From NCBI GenBank assembly GCA_019634915.1, contig JAHCAN010000003.1:62001-126000 (forward strand): a DNA stretch of 64,000 nucleotides, read 5' to 3'. Position 1 is the first letter of the stretch. Each line of letters opens with the position of its first letter. Both the position numbers and the translations under genes were made by a program. The stretch comes from Steroidobacteraceae bacterium (GTDB lineage: Bacteria > Pseudomonadota > Gammaproteobacteria > Steroidobacterales > Steroidobacteraceae). The notes beneath the pieces were generated by a model, which worked only from the letters and a program-made list of their open reading frames with translations, did no database searches and had not been told where the DNA came from. Below, piece after piece: positions 1-64,000 of this stretch.

Positions 1-1
1 T

Positions 2-112
2 CCTGACCATGACCATGATCACGAGCATGCTCACGAGCACGAGCACGAGCACGAGCACGGATATGCGCACGGCCACGGCCACGATCACGCCCACGCCCAC
101 GCCCACGCCCAC
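2..112 (+). repeat. Short in-frame tandem repeats encoding a His-rich linker
   Basis: Runs of the hexamers GAGCAC and GCCCAC, with CACGGC variants, repeat in tandem and give alternating His-Glu, His-Ala and His-Gly in the CobW-type protein. Such six-base units can change copy number by slippage without breaking the frame, so the number of histidines may vary between strains. Confidence 0.75.
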
Positions 113-715
113 GATGCCGGCATCGGTGCGGTGCTCGCGCCGCTGACCGCGGCGACCCGCGCGGGGCTCGATGCCGCGATCGACTCCGCGGTGCTCGCCT
201 TCGCCGAGCCGGCGACGGCACTGCCGTGCGGCGGCACACTCACTCCCGCGGCGCACGGCTATCGCATCGACCTCGCGCATGACGGCGCGGAACTGTCGCT
301 GCGCATCCCGGCCGATGGCGCCTACGGCCTCTTCCTCGAGCACGGCCCGGCGCGCGGCCTGCCGCGGGTCGACGGGCGCGCGCCGTCGGTGGCACGCGCC
401 TTCGCCGCGCATGCGCATTCCGCCGGCATCTCGTCGATCGGCATCGACGATCCGCGCGCGCTCGATCCGCGCAAGCTGAACGACTGGCTGTCCTACCTGC
501 TGCAGAGCCGCGGCCAGGACCTCTATCGCATGAAGGGCGTGCTCAACCTGAAGGGTGAGGACCGCCAGTACGTGTTCCACGGCGTGCACATGATGTTCGA
601 CGGCCGCGCGGGCCGCGCCTGGGGCGACGCCGAGCGGCGCAATCGCCTCGTCTTCATCGGCCGCGACCTCGATCGCGCCGAACTCGAGGCCGGTTTCGAA
701 TCGGCGGTCGCGTGA
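2..715 (+). CDS. CobW/COG0523-family GTPase, C-terminal part (5' end outside window)
   Basis: Only the C-terminal part is present; the GTPase domain must lie left of the window. The visible part opens with a histidine-rich stretch of about 38 residues (alternating His with Asp, Glu, Gly, Ala), the metal-binding linker of zinc-type CobW proteins. It ends with a clear CobW C-terminal domain: a WLSYLLQSRGQDLYRMKG motif, then GVHMMFDG and RLVFIGRDLDRAELEAG. COG0523 proteins are GTP-dependent metallochaperones, many of them in zinc limitation. The downstream WD40 gene starts inside the stop codon (GTGA overlap), so the two are co-translated. The reading frame stays open to the left edge, so internal start codons such as the GTG at 131 are not the true start. 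The metal is inferred from the His-rich linker, not shown. Confidence 0.9.
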   Translation, partial: PDHDHDHEHAHEHEHEHEHGYAHGHGHDHAHAHAHAHDAGIGAVLAPLTAATRAGLDAAIDSAVLAFAEPATALPCGGTLTPAAHGYRIDLAHDGAELSLRIPADGAYGLFLEHGPARGLPRVDGRAPSVARAFAAHAHSAGISSIGIDDPRALDPRKLNDWLSYLLQSRGQDLYRMKGVLNLKGEDRQYVFHGVHMMFDGRAGRAWGDAERRNRLVFIGRDLDRAELEAGFESAVA

Positions 716-1737
716 ACGCGAAGACGAAGCCCGCGCGGCTCGAGCCGCTCTGGGCGATCGATGCGGGCGAGTTTCCGACGGCGCTCGCGTGGCTGCCGGA
801 CGGTTCGGGGCTCGTCAGCGGCAGTGCGTCGGGCGAGGTCTGCCTGATCGCGGCCGGCGACGGCGCGAGGCGCGTGATCGGCCACCACGAAGAGGGCGTG
901 CTCGCGGTGGCCGCGCGCGGCGACGGCGCGCGCGTGGCTTCGTCGGGACAGGATTGCGAGCTCGCCGAATGGCGCGTCAGTGACGGCGCGCTGCTGCATC
1001 GGCAGGCTCGCGGGCGGGCCTGGGTCGAGCACCTGGCCTACCAGCCGGGCGGGCGGCTGCTGGCCTCTGCGGCGGGCAAGGCGGTCGATCTGTGGTCCGA
1101 GGCGGGCGAGCGGCTGCACGGTTTCGACGGCCACGGCGGCACCGTCTCGGCGCTGGCGTGGAACGGGCCGAAGCAGCTCGGCGCGGCCGCGTTCGGCGGT
1201 GTATGGATCCACAGTGTCGCGGGAGGCGCGTACGCGACCGAGGCGCTGCCGTGGAAGGGCGCGCCGCTGACGCTCGCATGGAGCCCGAACGGCAAGGTGA
1301 TCGCCTGCGGCATGCAGGACGCCAGCGTGCATTTCTGGCGCCGCCCGGGCGGGCACCATTCGCAGATGGCCGGCTATGCGACCCGCGTGCGCGAGACCAG
1401 CTGGAGCGCCAACAGCCGCTGGCTCGCGACCGGCGGCGGCCAGCAGGTCGTGCTGTGGGACTTCGGTGGCAAGGGCCCTGAGGGCACGCGGCCCGTGCAG
1501 CTCGAGGGCCACACCGACCGGCTCACCGCGGTCGCATTCCAGCCCGAAGGCGGGCATCTCGCCTCGGGCGGCCGGGACTGGCGGCTGTCGCTGTGGCGAC
1601 CGGCCAGCTCGCCGCTGGCACTCGACGCGCACCTGCTCGGCGCACCGGTCTGCGCGCTCGGGTGGGCGCGCGACGGCAAGCGCGTCGCGGTGGCGGCCGA
1701 GGACGGAGAGATCGCGCTCTACGCGCTCGTCGCGTGA
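712..1737 (+). CDS. WD40 repeat protein, partner of CobW-type GTPase
   Basis: A 341-residue protein with no signal peptide or membrane segment, so probably cytoplasmic. It is built of WD40-like blades throughout: recurring 'L.WLPDGSGLVSGSASGEV' and 'LASGGRDWRLSLW' type units, with about seven repeats, enough for one beta-propeller. WD40 propellers are protein-docking platforms and no catalytic motif is visible. The GTG start overlaps the stop of the CobW gene by four bases, which fixes the start and implies translational coupling. The pairing suggests a role in zinc supply or sensing beside the metallochaperone, but this is inferred from context only. Its 3' end overlaps the convergent glycosyltransferase gene by 19 bp. 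Confidence 0.85.
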   Translation: MNAKTKPARLEPLWAIDAGEFPTALAWLPDGSGLVSGSASGEVCLIAAGDGARRVIGHHEEGVLAVAARGDGARVASSGQDCELAEWRVSDGALLHRQARGRAWVEHLAYQPGGRLLASAAGKAVDLWSEAGERLHGFDGHGGTVSALAWNGPKQLGAAAFGGVWIHSVAGGAYATEALPWKGAPLTLAWSPNGKVIACGMQDASVHFWRRPGGHHSQMAGYATRVRETSWSANSRWLATGGGQQVVLWDFGGKGPEGTRPVQLEGHTDRLTAVAFQPEGGHLASGGRDWRLSLWRPASSPLALDAHLLGAPVCALGWARDGKRVAVAAEDGEIALYALVA

Positions 1738-2855
1738 GGCGGGCGCGCCGTGGCGAGCGGCAGCGCCAGCCGCGCGCCGAGCGTCACGTAGGTGTTGAGC
1801 TGCGCCTGGAAGGTGTGGCCCCAGCTGTAGCGCAGCGCACGCTCGCGCGCCGCGCGGCCGAGCGCTTCGGTGTCGCGGTCGTACAGCGAGGCGATCGCGT
1901 CGGCGAAGCTCGCCGCGTCGTGAGGCACGGCGAGCTGACCGACCGATTCGTCGACCAGCTCGGGCACCGCGCCCGCGCGGGTGCCGATCACCGGACGCCC
2001 GCAGGCGAGCGCCTCGATGATCACGAGGCCGAAGGTCTCACGCGTGCCGGCGTGCACCAGCGCATCCGCCGACGCGATCCAGCGGGCGAGCTCGCCGACG
2101 TCGCGGCGGTACGGGATCGCCGTGACGTTGCGCGCGTGCTGCTTCGCCTCGCCACCGCCGATCAGCAGCAGGTGATACGGATCGCCGAGGCGCGCGAACG
2201 CATCGAACAGCACCGGCAGGTTCTTCTCGCCCGAGAAACGTCCGGCGAACACCAGCACGCGTGCCTTTGCGGGCAGGCCCAGCTCGCGGCGCACGTCGAG
2301 CACGCGCTGCGCCGGATTGAAGACGTCGGTGTCGACGCCGAGCGGCTGGCAATGCACGCGCGTGACGCCGAGTGAGTGCAGGTAGTCGCGCATGAAGCGG
2401 CTCGGCGCGAGCACCGCATCGAAGCGCCGGTACAGCCAGCGCACGTAGCGCGCGAAGCCGCCGCCGATCGCGCCGCCCATGCGCCGGCGCACGAGCTCGG
2501 GCAGGTTCGAGTGAAAGAACGCGACCAGCGGAATGCCGCGCCGCTGCGCGACCTGCGCGGCACACCACGCCGGATGAAACGCATCGCCGACCTCGATCAG
2601 GTCGGGCTCGAGTGCCTCGAGCAGCGACGACCAGCGCTGCGGATCGAGCGGCAGCCGGTAATTGAACGTGCCCGGCACGCGCGTGCCGCGCAGCGTCGTG
2701 AGCCCGCCCGGCTCGAACCGCTCGACCTCGCCCGGCACGAGCAGCGTGTGCCTGCAGGGCCCGCGCGTCGCGTACCACTCGTGCTTGGCGGTCAGATAGC
2801 GCCGCACCCCGCCGCTGGTCGGGGAGAAAAACACGGTTGTATCGACGACATGCAT
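1719..2855 (-). CDS. Glycosyltransferase family 4 (GT-B fold)
   Basis: 378 residues. The N-terminal half has the GVRRYL glycine-rich entry loop of GT4 enzymes. The C-terminal half has [18 protein letters not shown], the nucleotide-sugar strand, and the family's E-x7-E motif in [16 protein letters not shown], followed by [13 protein letters not shown]4 enzymes retain the anomeric configuration and transfer a sugar, often mannose or glucose, from a nucleotide donor to lipid, polysaccharide or protein acceptors. The acceptor here is unknown. I start at the ATG at 2855 because the conserved fold begins at once there; the same frame stays open upstream (to about 3308) but carries no recognisable sequence and runs into the divergent amidohydrolase. 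It looks like a single-gene unit. Confidence 0.85.
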
Positions 2856-2946
2856 GTTGAGGCGCTCGTCGGGACCGATTGCACCCGCCCGGTCCGCGTG
2901 TGTCAAGCGCGTTGCAGGCCGCAGCCCATCCGCGCACACTCGCGCC

Positions 2947-4251
2947 ATGAGAACGCTTCCAGTTGTCATCGCGGCACTCGCCGCGGGCACGTTCGTGCAT
3001 GCCGCCACGCCCGACGACGCGACGATCGCGGCGCTCGTCGAGAAGGAAACGCCGCGGGTCGTCACCTGGCGCCGCGATTTCCACCAGCACCCCGAGCTGT
3101 CGAATCGCGAGGTGCGCACGTCGGGCATCGTCGCCAGGCACCTGCGCAGTCTCGGGCTCGAAGTCGAGACCGGGATCGCGAAGACCGGCGTCGTCGCGGT
3201 GCTCGAAGGCGGCCGGCCGGGACCGACGATCGCGCTGCGTGCCGACATGGATGCGCTGCCGGTGGTCGAGCAGACGAACGTCCCGTTCCGCTCGACGGTC
3301 ACGGCCACTTACCGCGGCGAGACGGTCGGCGTGATGCACGCCTGCGGCCACGATGCGCACACCGCGATCCTGATGGGCGTCGCGGAAATCCTCAGCGGGA
3401 TGCGCGCCGAATTGCCGGGTCGCGTCGTGTTCCTGTTCCAGCCGGCCGAGGAAGGCGCGCCCGAAGGCGAAGAGGGCGGCGCGTCGCTGATGCTGAAGGA
3501 AGGCGTGTTCCGGAAACACGAGCCCGAGGCGGTGTTCGGCCTGCACGTGCATTCACTGCTGCCGACCGGCCTGATCGGCTATCGCGCCGGCGCCTTCATG
3601 GCCGGCTCCGACAGCTTCCGTCTCACGGTCACGGGCCGGCAGACGCACGGCGCCCGGCCGTGGATGGGCGTCGATCCGGTGGTCGTGTCCGCGCAGATCG
3701 TGTCGGCGCTGCAGACCGTCGTCAGCCGCCAGATCGACCTGACCGAGAATCCGGCGATCGTCAGCGTCGCGGTGATCCGCGGCGGCGTGCGGCACAACAT
3801 CCTGCCCGATTCGGTCGAGATGCTCGGCACGATCCGCACGTTCAGCGACGCGCAGCGCAGCGACGTGCTCGCGCGTGTCGAGCGCACCGCGAGCCGCATC
3901 GCCGAGGCGAGCGGCGCGAGCGCGAGCTTCGAGCTGTTCGGCATGCCGAACCCGGTGACCTACAACGATCCCGATCTCACCGGCCGCGCGTTGCCGACAC
4001 TCGAGCGCGTGGTCGGCGCCGGGCATCTCGTGCCGCTGACGCGCCAGACCCCGTCGGAGGACTTCTCGTTTTTCGCGCGCGAAGTGCCGAGCCTCTTCTT
4101 CATCGTCGGCGTGGCACCGCCCGGCGCGAAGCCGGAGGACATTGCCGAGAACCACTCGCCGCGGTTCTACGTCGACGAGGATGCGCTGCCGGTCGGCGTG
4201 CGCGCACTCACGCAGCTGTCGGTCGACTACCTCACAGGGAAGATGCGATAG
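2947..4251 (+). CDS. M20-family amidohydrolase, exported
   Basis: 434 residues with an N-terminal signal peptide ([19 protein letters not shown], then mature ATPDD). The M20D signatures are all present: [18 protein letters not shown], the dinuclear-metal motif [23 protein letters not shown], and the dimerisation/active-site HGARPW. Members remove the acyl or aryl group from amino acid conjugates (hippurate, indole-acetyl or N-acetyl amino acids). The signal peptide puts it in the periplasm, which fits scavenging of external conjugates. The start at 2947 is chosen because it gives the signal peptide; the frame is open to 2854 but without coding character. Its 3' end overlaps the convergent molybdenum-enzyme gene by 20 bp. 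Confidence 0.9.
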
Positions 4252-6412
4252 GCAGCCGGCGGATCCGCTTGCCGGTGGCCGCGTGGATCGCATTGCAGAC
4301 GGCCGGCGCGATCGGCGGCACGCCGGGCTCGCCGGCGCCGCCCATCGGCCCGTCACCGGCCACGATGATCGTGTCGATGAACGGCATTTCACTGATGCGC
4401 AGCACCGGGTAGTCGTCGAAGTTCGACTGCACCGGGCGGCCGTCCCGGATGTCGATCTCGCCGTAGAGCGCCGCCGACAGGCCGTAGACGATCGCGCTCT
4501 CCATCTGCGCGATCACGCCGGCCGGATTGACCGCGAGGCCGCAGTCGATCGCGCAGGTCACGCGATGCACGCGCACCTGGTCGCCGTCGACCGACACCTC
4601 CGCGACCTGCGCGACGATGCTGCCGAAGGACTCCTGCAGCGCGATGCCGAGGAAACGCCCCGGCTCCCTTTGCTGTCCCCAGCGCGCGCGCTGCGCGGCG
4701 GCGTTCAGCACGGCGAGGTGCCGCGGCTTGTCGGCGAGCAGGCGCTGGCGTACCGCGAGCGGATCGAGATTGCCGAGCTGCGCCAGCTCGTCGAGCGCGC
4801 AGTTGACCGCGAACGCCGTGTGCGGATGACCCACCGAACGCCACCATTGCACCGTGACCGGCGAGTCGACCTCGTGCGCCTCGACGCGCAGGTTCGGGAA
4901 GCCATAGGGCGTGTCGGCCGCGCCCTCGATGATCGACGGATCGGTCTTGCCCGGTGGGATGAAAGCCTCGAACGGCGAGCCGCGCAGCACCGGCTGGGCG
5001 GCGAGCACGTGGTGCCACGCCGCCGGTGCGCCGGCGGCATCGACCGCCGCGCGTATGCGGCTCAGCGCGAACGGCCGGTACCAGCCGCCGTGCATGTCGT
5101 CCTCGCGGGTCCAGGTGACCTTGACCGGGCGGCCCGCGAGTTTCGCGAGCTCGACCGCTTCGACGACGAAGTCCGAGCGGGGATTGGCGCGACGGCCGAA
5201 ACCGCCGCCGAGAAACGTCGTGTGCACCTGCACGCGTTCGAGCGGGATGCCGAGCACGGCGGCGGCGGCCTTGCGATCCCCGGACTGCATCTGCGTGCCG
5301 GTCCAGATCTCGCAGCCCTCATCGGTCACGTGCGCGACGCAGTTGAGCGGCTCCATGCAGGCGTGCGCGAGGAACGGCACTTCGTATTCGACGTCGAGGC
5401 TGCGCGCGCCCGCCGCGAGCACGCCTGCGACGTCGCCGCGCTCGCTGGCGAGCGCGCCCGGCTCGCGCAACAGCGCGCGCAGCCGGCCGCGCAATGCGTC
5501 GACCGAGAAGTCCGCGTGCGGACCCGCGTCCCAGTCGATCGCGAGTGCATCGCGCCCCTGGCGCGCAGCCCAGGTATTGGTGGCGAGCACCGCGACGCCG
5601 GCGGCGATCCGGTGCACGCCGAGCACGCCCGGTATCGCGAGCGCCGCGCGTTCGTCGACCGCGCGGACGCTGCCGCCGAACGTCGGTGGTCGTGCGATCG
5701 CCGCATGCGCCATGTCGGCGCGGATCACGTCGATGCCGAACTGCGCGCGGCCGGTCACCTTCGGCAGGCTGTCGAGACGGCGCAGCGGGCGGCCGATGTA
5801 GCGGAAGTCGGCCGGGTCCTTCAGCGGTGCATTGCGCGGCGGGCGCAGGCGCGCCGCGTCCTCGGCCAGTTCGCCGTAGGTGGCGCGATGCGCGGGCCCG
5901 TGTACTTCGCCGCCGAAGGTACGCAGCTGGTCGGCGGCGACTCCCCAGCGCTGCGCAGCGGCTGCGAGCAGCATCGCCCGCGCGGTAGCGCCCGCCTGGC
6001 GCAGCGGCGTGTAGCTCGACGTGATGCTCAGGCTGCCGCCGGTGAACTGCATCGGCGCGAACGGACTGTTGTAGGCGGCGTCGGCGGGCGCGAACTCGAT
6101 GCGCAGCTTGTGCGGGTCGACGTCGAGCTCCTCGGCGAGGATCTGCGCGAGGCCCGTATACACGCCCTGGCCCATCTCGGATTTGGCGAGCCAGATTGTC
6201 ACGGTGTTGTCGGGAGCCACGTGCACGTATGCATTCGGCGCCAGGCCCGGACCGCGGCCCGCCTCGATCCGCGCACCGCGCGAGGGGCCGCGCCCGGCGA
6301 AATACCACGGCACGACGAGGCCCGCCGTGACGACGCCGGCGCCGACCAGGAACATGCGCCGACCGGGGTCGGCGCCCGTGGAATCCGGCGTGTCGGCGGC
6401 GCCCTTGATCAT
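4232..6412 (-). CDS. Molybdopterin-binding subunit of xanthine dehydrogenase-family oxidoreductase (IorB type)
   Basis: 726 residues. The N-terminus carries a twin-arginine signal ([10 protein letters not shown] followed by a hydrophobic stretch), so the enzyme is likely folded with its cofactor and exported to the periplasm. The body has the aldehyde oxidase/xanthine dehydrogenase Mo-binding architecture: [36 protein letters not shown], and near the end [11 protein letters not shown] and GAGEPGVPP with the Glu expected at the molybdenum site. It follows the 2Fe-2S subunit gene with a 4-base gap, so the two form an operon. No FAD subunit gene is present, as in isoquinoline 1-oxidoreductase (IorAB) and periplasmic aldehyde dehydrogenases, which pass electrons to a cytochrome or quinone. 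Substrate unknown. Confidence 0.9.
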
Positions 6413-6416
6413 GGAG

Positions 6417-6875
6417 TCAGGTCGTCGCGAGCTCGGCCGCGAGCTTGATCGCCGCGCGGATGCGCTGATAGGTGCCGCAGCGGCACAGGTTGCCGCCCAT
6501 CGCCGCGTCGATGTCGGCATCGGTCGGCTTCGGCACGCTGGCGAGCAGCGCCGCCGCGCTCATGATCTGCCCCGACTGGCAGTAGCCGCATTGCACGACG
6601 TCGAGCTCGACCCAGGCGCGCTGCACCGGGTGATCACCATCGGCCGACAGACCCTCGATCGTCGTGATGCGCCGGCCGCTCACGGCCGCGAGCGGCGTGA
6701 TGCAGGCGCGGATCGGCGCATCGTCGACGTGCACGGTGCAGGCGCCGCACAGCGCCTTGCCGCAGCCGAACTTCGTGCCGGTGAGCCCGGCGAGGTCGCG
6801 CAGCGCCCAGAGGAGCGGCATGTCGGGTTCGGCGTCCAGCTCGTGGCGTGCGCCATTGATTTCGAGGGTGATCAT
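6417..6875 (-). CDS. 2Fe-2S subunit of molybdenum hydroxylase (IorA/CoxS type)
   Basis: 152 residues. The N-terminal plant-type ferredoxin domain has Cys38, Cys43, Cys46 and Cys58 for the first [2Fe-2S] cluster. The C-terminal four-helix domain has Cys96, Cys99, Cys131 and Cys133 (QCGYCQSGQ and GNLCRCGTY) for the second. This is the usual small subunit that carries electrons from the molybdenum centre. It has no signal of its own, so it is presumably co-exported by hitch-hiking on the TAT signal of the large subunit. It starts the two-gene operon; a longer frame to 7205 crosses a divergent gene and is not coding. Confidence 0.92.
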
Positions 6876-6924
6876 GGCGCCGATGTTACGAGGTTGGCTA
6901 TGCTCGCGGCAAAAGGGGGGCGGC

Positions 6925-7716
6925 ATGCCGACAAGACGACGAATCCTGGCGCTTGCTGCGACCGGCCTGCTCGCGTTGCTCACAACCCGCCTGTGCCGGT
7001 GGAACCGGTGCAGGCGCGACACCTTTTCCGGCACGCCACTGGTGCTGGTTGTCGGCGCGACCGGCGGCACCGGCCGCGAGGTCGTGCGGCTCGCGATCGC
7101 GCGCGGGTACACGGTGCGCGCCTTCGTGCGCGACGAGGCGAGGCCCGCAGGCTGTTCGGCGACGAGGTCAGCCTGTCGTCGGCGACGTGCGCGATGCCGC
7201 GGCATTGCCCGCCGCCGTTGCCGGCGCGGACTTCATCGTGTGCGCGCTCGGCTCGAACAGCCGGCGCGACCCGACGAACAGGCCGGAGGTCGTCGACTTC
7301 GGCGCGGTGAAGGCGCTCGCGCAGGCTGCGCCCGCGCCACGAACGTGCGGCACTTCGTGCTCGTGTCGTCGATGGGCGTTACCGACCCGGATCACATGCT
7401 GAACAGGATCTTCGACGACGTGCTCGTGTGGAAGAAGCGGGGCGAGGATGCAGTCCGCGCATCGGGCGTGCCGTACACCATCGTGCGGCCGGGCGGCCTG
7501 CGCGACGGGCCCGCCGGCGAGGGCGGTTACAAGGTGATGCAGGGCGACCCGAAGGTACTGGGCCAGATGGCGCGTGCGGACCTCGCGGCGATCCTCGTGG
7601 CTGCGCTCGGGCGTCGCGATGCACTGTCGAAGACCTTCGAAGTCGTCGGCGACCCGAACGGATCGCCACCCGACTGGGAGCGCTTCTTCTCGGACCTGCG
7701 GACGGACGGGCGTTGA
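6925..7716 (+). pseudogene. NAD(P)-binding NmrA/SDR-like reductase with three apparent -1 frameshifts
   Basis: The product starts [19 protein letters not shown] (membrane anchor or signal) and runs into a Rossmann motif [19 protein letters not shown] in frame 1. The homologous sequence then moves to frame 3 (RLFGDEV, 7149-7169), to frame 2 ([13 protein letters not shown] through VDFGAVKALAQAA, 7169-7330), and back to frame 1 (ATNVRHFVLVSSMG onward, from 7336) to the stop at 7716. Each change is one missing base, three in all, so the two ends are in register again. The intact family binds NAD(P) and acts as an atypical SDR or redox sensor. The track in frame 1 has no stop, so translation would give a scrambled middle. 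Either a decayed gene or local sequencing error; see findings. Confidence 0.75.
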
Positions 7717-7845
7717 CGGTGTCCGCGCCGGCACCCCCGCGCTTGGCGGACACGCCGCTCACCCGCCTGCTGGCGCGCATCCGCGCAAGTCCCGAAACCA
7801 CACGAGGCGCCGGCGATAAATCACGGCGGTGATCCTCTTTTCTGC
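7717..7845 (+). other. Damaged 5' end of the MFS transporter gene
   Basis: A plausible original start is the GTG at 7719, giving VSAPAPPRLADTPLTRLLARI in frame 3, the usual cytoplasmic lead-in of this family. That frame then stops at 7830. The first membrane segment can be recovered as AVILF in frame 2 (7826 on) and FCVLGGYFAVRP in frame 1 (7838 on). Two single-base losses, one of them in the T run near 7838, would explain the break. Confidence 0.55.
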
Positions 7846-9018
7846 GTGCTCGGCGGCTATTTCGCCGTGCGGCCGGTGCGCGAGACGATCGCGACGATAC
7901 TCGGCAGCGACCAGGTGGCGCGGCTGTGGATCATCACGTCGATCGGCGCCGTCGTGATCGTGCCGCTCTACGGCTGGCTCGTCGGGCGCGTGCGCCGCTC
8001 GCTGCTGATGCCGTCGATCTACGGCTTCGTCGGCGTCTCGCTGATCGTCTTCGGTCTGCTGTTCCGCGCGCGCCCCGACGACACGCTGCTGAGCGCGGTG
8101 TTCTACGTGTGGATCAGCGTGCTGAACCTGATGCTCGTGTCGGTGTTCTGGAGCTTCCTGCTCGAGCTGTTCGACAGCGCGCAGGCGAAACGGCTGTTCG
8201 GTTTCATCGCCGCGGGCGGCACGGCCGGCGCGCTGGTCGGGCCGGTGCTCACGGACCTCACGGTGCAGCACGTCGGCAACGAGGGCGTGCTGTTCATCGG
8301 CGGCCTGATGTTCATCGGTGCGATCGTCGCGCAGCGCGTCCTCGTCAGGATCTGGAAGGCCGGGCAGGGCAACGCCGCCGCCGCGGATCGCGGGCTCGGC
8401 GGCAATCCGTTCGCCGGCTTCTCGATCGTGTTCCGTTCGCCCTACCTGCTGATGCTCGCGCTGTTCGTCGTGCTGCTCTCGAGCGTGAATACCTTCCTCT
8501 ATTTCGAGCAGCTCGCGATCGTGCGCGACACGTTCACCGACGTTGCGCAGCGCACCCAGGTCTTCGCGCGCATCGACTACGCGGTGCAGACCCTCACGGT
8601 GCTCTCGCAGGTGTTCCTGACCGGGCGCATCGCCGCGACCTTCGGCGTGCGCTCGCTGCTCGTGATCGTGCCGCTCGCGATGGTCGGCGGCTTCCTGCTG
8701 CTCGCGGCGGCCGGCGGTTTCGCGGTGCTCGCGCTGGTGATGGTGCTGCGCCGCTGGGGCGAGTACGCGTTCATCCGCCCGGGCCGTGAAATGCTCTTCA
8801 GCGGGCTCGACACCGAAACGAAGTACAAGGCGAAGAACCTGATCGACGTGCCGGTCTACCGCGGCGCCGATATGCTGGTCGCGCAGCTGCAGAACGCGTT
8901 GCGCGCCGGCGGGCTGTCGAGCGCGGGCGTCGCGCTGCTCGGCGCCGGTGCGGCGCTGTGCTGGGCCGGCGTCGGCTGGTGGCTCGGCAACCGGCACGAG
9001 AGGGGCCGGCGGGAATAG
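7846..9018 (+). CDS. MFS-type transporter resembling NTP/NDP exchange carriers, 5' end disrupted
   Basis: 390 residues from the first usable in-frame GTG. It has about eleven hydrophobic segments and the signatures YFAVRPVRETI near the N-terminus and FIRPGREMLFS and YKAKNLIDVPVYRGAD near the C-terminus. These resemble the bacterial relatives of the ATP/ADP (TlcA-type) carriers found in free-living proteobacteria, whose substrates are not known. About 40 residues including the start of TM1 are missing from this frame; the likely remnant lies at 7719-7845. If the disruption is real the transporter may be dead. It follows the frameshifted reductase and was probably its operon partner. No promoter was seen in the 129-base gap. 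Confidence 0.7.
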   Translation: MLGGYFAVRPVRETIATILGSDQVARLWIITSIGAVVIVPLYGWLVGRVRRSLLMPSIYGFVGVSLIVFGLLFRARPDDTLLSAVFYVWISVLNLMLVSVFWSFLLELFDSAQAKRLFGFIAAGGTAGALVGPVLTDLTVQHVGNEGVLFIGGLMFIGAIVAQRVLVRIWKAGQGNAAAADRGLGGNPFAGFSIVFRSPYLLMLALFVVLLSSVNTFLYFEQLAIVRDTFTDVAQRTQVFARIDYAVQTLTVLSQVFLTGRIAATFGVRSLLVIVPLAMVGGFLLLAAAGGFAVLALVMVLRRWGEYAFIRPGREMLFSGLDTETKYKAKNLIDVPVYRGADMLVAQLQNALRAGGLSSAGVALLGAGAALCWAGVGWWLGNRHERGRRE

Positions 9019-9037
9019 CGGCTCTGCCGATATAGCG

Positions 9038-9061
9038 ATTTACTCAATTCGTTGAGTAAAT
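9038..9061. terminator. Perfect 10-4-10 inverted repeat between convergent genes
   Basis: Arms ATTTACTCAA and TTGAGTAAAT flank a TTCG loop, and a third half-copy TTACTCA follows at 9062. It sits in the 87-base gap between the convergent transporter and kinase genes, where a two-way terminator is expected, and UUCG is a stable RNA tetraloop. The stem is AT-rich with no U tail, so it could instead be a regulator operator. Confidence 0.5.
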
Positions 9062-9105
9062 TTACTCAGCGCCGCGAGTCCCCGGCCCAGACAGGATTTG
9101 CCTGC

Positions 9106-10455
9106 TCAGAGCATCGCTGCGCAGGCCACCGGCTCCGCTGGTATGGCCGCCGCCGTCCCTTCCGGCGCACCGCCCGTCACCGCGTCCAGCGCAGCGATCA
9201 GCTCCGCCGCGCTCGCGTAACGCTGCGCGGGCGCCTTCGCGAGCAGCCGGTCGATCAGCGGCTGCAGATGCGCGAGCGCCGCGGGCAGCTGCGGGATCGG
9301 CGCGGACACATGCCGTTGCAGCACTTCGATCGCGCTCGCGCCGGTGAACGGCTTGCGGCCGGTCAGCATTTCGAACAGCACGATGCCGAGGCTGTACAGG
9401 TCGCTGCGCGCGTCGAGCGTCGCACCCTGGGCCTGTTCGGGGCTCATGTAGTACGGCGAGCCGCGCAGCATGCCGGTGCGGGTCGTCGTCGAGTCGCCGC
9501 GCATCGGCCGCGCGAGGCCGAAGTCGATCAGCACGATGCTGTCGTCCTCGCGCAGCATCACGTTCGGCGGCTTCAGGTCGCGATGCACGAGGCCCGCGGC
9601 GTGCACGACCTCGAGCGCGCGCGCGATGCGCCGCACGTAGTCGAGCGCTTCCGCCGGCGCCATCGGGTGCTGCAGCCGCGCCTTCAGGTCGCCGCGCGGG
9701 AAATATTCCATCGCGAGGTATTCGAGCCCGTCGTGGATGCCGTAGTCGTAGATGTCGATGATCGCCGGGTCGTGGATCGCCGAGATCGCCTCGTACTCGT
9801 GCGCGAACGGCCGGTGCGCGGCGGCACCTGCGTCGTCGGCATCGTCGATGCGTGTCACCTTGAGCGCCACCAGCGCGTCGAGCTCGAAGCTCGTCGCGAG
9901 ATAGACGACCGCGCGATCCGATTCGCCGAGCACGTCGAGGATCGCGTAACGCGGCACCAGATTGCGCGGCAGGCGGGCCCGGCCGCCAGGGCCGGTGCGC
10001 GCCGCGCCGCGCGTCGGCGGTGGCGCCTCGGCCTTGCGGACACGATCGGCGGCGCGACGGCGCTCGACTGCGCGCAGCGCGATCTTGATCGCCGTGCCGA
10101 GCCGGGCCGGCGTCAGCAGCCGCTTCGGCAGATAGTCGCTCGCGCCGAGGCGGATCGCGCGCACCGCGGTCAGCTCGTTGCCGCCCTGGGCGATCGCGAT
10201 GATCGGCGGCAGTTGCGTGTGGTCGCGCAGCCGCCGCAGCCAGTCGAGCCCTTCGGCCGCGGCGTCGTCGGGGCCGTCGCCGAAATTCATCGCGAGCAGC
10301 AACGCGTCGCGGTCGCGGTAGGTCAGCTCGCCGCGACGGCGCTCGAATTCCGGGATGTCGATGAACTCGACCTGCGCATCGGGCAACACTGCGCCGACGT
10401 GCGCGCTGAGCCACGCGCCGTAGCGCGCGTCGTCGTCGATGATCAGGATGCCCAT
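9106..10455 (-). CDS. Serine/threonine protein kinase with N-terminal degenerate receiver domain
   Basis: 449 residues, no membrane segment, so cytoplasmic. Residues 1-130 fold like a response-regulator receiver (acidic D7-D9, Lys111 in DYLPKR), but the phosphoacceptor position after strand 3 reads LLLAMNFGDG, with Ala55 where Asp is expected, and the Thr/Ser after strand 4 is also lost. Residues about 168-435 are a Hanks-type kinase: a weak glycine loop LGESDRAVVYLA, Lys199 in ALKV, catalytic Asp293 in VHRDLKPPN, Asp311 in the DFG motif, and SPYYMSPEQ in the activation segment. The gene lies 16 bases downstream of the receiver-TPR-TonB gene and is surely co-transcribed with it, so that protein is a candidate partner or substrate. 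The kinase looks active; its receiver probably works without phosphorylation. Confidence 0.88.
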   Translation of the reverse strand: MGILIIDDDARYGAWLSAHVGAVLPDAQVEFIDIPEFERRRGELTYRDRDALLLAMNFGDGPDDAAAEGLDWLRRLRDHTQLPPIIAIAQGGNELTAVRAIRLGASDYLPKRLLTPARLGTAIKIALRAVERRRAADRVRKAEAPPPTRGAARTGPGGRARLPRNLVPRYAILDVLGESDRAVVYLATSFELDALVALKVTRIDDADDAGAAAHRPFAHEYEAISAIHDPAIIDIYDYGIHDGLEYLAMEYFPRGDLKARLQHPMAPAEALDYVRRIARALEVVHAAGLVHRDLKPPNVMLREDDSIVLIDFGLARPMRGDSTTTRTGMLRGSPYYMSPEQAQGATLDARSDLYSLGIVLFEMLTGRKPFTGASAIEVLQRHVSAPIPQLPAALAHLQPLIDRLLAKAPAQRYASAAELIAALDAVTGGAPEGTAAAIPAEPVACAAML

Positions 10456-10471
10456 GCCCGCGGCGCCGCGC

Positions 10472-12493
10472 CTATTGCAGGTCGAAGCGCAGGCGCAGTT
10501 TCACGCGCTGCGGCACCGCGACGCCGTTGCGCTCCACCGGCTTGAACCGCCAGCGCGCGACCGCGTCGGTGGCGGCCTCGTCGAACACGCCCGCCGGGCT
10601 CGCGTCGGTCACGTGCATGTTCTCGACGCCGCCCGAAGTGTTGACGGTGAACTCGAGGTCCACCCAGCCGGTCTGGCCCGCCGCCGCGGCGGCGCTCGGG
10701 TAGCGCGGTTCGACGGTGCGTACGCGCGTCAGCCGGCCGACCGGTATGGCCTCGGTCTCGAGCCGCTCGCGCGCGCGCAGGGTGGCGATGTCGCGCCTCA
10801 CGTTGGTCAGCGCGAGGCCGTCGAGACCGAGCGCCTCGGCCTCGCCGGCCCAGCGCTCGGCGCCCGTGGCATCGGCGCGCGCCAGCGCGATGCGGGCCTC
10901 GTCGAGCATCGCCGCGCCGAGCGCGTCGCGCGCGGCGAGGGTACGCGGGTGCTGCGCGTCGGCGGCGCGCATCTGCTCATAGAGCGCGCGGGCGCCCGTC
11001 GCCGCAGGCTGCAGCAGGCGGTGCTGGCGCAGCTCCTCGTCGAAGCGCTGGGCGAGCGCCGTGTAGGCTTCGGCCTGGTGCGCGATCTGCACGGCCTGCA
11101 ACTCGCGACGCAGCTCGGCGAGCTCACTGCGCGCGACGCCGTTGCTTTCCGCGGTCGCGATCCACTCCCCGGCAGCGGCGGTGTCGCCGCTGTCGAGCGT
11201 GGCGCGCGTTTGCGCGACGATCGCCACCTGCAGGCGCCTTTCGGCATCGCGCAGCCCGGCGTGCTCCGGCGCGAGCGCACGCGCCGACTCGATGTAGAAG
11301 CGCGCATTGTCCTGCGCCGGCTCGACGAGCGCGCCGGAACGGGTGCGCTCGGCCGCGAGCGCGAGGAAGTTCGTGGCCTGAAGGTCGATCTCCTGCTGCT
11401 GCAGCTCGCGCCGCGCGGCGCCGATCAGTTCGGAACCCGTCGCTGAACCGCTCTCGAGCACCGAGATCGCGCGACCGAGGTTGCCGCTCGCGGCGGCCTG
11501 GCGCGCGGCGGTGAGCAGCTGGCGCTCGCGTTCCTTGCCGATCTGCGTGGTCAGGAAGGCGATGCGCGGATGATCGGCCCGCACGCCGCGTGCGGTGTCG
11601 ACGAGCCGCGTGGCCTCGTCGAGCTGCTCGGCGACGATCGCCTGTTCGGCATCGCCGAGCAGGTGGCCGACGATCGCGTCGAGGCCGGCGAGCGCCTGCG
11701 CGTTGCCGGGCGATTTCGTCAGCACGAGCTTGTAAAGATCCGCGGCGGACTCGCCGGGCGGCATGACGAGCTCGCCAGCCGTGAGCGCTTCGTTCGCGCG
11801 CTCGAGCGCCCGCTGCGTCGCCGGATCGAGATCGGACGGCGCACCGGGCGCAGCCGGTGCGGCGCGTCGCGCATCGATCGCCGGCGTGGGCGAAGCGGCG
11901 GGTGCGCCGGCCGGCTCGCGCATCAGCCACCAGATCGCGATCGCGGCCACGATCGCGAGCGCGAGCCCGATCGCGACCAGCGGCAGGCGCGAGCCGCCGG
12001 CCGGACGCGCCGGCTCGGGACGCGGCAGTGTGGGCGGCACGGCATCGCTGTGCCGGAACGCGGACTCCACGAACAGCTTCAGGCGCTGCGCCGAGACCGG
12101 CTTGTGCAGGAAGCGGTAGACGCCGCCGTCGGTGATCTGCGGCGCGAGCGCGCCCTGGTCGGCGGCCGTGCCGGTGACGACCAGCACGAGATCGGGGAAC
12201 TGTGCTTTCAGGCGCTCGGTCAGCTGGGCGACCGGCGCCGTGCACGCCGCGCTGTCGATCAGCGCGGTGCGCGTGCTGCTCGCCATCAACTGGTCGGTCA
12301 ACGCCGTGTCGGCCTCGACGACGTCGAAGCGGTGGCGCGCGTCGATCACTGCCCGCAGGCCCTCGACGAGCGCGGGGTCGCGTGTCAGTACGACGAGGCC
12401 CGCCGGTGCGAGCGCGGGCATGAAGGCCGTTGCGCGTGCCATCGCGTCCTGTTGCATGGTTTCTGCAGTCCGGCTTGCCACGGCACGCTCCAT
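10472..12493 (-). CDS. Receiver-TM-TPR-TonB multidomain protein
   Basis: 673 residues with an unusual order of parts. Residues about 32-145 are a receiver-like domain with Asp39, phosphoacceptor candidate Asp80 (ALIDSA), Thr107 (VVTGT) and Lys131 (LHKPV). A proline-rich linker leads to one membrane segment at about 170-191. Residues about 215-580 are helical, TPR-like repeats rich in Ala, Glu and Arg. Residues about 590-673 are a TonB C-terminal domain (VEPRYPSAAA, GWVDLEFTV, DAVARWRFKPV). The predicted topology is receiver in the cytoplasm and repeats plus TonB domain in the periplasm. TonB domains pull on outer-membrane receptors using ExbBD; no exbBD is nearby. The start at 12493 is the longest; Met13 and Met18 are alternatives. 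First gene of the operon with the kinase. Confidence 0.85.
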   Translation of the reverse strand: MERAVASRTAETMQQDAMARATAFMPALAPAGLVVLTRDPALVEGLRAVIDARHRFDVVEADTALTDQLMASSTRTALIDSAACTAPVAQLTERLKAQFPDLVLVVTGTAADQGALAPQITDGGVYRFLHKPVSAQRLKLFVESAFRHSDAVPPTLPRPEPARPAGGSRLPLVAIGLALAIVAAIAIWWLMREPAGAPAASPTPAIDARRAAPAAPGAPSDLDPATQRALERANEALTAGELVMPPGESAADLYKLVLTKSPGNAQALAGLDAIVGHLLGDAEQAIVAEQLDEATRLVDTARGVRADHPRIAFLTTQIGKERERQLLTAARQAAASGNLGRAISVLESGSATGSELIGAARRELQQQEIDLQATNFLALAAERTRSGALVEPAQDNARFYIESARALAPEHAGLRDAERRLQVAIVAQTRATLDSGDTAAAGEWIATAESNGVARSELAELRRELQAVQIAHQAEAYTALAQRFDEELRQHRLLQPAATGARALYEQMRAADAQHPRTLAARDALGAAMLDEARIALARADATGAERWAGEAEALGLDGLALTNVRRDIATLRARERLETEAIPVGRLTRVRTVEPRYPSAAAAAGQTGWVDLEFTVNTSGGVENMHVTDASPAGVFDEAATDAVARWRFKPVERNGVAVPQRVKLRLRFDLQ

Positions 12494-12646
12494 TCCAATG
12501 CCGGGGATTTACAGGGGTTTGCGGCAGGATACTGTGATCGTCGTCGACGCGTGGCGACACTGCCGGCGCTCGCCCCGCGGCGAGTGCGCGGCGGCCGCCA
12601 AAACGCGAACCGTGTCACAGTTCCGGCGGGCGGATATCATTGCCGG

Positions 12647-13606
12647 ATGGCGCGTTTTCACGGTTTCGGGGCCCCGTTCGGCCCTCTCCTGGCGGCCCTC
12701 GCGCTGCTCGTGCTGCCGGCGGCCGCGGTGGCTGCCGGCGCGAGCCGTGCACAGGAGCGCGCGGCGCTCGAGTTCCTCGTCGCGGTGGCCTCGGGCAGCC
12801 CGCAGGCGGTCGCCGACGCGCTGCATCCCGACGAGCTGCACCGGTTGCGCACCGGCATCGCCGCGCGCCTGCAGGCGGACGCGGCGAGCGGCGATCACAC
12901 GGTACAACGGCGCATCTTCGGCGAGGCGTCGAACCTCGCCGACATCGAGCGCCTGACCGACGCGAATTTCTTCGCGGCGCTCGCCGGCCGATTGCGTTAC
13001 CCGGCGCGGCTGTTCACGAAAGTCGACGGTCTCGAGGCCGTGCGTGACGGTGACAAGCTCGCGCACGTCGTGGTCCGTGGCAGCCAGCCGGAGGGCCGCG
13101 GCAAGACCCGTGTCGTCACGATGGTCACGCTGCTGCCCTATGGCAAGGAGTGGAAGGCGGCGGTGCCGAGCGAGATCGAGGCGCAGATCGAGGATCTGCT
13201 CGACGGGCGCGATGCCGCCGGTGGCCTGCTGCCGCGGCGCGTGGCCGGCGCTCCGGGTGCCGCGGCGGCTCCCGCGGCCGCCAACACGCCCGAGATCCGG
13301 CGGCTGCTCGCCGACGCCGCGCGCGCACTCACGGCGGGCCATTGCGACGTGTACTACGGAGAATACATGAGCCCGGGGTTTCGCCGCGTGACCTCGGCGA
13401 GTGCGCTCGGTACCCTGGTGCGCGGCTGCGAACGCAGCGAGTCGCTGCGCGAGATGCTGGTGGCGACGCTGCGCATCGTCGGCGATTCGCCGCCGCAGTT
13501 CTCGCAGGCCGGCGCGCGTGCGAGCTACGATCTCGCGGGCCGCGGCCTGCCCTACGATCACTTCGTGCTCGAGCGCCTCGGCGATCGCTGGTACATCGCC
13601 GAATGA
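12647..13606 (+). CDS. Exported protein of unknown function
   Basis: 319 residues with a signal peptide (hydrophobic core FGPLLAALALLVLPAAAVAA, then mature GASRAQERA). I do not recognise a named family. Two similar-sized halves are joined by an Ala/Pro-rich linker near residue 205: the first has a helical start (ALEFLVAVASGSPQAVADAL) and a strand-rich core with YGKEWKAAVPSEIEAQI, and the second has a Cys pair (HCDVYYGEYMSP and VRGCERSESL) and ends DHFVLERLGDRWYIAE. The end 'LxxxGDRWYI' with 'FLVAVASGSPQAV' recalls small NTF2-like or DUF4864-like secreted domains, which is a weak suggestion. Its stop overlaps the start of the acetyltransferase gene (ATGA), so they are coupled. Divergent from the TonB-TPR gene across a 153-base gap in which I see no clear site. 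Confidence 0.75.
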   Translation: MARFHGFGAPFGPLLAALALLVLPAAAVAAGASRAQERAALEFLVAVASGSPQAVADALHPDELHRLRTGIAARLQADAASGDHTVQRRIFGEASNLADIERLTDANFFAALAGRLRYPARLFTKVDGLEAVRDGDKLAHVVVRGSQPEGRGKTRVVTMVTLLPYGKEWKAAVPSEIEAQIEDLLDGRDAAGGLLPRRVAGAPGAAAAPAAANTPEIRRLLADAARALTAGHCDVYYGEYMSPGFRRVTSASALGTLVRGCERSESLREMLVATLRIVGDSPPQFSQAGARASYDLAGRGLPYDHFVLERLGDRWYIAE

Positions 13607-14097
13607 GCGCGCTGGTGATCCGCCCGGCGCTCGTCACCGATGCCGCGCTGCTGCTGAAACTGATCCGCGGACTCGCCGAATACGAGAAGCTCGCGCACGA
13701 GGTCGTCGCGACCGAGGCGCAGCTCGCCGCGGAGCTCGGCGCGCGCAATCCGGTCGCGCATGCGCTGATCGCCGAGCTCGACGGCGCGCCGGCGGGCTTT
13801 GCGCTCTACTTCTTCAATTTCTCGACGTTCCTCGCGCGCCGCGGCCTGTATCTCGAGGACCTGTTCGTGCTGCCCGGCAGCCGCGACCAGGGCATCGGCC
13901 GTGCGCTGCTGGTCGAGCTCGCGCGCCGCGCGGCCGCGCAGGGCTGCGGACGCATGGAATGGTCGGTGCTCGACTGGAACGTCGACGCGCAGCGTTTCTA
14001 CGCGAGTCTCGGCGCCCGGCCGATGGATGGCTGGACCGTGCACCGCATGGACCGTGCCGCGATCGCGGCACTGGGTTACGATGAAAGCCCCCGTTGA
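13603..14097 (+). CDS. GNAT-family N-acetyltransferase
   Basis: 164 residues, a single GNAT domain. Acetyl-CoA binding is shown by strand 4 LYLEDLFVLPGSRDQGIGRALL, which has the Q/R-x-x-G-x-G/A pyrophosphate loop, and by VLDWNVDAQRFYASLGA near the end. Length and the LIRGLAEYEKLAHEV start match the diamine/spermidine-acetyltransferase-like group (SAT), whose bacterial members acetylate small amines or thialysine; the substrate here is not determined. Start fixed by the ATGA overlap with the preceding gene. Followed 21 bases later by dodecin. Confidence 0.88.
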   Translation: MSALVIRPALVTDAALLLKLIRGLAEYEKLAHEVVATEAQLAAELGARNPVAHALIAELDGAPAGFALYFFNFSTFLARRGLYLEDLFVLPGSRDQGIGRALLVELARRAAAQGCGRMEWSVLDWNVDAQRFYASLGARPMDGWTVHRMDRAAIAALGYDESPR

Positions 14098-14118
14098 ATC
14101 CGGTCGGAGGAGAATGCC

Positions 14119-14319
14119 ATGTCGATCGCCAAGGTCAGCGAAATCATCGCGAGTTCGGACAAGAGCTTCGAGGATGCCGTCGCGAGCGGCGTCAAGCGCG
14201 CCACGAAGACGCTGAAGGGCATCCAGTCGGCCTGGGTCGCCGATCAGGAAGTGATCGTCAGGAACGACAAGATCGTCGAATACCGCGTGCGCCTGAAGGT
14301 CACGTTCGTCCTGAAATAG
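14119..14319 (+). CDS. Dodecin (flavin-binding protein)
   Basis: 66 residues, the usual length. MSIAKVSEIIASSDKSFEDA and GVKRATKTLKGIQSAWV are diagnostic, and Trp39 is the residue that stacks on bound flavin in the dodecin family. Dodecins form hollow 12-mers that store or buffer riboflavin, FMN or CoA in the cytoplasm. A good ribosome site (GGAGGAGA) lies 5-12 bases before the ATG. Confidence 0.95.
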   Translation: MSIAKVSEIIASSDKSFEDAVASGVKRATKTLKGIQSAWVADQEVIVRNDKIVEYRVRLKVTFVLK

Positions 14320-14325
14320 CGCGCC

Positions 14326-14343
14326 GCCCGCCGCACGGCGGGC
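14326..14343. terminator. GC-rich hairpin between dodecin and gspB
   Basis: GCCCGCC and GGCGGGC pair around a GCAC loop in the 24-base gap between two convergent genes. There is no long U tail. It likely ends transcription from both sides. Confidence 0.6.
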
Positions 14344-15105
14344 TCATTCGCGCTCGAGCTGGAAGCGCGTGCCGCGGAACGAGAGGATCGCGCCGGACGG
14401 CGTGATCTCCTCGACGCGCACGCCATCCTGCGTCGCATCGCCCTCGCGCAGCCGCTGCATGTTGATCATCACGAAGCGGTCGGCGGCGCGCGTCGCATAG
14501 ACGTGCAGGTCGAGCCGCAGCGGCGGCAGCTGGTTGCCGATCGCGGCCGGCAGCTGTGCGATGGTCGGCACCATGTTGCGTTCGGCGGTGTCGCGGCTGG
14601 CGTGTGCCGGCGGCGGGCGATCCGCCGGCAGGGCTTCCTCATAGTCCGCCGGATTGCCGGTGTAGTCGGGATCCGCGGCGGCGCCGGTCGCGGCTGCGAC
14701 GGACGTTGCCGTCGCATCGGCGGGTCGTGGCGGCAGCACAGCCGCGGTGCCCGGTGGTGTCACGGCCGATGCCGTGGCTGGCGTCGTAGCGACCGTGGTT
14801 GCCGCGGCAGTTCCCGCGGTTGGGGCGGTCGGGGCGGGCCCCGCAGTGGCCGACGTCGTGGCGGTGCTCGCTGCAGCGCCCGTGGTCGCGACCGGCGCGC
14901 CGGCCGCGGCGGCATCACGCGCGGGCGCGCGCGTCACGAACCAGACGAGCGCGACGAGGTTCACCAGCAGCAGCACGCCGAGCACGATCGCCCAGACCGG
15001 CAGGCCGCCACGGCGTGGCGCGGTGCGGATCTCGAACAGCACCGGGCCCGACTGCCGCTGCCGCTCGCTGTCCGATTTCTTCAGCGCATCGAGAATGAAC
15101 GACAT
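14344..15105 (-). CDS. gspB: General secretion pathway protein GspB
   Basis: 253 residues. The N-terminal MSFILDALKKSDSERQ is the signature of GspB/ExeB. A membrane segment follows at about 36-57, then a low-complexity Ala/Thr/Gly linker of roughly 100 residues, then the conserved periplasmic domain (LPPLRLDLHVYA, RFVMINMQRLREGD, GAILSFRGTRFQLE). GspA and GspB form an inner-membrane complex that helps the type II secretion secretin pass or remodel peptidoglycan. The gene lies 3 bases after gspA; the rest of the gsp operon is not in the window. Confidence 0.93.
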   Translation of the reverse strand: MSFILDALKKSDSERQRQSGPVLFEIRTAPRRGGLPVWAIVLGVLLLVNLVALVWFVTRAPARDAAAAGAPVATTGAAASTATTSATAGPAPTAPTAGTAAATTVATTPATASAVTPPGTAAVLPPRPADATATSVAAATGAAADPDYTGNPADYEEALPADRPPPAHASRDTAERNMVPTIAQLPAAIGNQLPPLRLDLHVYATRAADRFVMINMQRLREGDATQDGVRVEEITPSGAILSFRGTRFQLERE

Positions 15106-15108
15106 CGC

Positions 15109-16833
15109 TCAGCCTTCCCGCGGCGCGGCGTTGACGAGTCGTGGCGTGCCCGGTGCCGGTAGCGCCGCGTCGAGCGCGAGCTGGGTCTGCAGACCGGCCA
15201 CGCCGTCGACGTCGAGGTGGCGTGCGCGCTGGAAGGCCTCGACGAGCCGCACGAGCGAGGCATCGTAGCGATCACTCGCGTCCGCACCCGCACCGGCCGC
15301 CGCACCGGGCGTGGCGCGGGCCAGCTGCTCGAGGCGCAGGCGCAGCTGGCGCACGGTCTCGCCCGCCATGCCCGGCGTGAGCGCGCGCACCGGCATCGCG
15401 AGCGGCCGCCACAGCAGGATGAAATCCCCGAACCAGTAGCGCGCGAGCTCGGCGATGCCGATCGTGTGCACGCTGCCGCCGACGTCGATGCGCGCGCTGT
15501 CGTCGTCGAGCGCGACGAGCACGACGTGGTGCGTGCCGCCCTGATCGTCGCCGAGCGCCAGGATCGCCGGCCGGTCATAGAGGCGCAGCTGCGCGATCGA
15601 ACCGCGCTGCGTGATGCATTGCAGCCCGGCGAGCTCGGCCTGTGCGCAGCCGTCGCCCTCGCCGCGCGTGTAGGCAGTGCCCCAGAGTGCGAACAACCCG
15701 GCGAACGCGGTATCGGTGTCGGTCGCGCCGGAGCTGAGCAGCGAGGTCAGCGCCGCCGTACCCGCTGCAGCCGCTGCCGCCGTGTCGCCTGCGGTGGCGG
15801 ACGGTGCCGCGCCGCCCGCCGGATCGCTGCCGCCGGCCGCGCCGGTCACGTCGGTCACGTCGGTCGCAGGCAGCGCCGCGGTGGCAGACCCGCCGGCACC
15901 GGTCGCCGCCTGGGCGCCGAGGCGATCGAATGCGCCGACCTGCCACAGCGCGATGCCCGCGAGCACGGCGACCAGCGCGCCGCCGGCGCCGGCCGCCCAC
16001 GGCAGCCAGCGCGGTGCGACGCGCCGCCCGAACACTTCGCTCGCCGAATGGCGCACGATCGCCGGCGTGACGCGATGCCGGTCCTGCGTGTACGCACCGA
16101 GCAGCGCGCGATCGCAGATCACGTTGATCAGCCGCGGGATGCCGCCCGACTGGCGGTACACCTCGGCAAGCGCACCCGGCGTCAGGATGTCGGTCGTCGC
16201 GCCGGCGACGCGCAGCCGGTGGCGCACATAGGCGGCGGTCTCGCCGGCCGACAGCGGATCGAGGTGGTAGCGGCCGGTGATGCGCTGTGCGAGCTGGCGC
16301 AGCTCGGGCCGGCCGAGCATCTCGCGCAGCTCCGGCTGGCCGATCAGGATGATCTGCAGCAGCTTCTGCGTCGGCGTTTCGAGATTGGTCAGCAGCCGCA
16401 CCTGCTCGAGCACGGTGGCATCGAGGTTCTGCGCCTCGTCGACGAGCAGCACGACGCGCCGGCCGTCGGCGTGCGCGCGCAACAGGTAATGGTTCAGGAT
16501 GTCGACGAGATCCTTCAGGCTCGCGACCGCGCGGTCGGGCAGGCCGATGCCGAGCTCCTCGCAGATCGTCAGCATGAACTCGGGCGCGGTCATGCGCGGA
16601 TTCAGGATCAGCGCGATCTCGGCGTTCTTCGGGATCTGGCCGAGCAGCGAACGCACGATCGTCGTCTTGCCGGTGCCGACCTCGCCGGTCAGCTGCACGA
16701 AGCCGCCGGCCTCGCTGACACCGTACAGCAGATGCGCGAGCGCCTCCGCGTGGCGCTCGCTCAGGTAGAGATAGCGCGGGTCGGGCGTGATCGAGAACGG
16801 CTTCTCGTTGAGTCCGAAGAACGACAGGTACAT
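15109..16833 (-). CDS. gspA: GspA/ExeA AAA+ ATPase with peptidoglycan-binding domain
   Basis: 574 residues. It begins MYLSFFGLNEKPFSITPDPR, typical of ExeA. Walker A GEVGTGKT is at 50-57 and Walker B VVLLVDEAQNLD follows. A membrane segment sits near residue 280 (WAAGAGGALVAVLAGIALW), then an Ala/Thr/Gly-rich linker, a C39-peptidase-like fold that lacks an obvious catalytic Cys in the expected context (HHVVLVALDDD), and a C-terminal peptidoglycan-binding domain (GMAGETVRQLRLRLEQL, DGVAGLQTQLAL). It powers or directs secretin assembly with GspB. First gene of the gspAB pair. Confidence 0.93.
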   Translation of the reverse strand: MYLSFFGLNEKPFSITPDPRYLYLSERHAEALAHLLYGVSEAGGFVQLTGEVGTGKTTIVRSLLGQIPKNAEIALILNPRMTAPEFMLTICEELGIGLPDRAVASLKDLVDILNHYLLRAHADGRRVVLLVDEAQNLDATVLEQVRLLTNLETPTQKLLQIILIGQPELREMLGRPELRQLAQRITGRYHLDPLSAGETAAYVRHRLRVAGATTDILTPGALAEVYRQSGGIPRLINVICDRALLGAYTQDRHRVTPAIVRHSASEVFGRRVAPRWLPWAAGAGGALVAVLAGIALWQVGAFDRLGAQAATGAGGSATAALPATDVTDVTGAAGGSDPAGGAAPSATAGDTAAAAAAGTAALTSLLSSGATDTDTAFAGLFALWGTAYTRGEGDGCAQAELAGLQCITQRGSIAQLRLYDRPAILALGDDQGGTHHVVLVALDDDSARIDVGGSVHTIGIAELARYWFGDFILLWRPLAMPVRALTPGMAGETVRQLRLRLEQLARATPGAAAGAGADASDRYDASLVRLVEAFQRARHLDVDGVAGLQTQLALDAALPAPGTPRLVNAAPREG

Positions 16834-16897
16834 CGGGCGGGTCTGTCGCCGGCGATTGCAATGGGCGGGCAGTATACCGCCCCGGCAACGGCCCGCC

Positions 16898-18574
16898 TCA
16901 GCCCGGCGCGGCGGCCGCGGCGCGCTGCCGCTCCTCCTCGTAGAGCGCCAGCTTCGAGAGCTTGCCGACCGGCGTCTTCGGCAGCTCGGCGCGCAGCTCG
17001 AGCGCGCGCACCATCTCGTGGCGGCCGATGCGGCCCTCGAGGAAGGCCTGCAGCGCCGCGAGCGTCAGCGGCGCGGCGCCGTCCTTCAGCCGCACGAAGG
17101 CCTTCGGCGACTGGCCGCGATAGGCGTCGGCGATGCCGATCACGCACACCTCGGCGACGTCGGGATGCGCGTAGATCGCTTCTTCGATGATCGTCGGATA
17201 GACGTTGAAGCCGCCGCACAGCAGCATGTCCTTGCAGCGTTCGACGATGTACACATAGCCCGCCTCGTCGATGCGGGCGACGTCGCCGGTGCGAAACCAG
17301 CCGTCGGCACTCAGCGCGGCGGCGCTGGCGGCGGGACTGTTCCAGTAGCCGCGCATCACGTTCGGGCCGCGGATGCACAGCTCGCCGTGCTCGCCGGCCG
17401 CGAGTTCGCGTGACGGATCGTCCACCGCGACCACCTTCAGCTCGACCTGCGGCAGCGGCAGCCCGCAGGAGCCCGGTCGCGACTCGCCGTGGCGCGGCGA
17501 GAACGTGCCGGCCGCCGTCGTCTCGCTCATGCCCCAGCCGTCGGTGATCGCGACGCCGGTCAGTTGCCGGAACGGCCCGACGATTCCGGCCGGCAGCGGC
17601 GCGCCGCCCGAGCCGCAGTGCTTCAGCGATCCGAGGTCGATCGCATGCTCGCGCGCCCAGGCCGTGAGCGCGACGAACATCGTCGGCACGCCGAACAGCA
17701 CCGTGATGCGCTTGGCCGCGATGTCGCGCGCGACCGCCGCGACGTCGAACTTCGGATGCAATACCAGCTCGGCACCCATCGCGATGCCGAGGAACATCAC
17801 GAGCTCGGCATAGATGTGAAAGAGCGGCAGCACGAGCAGCATGCGCTCGGCACCCGGCAGCATCGAGGGCTGTTCGCCCTGCGTGGTCTCGACGCATTGC
17901 GCGGCGGCGGCCGTGATGTTGGCGTGTGTCAGCACCGCGCCCTTCGGCGTGCCGGTCGTGCCGCCGGTGTACTGCAGCACCGCGATCGCGCTCGCGGGGT
18001 CGTCGATGGTCTGAGGCGTATGGTGGCCGTCGTTGTCGATCAGCGTCATGAACGGCACGTGCGCGGCGTCGCGCGGCGGCTCGCACTGCGCCGGGATCGG
18101 CACGCCGGCGAAATCGGCGAGTCCGCCGACGACCAGCGTGCGCAGCCGCGTGGTCGCGAGCAGGCGCTCGGCGTTCGGGTACAGCGCCGCGAGGTCGAGC
18201 GTGATCAGCAGCTCGGCGCCGCTGTCCTCGATCTTGTGCGCGAGCGTCGTCGCGGCATCGAGCGGCGAGAGGTTGACGACCACCGCGCCCGCCAGCAGTG
18301 CGCCGAAGAACGCGAGCGGATACTGCGGGCAGTTCGGCAGATAGAGGCCGACGCGATCGCCGGGCCGCACGCCGAGCCGTTGCAGGCCCGCCGCGGTGCG
18401 CGCGGCGAGCGCGTGCAGTTCGCGATAGTCGATGCGGCGGCCGTAAAATTCGAGCGCCGGCCGGTCGGGCCAGCGCTGCGCCGCCTCGTCGAGGAGCCGC
18501 CAGGCCGGCGCGGGCGCGATCCCGAGGTCCCAGCGCACACCGGCGGGATACGAGCCGAGCCAGCGCGGCCCCAT
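16898..18574 (-). CDS. Long-chain acyl-CoA ligase (AMP-forming)
   Basis: 558 residues, normal FadD length. The ATP/AMP motif LQYTGGTTGTPKGAVLTH, the GWGMSETTAAG motif, and DGWFRTGDVARIDE followed by a C-terminal Lys region (PKTPVGKLSKLAL) show a complete ANL enzyme. It activates a carboxylic acid to its CoA thioester via an acyl-adenylate. Third gene of an operon after the FadJ-like and thiolase genes (3-base gap to thiolase), so it feeds the beta-oxidation enzymes encoded with it. Chain length or ring preference cannot be read from the sequence. Confidence 0.92.
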   Translation of the reverse strand: MGPRWLGSYPAGVRWDLGIAPAPAWRLLDEAAQRWPDRPALEFYGRRIDYRELHALAARTAAGLQRLGVRPGDRVGLYLPNCPQYPLAFFGALLAGAVVVNLSPLDAATTLAHKIEDSGAELLITLDLAALYPNAERLLATTRLRTLVVGGLADFAGVPIPAQCEPPRDAAHVPFMTLIDNDGHHTPQTIDDPASAIAVLQYTGGTTGTPKGAVLTHANITAAAAQCVETTQGEQPSMLPGAERMLLVLPLFHIYAELVMFLGIAMGAELVLHPKFDVAAVARDIAAKRITVLFGVPTMFVALTAWAREHAIDLGSLKHCGSGGAPLPAGIVGPFRQLTGVAITDGWGMSETTAAGTFSPRHGESRPGSCGLPLPQVELKVVAVDDPSRELAAGEHGELCIRGPNVMRGYWNSPAASAAALSADGWFRTGDVARIDEAGYVYIVERCKDMLLCGGFNVYPTIIEEAIYAHPDVAEVCVIGIADAYRGQSPKAFVRLKDGAAPLTLAALQAFLEGRIGRHEMVRALELRAELPKTPVGKLSKLALYEEERQRAAAAAPG

Positions 18575-18577
18575 CGG

Positions 18578-19756
18578 CTACACGACCTCGAACAGCCCCG
18601 CGGCGCCCATGCCGCCGCCGATGCACATCGTCGTGACGACGTACTTCACGCCGCGGCGCTTGCCCTCGATCAGCGCGTGGCCGACGAGACGCGTGCCGGA
18701 GACGCCATACGGATGCCCGACCGCGATCGCGCCGCCGTTGACGTTCAGCCGCTCGTCGGGGATGCCAAGCCGGTCGCGGCAGTACAGCACCTGCACCGCG
18801 AACGCCTCGTTCAGCTCCCACAGGCCGATGTCGTCGACGCCGAGGCCGGCGCGCTCGAGCAGGCGCGGCACCGCGAACACCGGGCCGATGCCCATCTCGT
18901 CGGGCTCGCAGCCGGCGATCGTGAAGCCGCGGAAGATGCCGAGCGGCGTGATGCCGCGCTTTTCGGCGAGCGTTGAGTCCATCACGACGCAGGCCGCTGC
19001 GCCGTCGGAGAACTGGCTCGCGTTGCCGGCCGCGATCACGCCGCCGGGCACCGCCGGGCGGATCTTCGCGACGCCCTCGTAGGTCGTGTCGGGCCGGATG
19101 CCCTCGTCCTTCGACACGGTGACCTCGCGCGTGCCCATCTGCCGCGTCTTCGGGTCGGCGTAAGCCGCGCTCACCGTGATCGGCACGATCTCGTCGTCGA
19201 AACGGCCCGCGGCCTGCGCGGCCGCCGCGCGCTGCTGGCTGCGCGCGCCGTACTCGTCCTGCCGCTCGCGGGAGATCGAATAGCGCTTCGCGACGATCTC
19301 GGCCGTCTGCAGCATCGGCAGGTACAGATCGGGCTTGTGCTCGAGCAGCCAGGGCTCGTGCAGCATGTGGCGGTTGACCTCGTTCTGCACGCAGGAGATC
19401 GACTCGACGCCGCCGGCGACGACGATCGGCGTCTTCTCGATGATCACGCGGCCGGCGGCCATCGCGATGCTCTGCAGGCCGGAGGAGCAGAAGCGGTTGA
19501 TCGTCGTGCCGCCGGTGGTCACCGGGCAGCCGGCGCGCAGCGCCGCCTGGCGCGCGATGTTGAGGCCGTCGGCGCCCTCGGGGTAGGCGCAGCCGAGCAG
19601 CACGTCCTCGACTTCGGCGGGGTCGACGCCGGCACGCGCGATCGCGTGCTTGACGACGTGGCCGCCGAGCGTGGCGCCGTGCGTGATGTTGAAGCCGCCG
19701 CGCCAGGACTTCGCGAGCGGCGTGCGGGCGATCGAAACGATTACGGCATCGGTCAT
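18578..19756 (-). CDS. Acetyl-CoA C-acyltransferase (thiolase)
   Basis: 392 residues. The nucleophile Cys90 lies in [15 protein letters not shown], the His in [14 protein letters not shown], and the second Cys in [10 protein letters not shown], so the catalytic triad is complete. It cleaves 3-ketoacyl-CoA with CoA to release acetyl-CoA, the last step of beta-oxidation. It lies 16 bases downstream of the FadJ-like gene and 3 bases upstream of the ligase gene. The start at 19756 gives the conserved [16 protein letters not shown]; an upstream extension to 19861 has no family similarity. Confidence 0.94.
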
Positions 19757-19772
19757 GGAGGTTCCCCGGAAA

Positions 19773-21863
19773 TCAGTTGAAGGTCTTGCCGGCCGCAGCG
19801 AGCCTGGCGAGCGAGCGTGCGGGCTCCCAGGCCGACGGATCGCCGTGCGGGTTGCGCGCAAACTGCTTCATGCGCCTGACGACGACGTCGAGGCCCACGG
19901 TGTCGGCGTACAGCATCGGCCCGCCGCGATGTGCCGGGAACCCGTAGCCGTTCAGGTACACCATGTCGATGTCGGAGGCCCGCAGCGCGATGCCCTCCTC
20001 GAGGATCTTCGCGCCCTCGTTGACGAGTGCATAGACGATGCGGTCGACGATCTCCGCGTCGCTGATCTCGCGCCGCGCGACGCCGATCTCCTTCGAGTAC
20101 TCGATGATCATCTGCTCGACCGCCGCCGACGGCCGCGCGGTGCGGTCGCCCGGCTTGTAGTCGTACCAGCCCGCGCCGGTCTTCTGCCCGAAGCGGCCCT
20201 GCTCGCAGAGCCGGTCGGCGATGCGCGAGTACTTGAGCAGCGGCTTCTCGACGTAGCGGCGCTTCCTGATCGCCCAGCTGATGTCGTTGCCCGCGAGATC
20301 GCCGACCCGGAACGGCCCCATCGCGAAGCCGAACTTCTCCATCGCGGCATCGACCTGCTTCGGCAGCGCGCCTTCCTCGAGCAGGAAGCCGGTCTGGCGC
20401 ACCATCTGCTCGAGCATGCGGTTGCCGATGAAGCCGTCGCAGACGCCGGCGACGACCGCGATCTTCTTCATCGTCTTGCCGAGCTTCATCACGGTCGCGA
20501 GCACGTCGGGCGCGGTCTTCGCGCCGCGCACGACCTCGAGCAGGCGCATCACGTTCGCCGGGCTGAAGAAATGCGTGCCGACCACGTCGCCCGGGCGGCG
20601 CGTGAACGCGGCGATGCGATCGACGTCGAGCGTCGAGGTGTTGGTCGCGAGGATCGCGCCGGGCTTCATCACCGCGTCGAGCTTCTCGAACACGGCTTGC
20701 TTGACCGTGAGGTCCTCGAATACCGCCTCGATCACGATGTCGGCCTGCGCGATCGCGCCGTACTCGAGCACCGGGGTGATCAGCTTCAGGCGCGCATCGA
20801 CGTCGGCCTCGGTCATGCGCCCCTTCCTGACCGCGCCGCCGTAGTTGCGGCGGATCGTCTCGAGGCCGCGGTCGAGCGCCTCCTGCTTCATCTCGAGCAG
20901 CGTCACCGGAATGCCGGCGTTGATGAAGTTCATCGCGATGCCGCCGCCCATCGTGCCCGCGCCGATCACCGCGGCGGTGTTGATGGGCCGCGTCGGCGTC
21001 GTGTCCGGGATGTCGGGGATGCGCGCCGCGGCGCGCTCGCCGAGGAAGATGTGGCGCAAGGCTTTCGATTCCGGCGTCAGCAGCAGCTCCTGGAACAGGC
21101 GGCGCTCGACCGCCATGCCCTCGTCGAAGGGTCGCGTCGCGGCGGCGGTCACGGCCTCGACGCATTTGCGCGGCGCCGGATAGGGCCCGGCGACCGCATC
21201 GACGGTATTGCGCGCGAACATCAGGAAGCCCTCGGTGTTCGGGTGCTGCACGCGGACGTCGCGCAGCCGTTTCGGCGGCTGCTTCTTGCTGATCAGCTGC
21301 GTGGCGAATTCGAGCGCGCCGTCGCGCAGCTCGCCGTCGATGATCGCGTCGAACAGCGGCGTGCCGGCGAGCTTCTGCGCGGCGACGATGCTGCCCGAGG
21401 TGATCATGTTGAGCGCCGCCTCGAGGCCGAGCGCGCGCGGCAGCCGCTGCGTGCCACCGGCGCCCGGCAGCAGGCCGAGCTTGACCTCGGGCAGCGCGAT
21501 CTGCGCATCGGGGGCCGCGACGCGGTAGTGGCAGGCGAGCGCCAGCTCGAGGCCGCCGCCCATGCAGGCGCCGTGGATCGCGGCGATCACCGGCTTCGGG
21601 CTCGCTTCGAAGGCTTCGACCACGGTCAGCAGATGGGGCGGGGCGAGCGCCTTCGGCGTGTTGAACTCGCGGATATCGGCGCCGGCCGAGAAGGCATTGC
21701 CGGAGCCCATCAGCACGATCGCCTTGACGCCCCGCGCGGCGAGCGCCCGGTCGAGCGACTTCAGCAATCCTGCGCGCAGTGCCTGCCCGAGACCGTTGAC
21801 CGGCGGGCTCTCCATCGTGATCACCGCGACCCTGCCGTGCTTCCCGTAATTGCTCACAGCCAT
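19773..21863 (-). CDS. 3-hydroxyacyl-CoA dehydrogenase / enoyl-CoA hydratase, FadB/FadJ-like
   Basis: 696 residues, the size of bifunctional FadJ-type proteins. The N-terminal crotonase part (about 1-190) has [16 protein letters not shown] and [21 protein letters not shown], which form the CoA pocket and oxyanion hole. The dehydrogenase part begins near residue 295 with [21 protein letters not shown] (NAD site) and has [17 protein letters not shown] and [10 protein letters not shown]. It hydrates trans-2-enoyl-CoA and oxidises the 3-hydroxyacyl-CoA. First gene of the operon with thiolase and acyl-CoA ligase. The ATG at 21863 is chosen because the conserved sequence starts there; 37 upstream residues in frame look non-coding. 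Confidence 0.93.
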
Positions 21864-21944
21864 GCGCCCATGCTCCCGCGAATGATGTTGAGTAGTAGCC
21901 GCCCAGCCTATAGGTTGTCCCCCGCCGGTATCAAATTTCGGGGA

Positions 21945-21973
21945 TGCACATTCTGCATGATCAACCATGTGCA
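21945..21973. promoter_or_regulatory. Inverted repeat in the divergent beta-oxidation intergenic region
   Basis: TGCACAT and ATGTGCA are separated by 15 bases in the 186-base gap between the FadJ-like operon and the acyl-CoA dehydrogenase pair. The area is markedly AT-rich compared with the flanks. It is a candidate operator for a regulator of both units; no such regulator gene is adjacent. Confidence 0.35.
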
Positions 21974-22049
21974 ATATTTATTTGCCTGATTCCGCGCGCC
22001 CTTCTACCCTACACGGCGGCACAGTCGGGGGGCGTCGCGTCAGCGAGAC

Positions 22050-23195
22050 ATGAAATCGGGTTTCTCTGCTGAAGATGAAATATTTCGCGAGGAAGTTCGC
22101 GATTTCGTGCGGACCAGGTTGCCGTTGGAATTGCGCAACAAGGTCGTCGCCGGCGAGCACCTGACGAAGGAAGAGTATCTGCGCTGGCACCGCCTGTTGT
22201 TCGAGCGGGGCTGGATCGCGCCCAGCTGGCCCAGGGCGTTCGGCGGCTGCGAATGGAGCGCGGTGCGCCAGCACATCTTCGAAGAGGAATGCGGGCTCGC
22301 CGGCGCACCGGGAATCATGCCCTTCGGCATCCGCATGGTCGCGCCGGTGATCATGAAATTCGGCAGCGCCGCGCAGCAGCAGCGTTTCCTGCCGCGGATC
22401 CTGTCGGGCGAGGACTGGTGGTGCCAGGGCTATTCCGAGCCCGGCGCCGGTTCCGATCTCGCCTCGCTGCGCACCCGCGCCGAGCGGCGCGGCGGTCACT
22501 ATCTGGTCAACGGGCAGAAGACCTGGACCACGCTCGCGCACTACGCCGACTGGATCTTCTGCCTCGTGCGCACCGCGCGCGAAGGGCGCCCGCAGGAAGG
22601 CATCTCCTTCCTGCTGATCGACATGCGCTCGCCCGGCGTCACGGTGCGGCCGATCATCATGCTCGACGGCGGCCACGAGGTGAACGAGGTCTGGCTCGAG
22701 AACGTCGAGGTGCCCGTCGCGAACCTCGTCGGCGAAGAGAACAAGGGCTGGACCTACGCGAAGTACCTGCTCGGCCATGAACGCACCGGCAACGCCGGCA
22801 CCGGCTTCTGCCGCCGCTGGCTCGGTGAGCTGAAGGCGCTCGCGCGCCTGCAGGCCGGCAGCGACGGCCGCCCGCTCGCCGACGACTGGCGCTTCCGCGA
22901 CCGCATCACGCGGCTCGAGATCGAGCTGATGGCGCTCGAGGTAATGAACCTGCGCGTGTTGAAACTCGAGGAGGAGCGCCACGCACCGGGACCCGAGGCC
23001 TCGCTGCTGAAGATCATGGGCAGCGATCTGCAGCAGGCGCTCACCGAGCTGACGATGCGCGCGCTCGGCCACGACGGCGCGCGCGCGCCGCAGGCCGCGA
23101 CGGGCCGTTACTTCAATTTCAGGAAGGCGTCGATCTACGCCGGATCGAACGAGATCCAGCGCAACATCATCGCGCGCCACATCCTCGGGTTCTGA
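22050..23195 (+). CDS. Acyl-CoA dehydrogenase, FAD-anchoring partner of a pair
   Basis: 381 residues. Full acyl-CoA dehydrogenase fold: WCQGYSEPGAGSDLASLRT (FAD/substrate loop), LVNGQKTWTT, and the C-terminal YAGSNEIQRNIIARHILGF, which binds the FAD of the neighbouring subunit. It makes the alpha,beta double bond in an acyl-CoA. The next gene, 2 bases downstream, codes a second, shorter-ended family member, so the two probably assemble as an alpha2beta2 enzyme of the kind known for branched or sterol-derived acyl-CoAs. Divergent from the FadJ-like operon. Confidence 0.92.
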   Translation: MKSGFSAEDEIFREEVRDFVRTRLPLELRNKVVAGEHLTKEEYLRWHRLLFERGWIAPSWPRAFGGCEWSAVRQHIFEEECGLAGAPGIMPFGIRMVAPVIMKFGSAAQQQRFLPRILSGEDWWCQGYSEPGAGSDLASLRTRAERRGGHYLVNGQKTWTTLAHYADWIFCLVRTAREGRPQEGISFLLIDMRSPGVTVRPIIMLDGGHEVNEVWLENVEVPVANLVGEENKGWTYAKYLLGHERTGNAGTGFCRRWLGELKALARLQAGSDGRPLADDWRFRDRITRLEIELMALEVMNLRVLKLEEERHAPGPEASLLKIMGSDLQQALTELTMRALGHDGARAPQAATGRYFNFRKASIYAGSNEIQRNIIARHILGF

Positions 23196-23197
23196 CC

Positions 23198-24319
23198 GTG
23201 TTCACGCTCACCGACGAACAGCGACAGTTCCAGGAGAGCCTGCAGCGGCTGCTGCGCGACGGCTACGACTTCGACCGCCGGCGCGCGATCGCGGCGAGCG
23301 AGGCGGGCTGGAGCCGCGAGTACTGGGAGCAGCTTGCCGGGCTCGGCGTGCTCGCGCTGACGCTGCCGGAGGCGCACGATGGCTTCGGCGGCGGTGCGGT
23401 CGACACTTTCCTCGTGATGGAGGCCTGCGGCCGTGCGCTGCTGCTCGAGCCCTATCTCGCCACGGTCGTGATGGGCGCCGGGCTCGTCGCGCGCGCGGGC
23501 AGCGAGGCGCAGCGCGCGGCGATCCTGCCGGCGGTCGCGGCCGGCACGCGCCAGCTCGCGGTGGCCGTGTACGAGCCGGGGCGGCGCTACGCGCTCGATC
23601 CGCTCGTGACGACCGCGCAGCCGCTCGAGAGTGGCGGCTGGAGCCTTTCCGGCGCGAAGACACACGTGCTGAACGGCGGCTCGGCCGACGCGCTGATCGT
23701 CTCGGCGCGCACGCCGCGCGGCGTCTCGCTGCTGCGGGTCGATGCCGCGGCGGGCGGCGTGCAGCGCGAGAGCTACGCGATGTACGACGGGCAGCGCGCG
23801 GCGACGATCCGCTTCGATGCGGTGCGCATCGGTGCCGATGCGCTGCTCGGCGAAGAGGGCGCCGCCGCCGAGGCGATCGAATATGCGGTCGACGCGGCGA
23901 TCGCGGCGGTCTGCGCCGAAGCGGTCGGCGCGATGAGCGCGCTGCTCGAGACGACCGGCCAGTACCTGAAGACGCGCAAGCAGTTCGGCGTGCCGATCGG
24001 CAGCTTCCAGGTGCTGCAGCACCGGATGGCCGACATGCTGCTTGCGACCGAGCAGGCGCGCTCGATGGCGCAGCTCGCGGCGAGCCGCCTCGCCGATGCC
24101 ACGCGCGAGGAGCGCCGGCGCATCGTTTCGGCCGCCAAGGTCAAGGTCAGCGAAGCCGCGCGCTTCGTCGGGCAGGAGGCCGTGCAGCTGCACGGCGGCA
24201 TCGGCGTGACCGACGAGCTGCCGGCCAGTCATTACTTCAGGCGGTTGACGATGATCGAAGTAGCCTTCGGCGACGTCGACCATCATCTCGGCGCGCTCGG
24301 CGCGCTGCTGTTCGATTGA
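23198..24319 (+). CDS. Acyl-CoA dehydrogenase, partner subunit
   Basis: 373 residues from a GTG two bases after the previous stop. The family fold is clear (FTLTDEQRQFQESLQRLL at the start, RKQFGVPIGSFQVLQHRMAD, AVQLHGGIGVTDELPASHYFRR), but the last segment reads IEVAFGDVDHHLGALGALLFD and lacks the GSNEIQRN signature of its partner. That split is typical of heterotetrameric acyl-CoA dehydrogenases, where the two subunits share FAD and catalytic residues. Alone it is probably inactive. Confidence 0.9.
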   Translation: MFTLTDEQRQFQESLQRLLRDGYDFDRRRAIAASEAGWSREYWEQLAGLGVLALTLPEAHDGFGGGAVDTFLVMEACGRALLLEPYLATVVMGAGLVARAGSEAQRAAILPAVAAGTRQLAVAVYEPGRRYALDPLVTTAQPLESGGWSLSGAKTHVLNGGSADALIVSARTPRGVSLLRVDAAAGGVQRESYAMYDGQRAATIRFDAVRIGADALLGEEGAAAEAIEYAVDAAIAAVCAEAVGAMSALLETTGQYLKTRKQFGVPIGSFQVLQHRMADMLLATEQARSMAQLAASRLADATREERRRIVSAAKVKVSEAARFVGQEAVQLHGGIGVTDELPASHYFRRLTMIEVAFGDVDHHLGALGALLFD

Positions 24320-24343
24320 CGGAACTACCAGGGGGAGACAGCC

Positions 24344-26842
24344 ATGTGGTCACTGCGAGGGAACAGGCAAGCCATTGCGGCATGCGCGGTGGTTTCATTG
24401 TTGTGGGGCGGCGCCGCGGCCGCCCAGGGCGAGGACCAGGGGAGCGCTGCGAGCGGTCGCACGCTCGACGAGGTGCTGGTCACCGCGCAGAAGCGCGAGC
24501 AGAACGTGCAGGACGTGCCGATCGTCATCACGGCGATCTCCGGGCAGCTGCTGCAGGACACCGGCGTGCGCGACATCAAGGACCTGACGGTGCTGACCCC
24601 GGGCCTGATCGTCACCTCGACCGCCAACGAGTCGAGCACCACGGCGCGCATCCGCGGCATCGGCACCGTCGGTGACAACATCGGCCTCGAGTCCTCGGTC
24701 GGCGTCGTGATCGACGAGGTCTACCGGCCGCGCAACGGCGTGGGCTTCGGCGACCTCGGCGAGCTCGAGCGTATCGAGGTGCTGAAGGGCCCGCAGGGCA
24801 CACTGTTCGGCAAGAACACCTCGGCGGGCGTCATCAACGTGAAGACCGCGGCGCCGAAGTTCGACGTCGGCGCCAGTGCCGAGCTGACGGCCGGCGACTA
24901 CGGCGTGCTGGAGCAGTCGCTGTCGCTGACCGGACCGCTGGTCGGCGAGCAGCTGGCCGGGCGCATCTTTTTCGCCCACCGCGAGCACGACGGCTTCCTC
25001 GACGTCGGCAACGGCATCGGCCCGCGCGGCGCGACCGAGGACGTCGACCGCGACGTCAACACGGCGCGCGGCCAGCTGCTGTGGCGGCCGAACGATACCG
25101 TCGAGGCGCGGCTGATCGCCGACTGGTCGGAGCGCAACGAGCGCTGCTGCCTCGGCGTGCAGTACGTGACCGGCGCGACCGGCGCGGTCGTCAGCGCGCT
25201 CTCGGGCGGCGCGATCGCGGTGCCGGCCGATCCGTTCTCACGCCGCGCCTACGCCAACCGCGACACCAACCAGGACATCCGTGATCGCGGCGTGTCCCTG
25301 CAGCTCGACTGGGATCTCGCCGGCGGCACGACGCTGACCTCGGTGTCCGCGTGGCGTCACTGGGACATGGAGATCGGCCAGGACAGCGACTTCAGCGGGG
25401 CCGGCATCCTGTACCGCGATGCGAGCGGATACGCGAACACCTTCGAGACGCTGACGCAGGAACTGCGCCTCACCGGGCAGCACGGGCGGCTCAACTGGCT
25501 CGTCGGCGCGTTCTACTCGGACGAAGACCTCGATTCGATCAACTCGCTGAAGTACGACAGCCAGTTCGAGCCCTACGTGAGCCTGCTGCTGACGGGTGGC
25601 GCCTCCACGGCGCTGCTCAGCCCGCTGCTGGGCCGCGCGCCGGGCACCTCCTACACGCCCGGCTCCGGCTCGTACGACACCTATGCCCAGAGCTCGAAGA
25701 GCTGGGCGCTGTTCGCGAACAACAGCTTCGCGATCACCGACCAGCTCGAGTTCACGCTCGGTGTGCGCTACACCGACGAGGAGAAGAAACTCACCTCGAA
25801 CTACGACAACATCGGTGATGGCGTGGGCTGCGCCGCGGTGCGCGCACGCGCGCCGATCATGCCGCTGATCCTCGGCGCGGCCGGCATTCCGGCGGCCTCG
25901 CACGCCGCGATCATCGCGGGGCTCGGCTCGCTCGGCTGCCCGAACTTCAGCGATCCGCTGTACAACGACTTCACGCACTCGCAGAAGATCGACGAGGGCG
26001 AGTGGAGCGGCACGGCCAAGCTGGCCTACCGCTTCACCGACGACGTCATGGGCTATGCCTCATATGCGCGCGGCTACAAGGCGAGCGGCTTCAACCTCGA
26101 CCGCGAGCGCACGATCGGCGACCCCGCCGATCCGCCGCCCGTGACGCTCAATCCCTACGATCCGGATGTGGCGGTCCACACGGACACATCGTTCGCGCCC
26201 GAGGAGGTGGATTCCTGGGAGCTCGGCCTGAAGACGACCTGGGCGGGCAAGTCGCTGGCCCTCAATGCCGCCGCGTTCTACCAGGAATACACGGGCTTCC
26301 AGCTCAATACCTTCACCGGCACCGTGTTCGTCGTCGCGTCGATTCCCGAGGTCACCTCGCAGGGCGTCGACTTCGACTTCACCTGGTACACGCCGCTCGA
26401 GGGCCTCAACTTCCAGGGCGGCGTCACCTATGCCAAGACCGAGTACGGTCATTTCACGCCGGATTTCGCCAACGGCCAGCGCCTGCCGGGCGCGCAGATG
26501 TCGTTCGCACCCGAATGGTCGGGCAGCCTGGCGGCGACCTTCGAGCGGGCGCTCAGCCCGCGGCTCAAGTGGCGCATGAACGTCGGTGCGAAGTACATGT
26601 CCGACTTCAACACCGGCTCCGACCTGAATCCGACGAAGGAGCAGGACGCGTTCACGCTGGTCGATGCCCGCATCGGCATCGGCTCGCAGGATGACCGCTG
26701 GGCGCTCGAGCTGTGGAGCCGCAACGTGTTCGACGAGGAGTACATCCAGGTGGGCTTCGATGCGACGCTGCAGCCGGGCACCACCGACGCCTTCCTCGGC
26801 GATCCGCGCACCTGGGGCGCGACGTTCCGGCTGAAGTTCTGA
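24344..26842 (+). CDS. TonB-dependent outer-membrane receptor
   Basis: 832 residues. Signal peptide (ACAVVSLLWGGAAAAQ), TonB-box-like DEVLVTAQKRE, plug domain (DVPIVITAISGQLLQ, ARIRGIGTV, GVVIDEVYRPRNG, LERIEVLKGPQGTLFGKN, SAGVINVKTA), then a 22-strand barrel ending GATFRLKF with the terminal Phe needed for Bam insertion. The dehydrogenase genes lie 24 bases upstream, so the receptor probably imports the lipid-like substrate that this beta-oxidation block degrades. Subfamily resembles the large group of sphingomonad/steroid-degrader receptors, not siderophore receptors with known ligands. A hairpin terminator follows. Confidence 0.93.
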   Translation: MWSLRGNRQAIAACAVVSLLWGGAAAAQGEDQGSAASGRTLDEVLVTAQKREQNVQDVPIVITAISGQLLQDTGVRDIKDLTVLTPGLIVTSTANESSTTARIRGIGTVGDNIGLESSVGVVIDEVYRPRNGVGFGDLGELERIEVLKGPQGTLFGKNTSAGVINVKTAAPKFDVGASAELTAGDYGVLEQSLSLTGPLVGEQLAGRIFFAHREHDGFLDVGNGIGPRGATEDVDRDVNTARGQLLWRPNDTVEARLIADWSERNERCCLGVQYVTGATGAVVSALSGGAIAVPADPFSRRAYANRDTNQDIRDRGVSLQLDWDLAGGTTLTSVSAWRHWDMEIGQDSDFSGAGILYRDASGYANTFETLTQELRLTGQHGRLNWLVGAFYSDEDLDSINSLKYDSQFEPYVSLLLTGGASTALLSPLLGRAPGTSYTPGSGSYDTYAQSSKSWALFANNSFAITDQLEFTLGVRYTDEEKKLTSNYDNIGDGVGCAAVRARAPIMPLILGAAGIPAASHAAIIAGLGSLGCPNFSDPLYNDFTHSQKIDEGEWSGTAKLAYRFTDDVMGYASYARGYKASGFNLDRERTIGDPADPPPVTLNPYDPDVAVHTDTSFAPEEVDSWELGLKTTWAGKSLALNAAAFYQEYTGFQLNTFTGTVFVVASIPEVTSQGVDFDFTWYTPLEGLNFQGGVTYAKTEYGHFTPDFANGQRLPGAQMSFAPEWSGSLAATFERALSPRLKWRMNVGAKYMSDFNTGSDLNPTKEQDAFTLVDARIGIGSQDDRWALELWSRNVFDEEYIQVGFDATLQPGTTDAFLGDPRTWGATFRLKF

Positions 26843-26851
26843 GGCGGCGCC

Positions 26852-26880
26852 GACGGCGGCCGGCGATCCCGGCCGCCGTC
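26852..26880. terminator. Strong bidirectional hairpin terminator
   Basis: A perfect 12-base-pair stem (GACGGCGGCCGG with CCGGCCGCCGTC) around a 5-base loop, lying between the convergent receptor gene and the DUF2182 gene and touching the latter's stop codon. No U-rich tail is visible. Confidence 0.75.
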
Positions 26881-27610
26881 AGGCGCGCTGCGCGCAGAGC
26901 ACCGCGATCGCGGCGAGCACCGCGGCGATGCCGGCGAGCCGCCGCAGCAGATCGCCGTGCGGCAGCAGTTTCTCGGCCAGCACCAGCGCGGCGATCGCCG
27001 CGACCCACAGCAGGTTCATCACGCCGCCGACGAACAGCAGCAACATCAGCCCCCAGCAGCAGCCGATGCAGTAGAGCCCGTGCCGCAGGCCCATCTGCAG
27101 CGCGCCGGCAACGCCGGGGCGATGCGCGGCAACGAGGAAGGCGGCCGGCGATCGACAGTGCGCGAGGCAGGCACGCTTCGCCGGCAGCCACTGGTAGATG
27201 CCGATCGCGAGCAACAGGCCCGCGGTGAGCACCGGGCGCGCGCTGACGCCCATCGCGTCGCTCCATCCGGCGTCGATCAGCGCGATCTGCAGCACCGTCG
27301 CGAGCAGCGAGAAGCCGAGCCAGGCGAGCAGATAGCCGCCGGCGAAGGCGGCGGTGCGCGCCGTGGCCGTCGCGGGCGCACCGTGCCGGTTGACCCGCTC
27401 GAACAGCGTGACCGTCGGCGCCACCGACGGCGTCATCATGCCGACCATCATCACCGACCACATCACGTACGTGACGGCGAAATAGTGCGGCGTGTGCAGG
27501 CCGCCGCTGCTCGCCGGCATCGGCATCGGCGCCTGCCAGAGCCAGACCCAGCACAGCGCGGCGAGCGCGACCAGTGCGCCGCCGGTCACGAACGCCGGGC
27601 GTGCGGCCAC
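26879..27610 (-). CDS. DUF2182 family integral membrane protein
   Basis: 243 residues with six or seven membrane segments. The family signature is near residues 50-75: YVMWSVMMVGMMTPSVAPT, rich in Met and Trp in a helix, and IGCCWGLMLLLFVGGVMNLLWV near the C-terminus with a Cys pair. These are described as predicted metal-binding membrane proteins; the transported or bound metal is not established. The gene follows the DUF1326 gene by 13 bases, a pairing seen in many proteobacteria, so the two likely work together. Last gene before the bidirectional terminator. Confidence 0.88.
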   Translation of the reverse strand: MAARPAFVTGGALVALAALCWVWLWQAPMPMPASSGGLHTPHYFAVTYVMWSVMMVGMMTPSVAPTVTLFERVNRHGAPATATARTAAFAGGYLLAWLGFSLLATVLQIALIDAGWSDAMGVSARPVLTAGLLLAIGIYQWLPAKRACLAHCRSPAAFLVAAHRPGVAGALQMGLRHGLYCIGCCWGLMLLLFVGGVMNLLWVAAIAALVLAEKLLPHGDLLRRLAGIAAVLAAIAVLCAQRA

Positions 27611-27623
27611 GGCGTGCTCGCGG

Positions 27624-28274
27624 TCAGGCGGCGCGCGGATGCGCGACGCCGGCGCCGCTCATGTCGATGTGCGCGAGGTGGGCATGGCGGCTCTCCCAGG
27701 CGAGCGGGAACGGCGCCTCGAGCGTGCGCACCCGGCTGCTCGCGGCCTCCGCCTGGTCGAATTCGAAGCCGGCCGGCATGTCGATGCGCACGCGCACGGG
27801 CTCGCCGGTGACCGGATTGCGGATCGGCTCGACCTGCAGTTCGAGCACGCCCGGCACGACGACTCTCGCATCGCGGGCATCGGGATCGCACGCGACCTCG
27901 ATCGCCGCGAACAGCGGCGGGCGCACGCGCGCATAGGTTGCCGCGAACACGTTGAAGATCGTCGCGCCGGCTTCAGTCTCCTCGCCCGACATGATCTTCA
28001 GCAGCGCCTCGCGCTGGGCGCCGCCCGCGCGCCGGTCGACGATGGGCTGCACTTCGCCGTTGCCCTCGTGGATCGGGCCGGGCCACTTGAACAGCCCGCC
28101 GAACGCGAGCCCGTCGAGCGGCGTGTCACCGAAGTGGCCTCGGCTGATCTGGATCGCGACCGCCGCCTGGCAATGACCCTGCGTCGGCAGCGACATGAAC
28201 TGGCACGGGCAGCCCCATGCGCAGTTGCAGGTGGAGATATCGATACCCTGGATGCGCCAGTCGATCCGAGCCAT
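27624..28274 (-). CDS. DUF1326 domain protein
   Basis: 216 residues, no signal peptide. The diagnostic Cys-rich start is RIQGIDISTCNCAWGCPCQF, four cysteines in CxCxxxCxC spacing that could bind a metal, followed by QGHCQAAVAIQISRGHFGD. The rest is strand-rich. Function is unknown; the constant association with DUF2182 membrane proteins suggests metal handling or a membrane-linked thiol function. The ATG at 28274 is used; the sequence is conserved from the first residues. Confidence 0.88.
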   Translation of the reverse strand: MARIDWRIQGIDISTCNCAWGCPCQFMSLPTQGHCQAAVAIQISRGHFGDTPLDGLAFGGLFKWPGPIHEGNGEVQPIVDRRAGGAQREALLKIMSGEETEAGATIFNVFAATYARVRPPLFAAIEVACDPDARDARVVVPGVLELQVEPIRNPVTGEPVRVRIDMPAGFEFDQAEAASSRVRTLEAPFPLAWESRHAHLAHIDMSGAGVAHPRAA

Positions 28275-28327
28275 GGTCCCCTCCTTGGGTACCGGCGGAT
28301 TCTACGCCCGCGGCGGCGGCAGGGGGA

Positions 28328-28684
28328 TCAGCCGTTGGCGACCTGCGGCTCAGGCAGAGCGGTGGCCGGCGCGGCCTCGATCGGGCCGATGCACGGGATC
28401 GGCCCGCTGCCGTGGAAACACTGCCCGGTGTTCTCGAGCCAGCGCTCGATGTGGCGGCGAAAGCGCCCGACGGCCTCGGCGCGCAGCTTCGCGACCGTCT
28501 CGTCGCCGCCCAGCTGCTCCTGCGTCGTGGAGACCTGCCACCACCATTGCAGGCGGTCGAGGCGCTCGCCGTCGAGGTAAGGCAGGGTGATGGTGAATCG
28601 CCGGCCGGCGCGTGTCGGCGCCGTTTCGGCGTGGGCAAAATAATCCTCGAGCACGCGCGGCAGTTCGATGAGCGGCATGCGCAA
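28328..28684 (-). CDS. Conserved-looking protein of unknown function
   Basis: 118 residues, soluble, no signal peptide and no recognised family. Features: an amphipathic first helix (LIELPRVLEDYFAHAE), a strand pair (RRFTITLPYLDGERL), a Trp cluster (LQWWWQVSTTQ), a charged helix and a C-terminal segment with two Cys (TGQCFHGSGPIPCIG). The initial Met or Met3 could start it. It lies 54 bases after the acyl-CoA dehydrogenase gene and 53 bases before the DUF1326 gene on the same strand, so it may be in one transcript with both. No function is proposed. Confidence 0.6.
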   Translation of the reverse strand: MRMPLIELPRVLEDYFAHAETAPTRAGRRFTITLPYLDGERLDRLQWWWQVSTTQEQLGGDETVAKLRAEAVGRFRRHIERWLENTGQCFHGSGPIPCIGPIEAAPATALPEPQVANG

Positions 28685-28738
28685 TCCGTGATGACTACGG
28701 AACTGTCCACATCATAACGGCATTGCTGCGCACTTGTC

Positions 28739-29946
<1,208 letters not shown>

Positions 29947-29950
<4 letters not shown>

Positions 29951-30927
29951 TCTCCCGGAAGGATGACGAGCTTGCCCGACACGCGGCGCTCCATCAGCGC
30001 GCGGATCGCCTCGGGGCCGCGCGCGAGCGGATAACGGCCGGCGATGTACGGCCGCAGCCGGCCTTCGCCGAGCCAGCCGAACAGGGTCTGGATGCCGGCC
30101 GCGAGGCGCGCGGGCTCGCGGCGGATCAGGTCGCCGAGGAACACGCCGACGATCGCGCAGCCCTTCAGCAGTGCGAGATTGGCCGGGATGCGCGGGATCT
30201 CGCCGTTCGCGAAGCCGACGATCAGGTGGCGGCCGCGCCAGGCGATGCTGCGCAGCGCCGGCTCGGTGTAGACGCCGCCGACCGGATCGTAGATCACGTC
30301 GGCGCCGCGACCCGCGGTCAGCGCCTTCACGCGCTCGCGCAGGTCCTCGTCCGCGTAGTTCACGAGCTCGTCGGCGCCGTGCCCGCGGCACACCGCGAGC
30401 TTGTCGGCACTGGATGCCGCGGCGATCACGCGCGCGCCGAGCGCCTTGCCGATCTCGATCGCCGCGAGGCCGACGCCGCCGGAGGCGCCGAGCACCAGCA
30501 GGGTCTCGCCGGGCTGCAGCGCGCCGCGGTCGGCGAGTGCATGCCACGACGTCGCGTAGGTCATCACGAAGGCTGCGCCGGTCGCGAAGTCGAGGCCCGG
30601 CGGCATCGGTATCAGCGCACCGGCGTCCACCGCCACCTGGCTCGCGAACGCGCCGTGCACGGTGAACGCGATCACGCGGTCGCCCGGCTTCGTCGTGCGC
30701 ACGTCCGCACCGACCGTGCGCACGATCCCGGCGCATTCACCGCCCGGCGCGAACGGCAGCGGCGGCTTGAACTGGTACTTGCCCTGGATGATCAGCGCGT
30801 CGGGGAAATTGACGCCGGCGGCCTGCACGTCGATCACGACCTGCCCGGGGCCGGGCACCAGGTCCGGCAGCTCCTCGACCGTGAGCGCCTCGGGTGGCCC
30901 ATACACCTTGCACAGCAGCGCTCTCAT
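29947..30927 (-). CDS. NADPH:quinone oxidoreductase-like zinc-free MDR protein
   Basis: 326 residues, medium-chain dehydrogenase/reductase fold. N-terminal GroES-like domain ([32 protein letters not shown]), nucleotide motif [22 protein letters not shown], and [12 protein letters not shown]. The zinc-ligand cysteines of alcohol dehydrogenases are absent, as in quinone oxidoreductase or enoyl reductase types. The substrate is probably an enone or enoyl thioester made by neighbouring enzymes. It starts 4 bases after the SDR stop and its own stop overlaps the next start. Confidence 0.9.
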
Positions 30928-30931
30928 GGCG

Positions 30932-31702
30932 TCAGGCGATCAGGTAGCCGCCATCGACATTGAGCGCGACGCCGGTCGTGTAGCTCGCGGCGGGCGACAC
31001 GAGGTACAGCACCGCGCCGGCCATTTCGTCGGGCTGCGCAACGCGGTTCATCGGGATGTGCGGCAGCACCTTCTGCAGCACCGCGGGGTTGCGCGTCAGC
31101 GCCGAGGCGAACTTCGTCTCGGTCAGGCCCGGCAGCAGCGCGTTGACGCGGATGCCCTGCGGCGCGCACTCGCGTGCGAACGCCTTCGTCATCGAGATCA
31201 CCGCGGCCTTGGTGATCGAGTACACGCCCTGCAGCGGCCCGGGAATCACGCCGTTGATCGACGCGACGTTGACGATGCTGCCGCCACCGCCACGCGCCAT
31301 CAGCTTCGCGCCGGCCTGCGACATGAAGAAATAGCCGCGGATGTTCACGTCCACGGTCTTCTGGAACGCGCCGGGATCGACCTCGGTGATCGGGCCAAAG
31401 TGCGGATTGGTCGCCGCGTTGTTCACCAGGATGTCGAGCCGGCCATGGGCGGCATCGATGGCTGCGAAGGTCTTGTCGATTTCCGCGAGCTCGCCGATGT
31501 GGCAGGCGAGTGCGCTCGCCTGGCCGCCGGATTCGCGGATCGAGGCGGCGACGGCCTCGCAGGCCTCGGCCTTGCGGCTCGAGACCACCACGTGCGCCCC
31601 GGCGGCGGCCAGCGTGCGCGCGATCGACTCGCCGATGCCGCGGCTCGCCCCGGTGACCAGCGCGATGCGGCCCGAGAGGTCGAAAGAGGCGGAAATGCTC
31701 AT
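30932..31702 (-). CDS. Short-chain dehydrogenase/reductase (SDR)
   Basis: 256 residues. Classical SDR: cofactor motif ALVTGASRGIGESIA, NNAATNP, catalytic Ser-Tyr-Lys with VYSITKAAVISMTKAFA, and the closing GVALNVDGGYLIA. The Arg after the glycine motif (SSRK) favours NADP(H) or dual use. It is first in the operon with the quinone reductase and acyl-CoA dehydrogenase and faces the divergent LysR gene. The ATG at 31702 gives the usual N-terminus; the in-frame ATG at 31741 would run into the operator palindrome. Confidence 0.92.
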   Translation of the reverse strand: MSISASFDLSGRIALVTGASRGIGESIARTLAAAGAHVVVSSRKAEACEAVAASIRESGGQASALACHIGELAEIDKTFAAIDAAHGRLDILVNNAATNPHFGPITEVDPGAFQKTVDVNIRGYFFMSQAGAKLMARGGGGSIVNVASINGVIPGPLQGVYSITKAAVISMTKAFARECAPQGIRVNALLPGLTETKFASALTRNPAVLQKVLPHIPMNRVAQPDEMAGAVLYLVSPAASYTTGVALNVDGGYLIA

Positions 31703-31729
31703 GGTGGTGGCAAGCCTAGGCTGCCGTGT

Positions 31730-31752
31730 GGAATCATTCAAATGAATGTTCC
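31730..31752. promoter_or_regulatory. Predicted LysR operator in the lysR-SDR gap
   Basis: A perfect 14-base palindrome, CATTCA-AA-TGAATG (31735-31748), lies inside flanking GGAA and TTCC. It is in the 62-base divergent gap, the standard place for a LysR protein to control itself and its target operon, and contains the T-N11-A type arrangement. Confidence 0.6.
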
Positions 31753-31764
31753 GAATTCGCAGGA

Positions 31765-32691
31765 ATGAATCCTGTGCATATACGCGGCATCGACCTCAAC
31801 CTGCTCGTGGTGCTCGACGCGATCTTCACCGAAGGTGGCATCACGCCCGCCGCGCGCAAGCTCAACCTGACGCAGCCCGCGGTGAGCCATGCGCTCGCCC
31901 GCCTGCGTGCGCTGCTCGGTGATCCGCTGTTCGTGCGCGACGGCCGCGCGATGCGCGCGACGCCGGTGGCGCGCAAGCTCGTCGAGCCGGTGCGCCGCGC
32001 GCTGCGCAGCCTCGAGGTGTCGCTCAACGAGACCGAGTCGTTCGACCCCGCCTCGAGCCAGCGCCGCTTCACGATCGGCGTGCGCGATGTGTTCGAGGCG
32101 ACACTGCTGCCGCCGCTGATGCGCACGATCCTGCGTGTCGCGCCGCAGGTCGACGTCGCGGCGCTCACGGTCGGGCGCGACGAGCTCGAGGGCGAGCTGG
32201 CCTCGGGCCAGCTCGACGCCGCGCTCGATGTGCGCTGGCCGATGAGTGAAGCGGTGCGCCGCCAGCGCATCGCCGAGGAAAAGCTCGTCGTCGTCGCACG
32301 CGAGCGGCATCCGATGACCAAGGCCGCGGCGCAGCGCGGGCTCGATCTCGACACGTATCTCGCTCAGGAGCACGTCGTCGTCAGCTCGCGCCGCAGCGGC
32401 GCCGGGCCGGTCGACCACGAGCTCGCGCGCTTCGGCCTGCGCCGGCGCATCCGCCTGCGCTGCCAGCATTATTTCGCCGCCTCGCGCGTCGTCGCGGTCT
32501 CGAACCTGTTGCTGACCATGCCCGAGCACTACGCGCGCATCGTCAACAAGCGGCTGCCGAACCAGGTGCTGCCGATGCCGCTCGCGATGCCGCCGCTCGA
32601 TGCGTACCTGTACTGGCACAACGACGTCGATCGCGATCCGGCGAACTGCTGGCTGCGCGAACAGCTGACCGCGGTGTTTACCGGCCGATAG
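31765..32691 (+). CDS. LysR-family transcriptional regulator
   Basis: 308 residues. Winged helix at the N-terminus: LNLLVVLDAIFTEGGITPAA then LNLTQPAVSHALARLRALLG and VRDGRAMRATPVA, the DNA-binding signature. The C-terminal two-lobed effector domain starts near residue 90 (RRFTIGVRDVFEATLLPPL), close to the NodD/PcpR-like branch that responds to aromatic or hydrophobic ligands. It is divergent from the SDR operon and almost certainly controls it through the palindrome at 31730-31752. The in-frame ATG at 31765 is taken as start; GTG or ATG codons further up lie in the operator. Confidence 0.9.
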   Translation: MNPVHIRGIDLNLLVVLDAIFTEGGITPAARKLNLTQPAVSHALARLRALLGDPLFVRDGRAMRATPVARKLVEPVRRALRSLEVSLNETESFDPASSQRRFTIGVRDVFEATLLPPLMRTILRVAPQVDVAALTVGRDELEGELASGQLDAALDVRWPMSEAVRRQRIAEEKLVVVARERHPMTKAAAQRGLDLDTYLAQEHVVVSSRRSGAGPVDHELARFGLRRRIRLRCQHYFAASRVVAVSNLLLTMPEHYARIVNKRLPNQVLPMPLAMPPLDAYLYWHNDVDRDPANCWLREQLTAVFTGR

Positions 32692-32713
32692 GCGCGCGGT
32701 CGCGGGGCCGGCT

Positions 32714-34018
32714 TCAGCGCGGCGGCTGGCGCGGTCCCGGCGCGTCGCGCGTCAACCGGTGGATCAGCAGCGCTGCGCGCTGGGCCATCGGCGTCAGCGT
32801 ATCGAGCCCTGTGTATTCGCCCGGCGCGTGGGAATTGTCGCCGCCGCCGCTGCCGAGACCGTCGAGACCCGGAAGCAGATGTGCGATGAAGCCGATGTCG
32901 CCTGCGCCGCGCCTGCCGGGATCGAGCGCCGCGACCGGTCCGAGGCCGAGGTCACGGCTCGCGCCGTCGAGCACCTTCAGCAGCGCCTCGTTGCCCGGCG
33001 TCGGCGTCATCGGCGGGTAGGCGCCTTCATCGAAGCGCAGCGTCGCCCCGGTGCGCGGCAGGTGCCGTGCCACGATCGCCTGCATGCGCGCCATCGCGCT
33101 GCGCTCCTGCTCGAGGCTGATGTAGCGCAGGTCGCCGCGCGCGATCGCGACCGGCGCGATCACATTGGTCTTGCCCTCGGCCGTGCCGCGGTAGTCGTCG
33201 AGTTCCGCCTGCGTGCCGCCGACGATCACGCTCGGGTTCAGGGTCAGGTATTTCTCGGCGCCGAGCTCGGCCTGGAAGGCCGCGAGGATGCGTGCCGCCT
33301 CGTAGACCGCGCCGCTGCCGCTGCCTGCGCCGAAAATGCCGCTCGAGTGCCCCGTCTCGCCGGTCGTCTCGAGCGTCCAGCTGCTGAAACCGCGGCGGCC
33401 GATGGTCGCGGTGCCGTCGACCGACGTCTCGAAGCTGAGCGCCGCATCGCTCTGCCCGGCGAGCTCGAGCATCGTCGCGCGCGACACGGCGAACGGCAGG
33501 CCGGCATCCTCCTCGTCGCCGGTGAGCATGACGGTGATGCGGCGGTCCGCGAGCGCGCCGGCGGCGTGCAGCGCTTTCAGGGCCTGCAGCATCACGACGA
33601 TGCCGCCCTTCATGTCGCTCGTGCCGGTGCCGTAGGCACGATCGCCTTCGCGGCGAAACCGCTCGCCGGCGAGCACTGTGTCGAGATGGCCCAGCAGCAA
33701 CAGGCGCTGGCCGCGCGTGCCGTCGATCGTGGCGACGAGGTGCCCGGCGCGCTTCATGTCGGCAGGCAACTCGACCCAGCGCGTGTGAAAGCCGATGGCC
33801 CGCAATTCTTCGGCAAAGACCTCGCCGACGGCGCGTACGCCGGCGAGGTTCTCGGTGGGGCTTTCGATGTCGACGGCGCGGGCGAGCAGCGCCTCGGCGG
33901 CCGGCTGGCCTGCGGCGACCTGCTGCGCGATTGCGCTTTCGGTCGGATCGAGCGCGGCTCGCGCGACAGCGACACCGCCGATGAGCGCAATGACGGTGCC
34001 TGCGATGAAACGGAACAT
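32714..34018 (-). CDS. M20-family metallopeptidase, exported (glutamate carboxypeptidase-like)
   Basis: 434 residues with a signal peptide (MFRFIAGTVIALIGGVAVARA). All metal-site motifs are intact: LLLGHLDTV, GTSDMKGGIVVMLQAL, MLTGDEEDAG, and TTGETGHSSGIFG with the dimer-domain His. The closest named activity is carboxypeptidase G2-type removal of C-terminal glutamate or related amino acids, but specificity is open. Located in the periplasm by its signal peptide. A TTG 12 bases upstream is a weaker start. It seems to be a single-gene unit, convergent with lysR. Confidence 0.9.
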   Translation of the reverse strand: MFRFIAGTVIALIGGVAVARAALDPTESAIAQQVAAGQPAAEALLARAVDIESPTENLAGVRAVGEVFAEELRAIGFHTRWVELPADMKRAGHLVATIDGTRGQRLLLLGHLDTVLAGERFRREGDRAYGTGTSDMKGGIVVMLQALKALHAAGALADRRITVMLTGDEEDAGLPFAVSRATMLELAGQSDAALSFETSVDGTATIGRRGFSSWTLETTGETGHSSGIFGAGSGSGAVYEAARILAAFQAELGAEKYLTLNPSVIVGGTQAELDDYRGTAEGKTNVIAPVAIARGDLRYISLEQERSAMARMQAIVARHLPRTGATLRFDEGAYPPMTPTPGNEALLKVLDGASRDLGLGPVAALDPGRRGAGDIGFIAHLLPGLDGLGSGGGDNSHAPGEYTGLDTLTPMAQRAALLIHRLTRDAPGPRQPPR

Positions 34019-34121
34019 GTGGTTTGGCAAGGCCGGTTACCCCCGTGCGGCAGAGCCCGGATGCTAACCCGGCATCGGCGCATGCGCAGCGCCCGCGGTG
34101 ACCGTCACCGGTGGGTCCGCG

Positions 34122-35138
34122 TCAGATCAGCCTGACCAGCTGCTTGCCGAAATTCCTGCCCTTGAGCAGTCCAAGGAAAGCTTCGGGCGCCGACTCGATG
34201 CCCTGCGCAATGGACTCGCGCGGACGAAGCTTGCCGGTGGCCACCAGGGTGCCGAGCTCCTGCAGCGCCTCGGGCCAGACCTCCATGTGATCGCTGACGA
34301 TGAAGCCTTCGATCTTCATGCGATTGATGAGGATCAGCGCCGGGTTGGCCATGGGCAGCGGCTGGCCATCGTAGCCGGCGATCATGCCGCACAGCGCGAC
34401 GCGGGCGAAGGCGTTGGCGCGCAGCAGTATCGCGTCGAGGAGGTAGCCGCCGACATTCTCGAAGTGACCATCGATGCCCGCGGGGCAGGCTTCCTTCAGC
34501 GCCTGGCTCAGGCTCCTGGCGTCGGGGTGCTGGCGGTGGTCGATGCAGGCGTCGAAGCCGAGCTCTTCGACCGCGTACCTGCACTTGTCAGGTCCGCCCG
34601 CGATGCCGACCACGCGGCAGCCGCGCGCCCTGGCCAGTGCGCCGAATGCGCTGCCCACTGCGCCGGTGGCGGCTGAAATCGTCAGAGTACTGTCTTTGCC
34701 CGGCGCAATGATCTTCACCAGGCCATACCACGCGGTGACGCCGGGCATGCCCACCGCGCCCAGGTAGTACGACAGCGGCACGTGGGCAGTGTCCACCTTG
34801 CGCAATACGCCGGGCTGCGATGCATCCGCCACGCTGTATTCCTGCCAGCCGCCGAAGCCCACCACCTTGTCGCCGACGGCGAAGCGGGGATTCCTGCTTT
34901 CGACGACCTCGCCGACCGTGGCGCCCTGCATCACCTGGCCGAGTGGCTGCGGCTGGGCATAGCTCTTTGAATCGTTCATGCGTCCGCGCATGTACGGGTC
35001 GAGGCTCAGGTAATGGTGACGCACCAGCACCTGGCCGTCCTCGAGTTCCGGTGTCTCGACGGAGACCAGCCTGAAATTGCCGGCCACGGCCTCGCCCTTG
35101 GGGCGGTTGTCCAGCAGCAGCTGCCTGTTGGCGGGCAT
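34122..35138 (-). CDS. NADP-dependent double-bond reductase, CurA/2-alkenal reductase type
   Basis: 338 residues. Leukotriene B4 dehydrogenase-like MDR: NRQLLLDNRPKGEAV at the start, SLDPYMRGRMNDSKSY, GMPGVTAWYGL, nucleotide loop ISAATGAVGSAFGALARARG, and ENVGGYLLDAIL. These enzymes use NADPH to reduce the C=C of alpha,beta-unsaturated aldehydes and ketones, often for detoxification. Single-gene unit. The 248-base gap to the PadR gene holds three spaced TACGGCGA copies of unknown meaning and the PadR operator near its far end. Confidence 0.92.
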   Translation of the reverse strand: MPANRQLLLDNRPKGEAVAGNFRLVSVETPELEDGQVLVRHHYLSLDPYMRGRMNDSKSYAQPQPLGQVMQGATVGEVVESRNPRFAVGDKVVGFGGWQEYSVADASQPGVLRKVDTAHVPLSYYLGAVGMPGVTAWYGLVKIIAPGKDSTLTISAATGAVGSAFGALARARGCRVVGIAGGPDKCRYAVEELGFDACIDHRQHPDARSLSQALKEACPAGIDGHFENVGGYLLDAILLRANAFARVALCGMIAGYDGQPLPMANPALILINRMKIEGFIVSDHMEVWPEALQELGTLVATGKLRPRESIAQGIESAPEAFLGLLKGRNFGKQLVRLI

Positions 35139-35348
35139 TTCCTCGGTCTCCCCTGGTTCGATCGGTGGACGGCGAAGCCGCGGTACGGCGAGCGCAGCCG
35201 CGAGGGGATGTTACGGCGAGCGGGCTGATACGGCGACCGGGGCGCGAAATCCCGGCGGGGCGTCGTGCCGCGCCGGCGGAGTCGCGAGCCGGCATCCGCC
35301 CGCCGCCTCGCGTATCGCAGGGACTCTTGCACTCCTTTTCAATCCCTG

Positions 35349-35370
35349 CTACCTTTATATCGCAAGGTAG
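35349..35370. promoter_or_regulatory. Predicted PadR operator upstream of padR-pspC
   Basis: CTACCTT and AAGGTAG form a perfect inverted repeat with an 8-base AT-rich spacer, ending 17 bases before the regulator's start codon. The centre could serve as a -10 element. PadR proteins commonly repress their own operons through such short repeats. Confidence 0.65.
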
Positions 35371-35386
35371 CTTTCCACGAGTCAAA

Positions 35387-35716
35387 ATGAAGATCGAGGA
35401 AAAATTCTCGCCGATCCGTAAGGGGCTGCTGGAGTTCGTTCTGCTCAGGGTGATCGCGGGCGAGAAGCTCTACGTCGCCGAAATGCTCGGACGGCTGGCG
35501 GACACCGACTTTGCGACACAGGAAGGCACGCTCTATCCGCTGCTGAGCCGCATGCGCCGCGAGAATCTCGTCGACTACGAGTGGCAGGAGTCGGACTCGG
35601 GGCCGCCGCGCAAGTACTACAAGCTGACGCCGGCCGGGAAAAGCACGCTGAAGGAACTGCAGCTCTACTGGCAACGACTCAACGACACGATGGTGCAACT
35701 GGGGTCACGGACATGA
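35387..35716 (+). CDS. PadR-family transcriptional regulator
   Basis: 109 residues, the short PadR-s2 type: winged helix at 10-90 with FVLLRVIAGEKLYVAEMLGRL, TQEGTLYPLLSRMRRENLVDYEW and PRKYYKLTPAGKSTL, then one C-terminal dimer helix. Stop overlaps the start of the PspC-domain gene (ATGA). It probably represses the pair until a signal, often envelope stress or an antimicrobial in this family, releases it. A longer frame reaching 35165 includes the operator and has no protein character. Confidence 0.92.
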   Translation: MKIEEKFSPIRKGLLEFVLLRVIAGEKLYVAEMLGRLADTDFATQEGTLYPLLSRMRRENLVDYEWQESDSGPPRKYYKLTPAGKSTLKELQLYWQRLNDTMVQLGSRT

Positions 35717-36912
35717 ACAAAGTCGTCACGGTCAATCTGAACGGCAATGCCTACCAGGTCGAGGAAGTGGCCTACCAGGCGCTGCAGGGCTATCTCGACC
35801 AGGCGCGCGCGAAGCTCGCCGGCAACGTCGATTGCGCCGAGATCATGACGGATCTCGAGCAGGCGATAGCCGACAAGTGCGACACCTTCCTCGGCGCAAA
35901 CCACAATGTCGTGTCGGCCGCGGAGATGTCGCAGATTCTGCAGGAGATGGGCCCGGTCGAGGCGTCGCCCGAGCCGTCCGCTGCCGATCCCGCCGCCGAG
36001 GCGACCCAGGGCGGACCGGCGCCGGCCGCGCCGACGCGGCGCCTGTACCGGCTGCCCGACCAGGGCGTGTGCGGCGGCGTCTGCGCCGGCTTCGCCGCCT
36101 ATTTCAACGTCGATGTGGTCTGGGTACGCCTGATCTTCGTCGCGCTGGTCTTCTTCACCGGCGTCTGGTTCGCGATCTGGCTGGTCATGCTGTTCGTGAT
36201 GCCGCGCGCGACGACGCCGGAGGAAGTCGCGCTGGCGTACGGCGCGCCCTTCAACGCGCAGGATGTCATCAACCGCGCAAAAAAAAAGTATGAGGAATAC
36301 GGCAGCGCCGCCGCCGATTTCGGGCGCCGGCAATGGGCCCGTCACGAACCCGCGGTGAAGACCGCCGCCTCGAAGCTCAATCAGGTGGTCGACGACGTGA
36401 CTGCAAAGCTGCGCGACGGCCGGGCGCGCGATGGGCGCGCGGGCAGCATGCACCGTGCGGCCCGCCGCCGCAGAGCGGCGGCCCGTGCGCGCGCGGCGCA
36501 GCGGCCGGGCACCTCGGGCGGTGCCCAGGTGCTCGCCGGCATCGCGCTGCCGGTGCTGTCGATCGCCTCGGCCGCGCTGTTCGTCGCGCTGCTCGCAGCG
36601 CTACTGCTGCTGACCGACGATCGCTCGGTCGTCGGCTGGGTGCCGCAGATGCTGGGACCGGTCTGGCTCCTGCCGGTGCTGCTGCTGGTCGCGTACCTGA
36701 TCGTCGCGCTGCCGCTCGGTGCCGCGCGCAGCGCGTCGCGCCGTTACGCCAACGGCGGCAGGCACTTCGGATGGGCAAGCATCGTCGATGGACTGCTGTG
36801 GCTCGCGGTGGCGGCCGCGCTCGGCTGGGGTGCCTACGAATTCGTGCCGGGCGTGCAGTCGGCGATGATGCAGCTGTGCGCTGCGTCAGGCGGCCTGCTG
36901 GCGATGATCTAG
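35713..36912 (+). CDS. PspC-domain membrane protein
   Basis: 399 residues. N-terminal about 90 residues (MNKVVTVNLNGNAYQVEEVA, QAIADKCDTFL) match the cytoplasmic region common in PadR-linked PspC proteins. The PspC domain is at about 107-175: RRLYRLPDQGVCGGVCAGFA, FNVDVVWVRLIFVALVF and a second hydrophobic run. Lys/Arg-rich cytoplasmic stretches follow, then three to four membrane segments from about 270. PspC proteins sense membrane damage. A run of nine A at 36279-36287 lies at codons 189-192 and may cause slippage. Translationally coupled to padR. Ends in a 4-base overlap with the convergent peptidase gene. Confidence 0.9.
   Translation: MNKVVTVNLNGNAYQVEEVAYQALQGYLDQARAKLAGNVDCAEIMTDLEQAIADKCDTFLGANHNVVSAAEMSQILQEMGPVEASPEPSAADPAAEATQGGPAPAAPTRRLYRLPDQGVCGGVCAGFAAYFNVDVVWVRLIFVALVFFTGVWFAIWLVMLFVMPRATTPEEVALAYGAPFNAQDVINRAKKKYEEYGSAAADFGRRQWARHEPAVKTAASKLNQVVDDVTAKLRDGRARDGRAGSMHRAARRRRAAARARAAQRPGTSGGAQVLAGIALPVLSIASAALFVALLAALLLLTDDRSVVGWVPQMLGPVWLLPVLLLVAYLIVALPLGAARSASRRYANGGRHFGWASIVDGLLWLAVAAALGWGAYEFVPGVQSAMMQLCAASGGLLAMI
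36279..36287 (+). other. A9 run, candidate -1 slippage site in the PspC gene
   Basis: The frame reads GCA-AAA-AAA-AAG, containing the A-AAA-AAG slippery heptamer known from E. coli dnaX. A -1 slip here adds one Val codon and meets TGA at 36291-36293. No clear upstream Shine-Dalgarno stimulator was seen. Confidence 0.45.
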
Positions 36913-38180
36913 CCCGAGGCCCCGGCCACCGTGGCGGCGAGCAATACGATGTGCCGCGCCGTGTTCATCATGGCGGGCACGCTGGCCCACTCCCCGGCGG
37001 AACCGCGCTCACCGCCGCGTTCTCCGTGCAAGGCGATAGCCAGGCTGCCGCCTTCGATGGCTACGCGCATGTTGCAACATCCGCGGGCGTTGAATTCCGG
37101 CTCGTAGCCGAGGTGCTGCGACACGCCGCGGGCCGTCCGGGCGAGAGGCGAAGTCATCGCCCCGGCAATCTCCCCACCCATGGACTGGAAATCGGGAACC
37201 ATCTCCAGCCGGACGCCGGTCCGCGCTTCGACGCGAGCCAGCAGTGCCGCGATCTTCTGCGCGATCTCCTCGACCGCGGCTCGATCCTCTGAGCGCACAT
37301 CCAGGGAAAACCATCCGGTGCCTGGCCGGCGATTGAACGCCTCACCGCTGCGCAGGATGCCCACGTTGATGAAGGTCTCGTCGCTACGGGTCCGCTCCCG
37401 CTGCGCGAGAGCAAAGACCTCGTCCACGGCTTGCGCGATGGCATGGTTGACATTCGGCAGCGTCTGATCTGCCGTATGGCCTTCCTGCCCATGCGCGACG
37501 ATTCGCCACCAGGCCACCGCGCCGGCGCCGTTGTAATCGATCTGACGCCCATCCCCGAGCACCTCGACGAACGCAAGTGCACGGTCCTCGAGTTGCTCAT
37601 ACAACGCCTTCATGCCCTGCAGGCCGGTCTCCTCGCGAGCAACGGCGGCGAAAATCACGTCATGTCGCAAGCGCACGCCGGACGCCGCAAGCGCCTCGGC
37701 CGCCACCAGCATGGCAGCCACGGTCGATTGGATCTCGGTCGCCGGGCCAATGATGCGGTCGCCATCCCGTTGCGCGCGGACGCCCGAGCGCTGGAGGCTT
37801 TCGATCGCCGGCAGGTCGTCCAGCATCGTGACAAACACGAGCGCGCTGCCGGAGGTTCCGCGAAGGGCGCCAACGACATTTGGCGTACCGTCCAACCGCA
37901 CATCGACCAGGCCGATCTCGCGCATGCGGGCGGCCACTGCGGCCGCCCTATCGAACTCCCGGCCAGAGGGCGAGATGATGGATGCCAGCTCAATCAGCGT
38001 GGATGTCGCCCGGTCCTCCGCCGCATCCACTGCCTTCATCGCCTGCTGTACCTGCGTGTTGGCCAGGGCCACGTCGAGCGTCTGCGGCGCGACCGGTTGC
38101 GCGGCGATGGACGGCAGCGCGGCGATGCAGAGCATCGCAGCCAGGGTCGGAATGAGGGCTCGGCCGGGTCGCTTCTTCAT
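36909..38180 (-). CDS. Exported M20-like hydrolase with altered metal ligands
   Basis: 423 residues with a signal peptide (LIPTLAAMLCIAALPSIAAQ). The M20 fold is recognisable: VDAAEDRATSTLIELASI, AAVAREETGLQGM with the catalytic Glu pair, and the dimer-domain VAHGQEGHTAD. However the first zinc site reads VTMLDDLP, with Met119 where the family has His (HxD), the bridging Asp region reads GPATEIQST, and the last His is not obvious in RGSAGEWASV. So it may use another metal geometry or may bind rather than cleave. Its start overlaps the tetR stop (ATGA), so regulator and enzyme are made together; this suggests a role in generating or removing the TetR ligand or its precursor. Confidence 0.75.
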   Translation of the reverse strand: MKKRPGRALIPTLAAMLCIAALPSIAAQPVAPQTLDVALANTQVQQAMKAVDAAEDRATSTLIELASIISPSGREFDRAAAVAARMREIGLVDVRLDGTPNVVGALRGTSGSALVFVTMLDDLPAIESLQRSGVRAQRDGDRIIGPATEIQSTVAAMLVAAEALAASGVRLRHDVIFAAVAREETGLQGMKALYEQLEDRALAFVEVLGDGRQIDYNGAGAVAWWRIVAHGQEGHTADQTLPNVNHAIAQAVDEVFALAQRERTRSDETFINVGILRSGEAFNRRPGTGWFSLDVRSEDRAAVEEIAQKIAALLARVEARTGVRLEMVPDFQSMGGEIAGAMTSPLARTARGVSQHLGYEPEFNARGCCNMRVAIEGGSLAIALHGERGGERGSAGEWASVPAMMNTARHIVLLAATVAGASG

Positions 38181-39019
38181 GCGCGAGGCCCTCGTGCGAG
38201 AGCCCGGGTCCTGCCGGTCGTGCGAGTGCGCCCCGTGTCACGAGGCGCCACGTGGCCTGCGTTGTCCACACTCATGCCCAACCAGGTCACCAGCTCCTTC
38301 GCTGCCCGCGGCAGATTGGAAGGGGCCGGCATTCCGGGATGCAGGACATGCAGAAAAATGATGCTCGCGGCATCCGCCACCGTATCGTCGTCCGCATCGA
38401 GCTGCTTCAGCAGGGCATGAAAGCCGGAATCCGGATACACGATCAGCTTGCGTACGAGCTCATCCATCATGCTGCCCAGCATGTAGGCGACGAACAGTGC
38501 GGGGCCGTTGTCCGGCGCGATTCCGCGCCGCAACGAACTGCTCCTGGCAATCCGCTCGTACCACGTCTGGTTGCCCTTGCGGACCAGCTCGGCGAGGCGT
38601 GGATCTTCGTCACCGAGCTGCAGAACGCAGCGCATCAGCCCCGCATTGGCCCGGCAAACGGCGATCCACCGGCGGTTTGCCGCACGAATGGCATCGAACT
38701 GTGTGCGACCTCCGGCATCTGACCGGGGCCGCGCTTCCAGATCCAGGAACTCCTCGAGCAGCTCGCTGAGCACGGTGAGTGCTGCATCGGTCTTGTCGCG
38801 GAAGTAGACGTAGAACGAGCCCTCCGCGAGTCGCGCCCGGGCCGAGATGTCGGCAACGCGCATCGCGTGGTAGCCGTCACGCGCCAGGATTCTTGCGGTG
38901 GCGATCTTGAGACGTTGCCTGGTGCGCAGCCCTTTCTGCTTCGGCGGCGCGGTTCTCAACTGCCTCTCGAGATGCTCGATGAAGGAAAGCAGAGCGGGCG
39001 AGGTCTGCTGCTGATCCAT
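38177..39019 (-). CDS. TetR-family transcriptional regulator
   Basis: 280 residues, longer than the usual 190-220. HTH at about 30-75: RTRQRLKIATARILARDGY, MRVADISARARLAEGSFYVYF. Residues 80-235 form the helical ligand domain. An Arg/Thr-rich tail of about 45 residues follows and is atypical. It starts 35 bases from the palindrome at 39055-39074 and probably represses itself, the M20-like gene coupled to it, the divergent maoC gene and, through a second copy at 39637-39656, the receptor-hydrolase-transporter-ligase run. Confidence 0.9.
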   Translation of the reverse strand: MDQQQTSPALLSFIEHLERQLRTAPPKQKGLRTRQRLKIATARILARDGYHAMRVADISARARLAEGSFYVYFRDKTDAALTVLSELLEEFLDLEARPRSDAGGRTQFDAIRAANRRWIAVCRANAGLMRCVLQLGDEDPRLAELVRKGNQTWYERIARSSSLRRGIAPDNGPALFVAYMLGSMMDELVRKLIVYPDSGFHALLKQLDADDDTVADAASIIFLHVLHPGMPAPSNLPRAAKELVTWLGMSVDNAGHVAPRDTGRTRTTGRTRALARGPRA

Positions 39020-39054
39020 GGCGGCACTTTAGCCGGGTGATTGACAGGAAGCAA

Positions 39055-39074
39055 AAATGAGATCAACCTCATTT
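39055..39074. promoter_or_regulatory. Predicted TetR operator O1 (tetR-maoC gap)
   Basis: Perfect palindrome AAATGAG-N6-CTCATTT in the divergent gap. The spacer is ATCAAC. The ATG at 39057 that would extend maoC lies inside it and is unlikely to be a start. Confidence 0.75.
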
Positions 39075-39098
39075 ATAAGACCGGACCAGGGAGCTGCC

Positions 39099-39602
39099 GT
39101 GCCCAACTCGAAGATTCAGGCGATGTTCGAACAGATGCCGCTGGGCGAGCTGGTGGGCACTTCGCGCTGGATCACGGTCGATCAGTCGATGATCGATGCA
39201 TTCGGCCGCGCCACGCTGGATCCCGATCCGATGCACGTCGATCCGGAATGGGCAGCCGCGCATGGCCCGTTCGGCGGCACGATCGCCTTCGGGTTCCTGA
39301 CGATCTCGTTGCTGACCCACATGTTGCACGATGCACTGGGAGCGACGCCGAACCGCGATGCCTACGATAGCGGGTATTACCTCAACTACGGCTTCGACCG
39401 GCTGCGCCTGGTGTCACCGGTGCACAGCGGCCGGCGCGTGCGCGGTGTGTTTCGCCTGGCCGGGCGCGAGATCGACGAGCGGCAACGCTACGTCTCGAGG
39501 TTCGACTGCACCATCGAGATCGAGGGAGAAAAGAGACCTGCGCTGGTCGCCACTTGGCTCACCGTCTGGGTGCCGCCGGTGAAATCCGGCGCCGCCGCGT
39601 GA
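39099..39602 (+). CDS. MaoC-family (R)-specific enoyl-CoA hydratase-like protein
   Basis: 167 residues from a GTG with a GGGAG site six bases before it. Hot-dog fold with the hydratase motif: Asp41 and His46 in ATLDPDPMHVDPEWA, then GPFGGTIAFGFLTISLLTHM, the two catalytic residues and the overhang helix. It hydrates enoyl-CoA thioesters. Being the first gene right of the operator, and 72 bases before the receptor gene, it is likely part of the TetR regulon and acts after the CoA ligase encoded at the other end. Starting at the ATG in the operator would add 14 non-conserved residues. Confidence 0.88.
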   Translation: MPNSKIQAMFEQMPLGELVGTSRWITVDQSMIDAFGRATLDPDPMHVDPEWAAAHGPFGGTIAFGFLTISLLTHMLHDALGATPNRDAYDSGYYLNYGFDRLRLVSPVHSGRRVRGVFRLAGREIDERQRYVSRFDCTIEIEGEKRPALVATWLTVWVPPVKSGAAA

Positions 39603-39636
39603 GCGCCGGTGTGCCCCGGCGGTCGCATTTCCAAAA

Positions 39637-39656
39637 ATATGAGTTTGATCTCATTT
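39637..39656. promoter_or_regulatory. Predicted TetR operator O2 (before the receptor gene)
   Basis: ATATGAG-N6-CTCATTT, 19 bases upstream of the receptor start. Read on the other strand, AAATGAGATCAAACTCATAT, it matches O1 (AAATGAGATCAACCTCATTT) at 18 of 20 positions. Confidence 0.75.
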
Positions 39657-39674
39657 TTATTACAGGAGGAGACC

Positions 39675-41867
39675 ATGCCGGGAAGCGCATTGCGATGGGC
39701 TGTCGCACTGGTTCTTGCAACCGCAGGCGGGACGCTTGCGTACGCCCAGTCCACGGACTCCATGGGAACAAGCCTCCAGCTCGAGGAAATCGTCGTGACG
39801 GCGCGCAAGGTCGAAGAGAACATTCTCGAGACCCCGGTGTCGATCACCGCGTTCAACGCGGCTGCGATCGACAAGCTTGGCATGATCACGATCACCGATA
39901 TCGCGCTGCGCACGCCGGGGCTGAACTACGGAAACTTCGGCGACGCGAAGCTCTCGCCGACATCGTTGCGCGGCGTCGTCTCGAGCGCAGGTTCCGCCGG
40001 GCAGGACCCGGCGGTCGGCGTCTACGTCGACGACGTATTCATCGGGCAGGGTGCGGGCGCACCGCTGGATCTCTATGACATCGAACGCGTCGAGGTATTG
40101 CGCGGGCCGCAGGGCACGCTTTACGGCCGCAGCACGATCGGTGGCGTCATCAGCCTGACGACCCGGCGCCCGAGTGAGACCTTCGAGGGCTCGGCGGAAG
40201 TCACCTACGGCAACTATGACCAGGTGCGCGCGGCAGGCCTGCTCTCCGGCCCGCTGGTGGAAGGGGCCGTGTTCGGCAAGATCTCGGCGGTATATGACGA
40301 CCGGGACGGCACGACCGACAATCTCTGGCTGGACAGGCCGATCAACGACCAGCACCACTGGACGACCCGCGGCCAGTTGCTGTTCACACCCTCCGCCGAT
40401 ACCGAACTGCTGTTCACGGCCGAATATTTCAGGATCGATCAGCATCCGCTCGGCTTCGAGACGCTGCGATACGATGACGATCGGCTGTTGCCGCAGCTGC
40501 TCGATGCATTCGGGCTGCCGCGGAACGAGCGTCCCTACGATCGCAGGATCTATGCCAACCAGCAGTCCACCGAGACGCTCGAAGCATGGAGCGCTTCGGC
40601 CGTACTCGGCACGAAGTTCGGCGCGGCGGACTTCACCAGCATCACGGCCTATCGCACGCACGACTATTTCAGCCGCACGGATACGGATCGGTCTCCGGTC
40701 GACTTCATCTATGACGGCGATCCGGAGGACGTGCAGACCTTCTCGGAAGAAGCGCGACTCAGCTGGACGTCCGGCAATATCGACTGGCTCGTCGGCCTCT
40801 ACTTCTACGATCGTTCGGCCGGAAACAACAGCTTCATCGAAGTTGGTGCCGATCTCGCGTCCGTGTTCGGTGCGCCGGAGATCGCGGGGCTGCGCGTCGG
40901 GTCAGATGCGAATACTGACATCCGCAGCACCGCCGGTTTCGCCAGCGCGACCTGGCGAGTCGACGACAGGCTCGACTTCTCGCTGGGCGGGCGCTACACG
41001 CACGAGCGGCGGTCGATCGACTACGTACAGACGGACCCGCTCGACATCCTGGGCGGGTCGTTTTCGCTGAAGGCGAAGGAATCGTGGTCGCAGTTCACGC
41101 CGAGCGCTTCCGCCCGCTATCGGTTCACGCCGGCCGTGATCGGCTATGCCACCATCAGTGAAGGTTTCAAGAGCGGCGGCTACAACGACGCACTCGGCGA
41201 CGCCAACGGCATTGCATACGGCCCGGAGGGCGTCTGGAACTACGAGCTCGGGCTCAAGAGCGAATTGCTCGATCGCCGCGTCGTCACCAGCGTGGCGTTC
41301 TATTACATGGACTGGACCGACATCCAGATCACAGCCGACAATCCCGCGACGCCGATCTACGATCCGTCGATCCTGAATGCCGGCAGGGCCCATTCGGCCG
41401 GCATGGAATTCGAGCTGAACGTCGCCGCCACCGAAAGATTGACGCTCGGTTTCACGGCGTCCCTGCAGGACGCGAAGTACGACGAGGGCAACATGCCTGA
41501 TGGCGAGCCGCTCGACAGGATTCCGTTCGCTCCGCGCTACACGGGCAGTGTCAACGCCGCATACGTGATTCCGCTCGCAAGCGGCGAGCTGACGCTGGTC
41601 GGCGAAGCGCTGTTGCGCGGCGAATCCTGGCTGACGCCGGACAGCCAGCCCGATGGTCGCGTCGGCGACTATCAGCTGTATAACGCCAGATTGTCCTGGA
41701 AGGCGAGCAGCAAGCGATGGGGAGTCACGCTGTGGGGCAAGAACCTCACTGACGAGACCGTCAAGCAGCGCCTCTTCGATCTCTCCTTCCAGGATCTGGT
41801 CGGTCAGAAGCTCATCGTGCTGAACGACCCGCGGACCTACGGGCTGACCGTACGCTTCGATTTCTGA
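39675..41867 (+). CDS. TonB-dependent outer-membrane receptor of the TetR cassette
   Basis: 730 residues. Starts at an ATG with an AGGAGGA site four bases upstream. Signal peptide (WAVALVLATAGGTLAYAQ), TonB-box-like LEEIVVTARKVEE, plug (TPVSITAFNAAAI, TSLRGVVSSAG, VGVYVDDVFIGQG, IERVEVLRGPQGTLYGRS), barrel ending YGLTVRFDF. It should bring the cassette's substrate across the outer membrane. Operator O2 overlaps its promoter region. Followed 36 bases later by the serine hydrolase gene. Confidence 0.93.
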   Translation: MPGSALRWAVALVLATAGGTLAYAQSTDSMGTSLQLEEIVVTARKVEENILETPVSITAFNAAAIDKLGMITITDIALRTPGLNYGNFGDAKLSPTSLRGVVSSAGSAGQDPAVGVYVDDVFIGQGAGAPLDLYDIERVEVLRGPQGTLYGRSTIGGVISLTTRRPSETFEGSAEVTYGNYDQVRAAGLLSGPLVEGAVFGKISAVYDDRDGTTDNLWLDRPINDQHHWTTRGQLLFTPSADTELLFTAEYFRIDQHPLGFETLRYDDDRLLPQLLDAFGLPRNERPYDRRIYANQQSTETLEAWSASAVLGTKFGAADFTSITAYRTHDYFSRTDTDRSPVDFIYDGDPEDVQTFSEEARLSWTSGNIDWLVGLYFYDRSAGNNSFIEVGADLASVFGAPEIAGLRVGSDANTDIRSTAGFASATWRVDDRLDFSLGGRYTHERRSIDYVQTDPLDILGGSFSLKAKESWSQFTPSASARYRFTPAVIGYATISEGFKSGGYNDALGDANGIAYGPEGVWNYELGLKSELLDRRVVTSVAFYYMDWTDIQITADNPATPIYDPSILNAGRAHSAGMEFELNVAATERLTLGFTASLQDAKYDEGNMPDGEPLDRIPFAPRYTGSVNAAYVIPLASGELTLVGEALLRGESWLTPDSQPDGRVGDYQLYNARLSWKASSKRWGVTLWGKNLTDETVKQRLFDLSFQDLVGQKLIVLNDPRTYGLTVRFDF

Positions 41868-41903
41868 TCCGGCACTTCCGCGGACCCGGGGCAGGGGTAA
41901 AGC

Positions 41904-43268
41904 ATGCACATTGGAACAAGAGCCGTGGCGGCGCTCGCACTCGCGCTGGTACTCGCGAACAACGCTCCGGCCGGAACCGAGCCCCAGGCGCGCGAGTTGG
42001 CGGCCCGGGCAGCCCTGGATGCTCTCGTGACCCGGCTGGCAGACGCCGGCGGCGGTGGTGACACCGACCGGAACGCGCTCGTTCGCGTGGACGGCACACG
42101 CGACGGCTTCGCCCATGCCGCCGCGGCGGGACGCGCTCGCGTCGACGGCGTCGACCGCATGACCGCAGATCGACCGTTCTACGTCGCGAGCATCACGAAA
42201 TCGATGGTGGCCGCCCGGATCCTGCAGCTCGTGGAGGCGCACAGGCTGTCGCTCGATACGACTCTCGGCCAGGCAGGGCTCCTGCCTGCCGATGCACTTG
42301 AGCGTCTGCAGGTCTTCGAGGGGCGCAGCTACGGTGCGGGTATCACGGTCCGTCAACTGCTGTCACACCGCACCGGGCTTCGCGATGTGCTGCTCGATGA
42401 CCGCGAGAGCCTCTCCGGGGAGGTCGAGTCGGGGGTGGCTCCCGGCTCGATCGGCGGGATCTGGTCCAGCCAGATCGGGCGCTACCTGCAGTGCAGACAC
42501 GAGCCCGACATCTGCAATCCCGGTGAAGCCGCCGCGCTGTATCCAGCCCACCGCTGGAAGCCGTTCGATGCGGCCGCCTGGCAACGAGCCCCGGGGGATC
42601 GCGACGCCGGGCTGATCAACTTCTTCCTTGCCGAGATGGGGGATGCGGGCCTGTCTGCGCCGGGTACGGATTTTCACTATGCCGATACGAACTACATCCT
42701 GCTCGGAATGCTCATCGAGAAGCTCACGGGACACAGCCTGCATGCGGAACTGCGCGACAACCTGTTCAAACCGCTGGGCATGGATCACACCTATCTGAGC
42801 TACGCGCCCGACCCGGATGCCCGGCCGCGGGATCTCGCGCCCGCGGACTTCTGGATCGGTGACGTGGCCGTCGTCTCGAACCAGCTCGACCTGTCGTTCG
42901 ACTGGGCCGGCGGCGGCGTCGTGGCGACGGCCGCCGACCTCGACCGCTTCCTGCGGGGAATTGCCTCGGGCCTGATTTTCAAGAACGATGCATCCCGGGC
43001 CGCGATGCTCGATTGCATCGATACGCCCGGGCCACCGGACCAGCGGGGCGGCTACGGGTTCGGTATCCGCTGCCTGGAAACGGAATACGGACCCATGTGG
43101 GGACACTTCGGTGCCTGGGGAGCAGCGATGGTTTATTTCCCGGAGTACGACCTGAGCCTCACCGGCACCGTCGACCGGATGTCCGACAGCGCCGCCATGC
43201 AGGCGCTGGTATTCGATTCGATGCAGGCACTCGAGACTGCCGGCGTGATCAGGCGACAGCGCCACTGA
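41904..43268 (+). CDS. Serine hydrolase of the beta-lactamase class C/esterase family, exported
   Basis: 454 residues with a signal peptide (AVAALALALVLANNAPAG). Nucleophile Ser96 and Lys99 in YVASITKSM give the SxxK motif; the second motif is FHYADTNYILLGMLIEKL (Tyr base), and GHFGAWG near the end takes the KTG-like place. Such proteins are esterases, amidases or D-peptidases more often than true lactamases. In the periplasm it could split the imported conjugate before inner-membrane transport. A 65-residue insert between the first two motifs has a Cys pair (QCRHEPDIC). Same-strand neighbour of the receptor and transporter genes. Confidence 0.88.
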   Translation: MHIGTRAVAALALALVLANNAPAGTEPQARELAARAALDALVTRLADAGGGGDTDRNALVRVDGTRDGFAHAAAAGRARVDGVDRMTADRPFYVASITKSMVAARILQLVEAHRLSLDTTLGQAGLLPADALERLQVFEGRSYGAGITVRQLLSHRTGLRDVLLDDRESLSGEVESGVAPGSIGGIWSSQIGRYLQCRHEPDICNPGEAAALYPAHRWKPFDAAAWQRAPGDRDAGLINFFLAEMGDAGLSAPGTDFHYADTNYILLGMLIEKLTGHSLHAELRDNLFKPLGMDHTYLSYAPDPDARPRDLAPADFWIGDVAVVSNQLDLSFDWAGGGVVATAADLDRFLRGIASGLIFKNDASRAAMLDCIDTPGPPDQRGGYGFGIRCLETEYGPMWGHFGAWGAAMVYFPEYDLSLTGTVDRMSDSAAMQALVFDSMQALETAGVIRRQRH

Positions 43269-43281
43269 GCCGCTGCGCATC

Positions 43282-44673
43282 ATGAGCGCCCGCGCAACGC
43301 CAGCGGACACACCTGCCGTGAATGCGCAAGCGCAGCCCGGGTCCCTGAGCCGCCGGGTCCTGCTGGGCTACAGCTTCGGCTCACTCGGCACGGGGATCTA
43401 CTCCAGCACACCTGGCGTGCTGCTGCTGTACTTCATGACCGACACCCTCGGCATCCCGGCCTCCCTGGCTGCACTCGGCGTCGCGCTGCCGAAACTCTGG
43501 GACATGGTTGCCGACCCGCTGGTGGGCGGGCTCTCCGATCGCACCCGCAGCCGCTGGGGTCGGCGCCGCCCCTGGCTGCTCGCCGGCAGCCTGCTCATGT
43601 TCCTGAGCTACGTCTTCCTGTTCACGGTTCCGGAGTTTGCGGACCCGGGAGCGAGCTTTCTGTACGTCACCGGCATGTTCACGCTGACGGCAACCGCCTA
43701 CGCAATCTTCGCCGTGCCGTATACGGCGATGGCCGCCGAGATGAGCGACTCCAGCCGCGAGCGGGTGCGGATCATGGCGTACCGGATGACACTGATGCTG
43801 CTCGGCGTGCTCACCGGGTCCGCGCTCGCGCCTCTGCTGGTGGCGGCATTTGGCGGAGGCCGCGCGGGCTATGCTGCCATGTCGGTCATCGTGGGCACGG
43901 CGGCGGCCGGCACGATGCTGCTGTCCTTCCTCGCGACACGCGGTCTCAGGCTGCGCGAACAGCCTGTCGACCATGGCAGCAGATGGTCCGAGCAGCTGGG
44001 TCTGGCGCTGCGCAACCGGAAGTTCCTGCTGCTCGTCAGCGTATACCTCGTGCAGCTGCTCGCGATCGGCACGATGACCGCGGCGACGCCCTACTTCGTC
44101 GTCCACGTGCTTGGGCACGGTGAGGCGCTGATCGGCATGATCTTCTTCGTGCTCATGGGCGTCGGCGTGATCTCGATGGGAGCATGGTCCGCAATCGCGC
44201 GCCGCATCGGCAAGAAGCGGGCCTATGTGGTGGCCACGGTGCTGTACGCCGCGGCCAGCCTCGGGCTGCTCGGGGTCCACTCGACGGACAATGCCTGGTC
44301 GCTGTATCTCCCGCTCACCGCCATGGGCTTTGCCTTCGGTGCGCAGCAGATGTTGCCTTTCGCCATGCTGACCGACGTGATCAATGCGGATGCCGATGCA
44401 CACGGCATGCGACGCGAGGGGCTGTTGTCCGGTCTCTGGGTCGCGAGCGAGAAGGCGGGGCTCGCGCTGGGTCCTCTGCTCGCCGGACTGACGCTGCACT
44501 TCGCCGGCTTCGTCGAGAGCACCGGGCCCACGGTCGTGCAATCGTCCGGGGCGCAGACGGGCATCAGGGTGGCCTACTGTGTGCTTCCGGCGATCGCCAT
44601 GGTGGGCAGCCTGCTGGTGCTGAGGCTGTATCGCCTCGACGAGGGCGAGCAGGAATCAACCGGGCGAGCGTGA
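43282..44673 (+). CDS. MFS transporter, GPH (glycoside-pentoside-hexuronide) cation symporter type
   Basis: 463 residues, twelve membrane segments. GPH-family signatures: YSFGSLGTGIYSS, LWDMVADPLVGGLSDRTRS then RWGRRRPWLL, and the mid-protein repeat. GPH carriers take up sugars, glycosides or sulfoquinovose-like organic anions with H+ or Na+. It lies 13 bases after the hydrolase gene and overlaps the ligase start by one base, so it probably carries the hydrolysed product inward. Confidence 0.9.
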   Translation: MSARATPADTPAVNAQAQPGSLSRRVLLGYSFGSLGTGIYSSTPGVLLLYFMTDTLGIPASLAALGVALPKLWDMVADPLVGGLSDRTRSRWGRRRPWLLAGSLLMFLSYVFLFTVPEFADPGASFLYVTGMFTLTATAYAIFAVPYTAMAAEMSDSSRERVRIMAYRMTLMLLGVLTGSALAPLLVAAFGGGRAGYAAMSVIVGTAAAGTMLLSFLATRGLRLREQPVDHGSRWSEQLGLALRNRKFLLLVSVYLVQLLAIGTMTAATPYFVVHVLGHGEALIGMIFFVLMGVGVISMGAWSAIARRIGKKRAYVVATVLYAAASLGLLGVHSTDNAWSLYLPLTAMGFAFGAQQMLPFAMLTDVINADADAHGMRREGLLSGLWVASEKAGLALGPLLAGLTLHFAGFVESTGPTVVQSSGAQTGIRVAYCVLPAIAMVGSLLVLRLYRLDEGEQESTGRA

Positions 44674-46304
44674 TGAACGGGATCCGGCCGGACAGCATTC
44701 GCATTCCTCCGCAGCTCGCCCGTATCAGCGATTACGTCGACTGGTATGCCGCGCGCCAGCCCGGTGTCGAGGCGATGGTATTGGGGCAGGAGCGCTATGA
44801 CTATGCCCGGCTGCAGGCACGGGTCGATTCGATCGCCCGTGCGCTCATAGCCGCAGGCATCGGGCACGGTGATCGGGTCGCGACCCTGTCCACGCCGCAT
44901 CCCGATTTCTGGGCGATCTTCCTGGCGACGGCATCGATCGGCGCAATCTGGGTCGGGCTCAATCCGCGCTACCAGCTCGATGAGTATCGCTACATCATCG
45001 GCGATTCCGGGCCTGCGTTGCTGTTCGCGCGCACGCGTATCGATGAGCGCGAATTTGCCGGCGATCTGCGTGCATTGATGGCCGAATGCTCCTCGTTGCG
45101 CCGGCTCGTCACGCTCGATGAGGGCCTGCCGGTACCGGCGGCCGAGACGATGCAGCAGTTCCTGCAGCACGGTTCGACGGTCTCCCGCATGACACTCGAT
45201 GCATGCCGAGCGGGCGTCGTCGAGACCGATCCCGCCCTGATCGTGTACACCTCCGGCACCACCGGCCGGCCAAAGGGCGCCCTGCTGCCGCATTGCGGTC
45301 TCACCCAATGCAGTCGCGTCCAGATGCGGTACTGGCGCGCCGATCCCGTCCGGGTCGTCAATTTCCTGCCGATCAATCACATCGGCTGCGTGGGCGATCT
45401 GTCGGCATGGTGTCTGGTTGCCGGCGGCTGCATCGTCTTCATGGAGAAATTCGATGCCGCCGGTTCGATCGGGCTGACGGTGAGCGAGAGATGCACTGTC
45501 TGGGGCGGTGTTCCCACCACGATCCTGATGACACTCTCGCTGCCCGAGTTCGAGCGTCATGATCTGTCGGAGCTGCAGTTGATCATCTGGAGCGGTGCTG
45601 CCGCGCCGGAAGAGCTCGTCCGGCGACTGGGTCGCATCGTCCCCCGTCTTTCCAATTCCTACGGCGCCACCGAAACCGTCGGCTCGGTCACGTTTGTCGA
45701 ACCTACCGACGACGTGGATCTGCTTGCAAACAGCGTGGGCCATCCCGTGCCCGACTACGAGTTCCGCCTCACGGACCGCGACGGGCGCGTAGTCTCCGTG
45801 GGAGAAGCCGGGGAGATCTGCGTGCGCGGCAAGTTCATCATGCGGGGTTACTGGCACCGGCCACGCGAGACGGCCGAGACGATCGATGCCGATGGCTGGC
45901 TGCACACCGGAGACCTTGCCGTGGAGAGACCGGACGGCGCGATCCGTCTGGTCGGGCGGCTCAAGGAAATGTTCAAGTCCGGCGGCTACAACATCTACCC
46001 TCGCGAAATCGAGCATGTCCTGGAAGGCTGCCCCGGGGTAGCGATGGCGGCCGTCGTTCCGGTTCCGGATCCGGTTTTCAGCGAGGTCGGCCATGCCTAC
46101 GTGCTGCGCGAGCCCGGTGCGGCGCTCGATGTCGACACATTGCTCGCCACCTGTCGCGCGCAGCTTGCCAACTACAAGGTGCCCAAACGGCTCGTCATCG
46201 AGGACGAGTTGCCGTTGTTGCCGATAGGCAAGCTCGACAAGGTCCGGTTACGCGAAGCTGCCCGCGACGCACTTTCGTCAGGACCCGGAACTGCGGCGCA
46301 GTAG
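44673..46304 (+). CDS. AMP-forming acyl-CoA ligase of the TetR cassette
   Basis: 543 residues. Motifs of a full ANL enzyme: LIVYTSGTTGRPKGALLPH, SYGATETVGS, DGWLHTGDLAVE, and PIGKLDKVRLRE with the catalytic Lys. It resembles cyclohexanecarboxylate/short-to-medium acid ligases. The start ATG overlaps the transporter stop (TGATG). It would turn the imported acid into a CoA thioester for the MaoC hydratase and host beta-oxidation. Lower GC and less biased codons than the flanking genes were my impression only and were not measured. Confidence 0.92.
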   Translation: MNGIRPDSIRIPPQLARISDYVDWYAARQPGVEAMVLGQERYDYARLQARVDSIARALIAAGIGHGDRVATLSTPHPDFWAIFLATASIGAIWVGLNPRYQLDEYRYIIGDSGPALLFARTRIDEREFAGDLRALMAECSSLRRLVTLDEGLPVPAAETMQQFLQHGSTVSRMTLDACRAGVVETDPALIVYTSGTTGRPKGALLPHCGLTQCSRVQMRYWRADPVRVVNFLPINHIGCVGDLSAWCLVAGGCIVFMEKFDAAGSIGLTVSERCTVWGGVPTTILMTLSLPEFERHDLSELQLIIWSGAAAPEELVRRLGRIVPRLSNSYGATETVGSVTFVEPTDDVDLLANSVGHPVPDYEFRLTDRDGRVVSVGEAGEICVRGKFIMRGYWHRPRETAETIDADGWLHTGDLAVERPDGAIRLVGRLKEMFKSGGYNIYPREIEHVLEGCPGVAMAAVVPVPDPVFSEVGHAYVLREPGAALDVDTLLATCRAQLANYKVPKRLVIEDELPLLPIGKLDKVRLREAARDALSSGPGTAAQ

Positions 46305-46322
46305 ACGGGCGCGGGGCGCCAA

Positions 46323-47513
46323 TCAGCGCGTCAGCTTGCGCGGCCCCGCCGGCAGGCCACTCGCGCGGGTCAGCCCGGCGGCGCCGAAGCGCTTGCGGAT
46401 CGCGTCGACGGTCGCATCGAGCGCCGGCGGCTGCGGCACGCTGCCCGCGGCGAACAGATCGAGCTGCGTGGCCGGCGCGAGCGCGGAAGCGCCGACGCCT
46501 AGCAGGCGCACGCGGGCACGCGGCTGTTCCGCGCGCCAGCGATGCAGCAGGTCGGAGGAGGCGCGGCCGATCACGCGGCTGTCCTGCGTCGGCGGCTCGA
46601 GCTGCTGCTGGCGCGTGAAGGTCGCGAAGTCGGCGCGGCGGACCTTGATCGCGATGCAGCCCGCCGCGAGCCGCCGCGCGCGCAGCGTGGCGCTGACCCG
46701 GTCGGCGAGCGCGAGCAGCCCGGCCTCCATCTGCGCCGGATCGGCGATGTCGGCGTCGAAAGTCTCCTCGGCGCTGATCGACAGGTCCTCGCGATCGGCG
46801 ACGACCGGGCGGTCGTCGATGCCGCTCGCGCGATCGCGCATGCGCCGGGTGTCGCGCCCGAACAGCCGCCACAGCAGCGCGTCCGGCGCGCGGCGCAGTT
46901 CACCGAGCGTCCTGAGGCCCGCGCGCTCCACCGCGTCGCCCTTCTTGCGCCCAAGGCCCGGCAGGCGGCGGATCGGCAATGCGTCGAGGCGCCCGGGCAG
47001 CTCCGCGGCCGGGATCACCGTGAGGCCGTCGGGCTTGTCGAGGTCCGAGGCGATCTTCGCGACGAGCTTGTTCGGCGCGACGCCGACCGAGGCGGTGAGC
47101 CCGGTGCGCGCGCGGATCGCAGCCTTGATCGCGCGCGCGATCCGCACCTCGTCGCCGTGCAATGCGCGGCTCGCGGTGACGTCGAGGAAGGCCTCGTCGA
47201 GCGACAGGCCCTCGATCAGCGGCGTGTAGTCCTCGAACACCGCGAACACCTGGCGCGAAACCGCCTTGTAATGCGCCATGCGCGGCGCGATGCACACCGC
47301 CTGCGGGCACAGCGCGAGCGCGCGGCCCATCGGCATTGCCGAGTGCACGCCGAAGCGGCGCACGACATAGTTGGCCGCGGCGACCACGCCGCGTGCGCCG
47401 GTCCAGCCGACGATCACCGGCAGGCCGCGCAGCGCCGGGTCGTCGCGCTCCTCGACCGACGCGTAGAACGCGTCCATGTCGACGTGCAGGATCGCGCGCC
47501 CGTGCGCGGCCAT
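46323..47513 (-). CDS. dinB: DNA polymerase IV (Y-family translesion polymerase)
   Basis: 396 residues. Palm motifs ILHVDMDAFYASVEERDDP and GLSLDEAFLDVT hold the three metal-binding acidic residues; thumb LPGLGRKKGDAVERAGLRT; little-finger domain after about 240. It copies past damaged bases. A beta-clamp-like motif ATQLDLFAAG lies near the C-terminus. Its ATG overlaps the DUF3667 stop, so it is the last gene of a five-gene run; no LexA box was seen directly before it, and expression may depend on the upstream operon promoter. Confidence 0.95.
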   Translation of the reverse strand: MAAHGRAILHVDMDAFYASVEERDDPALRGLPVIVGWTGARGVVAAANYVVRRFGVHSAMPMGRALALCPQAVCIAPRMAHYKAVSRQVFAVFEDYTPLIEGLSLDEAFLDVTASRALHGDEVRIARAIKAAIRARTGLTASVGVAPNKLVAKIASDLDKPDGLTVIPAAELPGRLDALPIRRLPGLGRKKGDAVERAGLRTLGELRRAPDALLWRLFGRDTRRMRDRASGIDDRPVVADREDLSISAEETFDADIADPAQMEAGLLALADRVSATLRARRLAAGCIAIKVRRADFATFTRQQQLEPPTQDSRVIGRASSDLLHRWRAEQPRARVRLLGVGASALAPATQLDLFAAGSVPQPPALDATVDAIRKRFGAAGLTRASGLPAGPRKLTR

Positions 47514-48496
47514 CAGAGTGTCGCGACGCTGTAGAGCACCGTGAACGCGAGCATCACGATGCTGCACGTCACGTAGACGCCGCCCATGAACAGGAACTTG
47601 AGCGTGGTGCGCGCGCGGCCCTGGCCGTAGTAGACGCGCATCGCGCGAAACAGGTACCAGACGAGCCACAGCAGCACCGCGAACGACAGCGGCGCGCTGA
47701 AGGCCGTGCCGCCCGCGAGCCAGAAGACCGGCACGAGCAATGTGCCGAGCAGGAAGATCATCGCGTGATTGTGGATGCAGAACAGCAGGTGTTCGACGTA
47801 GTAGCGGCGCGGCCGCCAGTAGAGCAGCAGCATGAACGCGGCGATCAGCGGCAGCAGGAAGAACATCGCGCGCGGCACGTTGTGCAGGAAGGCGCGGCCG
47901 AGCGAGCTGCGATCGGCCACTGACTTCTGGCAGCCGAGGATCAGCCGCGGCTGCAGCCAGGCGCTGCCCGGGCCCTCGTAGGAGAGGTTGCTGCAGGTGA
48001 GGCCGTCGGCGGTCGCCGGCGGGCTCTGCGCCGCCGGCGCGCTGGCGACTCCGGGGGCTTCTGTGGTGCCGGCGCCGCCGACATCGATGTGGACGATGCT
48101 GCCGCTCGGCAGCAGCGCGAGCGCGATGAAGAACAGCAGGCTGACGACGATGTAGAGCCGGAAGGGTGGCAGGTAGCGCTGGCGTCGGCCGGCGAAGAAC
48201 TCGCGTGTCAGGAAGCCGGGGCGCGCGAGCAGCGGCCACAGTGTCTTCCACAGCCGCGAGTCGGCGTGAGTGAGGCCTTCGAAGGCCTCGGCGAGGAAGT
48301 GGCCGAGCGAATGCAGATGCCGGTCGTCGCGCTGGCCGCAAGCCGCGCAGTAGGGACCGGTCAGCGCCGCGCCGCAGTTGAGGCACTGCGCGGCGGCCTC
48401 GGGCGCCGCAGCGGGCTGCGCAGTATCGACGGCGCCGGCGTCATCGCCGGTGGCCGTGGCGGCGGCGTCGGTGGCCGGGACGGCGTCGTCGGTCAC
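47513..48496 (-). CDS. DUF3667 membrane protein
   Basis: 327 residues. An Ala/Thr/Asp-rich tail (1-35) leads to a zinc-ribbon-like CLNCGAALTGPYCAACGQ, then SRLWKTLWPLLARPGFLTREF and about five membrane segments (YIVVSLLFFIALALL and onward). These are the marks of DUF3667. Function unknown; members are often called yckC-like or zinc-ribbon membrane proteins. Lies 9 bases after fadE. Confidence 0.85.
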   Translation of the reverse strand: MTDDAVPATDAAATATGDDAGAVDTAQPAAAPEAAAQCLNCGAALTGPYCAACGQRDDRHLHSLGHFLAEAFEGLTHADSRLWKTLWPLLARPGFLTREFFAGRRQRYLPPFRLYIVVSLLFFIALALLPSGSIVHIDVGGAGTTEAPGVASAPAAQSPPATADGLTCSNLSYEGPGSAWLQPRLILGCQKSVADRSSLGRAFLHNVPRAMFFLLPLIAAFMLLLYWRPRRYYVEHLLFCIHNHAMIFLLGTLLVPVFWLAGGTAFSAPLSFAVLLWLVWYLFRAMRVYYGQGRARTTLKFLFMGGVYVTCSIVMLAFTVLYSVATL

Positions 48497-48505
48497 ACGC
48501 CGCCC

Positions 48506-51043
48506 TCAGGCGCCGCGCGCGCTCGCCGCCGACGCCTCGCCCGGCGCGGGCCGGGCCTGCACGCCGAGCTCGTGCGGCTCGAAGTCGTCGACGTTGATCA
48601 GGTGCATCACCTTGCGATCGTAGTCGCGCAGCATCGCCGCCTCCGTTTCCGACAGGATGCCGAGTTCGAGCCCCTGCCGGATCTGGCCGGGCAGGTCGAG
48701 CGCCGAGATGCGCCCGGTCTTCACGCCCTCGACGCGCAGCCGCTTCTCAAGCGGCTCGGCGGTCTGCGACAGCAGCAGCGCCTCGTGCAGCAGGCCGAGC
48801 GGATTGCCGGGCTGGACCGTGCGATAGACACTCTCGCACAGCCGGTCGCGCGACTCGCCCGGCGTCGAGACCAGCTCGGCGAGCGTGTGGCCGAGGCGGT
48901 CGGACGGCGCGAAGTAGGTCATGCCGCGCGGGAAGATCAGCGCGCGCATCAGGCCCGCGAGCAGCGCGTTCGGGAAATTGCGCAGGAAGCCGTGCAACTG
49001 CTCCTGTGCGGTGTACAGCAGGTCGCGGCAGGCCCACTCGACCAGCGGCAGGTCGGCCTCGGGCTTGCCCTGGTTCTCGTGGTGCTTCAGCACCATCGAG
49101 GCGAGGTACATGCAGGAGAGCACGTCGCCGAGCCGCGCCGAGAGGCTTTCCTTCTTCTTCAGGTAGCCGCCGAGGGTCAGCATCGCGACGTCGACCGCGA
49201 ATGCGAACGAGGCGCTGAAGCGCACGATGTGCTGGTAGTAGCGCGCGGTCGGCCCGTGCACCGGCTTGCGCGTGAAGCGCGCGAGCGTGATCGCCATCAC
49301 CAGCGAGCGCACCGCGTTCGAGATCGCGAAGCCCATGTGCGCGAACAGCGCACGGTCGAACTCGTCGACGCCGGCCTTGCGGTCGGGGTTGCGCGCGGCG
49401 TTCATCTCGCGCATCACGAACGGATGGCAGCGGATCGCGCCCTGGCCGAAGATCATCAGGTTGCGAGTGAGGATGTTTGCGCCTTCCACCGTGATCGCGA
49501 TCGGCACGGCCTGGTAGCCGCGCGCGAGATAGTTGTTGGGCCCGAGCATGATGCCCTTGCCGCCGTGCACGTCCATCGCGTCGTCGGCGACCTGCCGGCC
49601 CATCTCGGTCACGTGGTACTTGAGCATCGCGGCGGGCACCGACGGCTTCTCGCCGCCGTCGATCGCGCCGGTCGTGACCGAGCGGCCCGCGTCCATGATG
49701 TAGGTGTAGCCGGCCATGCGCGCCATGACGGCCTCGACGCCTTCGAAGCGGCCGACCGGCATGCCGAACTGGCGGCGGATGCGCGCATACGCGCCGGTCG
49801 CGAACACGCCGGCTTTGGCGCCGCCGGTCGCGTTCGACGGCAGCGAGATGCAGCGTCCGACCGACAGCTGTTCGATCAGCATGCGCCAGCCCTGGCCTGC
49901 CATCTGCAGTCCGCCGATCAGCGTGTCGAGCGGCACGAACACGTCGTGGCCCTGGATCGGGCCGTTCTGGAACGGGATGTTCAGCGGGAAGTGGCGGCGG
50001 CCGATCGTCAGGCCCGGCGTGTCGCGCGGGATCAGCGCGCAGCTGATGCCGATGTCTTCGACGTCGCCGACCAGCCGGTCGGGATCGAACATCCGGAACG
50101 CGAGCCCGACCACGGTCGCGACCGGCGCGAGCGTGATGTAGCGCTTGGAGAAATTGAGCCTGAGGCCGATGACTTCCCTGCCCTGCCACAGGCCGCGGCA
50201 GACGACGCCGGTGTCGGGAATCGCGGCCGCGTCGGAGCCGACGCGCGGGCCGGTCAGCGCGAAGCACGGCACCTCTTCACCGCGCGCGAGCCGCGGCAGG
50301 TACCAGTCCTTCTGTTCCTCGGTGCCGTAGTGGTTCAGCAGTTCGGCCGGGCCGAGCGAGTTCGGCACCGCCACCGTCGACGACACCGTCGCGCTGCGGC
50401 TCGCGAGCTTGGTCAGCACGCACGAATGCGCATAGGCCGAGAATTCGAGACCGCCGTACTTCTTCGGGATGATCATCGCGAAGAAGCCCTTGGTCTTCAG
50501 GAAATCCCACACGGCCGGCGGCAGGTCGCCACGCACGTGCGTGATCTCCCAGTCGTCGATCATCCGGCACAGCTCCTCGCACGGCCCGTCGAGGAAGGCC
50601 TGCTCCTCGGCCGACAGCCGCGGCGCCTGCGTGGCAGCGAGCTTCGACCAGTCGGGCGCGCCGGTGAACAGCTCGCCGTCCCACCACACGGTGCCCGCTT
50701 CGAGCGCCTCGCGCTCGGTCGAGGACATGCGCGGCAACATGCGCAGGTAGGCCTTCATGAACGGGCGCGTGACCAGCGCCTTGCGCAGCGGGCGGATCGT
50801 GAACAGCCACAGCAGCGCGAGCATCACCCACAGGAAGCCCTTCCAGATGCCGGCCGGATGGCCGAGCACGGTGTAGGCCGCGAGCAGCACCGTGAAGGTC
50901 GCCGCGAACGCGATCAGCGACAGGCGCTTGTAGGCGAGCGCCAGCACCGCGGCGATGAACAGCAGCGTGATGATGCCCCCCACCTGCGTCACGGCGAACG
51001 CCGCCGCTGCGATGAGCGCGATCGTGATCAGCACGCCGAGCAT
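48506..51043 (-). CDS. fadE: Large acyl-CoA dehydrogenase FadE
   Basis: 845 residues, the size of E. coli-type FadE. Three hydrophobic segments at the N-terminus (residues about 1-85) anchor it to the inner membrane. Dehydrogenase core: PKKYGGLEFSAYAHSCVLTK, CFALTGPRVGSDAAAIPD, RRQFGMPVGRFEGVEAVMAR, MDVHGGKGIMLGPNNYLAR, and the extra C-terminal 230-residue domain of this class. It starts the beta-oxidation of fatty acyl-CoAs. A 15-base gap follows the SYLF gene, so it shares an operon with mdh. Confidence 0.95.
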   Translation of the reverse strand: MLGVLITIALIAAAAFAVTQVGGIITLLFIAAVLALAYKRLSLIAFAATFTVLLAAYTVLGHPAGIWKGFLWVMLALLWLFTIRPLRKALVTRPFMKAYLRMLPRMSSTEREALEAGTVWWDGELFTGAPDWSKLAATQAPRLSAEEQAFLDGPCEELCRMIDDWEITHVRGDLPPAVWDFLKTKGFFAMIIPKKYGGLEFSAYAHSCVLTKLASRSATVSSTVAVPNSLGPAELLNHYGTEEQKDWYLPRLARGEEVPCFALTGPRVGSDAAAIPDTGVVCRGLWQGREVIGLRLNFSKRYITLAPVATVVGLAFRMFDPDRLVGDVEDIGISCALIPRDTPGLTIGRRHFPLNIPFQNGPIQGHDVFVPLDTLIGGLQMAGQGWRMLIEQLSVGRCISLPSNATGGAKAGVFATGAYARIRRQFGMPVGRFEGVEAVMARMAGYTYIMDAGRSVTTGAIDGGEKPSVPAAMLKYHVTEMGRQVADDAMDVHGGKGIMLGPNNYLARGYQAVPIAITVEGANILTRNLMIFGQGAIRCHPFVMREMNAARNPDRKAGVDEFDRALFAHMGFAISNAVRSLVMAITLARFTRKPVHGPTARYYQHIVRFSASFAFAVDVAMLTLGGYLKKKESLSARLGDVLSCMYLASMVLKHHENQGKPEADLPLVEWACRDLLYTAQEQLHGFLRNFPNALLAGLMRALIFPRGMTYFAPSDRLGHTLAELVSTPGESRDRLCESVYRTVQPGNPLGLLHEALLLSQTAEPLEKRLRVEGVKTGRISALDLPGQIRQGLELGILSETEAAMLRDYDRKVMHLINVDDFEPHELGVQARPAPGEASAASARGA

Positions 51044-51058
51044 CGCCGGTCTCCTCCG

Positions 51059-51595
51059 CTACTTCTGGATCTTCGTGATCTTCGAACCCTCGAAGGTCAG
51101 GTTGTACATCAGCCCCTTGTTCGAAAAGATGAAGCCGATGATCGGTTTCTGCGCGGTCTGCGTGTCGATCGTGCCGCCCGCGCCGAGCGTCGCGAGCGCG
51201 ACGCTGCCGTCGACGCCCGCCTTCCAGCCCTGGCTGTCGCGGAAGCTCTTCAGCGCATCGGCGGTCATCAGCAGGATGATTTCGGTGCGCGCCTGCGCGC
51301 CGAGCTGCAGGCCGATCGAGGCGGCGGCGATGCTGTAGTAATCGAGGGTCTTGCCGCCGATCTGCAGCGCGCCCTCGCCGTACTCGCCGCCGATGCCGAT
51401 GCCGGCCTTGATCACGCTCGGGAACACGAGCACGCCGTGCGCCTTCGCGGCGAGCTCGGCGCCCGCCGAGGTGTGTTTGGCGAACTGCGTCAGCGCTTCC
51501 TGCACTTTCGCATCGAGTTCGACCCTGGAATCCGCGAACGCCGCTGGTGCGGCGGCGATCGCGAGCAGGCAGACGGCGGCGATTGTCCTGATCAT
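51059..51595 (-). CDS. Exported SYLF/YSC84 lipid-binding domain protein
   Basis: 178 residues with a signal peptide ([21 protein letters not shown]). The SYLF domain fills the rest: [60 protein letters not shown]. The bacterial family binds lipids or phosphoinositide-like headgroups; its bacterial role is unclear. No lipobox Cys. Start overlaps the mdh stop (ATGA), with fadE 15 bases downstream. Confidence 0.9.
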
Positions 51596-52572
51596 TTGAG
51601 CAGCTCCTTGACTCCGTCACGCTCTTCGCGCAGCTCGGCCAGTGTAGCGTCCATCCGCTGCCGGCTGAACTCGTCGATCGAAAGCCCCGGCACGATCTGG
51701 TATTCGCCGTTCTTCGTCGTGACCGGATACGAGTAGATCACGCCTTCCGGGATGCCGTAGCTGCCGTCCGACGGCACCGCCATGCTGACGTAGTCGCCGG
51801 GTGCCGAGCCCACGAACCAGTCGTGGATGTGATCGATCGCGGCCGAGGCGGCCGACGCGGCCGACGACGCGCCGCGCGCCTTGATGACCGCCGCGCCGCG
51901 CTGCTGCACGACCGGGATGAAAGTGCCCTCGAGCCAGGCCTGGTCGACCAGCAATCTGGCCGGCTTGCCGCCGATCAGCGTGTGCGAGACGTCGGGGTAC
52001 TGCGTCGCCGAATGATTGCCCCAGATGATCATGCGCTGGATCTGCGTGACATGCGTGCCGGTCTTGTCGGCGAGCTGCGAGAGCGCGCGGTTGTGATCGA
52101 GGCGCGTCATCGCGGTGAAATTGCGCGGATTGAGGTCCTTCGCGTTCGCGCGCGCGATCAGCGCATTCGTGTTCGCCGGGTTGCCGACGACCAGCACCTT
52201 CACGTTGCGATCCGCGGCTTCGTTCAGCGCCTTGCCCTGCGCGGAGAAGATCTGCGCGTTCGCGAGCAGCAGGTCCTTGCGCTCCATGCCCGGGCCGCGC
52301 GGGCGCGCGCCGACGAGCAGCGCCGCATGGCAGTCGCGGAACGCGACCTTCGCGTCATCCGTCGCGACGATCTTCTGCAGCGTCGGAAACGCGCAGTCGG
52401 AGAGCTCCATCACGACGCCCTGCAACTGCGGCAGCGCCGGCGTGATTTCGAGCAGATGCAGGTTCACCGGCTGGTCGGGGCCGAACAGGGCGCCCGAGGC
52501 GACACGGAAGGCGAGGGCATAGCCGATCTGGCCGGCAGCGCCGGTGATCGCGACATTCAGGGCTGTTTTCAT
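51592..52572 (-). CDS. mdh: Malate dehydrogenase
   Basis: 326 residues, the MDH type 2 length. NAD motif [19 protein letters not shown], substrate-binding [14 protein letters not shown] with the Arg pair, [20 protein letters not shown], and catalytic His in [13 protein letters not shown]. It interconverts malate and oxaloacetate in the TCA cycle. It heads a reverse-strand run with SYLF, fadE, DUF3667 and dinB. Start chosen at the conserved [10 protein letters not shown]. Confidence 0.95.
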
Positions 52573-52674
52573 CGAGGACTCCGGGGAAGGGGGCGCAGAT
52601 TCTACAGAAATCAACTAGTTACGTTAAGGGTCGCCAAGGCGGGGCCCAGGCCGCAAAAAGTTGGCTCCCGGATG

Positions 52675-52708
52675 TTGACACTGAACTAGTGTTGTAGTTA
52701 TATATAAC
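52675..52708 (+). promoter_or_regulatory. Sigma-70 promoter with palindrome over the -10
   Basis: TTGACA (52675-52680) is a perfect -35 box. TTATAT or TATATA lies 17-18 bases on. The -10 is inside the exact 12-base palindrome GTTATATATAAC (52697-52708), flanked by GTGTT and AACAC-type ends. A YtrA-type GntR protein, encoded downstream, is the likely binder, giving self-repression. Confidence 0.7.
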
Positions 52709-52769
52709 ACCAAGACGAGGGCCGATTGCATGGTGCAGACGGCCGGACAGTAGACCCAAGGAGACTGAC

Positions 52770-52928
52770 ATGAGCACTTCTTCCAACAACCTGATGGTGG
52801 CCTTCGGTGCGGCGCTGGTCGCGATCGTATTGACGGTGGCCTCGAGCGTGGCGTTCCTCGATTCGACCAGCGTCGCGCGGGTCGTGGTCGATGCACCCCA
52901 GGCGATCCACCTGGCCGCGGGCAACTAG
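52770..52928 (+). CDS. Small membrane protein upstream of the gntR-ABC genes
   Basis: 52 residues, starting MSTSSNNLMVAFGAALVAIV and ending AIHLAAGN. One hydrophobic helix at about residues 9-29. A strong AAGGAGA ribosome site lies 5-6 bases before the ATG and the gene sits right after the near-consensus promoter. No family is recognised. Its place as first gene of the operon suggests a small partner, sensor or substrate of the ABC exporter. A short palindrome at 52946-52957 follows it. Confidence 0.65.
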   Translation: MSTSSNNLMVAFGAALVAIVLTVASSVAFLDSTSVARVVVDAPQAIHLAAGN

Positions 52929-52945
52929 GGCGTTCTGCTAGATTA

Positions 52946-52957
52946 GCTCTGTAGAGC
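52946..52957. promoter_or_regulatory. Small inverted repeat before gntR
   Basis: GCTCT-GT-AGAGC between the small gene and gntR. It may be a weak hairpin affecting read-through, or a second regulator site. Confidence 0.3.
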
Positions 52958-52970
52958 ACGGCAACCCGCC

Positions 52971-53399
52971 ATGTCACAGGAGTTCGGTGCCAGCATGGAC
53001 CCGCAGTGGGACGAGAGCCAGCCGATCTATCGCCAGCTACGCGATCGCGTGGTGGCGATGATCCTGGAAGGTGTCCTGAAGGAGGGCGATCCGTTGCCCT
53101 CGGTGCGGAACGTGGCCGCCGAGTTCCGCCTGAACCCGCTGACCGTGCTCAAGGGCTACCAGCAGCTCGTCGACGAGCAGCTGGTCGAGAAGCGCCGCGG
53201 CCGCGGCATGTACGTCAACGCCGGCGCCCGCAAGGCGCTGATGAAGGACGAGCGGCAGCGCTTCATCGAAGACGAATGGCCGAAGGTGTATGCGACGATC
53301 CAGCGTCTCGGCCTGTCGGTGGACCAGCTGCTCGCGCAGACGCCGGCTCCGACCCAGACGCTGTCCAGCGCAGGGAGCATTGATGACAAGCACGAGTGA
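52971..53399 (+). CDS. GntR-family regulator, YtrA subfamily
   Basis: 142 residues. A winged helix (QPIYRQLRDRVVAMILEG, GDPLPSVRNVAAEFRLNPLTV) and a short C-terminal dimer helix without a ligand domain, the mark of the YtrA subfamily, which nearly always controls a linked ABC exporter. Its end overlaps the ABC ATPase start by 17 bases. Candidate operator: palindrome at 52697-52708. In YtrA systems induction follows cell-wall-active antibiotics; whether that holds here is unknown. Confidence 0.92.
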   Translation: MSQEFGASMDPQWDESQPIYRQLRDRVVAMILEGVLKEGDPLPSVRNVAAEFRLNPLTVLKGYQQLVDEQLVEKRRGRGMYVNAGARKALMKDERQRFIEDEWPKVYATIQRLGLSVDQLLAQTPAPTQTLSSAGSIDDKHE

Positions 53400-54255
53400 C
53401 ACGCCGGTGATCGTGGCGCGCGAGCTCGCCAAGTCCTACGGCAAGCTGCGCGCCCTCGACGGCGTCAGCTTCACGGTCGGCGCGGGGCGCATCGTCGGGC
53501 TGATCGGTCCGAACGGCGCCGGCAAGACCACCGCGCTGAAGTCCATCCTCGGCCTGACCCCGTTCGACGGCCAGCTGTCCGTGCTCGGGCGCGATCCGGC
53601 AGGCTCGCGCGGCGCGCTGATGCAGGACGTGTGCTTCATCGCCGACGTCGCGGTGCTGCCGAAATGGCTGCGCGTCACGCAGGCCCTCGATTACGTCGCC
53701 GGCGTGCATCCGCGCTTCGATCGCGCGCGCGCCGAGCAATTCCTGAAGACCACCGACATCCGCATGAAGAGCCGCGTGCGCGAGCTCTCCAGGGGCATGG
53801 TCACCCAGCTGCACCTCGCGCTGATCCTCGCGATCGATGCGCGCCTGCTGGTGCTAGATGAGCCGACGCTCGGCCTCGACCTGCTCTTCCGTCGCCAGTT
53901 CTACGACACGCTGGTGAACGACTATTTCGACAAGGACCGCACCATCGTGCTGACGACCCACCAGGTCGAGGAGATCGAGAACCTGCTGACCGACGTGATC
54001 TTCATCCAGCACGGCAGGATCGTGCTCGACAGCGCCGTCGAATCGCTCGGCGGGCGCTACCGGCAGCTGATCTGTGCGCCTGACCAGCTCGAGCGCGCGC
54101 GGGCACTGCAGCCGTTCTACACGCGCGAAGTGTTCGGCCGCACCGCGCTGTTCTTCGAGGGCCGTGACGACGCCGAGCTCGCAAAATACGGCGAGCTGCG
54201 CACGCCGTCGATCGCTGACCTGTTCGTCGCCAAGATGCAGGGAGCCGCGTCATGA
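53383..54255 (+). CDS. ABC exporter ATP-binding subunit
   Basis: 290 residues. Walker A GLIGPNGAGKTTALKS, signature VRELSRGMVTQLHLALILA (LSRGM in place of LSGGQ), Walker B ARLLVLDEPTLGLDLL, switch His in TTHQVEEIE. CcmA/YhcH-type. Drives export with the permease whose gene overlaps it by four bases. Confidence 0.93.
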   Translation: MTSTSDTPVIVARELAKSYGKLRALDGVSFTVGAGRIVGLIGPNGAGKTTALKSILGLTPFDGQLSVLGRDPAGSRGALMQDVCFIADVAVLPKWLRVTQALDYVAGVHPRFDRARAEQFLKTTDIRMKSRVRELSRGMVTQLHLALILAIDARLLVLDEPTLGLDLLFRRQFYDTLVNDYFDKDRTIVLTTHQVEEIENLLTDVIFIQHGRIVLDSAVESLGGRYRQLICAPDQLERARALQPFYTREVFGRTALFFEGRDDAELAKYGELRTPSIADLFVAKMQGAAS

Positions 54256-55139
54256 AGGCTTGGCAGGTACTCGTGCGGCGGGAATTCTGGGAGCACCGCG
54301 CGCTGTGGTTCGCGCCGCTCGCGATGAGCGTGCTGTGGATCGTGATCGTCGCGTTCTTCAGGATCCAGATGGGGAGCAGCCAGGCGCTGACCGTCATGCA
54401 GGGGCGCGCGATCGTCAACGTGATCGGCTGGGGCATGAGCGTCGCGACACTGCTGGTCGTCACGATCGTCGTGACCTTCTACCTGCTCGATGCACTCTAC
54501 GCGGAGCGGCGCGACCGCTCGATCCTGTTCTGGAAATCGCTGCCGGTGTCGGATTCCGCCACGGTGCTCGCGAAATTCCTGGTCGCGATGGTGATCGTGC
54601 CGCTCGGCGCGTTCCTCGCCGTCGCGGTCACCGACCTCGCCGTGCGCGCGATCATCGCGGCGCGTGGCGGCGCGGGCCTCGCGATGGAGCAGGCCTCGCT
54701 GTGGGACGGACGCATGTGGTGGCAGGCGCAGGTGCTGCTGCTGATCGGCGTCGTCGCCTCGATGCTCTGGTATGCGCCGCTCGCAGCCTACCTGCTGGTC
54801 GTCTCGGCCTGGGCGCGGCGCAGCGTGACGCTGTGGGCGGTATTGCCGCCGCTCGTGCTGGTGATCGTCGAGCGCATCGCGCTGCAGACCAGCCATGTCT
54901 GGGAATTCCTCGCCGACCGGCTCTCGCCCGCCGTGCCGATCATGCGCGGCATCGACGCGCACCTGGCCGAGGGCACGATCAGCATCGACCGCAACGAGAT
55001 CGTCGTGCCGGGCGCGCTGCTGCAGCAGGTCGACATCGGGGCGATCTTCCTGAATGCGCCGATGCTGCTCGGGCTCGTCGCGGCGGTCGTGCTGCTCGTC
55101 ATCGCGATCCGCCTGCGGCGCTATCGCGACGACACCTGA
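54252..55139 (+). CDS. ABC-2 type exporter permease
   Basis: 295 residues with six membrane segments: MSVLWIVIVAFF, SVATLLVVTIVVTFYLLDAL, FLVAMVIVPLGAFLAVAV and more. YtrC/YhcI-like ABC-2 permease. The FYLLDALYAERRDRSILFWKSLPVSD loop after the second helix is usual for such proteins in GntR-linked operons. Substrate unknown; a role in antimicrobial or lipid export is guessed from the family. ATGA overlap with the ATPase gene. Ends 12 bases before the convergent purT stop. Confidence 0.88.
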   Translation: MKAWQVLVRREFWEHRALWFAPLAMSVLWIVIVAFFRIQMGSSQALTVMQGRAIVNVIGWGMSVATLLVVTIVVTFYLLDALYAERRDRSILFWKSLPVSDSATVLAKFLVAMVIVPLGAFLAVAVTDLAVRAIIAARGGAGLAMEQASLWDGRMWWQAQVLLLIGVVASMLWYAPLAAYLLVVSAWARRSVTLWAVLPPLVLVIVERIALQTSHVWEFLADRLSPAVPIMRGIDAHLAEGTISIDRNEIVVPGALLQQVDIGAIFLNAPMLLGLVAAVVLLVIAIRLRRYRDDT

Positions 55140-55151
55140 CGCGCGGGCGCG

Positions 55152-56342
55152 CTACGCCAACTGCGCTCCGGCGACGATCGTCGCCGCGGCCGCCCGCGCC
55201 GTCGCGCGCGCCGCGTCGATCGACTCCGCGCGCGCGAGCGCGACCCCCATGCGCCGATGGCCATGCACCTCGGGCTTGCCGAACAGGCGCAGCGCCGTGT
55301 CGGGCGCGGCGAGCGCGGCCTCGGTGCCGGTGTAGCGGATGTCGCGGCTGTCGCCCTCCAGCAGGATCGCGGCGGAGGCGGATGGGCCGTGCTGCGCGAT
55401 GTTCGGGATCGGCAGGCCGAGGATCGCGCGCACGTGCAGCGCGAACTGCGACAGGTCCTGCGAGATCATCGTCACCATGCCGGTGTCGTGCGGCCGCGGC
55501 GAGACTTCGCTGAACCAGACCTCGTCGCCGCGCACGAACAGCTCGACGCCGAAGATGCCGCGCCCGCCGAGCGCATCGGTCACGGCGCGGGCGATCTGCC
55601 GTGCGCGTTCGAGCGCGAGCGCGCTCATCGGATGCGGCTGCCAGGATTCCACATAGTCGCCGTCGACCTGCCGGTGGCCGATCGGCGCGCAGAAGCCGGT
55701 GCCGCCGGCGTGGCGGATCGTCAGCAGCGTGATCTCGTAGTCGAAATCGACGAAGCCCTCGACGATCACGCGGCCGGCGCCGGCGCGCCCGCCGGTCTGC
55801 GCGTAATGCCACGCGGCGTCGATGTCCGCCGCCGTGCGCACGAGGCTCTGGCCCTTGCCCGAGCTCGACATCACCGGCTTCACGACGCAGGGCAGGCCGA
55901 TCTCCGCGACGGCCGCGCGGTACTCCGCCTCGCCGTCGGCGAAGCGGAACGCGGAGGTCGCGAGCCCGAGCTGCCCGGCCGCGAGGCGCCGGATGCCCTC
56001 CCGGTTCATCGTCAGATGCGCGGCGCGCGCGGACGGGATGATCGTGACGCCCTCCGCCTCGAGTGCGACCAATTCGGCCGTCGCGATCGCCTCGATCTCG
56101 GGCACGACGAAGGCCGGCCGTTCGCGCTCGATGACGGCGCGCAGCGCCTTCGGGTCGAGCATGTCGATCACGTGGTGCCGGTGCGCGACCTGCATCGCGG
56201 GCGCGCCGGCGTAGCGGTCGACGGCGATGACCTCGACGCCGAAGCGCTGGGTCTCGATCGTGACTTCCTTGCCGAGCTCGCCGGCGCCCAGCAGCAGCAA
56301 TCGGGTCGCGGACGCCGTACCGGGGGTGCCGAGGGCGGTCAT
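55152..56342 (-). CDS. purT: Formate-dependent phosphoribosylglycinamide formyltransferase
   Basis: 396 residues, standard for PurT. ATP-grasp enzyme: [84 protein letters not shown]. It formylates glycinamide ribonucleotide with formate and ATP in purine synthesis. Single gene, divergent from the mla operon across 49 bases. Confidence 0.95.
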
Positions 56343-56391
56343 GCCGAGGATCCGTTCGTCATCCGGGCAGTTTGCCGGTTAGACTTTTCCG

Positions 56392-57516
56392 ATGCACCTG
56401 TCCGCCGAGCACCAAGACGGACGTCTGACGCTGCGCCTGCTCGGCGAATGGCGCGCGCTCGAGCTGCCGGCGATCCGGCAGGAACTCGCGGCGCTGCAGC
56501 CCGGCGCGGCACGCGAGATCCTGGTGGATGCCGGTGGCGCCGAGCGGCTGGACCTGTCGGGGGCCTGGCTGCTGCGCGAATTCCTGGCCCAGGCGGCCCG
56601 GGGCGGGGCGCGCCAGGTCAGCTTCGTCGGCGAGCCGCCCCCGCAACTTGCGCTGCTCGAGCGCACGCTGCGCGGGGACGCCGCGGGCGCGGCCGACAAG
56701 CCGGCCGGCGACGAGCAGGAACCCTCGCCGGTCGCCGCCGTGGGCCGCACGGCCGTCGGCCAGTGGCGCGGCGTGCGCGACGGCCTCGACTTCACCGGCC
56801 GGGTCACGATGCAGCTGCTGCGCGCCGGCCGCAGCCTGCGGCGCCTGCGCCTGACCTCGGTCACGCGCCACGTCTACGACACCGGCATCACCGCGATCCC
56901 GATCGTCTCGCTGATCGCGTTCCTGATCAGCGTGATCATCGCCTACATGAGCGCGCAGCAGCTGCGCAACTTCGGCGCCGAGGTCTATGTCGTCGATCTC
57001 GTCACGATCGGCGTGCTGCGCGAGCTCGGCGTGCTGCTGACCGCGATCATCGTCGCCGGCCGCTCGGGCAGCGCGTTCGCGGCGGAGATCGGCGCGATGA
57101 AGCTGAACGAGGAGGTCGACGCGCTGACCGCGACCGGCGTCGAGCCGATCGAGGTGCTGGTATTGCCGCGCATCCTCGGCCTGATGATCGCGCTGCCGCT
57201 GCTGACCGTGATCGCCGACGGTGTCGGTCTCGCCGGCGGCGCGCTGCTGTGCAAGGCGCTGCTCGACATGCCGATCGTGCAGTATTTCGCGCGCGTCGAC
57301 GCGGCCATTTCCTCGACGACTTTCTGGGCCGGTCTCGTCAAGGCGCCGGTGTTCGCGATCCTAATCGCGACCGCCGGTACTTACCGCGGATTGCAGGTGC
57401 GCGGCTCCTCGCGCGAGCTTGGCCGGCTCACGACGGTCGCGGTCGTGCAGGCGATCTTCCTCGTGATCCTCGCCGATGCGCTGTTCGCGGTGCTGTTCAT
57501 GGAGATCGACTTCTGA
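56392..57516 (+). CDS. MlaE-family lipid ABC permease fused to a STAS domain
   Basis: 374 residues. The first 95 or so form a STAS-like domain (LTLRLLGEWRALELPAIRQE, LDLSGAWLLREFL), the role filled by a separate MlaB in E. coli. A linker follows, then the MlaE permease (TGITAIPIVSLIAFLISVII, GRSGSAFAAEIGAMKLNEEVD, which includes the coupling E-A-loop). It forms the inner-membrane core of an MCE lipid transporter. TGATG overlap with the ATPase gene. Confidence 0.93.
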   Translation: MHLSAEHQDGRLTLRLLGEWRALELPAIRQELAALQPGAAREILVDAGGAERLDLSGAWLLREFLAQAARGGARQVSFVGEPPPQLALLERTLRGDAAGAADKPAGDEQEPSPVAAVGRTAVGQWRGVRDGLDFTGRVTMQLLRAGRSLRRLRLTSVTRHVYDTGITAIPIVSLIAFLISVIIAYMSAQQLRNFGAEVYVVDLVTIGVLRELGVLLTAIIVAGRSGSAFAAEIGAMKLNEEVDALTATGVEPIEVLVLPRILGLMIALPLLTVIADGVGLAGGALLCKALLDMPIVQYFARVDAAISSTTFWAGLVKAPVFAILIATAGTYRGLQVRGSSRELGRLTTVAVVQAIFLVILADALFAVLFMEIDF

Positions 57517-58280
57517 TGCGCGCGATGGTCGAAGCGACCGGCATCGTCAACCGCTTCGGCACGCAGGTCGTGCACGACGGGCTCGACATGGTCGCCTACG
57601 AGGGCGAGGTTTTCGGTATCGTCGGCGGCTCGGGCTCCGGCAAGTCCGTGCTGCTGCGCACGATCCTCGGCCTGCGCCGGCCGCAGGCGGGCGTCGTGAA
57701 GCTCGAGGGGCGCGACATCACGCACCTGTCGTGGGACGAACTGCGCGCCGCCAAGGCGGGCTACGGCGTGACCTTCCAGCAGGGCGCGCTGTACAGCTCG
57801 CTGACCGTGCTGCAGAACGTGCAGCTGCCGATGGTCGAGCACCTGCGGCTGCCGGCCGATGCGCTCGATGCGCTCGCGATGCTCAAGCTGCGCGTGGTCG
57901 GCCTGCCGGCCGACAGCGGCGCGAAATTCCCGTCGCAACTCTCGGGCGGCATGATCAAGCGCGCGGCGCTCGCCCGCGCGCTCGCGCTCGACCCGCAGCT
58001 GCTGCTGCTCGATGAGCCCACGGCCGGGCTCGACCCGATCAGCGCGGCCGCCTTCGACGAGCTGCTGATGACCCTGCAGCGCCAGCTGGCGCTCACCGTC
58101 GTGATGATCACCCACGATCTGGACACGATCTTCCGAACCTGCAATCGTGTCGGCGTGATCGTCGACCGGCGCATGATCAGCGGTTCCCTCGCGGAGATCG
58201 TGGACCACCCGCACCCGTGGATCCGCGAGTACTTCCACGGCGAGCGCGCGCTGCGTTTCGGAGCCGCCGATGGAGCGTGA
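57516..58280 (+). CDS. MlaF-family lipid ABC transporter ATPase
   Basis: 254 residues. Walker A GIVGGSGSGKSVLLRT, Q-loop TFQQGALYSSLTVLQNV, signature FPSQLSGGMIKRAALARALA, Walker B QLLLLDEPTAGLDPIS, and ITHDLDT. MlaF type, with the characteristic FQQGALF/YSSL loop. It powers lipid movement with the STAS-permease. The MCE gene starts inside its last codons (11-base overlap). Confidence 0.94.
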   Translation: MRAMVEATGIVNRFGTQVVHDGLDMVAYEGEVFGIVGGSGSGKSVLLRTILGLRRPQAGVVKLEGRDITHLSWDELRAAKAGYGVTFQQGALYSSLTVLQNVQLPMVEHLRLPADALDALAMLKLRVVGLPADSGAKFPSQLSGGMIKRAALARALALDPQLLLLDEPTAGLDPISAAAFDELLMTLQRQLALTVVMITHDLDTIFRTCNRVGVIVDRRMISGSLAEIVDHPHPWIREYFHGERALRFGAADGA

Positions 58281-59205
58281 AGCCAACTACACCGCCGTCG
58301 GCGCCTTCGTGCTGCTGATCACCGCGATGGCGGTGCTGTTCGTCTACTGGTATTCCGACAGCGCCGACCGGCGCGACTACACGCGCTACGAGATCTATTT
58401 CGACGGCAGCGTCAGCGGCCTGTCGCGCGGCTCGCCGGTGCGCTACCTCGGCGTCGACGTCGGCCGCGTCTACGCGATGCGCATCGACCGCCGCTCGAGC
58501 GCGCGCGTGCAGGTGATCGCCGACATCGACTCCGAGGCGCCGGTTTCGGCGCGCACCGTCGCGCAGCTCTCGCTGCAGGGCGTCACCGGGCTGCTGTACA
58601 TCGACCTGATCGAAAACCGCGGCAACCTCACGGTCGCCGAGCCGGTGGAGAGCGAGCGCTACCCGGTGATCGCCTCGTCGCGCTCGAATTTCGACCTGTT
58701 CCTGGCCTCGCTCCCGGAGCTGGTCGCAAAGGCCAACGACACGCTGATCCGCGTCAACACGATCCTCTCCGACGCCAACATCGCCGCGCTCACCAAGACG
58801 ATAGAGCGCATCGAGGGTGCGGCTACGCATCTGCCCGGCATGATGCAGAACGCCGAGGCGCTGGTCGCCGAGCTGCGCGGCTCGGCGAAGGACTTCGGCG
58901 CGACGATGGTCGCGCTGCGCCAGGTGTCCGAGCGCTCGGGGCCCGACGTCACCGAGGCGCTCGCCAAACTGCGCGCCGCGTCGGCGCATCTCGCCAGCGC
59001 CTCGGCCGGCCTCGACCGCTTCATCAGCGAGAACGAGCGCGAGCTGCGCAGCTTCGCGCGCGACGGCCTGCCCGAGGTCGAGCGGCTGCTGCAGGATGCG
59101 CGCTCCGCGGCGGCCGAGTTCCGCGACCTCTCGCGCCAGCTGCGCGAGGATCCGGGCCGCCTGATCTACGAAAGCAATTACTTCGGCGTGGAGATACCGC
59201 AGTGA
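58270..59205 (+). CDS. MCE (MlaD-like) lipid-binding protein
   Basis: 311 residues. One N-terminal membrane helix (YTAVGAFVLLITAMAVLFVYW), one MCE domain at about 38-120 (YEIYFDGSVSGLSRGSPVRY, LGVDVGRV, LSLQGVTGLLYIDL), then a long helical region to the end. MCE rings form a tunnel for phospholipids in the periplasm. Longer than MlaD of E. coli (183), because of the helical tail, as in PqiB- or YrbD-long types. Third gene of the operon. Confidence 0.92.
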   Translation: MEREANYTAVGAFVLLITAMAVLFVYWYSDSADRRDYTRYEIYFDGSVSGLSRGSPVRYLGVDVGRVYAMRIDRRSSARVQVIADIDSEAPVSARTVAQLSLQGVTGLLYIDLIENRGNLTVAEPVESERYPVIASSRSNFDLFLASLPELVAKANDTLIRVNTILSDANIAALTKTIERIEGAATHLPGMMQNAEALVAELRGSAKDFGATMVALRQVSERSGPDVTEALAKLRAASAHLASASAGLDRFISENERELRSFARDGLPEVERLLQDARSAAAEFRDLSRQLREDPGRLIYESNYFGVEIPQ

Positions 59206-59840
59206 CTGTCATCCGCCGGCTCGCGATGCCGTGCGCGCTCGCCCTGCTCGCGGGCTGCAGCGGCACGTTCACGTCGAAGGCGCCCGTGTCGCGCGCCTAC
59301 ATCCTGCGCCCGGCGGCGGTCGTGCCGGCCGCAGCGGGGCCGGCGTTCGCGGGCAGCCTGCGCGTGCAGCGTCCGAACCCCGGGCCGGGCTTCGAGACCG
59401 ACCGCATCCTGCTGCTGCGCGCCGACCGCCAGCTCGATTTCTATGCGACCGGCCACTGGGCCGGGCCGATTCCCGACATGGTCGGCGCGCTCGCGCTCGA
59501 AACGCTGCGCCGCGCGACGCTGTTCGATGCCGTGTACGGCGAGGGCACGCCGATGCGTGCCGATTACTTCCTGCAGATCCAGGTGCGTGACTTCACGGCC
59601 GAGTACACCGACGGCCGCGCCGCGCCGGCCGCGCATGTGGTGCTCGACTGCACGCTCGGCCGGCGCCTCGATCGCACCGTGGTGACCACGTTCACGGCCG
59701 AAGGCGTGGCGCCCGCGGCCGAGAATCGCATGGCAGAAGTCGTGATCGCCTACGAATCGGCGCTGCAGCAGGCGCTCACCTCGGTGGCCGGAACGCTCGG
59801 CGCGGCGGCCACCGCTGCGACCGCGGCGGCGGCCCCGTAG
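59202..59840 (+). CDS. ABC-type transport auxiliary lipoprotein (PqiC-like)
   Basis: 212 residues from a GTG overlapping the MCE stop. Lipobox LLAGCSG with Cys19 as lipid site. The DUF330-type fold follows (APVSRAYILRP, LRVQRPNPGPGFETDRILLLR, FYATGHWAGPIPDMVGAL). These lipoproteins link an MCE system to the outer membrane. An Ala-rich tail ends the protein. Last gene of the mla-like operon; no mlaC or mlaA is present. Confidence 0.9.
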   Translation: MTVIRRLAMPCALALLAGCSGTFTSKAPVSRAYILRPAAVVPAAAGPAFAGSLRVQRPNPGPGFETDRILLLRADRQLDFYATGHWAGPIPDMVGALALETLRRATLFDAVYGEGTPMRADYFLQIQVRDFTAEYTDGRAAPAAHVVLDCTLGRRLDRTVVTTFTAEGVAPAAENRMAEVVIAYESALQQALTSVAGTLGAAATAATAAAAP

Positions 59841-59865
59841 AGCCGCCGCCGCTACTGCGCAAACG

Positions 59866-62268
59866 TCAGAAGTTGTAGTTCAGGCTCACCCCGTACGTGC
59901 GCGGCACGTTCGTCAGGTAGCCCACCCGCGCGCTGCGGCCGCGCTCGCGATCGATCGACAGCAGCGCGCGCTCGTCCCACAGGTTGTTGACGTAGGCCGC
60001 CGCCTCCCATTTGCTGCCGCGCAGCCCGAAGCGCAGGTTGCCGAGCTCATACGACGGCAGCTCGGCCGCGAACGCGAACGAGGTGATCGTCGGGTCGCCG
60101 AACGGGATGAAGCGCGCCGAGCCCGGCGGTCCGCCGGTCGCGATCAGGCCGAAGTTCGGCTCCTGGTCCGCGAGCTGCGTGTACGAGGAGCCGACGTGCT
60201 GGTACGTGAAGGTCACGTAGCTGTCGAGCGTCGTCGACCAGGCCCACGAGTAGGTGGCGCTCGCCGCGGCCTGGAACTCCGGCGCCGTCGGCAGGCGATT
60301 GCCCTTGCGGATGCCGGCGATCGGATTGCCCACCGTGTCGGTCTGTGACTTCGTGATCTCGGAGTTCGCATAGGTCGCCGAAATGCCGAAGTCCCAGTGC
60401 TCGTTCGGCCGTGCGAAGAGTTCGATCTCGCCGCCGACCGAGCGCGCCTGCGCGTTCAGGATGATGCGCGACGAGCACGAGCCGGCATCGGCGATCACCT
60501 GCAGGCCGTCGATGTCGGTGTAGAACGCCGCGGCGTTGAACTGCACGCGCCCGTCGGCGAGCGTGGTCTTCAGGCCGAGCTCGTAGTTCTGCGTCTTCTC
60601 GTCGTCCCAGGTCGGGTGGCCGCCGTAGACGTCGATGTCGTTGCCCTGGCACAGCGTGACGTTCAGCGGATCGTTGATGCCGCCGAGGCGGAAGCCGCGC
60701 GAATACTGCGCGGTGACGAGCACGTCGCTGTTCGGCCGGAACGCGAGGATCGCGCGCGGCGAGAAGCCGTCCGAGCTGGTCGAGCCCGGTTCGTCCGTGT
60801 AACCCATGTCGGCGAACACGCCGGCGAAGGTCAGCAGCCGGTCCTCGTCGAAGTCGTAGTAGCGCAGGCCGCCGGTCAGGCTCCATTGGTCGTTGAAGCG
60901 CCAGGTGCCTTCGCCGAACAGCGCGAACTGCTTGAAGTCGTAGGTGAGGTGCGAGAAGTACGGCGTGTCGGGCGGCGCGTTGAAGTCGGCGCTGGTCGCG
61001 CCGAAACGGCGCGTCAGGATCGCGTCGTAACCCGGTGTCGGCAGGTCCTGCCCGTAGGTGCGATCGACCTGCTGGTAGAAGCCGCCGATCAGCCACCGGA
61101 ACTGCCCGTCGCCGTTCGACGCGAGCCGCAGCTCCTGGCTGAACGCCTCGAGCTTCGTCGTGTCGATCAGCGGCGAATCGAGACGCACTTCCGCCGGGAA
61201 ATAGCCGCTCGGCTGGCCGAAGGTGAGATCGAAGGTCACGCTGCCGGTCAGCTGGCTCGCGTCGCGCGTCACCTTGACCTCGCGGTCGGTGTACGAACTG
61301 ACCGACGTGAGTGTGGCGCCGCCGAAGTCGTAGTCGATCGTCAGGTCGGCGAGCGTGAAGTCGTCGTCGAGCCCCTCGCGCAGCTGCGTGACCTGGCCGC
61401 GCTCGCCGGGATCCACCGGCGGCTCGCTGGTCGTGTACGGATTGCCGAGGATGCTGTAGACGTCGACGCGCGGGAAGCCGTCGGTCTCGAGCTTCTGGTA
61501 GACCAGGCGTGGCGTGATGCGCAGGCTGTCGTTCGGCGCGAACAGCAGCGCGAGACGCCCGCCGGTCTTCTCGCCGCCGTTGACGTCGCGGCGCACACCG
61601 CGGCCGGGGTAGTACGAATCGATGAACCCGGCGAGCTCGTCGTAGTAGCCGGTCGCGCGCAGCGCGACCTTGTCGCCGAGCGGCAGGTTCACGGCGGCCT
61701 TGATGCTGCCGCCGAAGTCGCTGTCGGTGCCCTCGTGGCCGCCCAATTGCAAAGCGCCTTCCATCGTGCCGAGCTTCGGCTGCGCGGTGATGTAGCGCAC
61801 CGTGCCCGACGACGATCCGGCGCCGAACAGCGTGCCCTGCGGACCGCGCAGCACCTCGAAGCGCTCGAGGTCGAACAGATCGAGGTCGGGCGTGAACAGC
61901 GCGACCGAAATCGGCGACTCGTCGAGATAGATGCCGACCGATTCCTTGACGCCCGCCTGGTCGCGCACCACCTGGCCGGCGCTGATGCCGCGGATCGCGA
62001 CCTGGCTTTGCCCGGGGCCGAGATCGGTGATCGCGAGGCCGGGCACGTTGCGGGCAAGGTCGACGATGTTGCTCGAACCGGACCTCTGCATGTTCTCGCT
62101 GGTTACCGCGACCACCGAGAACGGCACGTCCTGCAGGGATTCGCTGCGCTTCTGCGCGGTGACCACGACTTCCTCGAGGGCCATGGTCCGGGTTGGGGGT
62201 TCCTGGGCGTGGAGCAGTGCTGGCAACGAGGCCAGCGCGGCAATAGCCGCCAGTCTTCGCGTCCGCAT
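59866..62268 (-). CDS. TonB-dependent outer-membrane receptor
   Basis: 800 residues. Signal peptide (LAAIAALASLPALLHAQ), TonB-box-like LEEVVVTAQKRSE, plug (DVPFSVVAVTSENM, VAIRGISAGQ, VGIYLDESPISV, LERFEVLRGPQGTLFGAGSS, SGTVRYITAQ), barrel ending YGVSLNYNF. An AAGGAGGA site stands three to four bases before the ATG at 62268. It lies divergent from the flavoprotein oxidase gene across 123 bases; the two may handle one substrate, perhaps an N-methylated or amine-bearing molecule. A frame extending to 63546 crosses the oxidase gene and is not coding. Confidence 0.93.
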   Translation of the reverse strand: MRTRRLAAIAALASLPALLHAQEPPTRTMALEEVVVTAQKRSESLQDVPFSVVAVTSENMQRSGSSNIVDLARNVPGLAITDLGPGQSQVAIRGISAGQVVRDQAGVKESVGIYLDESPISVALFTPDLDLFDLERFEVLRGPQGTLFGAGSSSGTVRYITAQPKLGTMEGALQLGGHEGTDSDFGGSIKAAVNLPLGDKVALRATGYYDELAGFIDSYYPGRGVRRDVNGGEKTGGRLALLFAPNDSLRITPRLVYQKLETDGFPRVDVYSILGNPYTTSEPPVDPGERGQVTQLREGLDDDFTLADLTIDYDFGGATLTSVSSYTDREVKVTRDASQLTGSVTFDLTFGQPSGYFPAEVRLDSPLIDTTKLEAFSQELRLASNGDGQFRWLIGGFYQQVDRTYGQDLPTPGYDAILTRRFGATSADFNAPPDTPYFSHLTYDFKQFALFGEGTWRFNDQWSLTGGLRYYDFDEDRLLTFAGVFADMGYTDEPGSTSSDGFSPRAILAFRPNSDVLVTAQYSRGFRLGGINDPLNVTLCQGNDIDVYGGHPTWDDEKTQNYELGLKTTLADGRVQFNAAAFYTDIDGLQVIADAGSCSSRIILNAQARSVGGEIELFARPNEHWDFGISATYANSEITKSQTDTVGNPIAGIRKGNRLPTAPEFQAAASATYSWAWSTTLDSYVTFTYQHVGSSYTQLADQEPNFGLIATGGPPGSARFIPFGDPTITSFAFAAELPSYELGNLRFGLRGSKWEAAAYVNNLWDERALLSIDRERGRSARVGYLTNVPRTYGVSLNYNF

Positions 62269-62391
62269 GATTCCTCCTTGATGCGCGGGCCGCGGGAGCG
62301 ACCCGCTGTTGCATTTACGCGTCGCAGGATAGTGCGCCAATAGGGGTATCTTTGGAAGACCCACAGCGACCGGCCGGCAGGAGTGCAGGGC

Positions 62392-63711
62392 ATGGCGAGC
62401 GCATCGGTCCCGATTTCCCGCCGCAAGGCTCTCACGGCGCTCGCAGGGGCATCTGCGGTCGTGGCCAGCGCGCGCGAAGAGCGCTCGGCGGAGCCTCCCC
62501 CTGCCCCCTCCTGGGACGTCGCCGTCATCGGTGCCGGCGTGTTCGGTGCCTGGACCGCCTGGCATTTGTTGCGTCAGCGCAAACGCGTGCTGCTGCTCGA
62601 CGCCTGGGGCGCCGCGAACAGCCGGGCCTCCTCGGGTGGCGAATCGCGCCTCACCCGCACCATCTATGGGGCCGACGGCATCTACACGCGCATGGCGGCC
62701 GAGTCGCTCGCCGACTGGCGCTGGCTCAGCGCGCGTGCCGGCCTGCCGGTCCTGCACGCGACCGGTGTGCTGATGTTCTTCCCGCAGCATGAGTCGTTCG
62801 CCGAGCAGAGCCTCGCCATCCACCGCGAGCTCGGGCTGCCGCTCGAGGTGCTCGCGCGTGCGGAGCTCGAGCGCCGGTATCCGCAGATGAGCTGGGACGG
62901 CGTCGAGTTCGGGTTGTACGAGGCCGACTATAGTGTGCTGATGGCGCGCCGCGCCGTGCAGACGCTGGTCGCGGAGTTCGTCGATGCGGGGGGAGAGTAT
63001 CGGGTGGGCGCGGTAGCTGGGCCGGGAGCGCCCGCCGCCGGGCCGCGCGCCGAGGTCGCGGGCGGCGAGGCTGCCGCCGCCGCGGGCGACGTGCTCGCGA
63101 GCGTGCGCACGAGCAGCGGCGAGCGGATCACGGCGCAGCAGCTCGTGTTCGCCTGCGGCCCGTGGCTCCCAAAGCTTTTTCCCGATCTGCTCGCGACGCG
63201 CATCTTCCCGACGCGCCAGGAAGTGTTCTTCTTCGCACCGCCCACGGGCGACGACCGCTACGGCGCGCGACATCTCCCGGGCTGGGCCGAGTTCACGGCG
63301 GGCGACATGTACTACGGCATGCCCGACCTCGAGAACCGCGGCTTCAAGATCGCGAACGACACGCACGGCGCGGCGTTCGACCCGGACACCGGTGAGCGGC
63401 GCGTGAGCCGCGAGGGCGAGGCCGACGTACGCCGCTATCTCGCGCGCCGCTTCCCGGCGCTCGCGCAGCAGCCGCTCGTCGAAACGCGTGTGTGCCAGTA
63501 CGAGAACAGCGCGAACGGCGACTTTCTCATCGACCGCCATCCGCACTTCGAGAACGTGTGGTTCGTCGGTGGCGGCTCAGGGCACGGCTTCAAGCACGGG
63601 CCGGCGGTGGGGCGGTATGCCGCGCAGCTCGTGACCGGGCAGCTCGCGGTGGCCGAGCCGCGCTTCTCGCTTGCGACCAAGGGGACGGTGCAGCGGCGGG
63701 AGGTGCATTAG
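62392..63711 (+). CDS. FAD-dependent oxidase, sarcosine/N-methyltryptophan oxidase type, TAT-exported
   Basis: 439 residues. TAT signal SRRKALTALAGASAVVASA. FAD motif DVAVIGAGVFGAWTAWHLL, LLLDAWGAANSRASSGGESR. The Cys in TRVCQYENSANGDFLIDRHP is in the place of the covalent flavin Cys of monomeric sarcosine oxidase, followed by VGGGSGHGFKHGPAVG. It oxidises a secondary amine such as an N-methyl amino acid, yielding H2O2 and aldehyde. Known relatives are mostly cytoplasmic; the TAT signal is unusual. A low-complexity Ala/Gly insert is near residue 215-235. ATG at 62392 has AGGAG eight bases before it. Divergent from a TonB receptor. Confidence 0.88.
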   Translation: MASASVPISRRKALTALAGASAVVASAREERSAEPPPAPSWDVAVIGAGVFGAWTAWHLLRQRKRVLLLDAWGAANSRASSGGESRLTRTIYGADGIYTRMAAESLADWRWLSARAGLPVLHATGVLMFFPQHESFAEQSLAIHRELGLPLEVLARAELERRYPQMSWDGVEFGLYEADYSVLMARRAVQTLVAEFVDAGGEYRVGAVAGPGAPAAGPRAEVAGGEAAAAAGDVLASVRTSSGERITAQQLVFACGPWLPKLFPDLLATRIFPTRQEVFFFAPPTGDDRYGARHLPGWAEFTAGDMYYGMPDLENRGFKIANDTHGAAFDPDTGERRVSREGEADVRRYLARRFPALAQQPLVETRVCQYENSANGDFLIDRHPHFENVWFVGGGSGHGFKHGPAVGRYAAQLVTGQLAVAEPRFSLATKGTVQRREVH

Positions 63712-63715
63712 GCCC

Positions 63716-63746
63716 TGAGCGCAAAGGCATCCATCAGGTGCGCTCA
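63716..63746. terminator. Weak inverted repeat between convergent genes
   Basis: TGAGCGCA and TGCGCTCA are separated by 15 bases, spanning the end of the gap and the stop codon of the next gene. Possible two-way terminator. Confidence 0.35.
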
Positions 63747-64000
63747 AAGACCCGCGAGGAAGTCACGAATCGCCCGCTCTTGCGCGCGCGTTGTATCCCG
63801 TGCGCCCGCGACGCACTCGGCTACGGGCCGAAGCAGTTCGTGTGGTATGGCCGAAGCCAACTCCAGGTCGCCCTTCCTGCGATCCCGTTCGGCCATGAAA
63901 GGATCAATGTCATCCGCCGGCCGAAGATCGAGCCATGTTTCGCGATTGAGGGGACCACCCAAGACACCGAGATAAAAGCTTGGGTACGGGTCTCCCTGGA
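63744..64000 (-). CDS. Protein of unknown function, C-terminal end (cut by window edge)
   Basis: The frame is open from the right edge to a stop at 63744, giving at least 85 residues: it begins QGDPYPSFYLGVLGGPLNRE and ends RAQERAIRDFLAGL. The sequence is charged, mainly helical and not repetitive. Its base composition appears less GC-biased than most of the window, so it may be an acquired gene, but this is an impression from a short piece. No family recognised. Confidence 0.55.
   Translation of the reverse strand, partial: QGDPYPSFYLGVLGGPLNRETWLDLRPADDIDPFMAERDRRKGDLELASAIPHELLRPVAECVAGARDTTRAQERAIRDFLAGL

Follow-up and report, generated by a model that had tools for sequence, protein, structure and literature searches.

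A TetR-linked gene block in a Steroidobacteraceae bacterium and its possible role in the catabolism of an acylated conjugate

The window analysed here is a 64,000-nucleotide stretch of contig JAHCAN010000003.1 from a Steroidobacteraceae bacterium (assembly GCA_019634915.1, positions 62,001 to 126,000). Profile searches confirmed in it the families of a TetR regulator, a MaoC hydratase, a TonB receptor, an S12/β-lactamase-family hydrolase, a GPH/MFS_2 carrier and an acyl-CoA ligase, with an adjoining exported M20-like gene. On the minus strand lie tetR (38177..39019; TetR_N DNA-binding domain PF00440 at 36.4 bits, cut-off 24) and, 3' of it, the gene for the exported M20-like protein (36909..38180; PF07687/PF01546 above cut-off). 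The plus strand carries the MaoC-type hydratase gene (39099..39602; PF01575 at 62 bits, cut-off 27) and the genes of the TonB-dependent receptor (39675..41867; PF00593 and PF07715 above cut-off), the exported S12-family serine hydrolase (41904..43268; PF00144 at 153 bits, cut-off 27), the GPH/MFS_2 inner-membrane carrier (43282..44673; PF13347 at 311 bits, cut-off 27; TIGR00792 gph at 218.5 bits, below its cut-off of 231.35) and the AMP-forming acyl-CoA ligase (44673..46304; PF00501 and PF13193 above cut-off). The initial annotation had described these seven genes as one block; the families and the adjacency hold, whereas the interval it gave, 38177-46304, does not, as the M20-like gene falls outside it. 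The tight packing it described is confirmed by an ATGA overlap of the tetR stop with the M20 start, a TGATG overlap of the carrier and ligase genes, and remaining same-strand gaps of 13, 36 and 72 bases.

Each promoter gap of the block contains one operator of the form ATGAG-N6-CTCAT: operator 1, ATGAGATCAACCTCAT (39057..39072), between tetR and maoC, and operator 2, ATGAGTTTGATCTCAT (reverse complement ATGAGATCAAACTCAT; 39639..39654), 5' of the receptor gene. Since an ATG at 39057 falls within operator 1, translation of MaoC most likely starts at the GTG at 39099. Both operators match ATGAGNTCAANCTCAT perfectly, and no other perfect match occurs in the 2.78 Mb assembly that contains the window. 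Six further places in the assembly match it with one or two mismatches; all are intragenic with respect to genes from a crude gene caller and were set aside as such, even though the near-matches exceed a reversed-pattern control (seven rows against two). A GGT-flavoprotein pair at C55 drew attention through its flavoprotein, which shares 45% identity with one adjoining the related locus G017, but the pair was not counted in the regulon. Shuffling the window 30 times yielded the operator core, TGAGNTCAANNTCA, 0.0 times per shuffle, and 27 control loci, with 441,785 bases in all, lacked it. Our search for a sigma-70-like promoter returned none.

The regulator proved a workable anchor for comparing neighbourhoods, its relatives being rare (4/147, 8/369, 12/150 and 4/398 at the limits used). 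Nine loci carry a TetR relative at 34-59% identity. The operator core is present in all five other loci with a TetR at least 41% identical, one of them on the alphaproteobacterial plasmid pTHN of Novosphingobium, and in none of the four with a TetR at 34-40%. The matching operators of the initial annotation exist, and they are the only perfect pair in the assembly, with a core that is kept with TetR relatives elsewhere. These relatives support the reading of the block as one putative regulated unit, in which TetR would bind the operators and would act by repression and not by activation.

A ligase accompanies the regulator in eight of the nine loci, a hydratase in eight, a TonB receptor in seven and a GPH/MFS_2 carrier in five; no hydratase was seen in locus G701 and no linked ligase in locus G017. 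This tally omits the loci with a TetR at 28-33% identity (L020, L021, L029-L031, L048-L050 and L090) and L091, all of them partly read, and the loci found through ligase matches are a chosen sample. At two of the lower-identity loci, L029 and L090, a ligase and a crotonase adjoin TetR. Relatives of the ligase at 50-58% identity occur in other loci. Of the family genomes, all five that have a strong TetR relative encode a MaoC protein, whereas 2/144 of the others do. The residues D41 and H46, which we take to be the Asp/His pair of the hydratase, are kept in 9/9 aligned MaoC sequences, that of the window included. A Sinorhizobium MaoC match (L079) was dropped, as it adjoins efflux genes. Two MaoC/ligase loci, L077 and L083, consist of short contigs, and no hydrolase was seen on them.

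The search of genome neighbourhoods for the same seven genes, suggested with the initial annotation, therefore gave a divided answer: TetR, MaoC, ligase, TonB receptor and carrier recur together, and the exact set of seven is found in 0/25 loci. TetR, hydratase and CoA ligase make up the recurring part, and receptor and carrier often accompany them. The missing full set, and the commonness of the families (the assembly has 39 TonB-receptor matches), would suit a mere neighbourhood of genes with separate roles, where TetR governs only the operator-linked promoters and no joint pathway exists. We consider this explanation highly improbable: there are two operators, the genes are tightly coupled, and regulator, hydratase, ligase, receptor and carrier come together again, along with the operator, in other genomes.

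The best plasmid matches of TetR, MaoC and the receptor all fall in one 28-kb stretch of pTHN from Novosphingobium sp. THN1, an unannotated locus (NZ_CP028348.1 248041-276490). It resembles the window in its TetR (41% identity), ligase (43%), MaoC (53%), TonB receptor (47%) and GPH carrier (34-39%), and has a perfect operator placed between ligase and MaoC. It differs in having an S15 hydrolase where the window has S12, a carrier split across two overlapping frames and insertion-type genes in between, and in having no M20 match. The best plasmid match of the window's carrier lies outside this cassette; the first GPH match of THN1 (L061) and that of Novosphingobium RL4 (L062) were rejected, being carriers with no MaoC, ligase or TetR match. 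The S12 hydrolase had no match among the plasmid records.

The hydrolase is the variable part of these cassettes. S12, S58, S15, penicillin acylase and M81 types occur in them, and the hydrolase slot is thus exchangeable. The solved proteins nearest to the S12 hydrolase of the window are a D-Ala-D-Ala carboxypeptidase and a D-peptidase. In an alignment by eye it has SxxK and HxG, and YxD replaces YxN, presumably the motif of the S12/β-lactamase family; by eye, YxD is also found in the S12 relatives of L019 and L076 and in one protein of L043, and YxN is kept in the other L043 protein and in L044. Its signal peptide was likewise read by eye. As a search anchor S12 was abandoned, for its relatives are too few: counting the own genome, they occur in 2/147 order genomes and 2/150 family genomes at E<=1e-40 and in 1/369 class genomes at E<=1e-50, and the single contig-level match (L016) has no cassette around it. 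The nearest S12 relative among the compared loci is 43% identical (L019) and is separated there from the TetR, MaoC, ligase and carrier genes. A structure model of the hydrolase, with a mean pLDDT of 63.5, was not used.

The signal peptide of the M20-like protein was also read by eye. The best solved relative of this protein is the poly(aspartic acid) hydrolase 7ljh, two histidines of which we assume to be metal ligands. Hydrolysis by the M20-like protein is doubtful, because one pairwise alignment, read by eye, places no histidine opposite either of them. No relative of it was found by BLAST in the 25 compared loci.

The substrate proposed initially, a conjugate of a small or aromatic acid, found no specific support; the neighbouring genes of related loci fit amide or peptide conjugates containing D-amino acids better. 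These loci hold S58, D-aminoacylase, penicillin acylase, M81, DgcN/DgcA and other D-amino-acid enzymes, and D-amino-acid enzymes adjoin several of the related gene sets. We favour the amide side because of these peptidase/amidase-type and D-amino-acid enzymes and because S12 is nearest to a DD-carboxypeptidase and a D-peptidase. Against it count the lack of any D-amino-acid enzyme among the seven genes of the window and of S58 in the own assembly. Furthermore, S15 hydrolases are present in three loci, and the one tested, that of pTHN, is nearest to cocaine esterase, so that esters fit as well. The same machinery might then serve an aromatic or hydroxycinnamic-type acid ester, with S12 as an esterase and a feruloyl- or coumaroyl-type ligase. 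The S12 family includes esterases, carboxylesterases appearing lower among the solved S12 relatives; among solved proteins the ligase is closest to a fatty-acyl-CoA synthase and to a feruloyl-CoA synthetase, but many other acyl ligases are near it too. As the hydrolases of related loci belong mostly to peptidase/amidase families with D-amino-acid enzymes nearby, we judge such an ester unlikely.

Known systems resemble the block in part. In the mlrABCD genes for microcystin degradation in Sphingomonadaceae, the consulted part of PMC12474180 describes MlrB as a periplasmic serine hydrolase and MlrD as an MFS inner-membrane carrier, to which the S12 hydrolase and the GPH/MFS_2 carrier of the window can be likened by that description only. 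The seven proteins include no Rce1-like MlrA (no PF02517 match) and no M81 MlrC (no PF07364/PF07171 match), and the TonB receptor, TetR, MaoC and ligase are further differences. It is the related loci that hold an Rce1-like protein (G580) and M81 proteins (G580 and G701). M81 was rejected as proof of a microcystin pathway, being common (475/72,556 plasmid records); moreover, the two M81 proteins of the related loci score 329 and 262 bits, where the cut-off is 999.

According to the consulted sections of PMC12882949, the bsd I cluster in Caenibius tardaugens combines an amidohydrolase with a TetR, a CoA ligase and a MaoC hydratase, and D-aminoacylases rise on cholate. The likeness, matched by family only, lies in TetR, CoA ligase and MaoC standing together with a proposed deconjugating hydrolase, and it raises the possibility of a bile-salt-like steroid conjugate whose amide would be split before its side chain is activated with CoA and hydrated. 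As far as those sections describe it, bsd I differs in its amidohydrolase in place of S12, an acyl-CoA dehydrogenase pair, a monooxygenase, a steroid-type ligase and other proposed palindromes. The window's ligase scores 269.1 bits against the steroid-24-oyl-CoA synthetase model NF052580 (cut-off 750) and the block has no acyl-CoA dehydrogenase; a steroid conjugate is, in our judgement, quite improbable. Systems for D-glutamate and N-acyl-D-amino acids have relatives in cassette-like loci: DgcN (468.7 bits, slightly under the curated cut-off of 480) and DgcA (338 bits, under that of 400) in G701, and a D-aminoacylase in L082. All of these are absent from the window's block.

Considering the gene families, their packing, the operator kept with its regulator and the recurring regulator, hydratase, ligase, receptor and carrier, all of them computed observations, we lean towards a single catabolic unit under TetR control that handles an acylated conjugate; this is most likely a molecule of amide or peptide-like nature with a carboxylic acid as its cap. 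The class of substrate, the bond that is cut, the direction of flow and the inducer are inferred. The TonB receptor would bring the conjugate across the outer membrane, and the periplasmic S12 hydrolase would split it; the GPH carrier would move a product through the inner membrane, the ligase would convert the freed acid into its CoA ester and MaoC would hydrate an enoyl-CoA stage. TetR would occupy both operators, the one by tetR and maoC and the one before the receptor-hydrolase-carrier-ligase operon, and would be lifted, probably, by a CoA ester or a related metabolite.

More tentatively, distant Pseudomonadota may share a horizontally spread, modular family of TetR-controlled cassettes that scavenge N-acylated, D-amino-acid-containing peptides of non-ribosomal type. 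Each would have the recurring CoA-activation core and operator, and its substrate would be set by a plug-in exported hydrolase; the window would be one member, with a plug-in of S12, D-peptidase type. To our knowledge, what is known of how bacteria clear lipopeptides, cyanopeptides and other acyl conjugates comes mostly from single pathways, mlr being an example. A conserved operator and a recurring regulator-hydratase-ligase core would make such pathways findable by sequence, and the exchangeable hydrolases would allow tests of the bond cut by each version and of whether TetR responds to the released acid as its CoA ester.

The seven genes form a real block that is very probably regulated as one unit. 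An exported M20-like protein (36909-38180) and the TetR regulator (38177-39019) lie on the minus strand, and the plus strand carries MaoC (39099-39602), a TonB-dependent receptor (39675-41867), an exported S12/beta-lactamase-family hydrolase (41904-43268), a GPH carrier (43282-44673) and an acyl-CoA ligase (44673-46304), export being read by eye from the N-termini of the M20-like protein and the hydrolase. The tetR stop and the M20 start have ATGA in common, the carrier and ligase genes TGATG, and the remaining same-strand gaps are 13, 36 and 72 bases. The G+C content of the block genes is 63-68% versus 69% in the flanks. The assembly (2.78 Mb, 58 contigs, 78.6% complete) holds 39 TonB-receptor matches; two further frames of the window, 2947-4251 and 32714-34018, resemble exported M20-type proteins by eye.

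Two candidate operators are found in the block, ATGAGATCAACCTCAT (39057-39072) within the 79-base tetR-maoC gap and ATGAGATCAAACTCAT (39639-39654, minus strand) within the 72-base gap ahead of the receptor. As ATG 39057 belongs to the first operator, the MaoC start is most likely GTG 39099. The two sites are the only perfect ATGAGNTCAANCTCAT matches in the whole assembly, where one or two mismatches add six more places, all within called genes. A one-mismatch operator-like site on contig C55 of the same genome (47919-47934; loci L056 and L063) lies within a gamma-glutamyltransferase gene and directly ahead of a flavoprotein gene, whose product is 45% identical to a flavoprotein adjoining the G017 locus.

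The initial annotation had tied both operators to the TetR protein, and a comparison of TetR relatives, drawn from plasmids and from genome samples at order, family, class and phylum level, is in keeping with this. The intergenic core TGAGNTCAANNTCA occurs in all five loci whose TetR is at least 41% identical to that of the window, with two copies each in genomes G594 (58%), G621 (59%) and G017 (47%), and one each in G701 (47%) and the plasmid pTHN of Novosphingobium sp. THN1 (41%). In G621 the sites, MaoC and the ligase are on contig C419 and TetR is on C890, so that the link there holds at genome level only. The core was found in none of the four sources with a TetR 34-40% identical (G532, G521, a Bosea plasmid and G580), nor in 27 control loci of our choosing (441,785 bases with some overlap, those four included), and shuffling gave 0 to 0.07 matches per source (30 shuffles apiece for five positive sources, G701 not among them). 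The pattern matched 13 of the 80 fetched loci, 12 of them being the positive loci or overlapping copies; the remaining match (L059) is intragenic and entered the set through the pattern search itself. By eye in the alignment, the recognition-helix region L/V-A/S-EG-S/L-FY is present in the window, G594, G621, G017 and THN1 and altered in G521, G532 and G580, a split that parallels the presence or absence of the operator. Other palindromes were seen by eye beside TetR relatives lacking the window operator: CTGATAC-TG-GTATCAG (L045, between 9493 and 9625) and AAAACT-GATGTT-AGTTTT (L046, between 10062 and 10307).

The core of the cassette is recurrent across loci. Assuming that the MaoC and TetR searches covered one same sample of 150 family genomes, MaoC relatives (E<=1e-30) are present in eight, own genome included; these eight take in all 5 further genomes whose TetR relative is strong (E<1e-30) and 2 of the other 144 (one-sided Fisher test, 4e-8, related species not being independent). 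The expected co-location of homologues holds for this core: in the fetched stretches of the nine loci with a TetR at least 34% identical (G594, G621, G017, G701, THN1, G532, G521, G580 and Bosea), a CoA ligase is found in eight (all but G017), a MaoC or crotonase-type hydratase in eight (all but G701), a TonB receptor in seven (all but G017 and Bosea) and a GPH/MFS_2 carrier in five (G594, G017, THN1, G532 and G580). The G580 carrier is a Pfam call and gives no BLAST match with the window carrier; in G701 TetR and ligase are about 11 kb apart. A single 28-kb pTHN stretch (NZ_CP028348.1, 248041-276490) is the best plasmid match for TetR (2 records), MaoC (223 records) and the receptor (42 records; 47% identity, next best about 32%). 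The best plasmid matches of the carrier fall outside it, and the plasmid search gave none for the S12 hydrolase. The GPH-type carrier of pTHN is split over two overlapping frames (L078:20603-21879) and may be broken or mis-sequenced. Remoter TetR relatives (31-35%) adjoin a CoA ligase and a crotonase-type hydratase in G505 (L029), G937 (L090) and the Bosea plasmid (L080). In L043 and L074, from G594 and G621, the genes after a receptor behind one operator encode an acyl-CoA dehydrogenase as well as a carboxyltransferase, a hint that the acyl chain there is branched or degraded further.

The exact seven-gene pathway did not hold up. None of 25 compared loci gave a match to the M20-like protein, and the hydrolase type changes between cassette loci. 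S12 enzymes occupy this place in the window and, by BLAST and alignment, in G594 and G621; G017 has an S58-S12 fusion (L017:8514-11099, one 861-aa frame, the S58 part being of DmpA/BapA type) beside the TetR relative and operator; G521, G532 and THN1 have S15; and G701 has S58, S12 and M81. In G580, an M81/MlrC-family metallopeptidase is fused to an acyl-CoA ligase in a single frame (L047:3-2669 and L051:6344-8992, 889 aa in the stretch read), adjoined by S12, Rce1-like, MFS_2 and MaoC genes. Genome searches found no S58 protein in the window's own genome, G521, G532 or G580, one each in G017 and G637 (within their loci), two in G701 (the strong one within its locus), seven in G594 (one in L082), and five in G621 and two in G602 outside the loci read.

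D-amino-acid enzymes recur in related loci, which were reached through ligase and MaoC matches and are not an unbiased sample. Where such a TetR is missing, ligase relatives (44-55%) keep varied company: L082 and L081 have S58, S12 and a D-aminoacylase relative next to the ligase, L076 has S12 together with a D-serine-dehydratase-type enzyme, and L075 has penicillin acylase. The L082 amidohydrolase matches the solved D-aminoacylase 1rjp (3e-70) and its S58 protein the beta-peptidyl aminopeptidase 3n2w (4e-99), those of L081 being placed through family models alone. G580 has an Asp/Glu/hydantoin racemase, L019 the nearest S12 relative with a D-serine-dehydratase-type enzyme, and G701 relatives of DgcN (468.7 bits, cut-off 480) and DgcA (338, cut-off 400).

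Most likely, the receptor would import the substrate, S12 would cleave it in the periplasm, and the product would enter via the GPH carrier, be activated to a CoA ester and be hydrated as enoyl-CoA, the CoA ester lifting TetR repression. This stepwise function is plausible. The TetR model (mean pLDDT 77.9) is nearest to EthR and then FadR; the FadR resemblance and the neighbouring ligase suggest a CoA ester as ligand. The nearest solved proteins to S12 are D-Ala-D-Ala carboxypeptidase and alkaline D-peptidase, with YxD where YxN is expected (alignment, by eye). MaoC D41 and H46, which we take to be catalytic, are kept in 9/9 aligned sequences, window included. The M20-like protein aligns best with poly(aspartic acid) hydrolase yet lacks its histidine ligands (pairwise alignment, by eye); for this reason, and because it does not recur across the compared loci, it may play an accessory part or have no activity.

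Among open-licence papers, searches for the gene combination either found nothing or gave a few hits, the bile-salt paper PMC12882949 among them. As described there, the bsd I cluster of Caenibius tardaugens comprises TetR, amidohydrolase, CoA ligase and MaoC, sharing the TetR, ligase and MaoC families with the window, but its palindromes are unlike our operators and it has a steroid ligase, whereas the window ligase fails the steroid-ligase model. The mlr cluster (PMC12474180) pairs a periplasmic hydrolase with a carrier, a logic like that of the block in the window, although MlrA and MlrC have no counterpart among the block proteins; THN1 itself appears as a microcystin degrader in PMC6167471. 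Of the ester or amide conjugate first guessed, the amide side gains from the D-amino-acid enzymes and amide-type hydrolases of related loci; amide or D-peptide conjugates are favoured as putative substrates over aryl esters and bile salts, and the window block is one version of a modular cassette.
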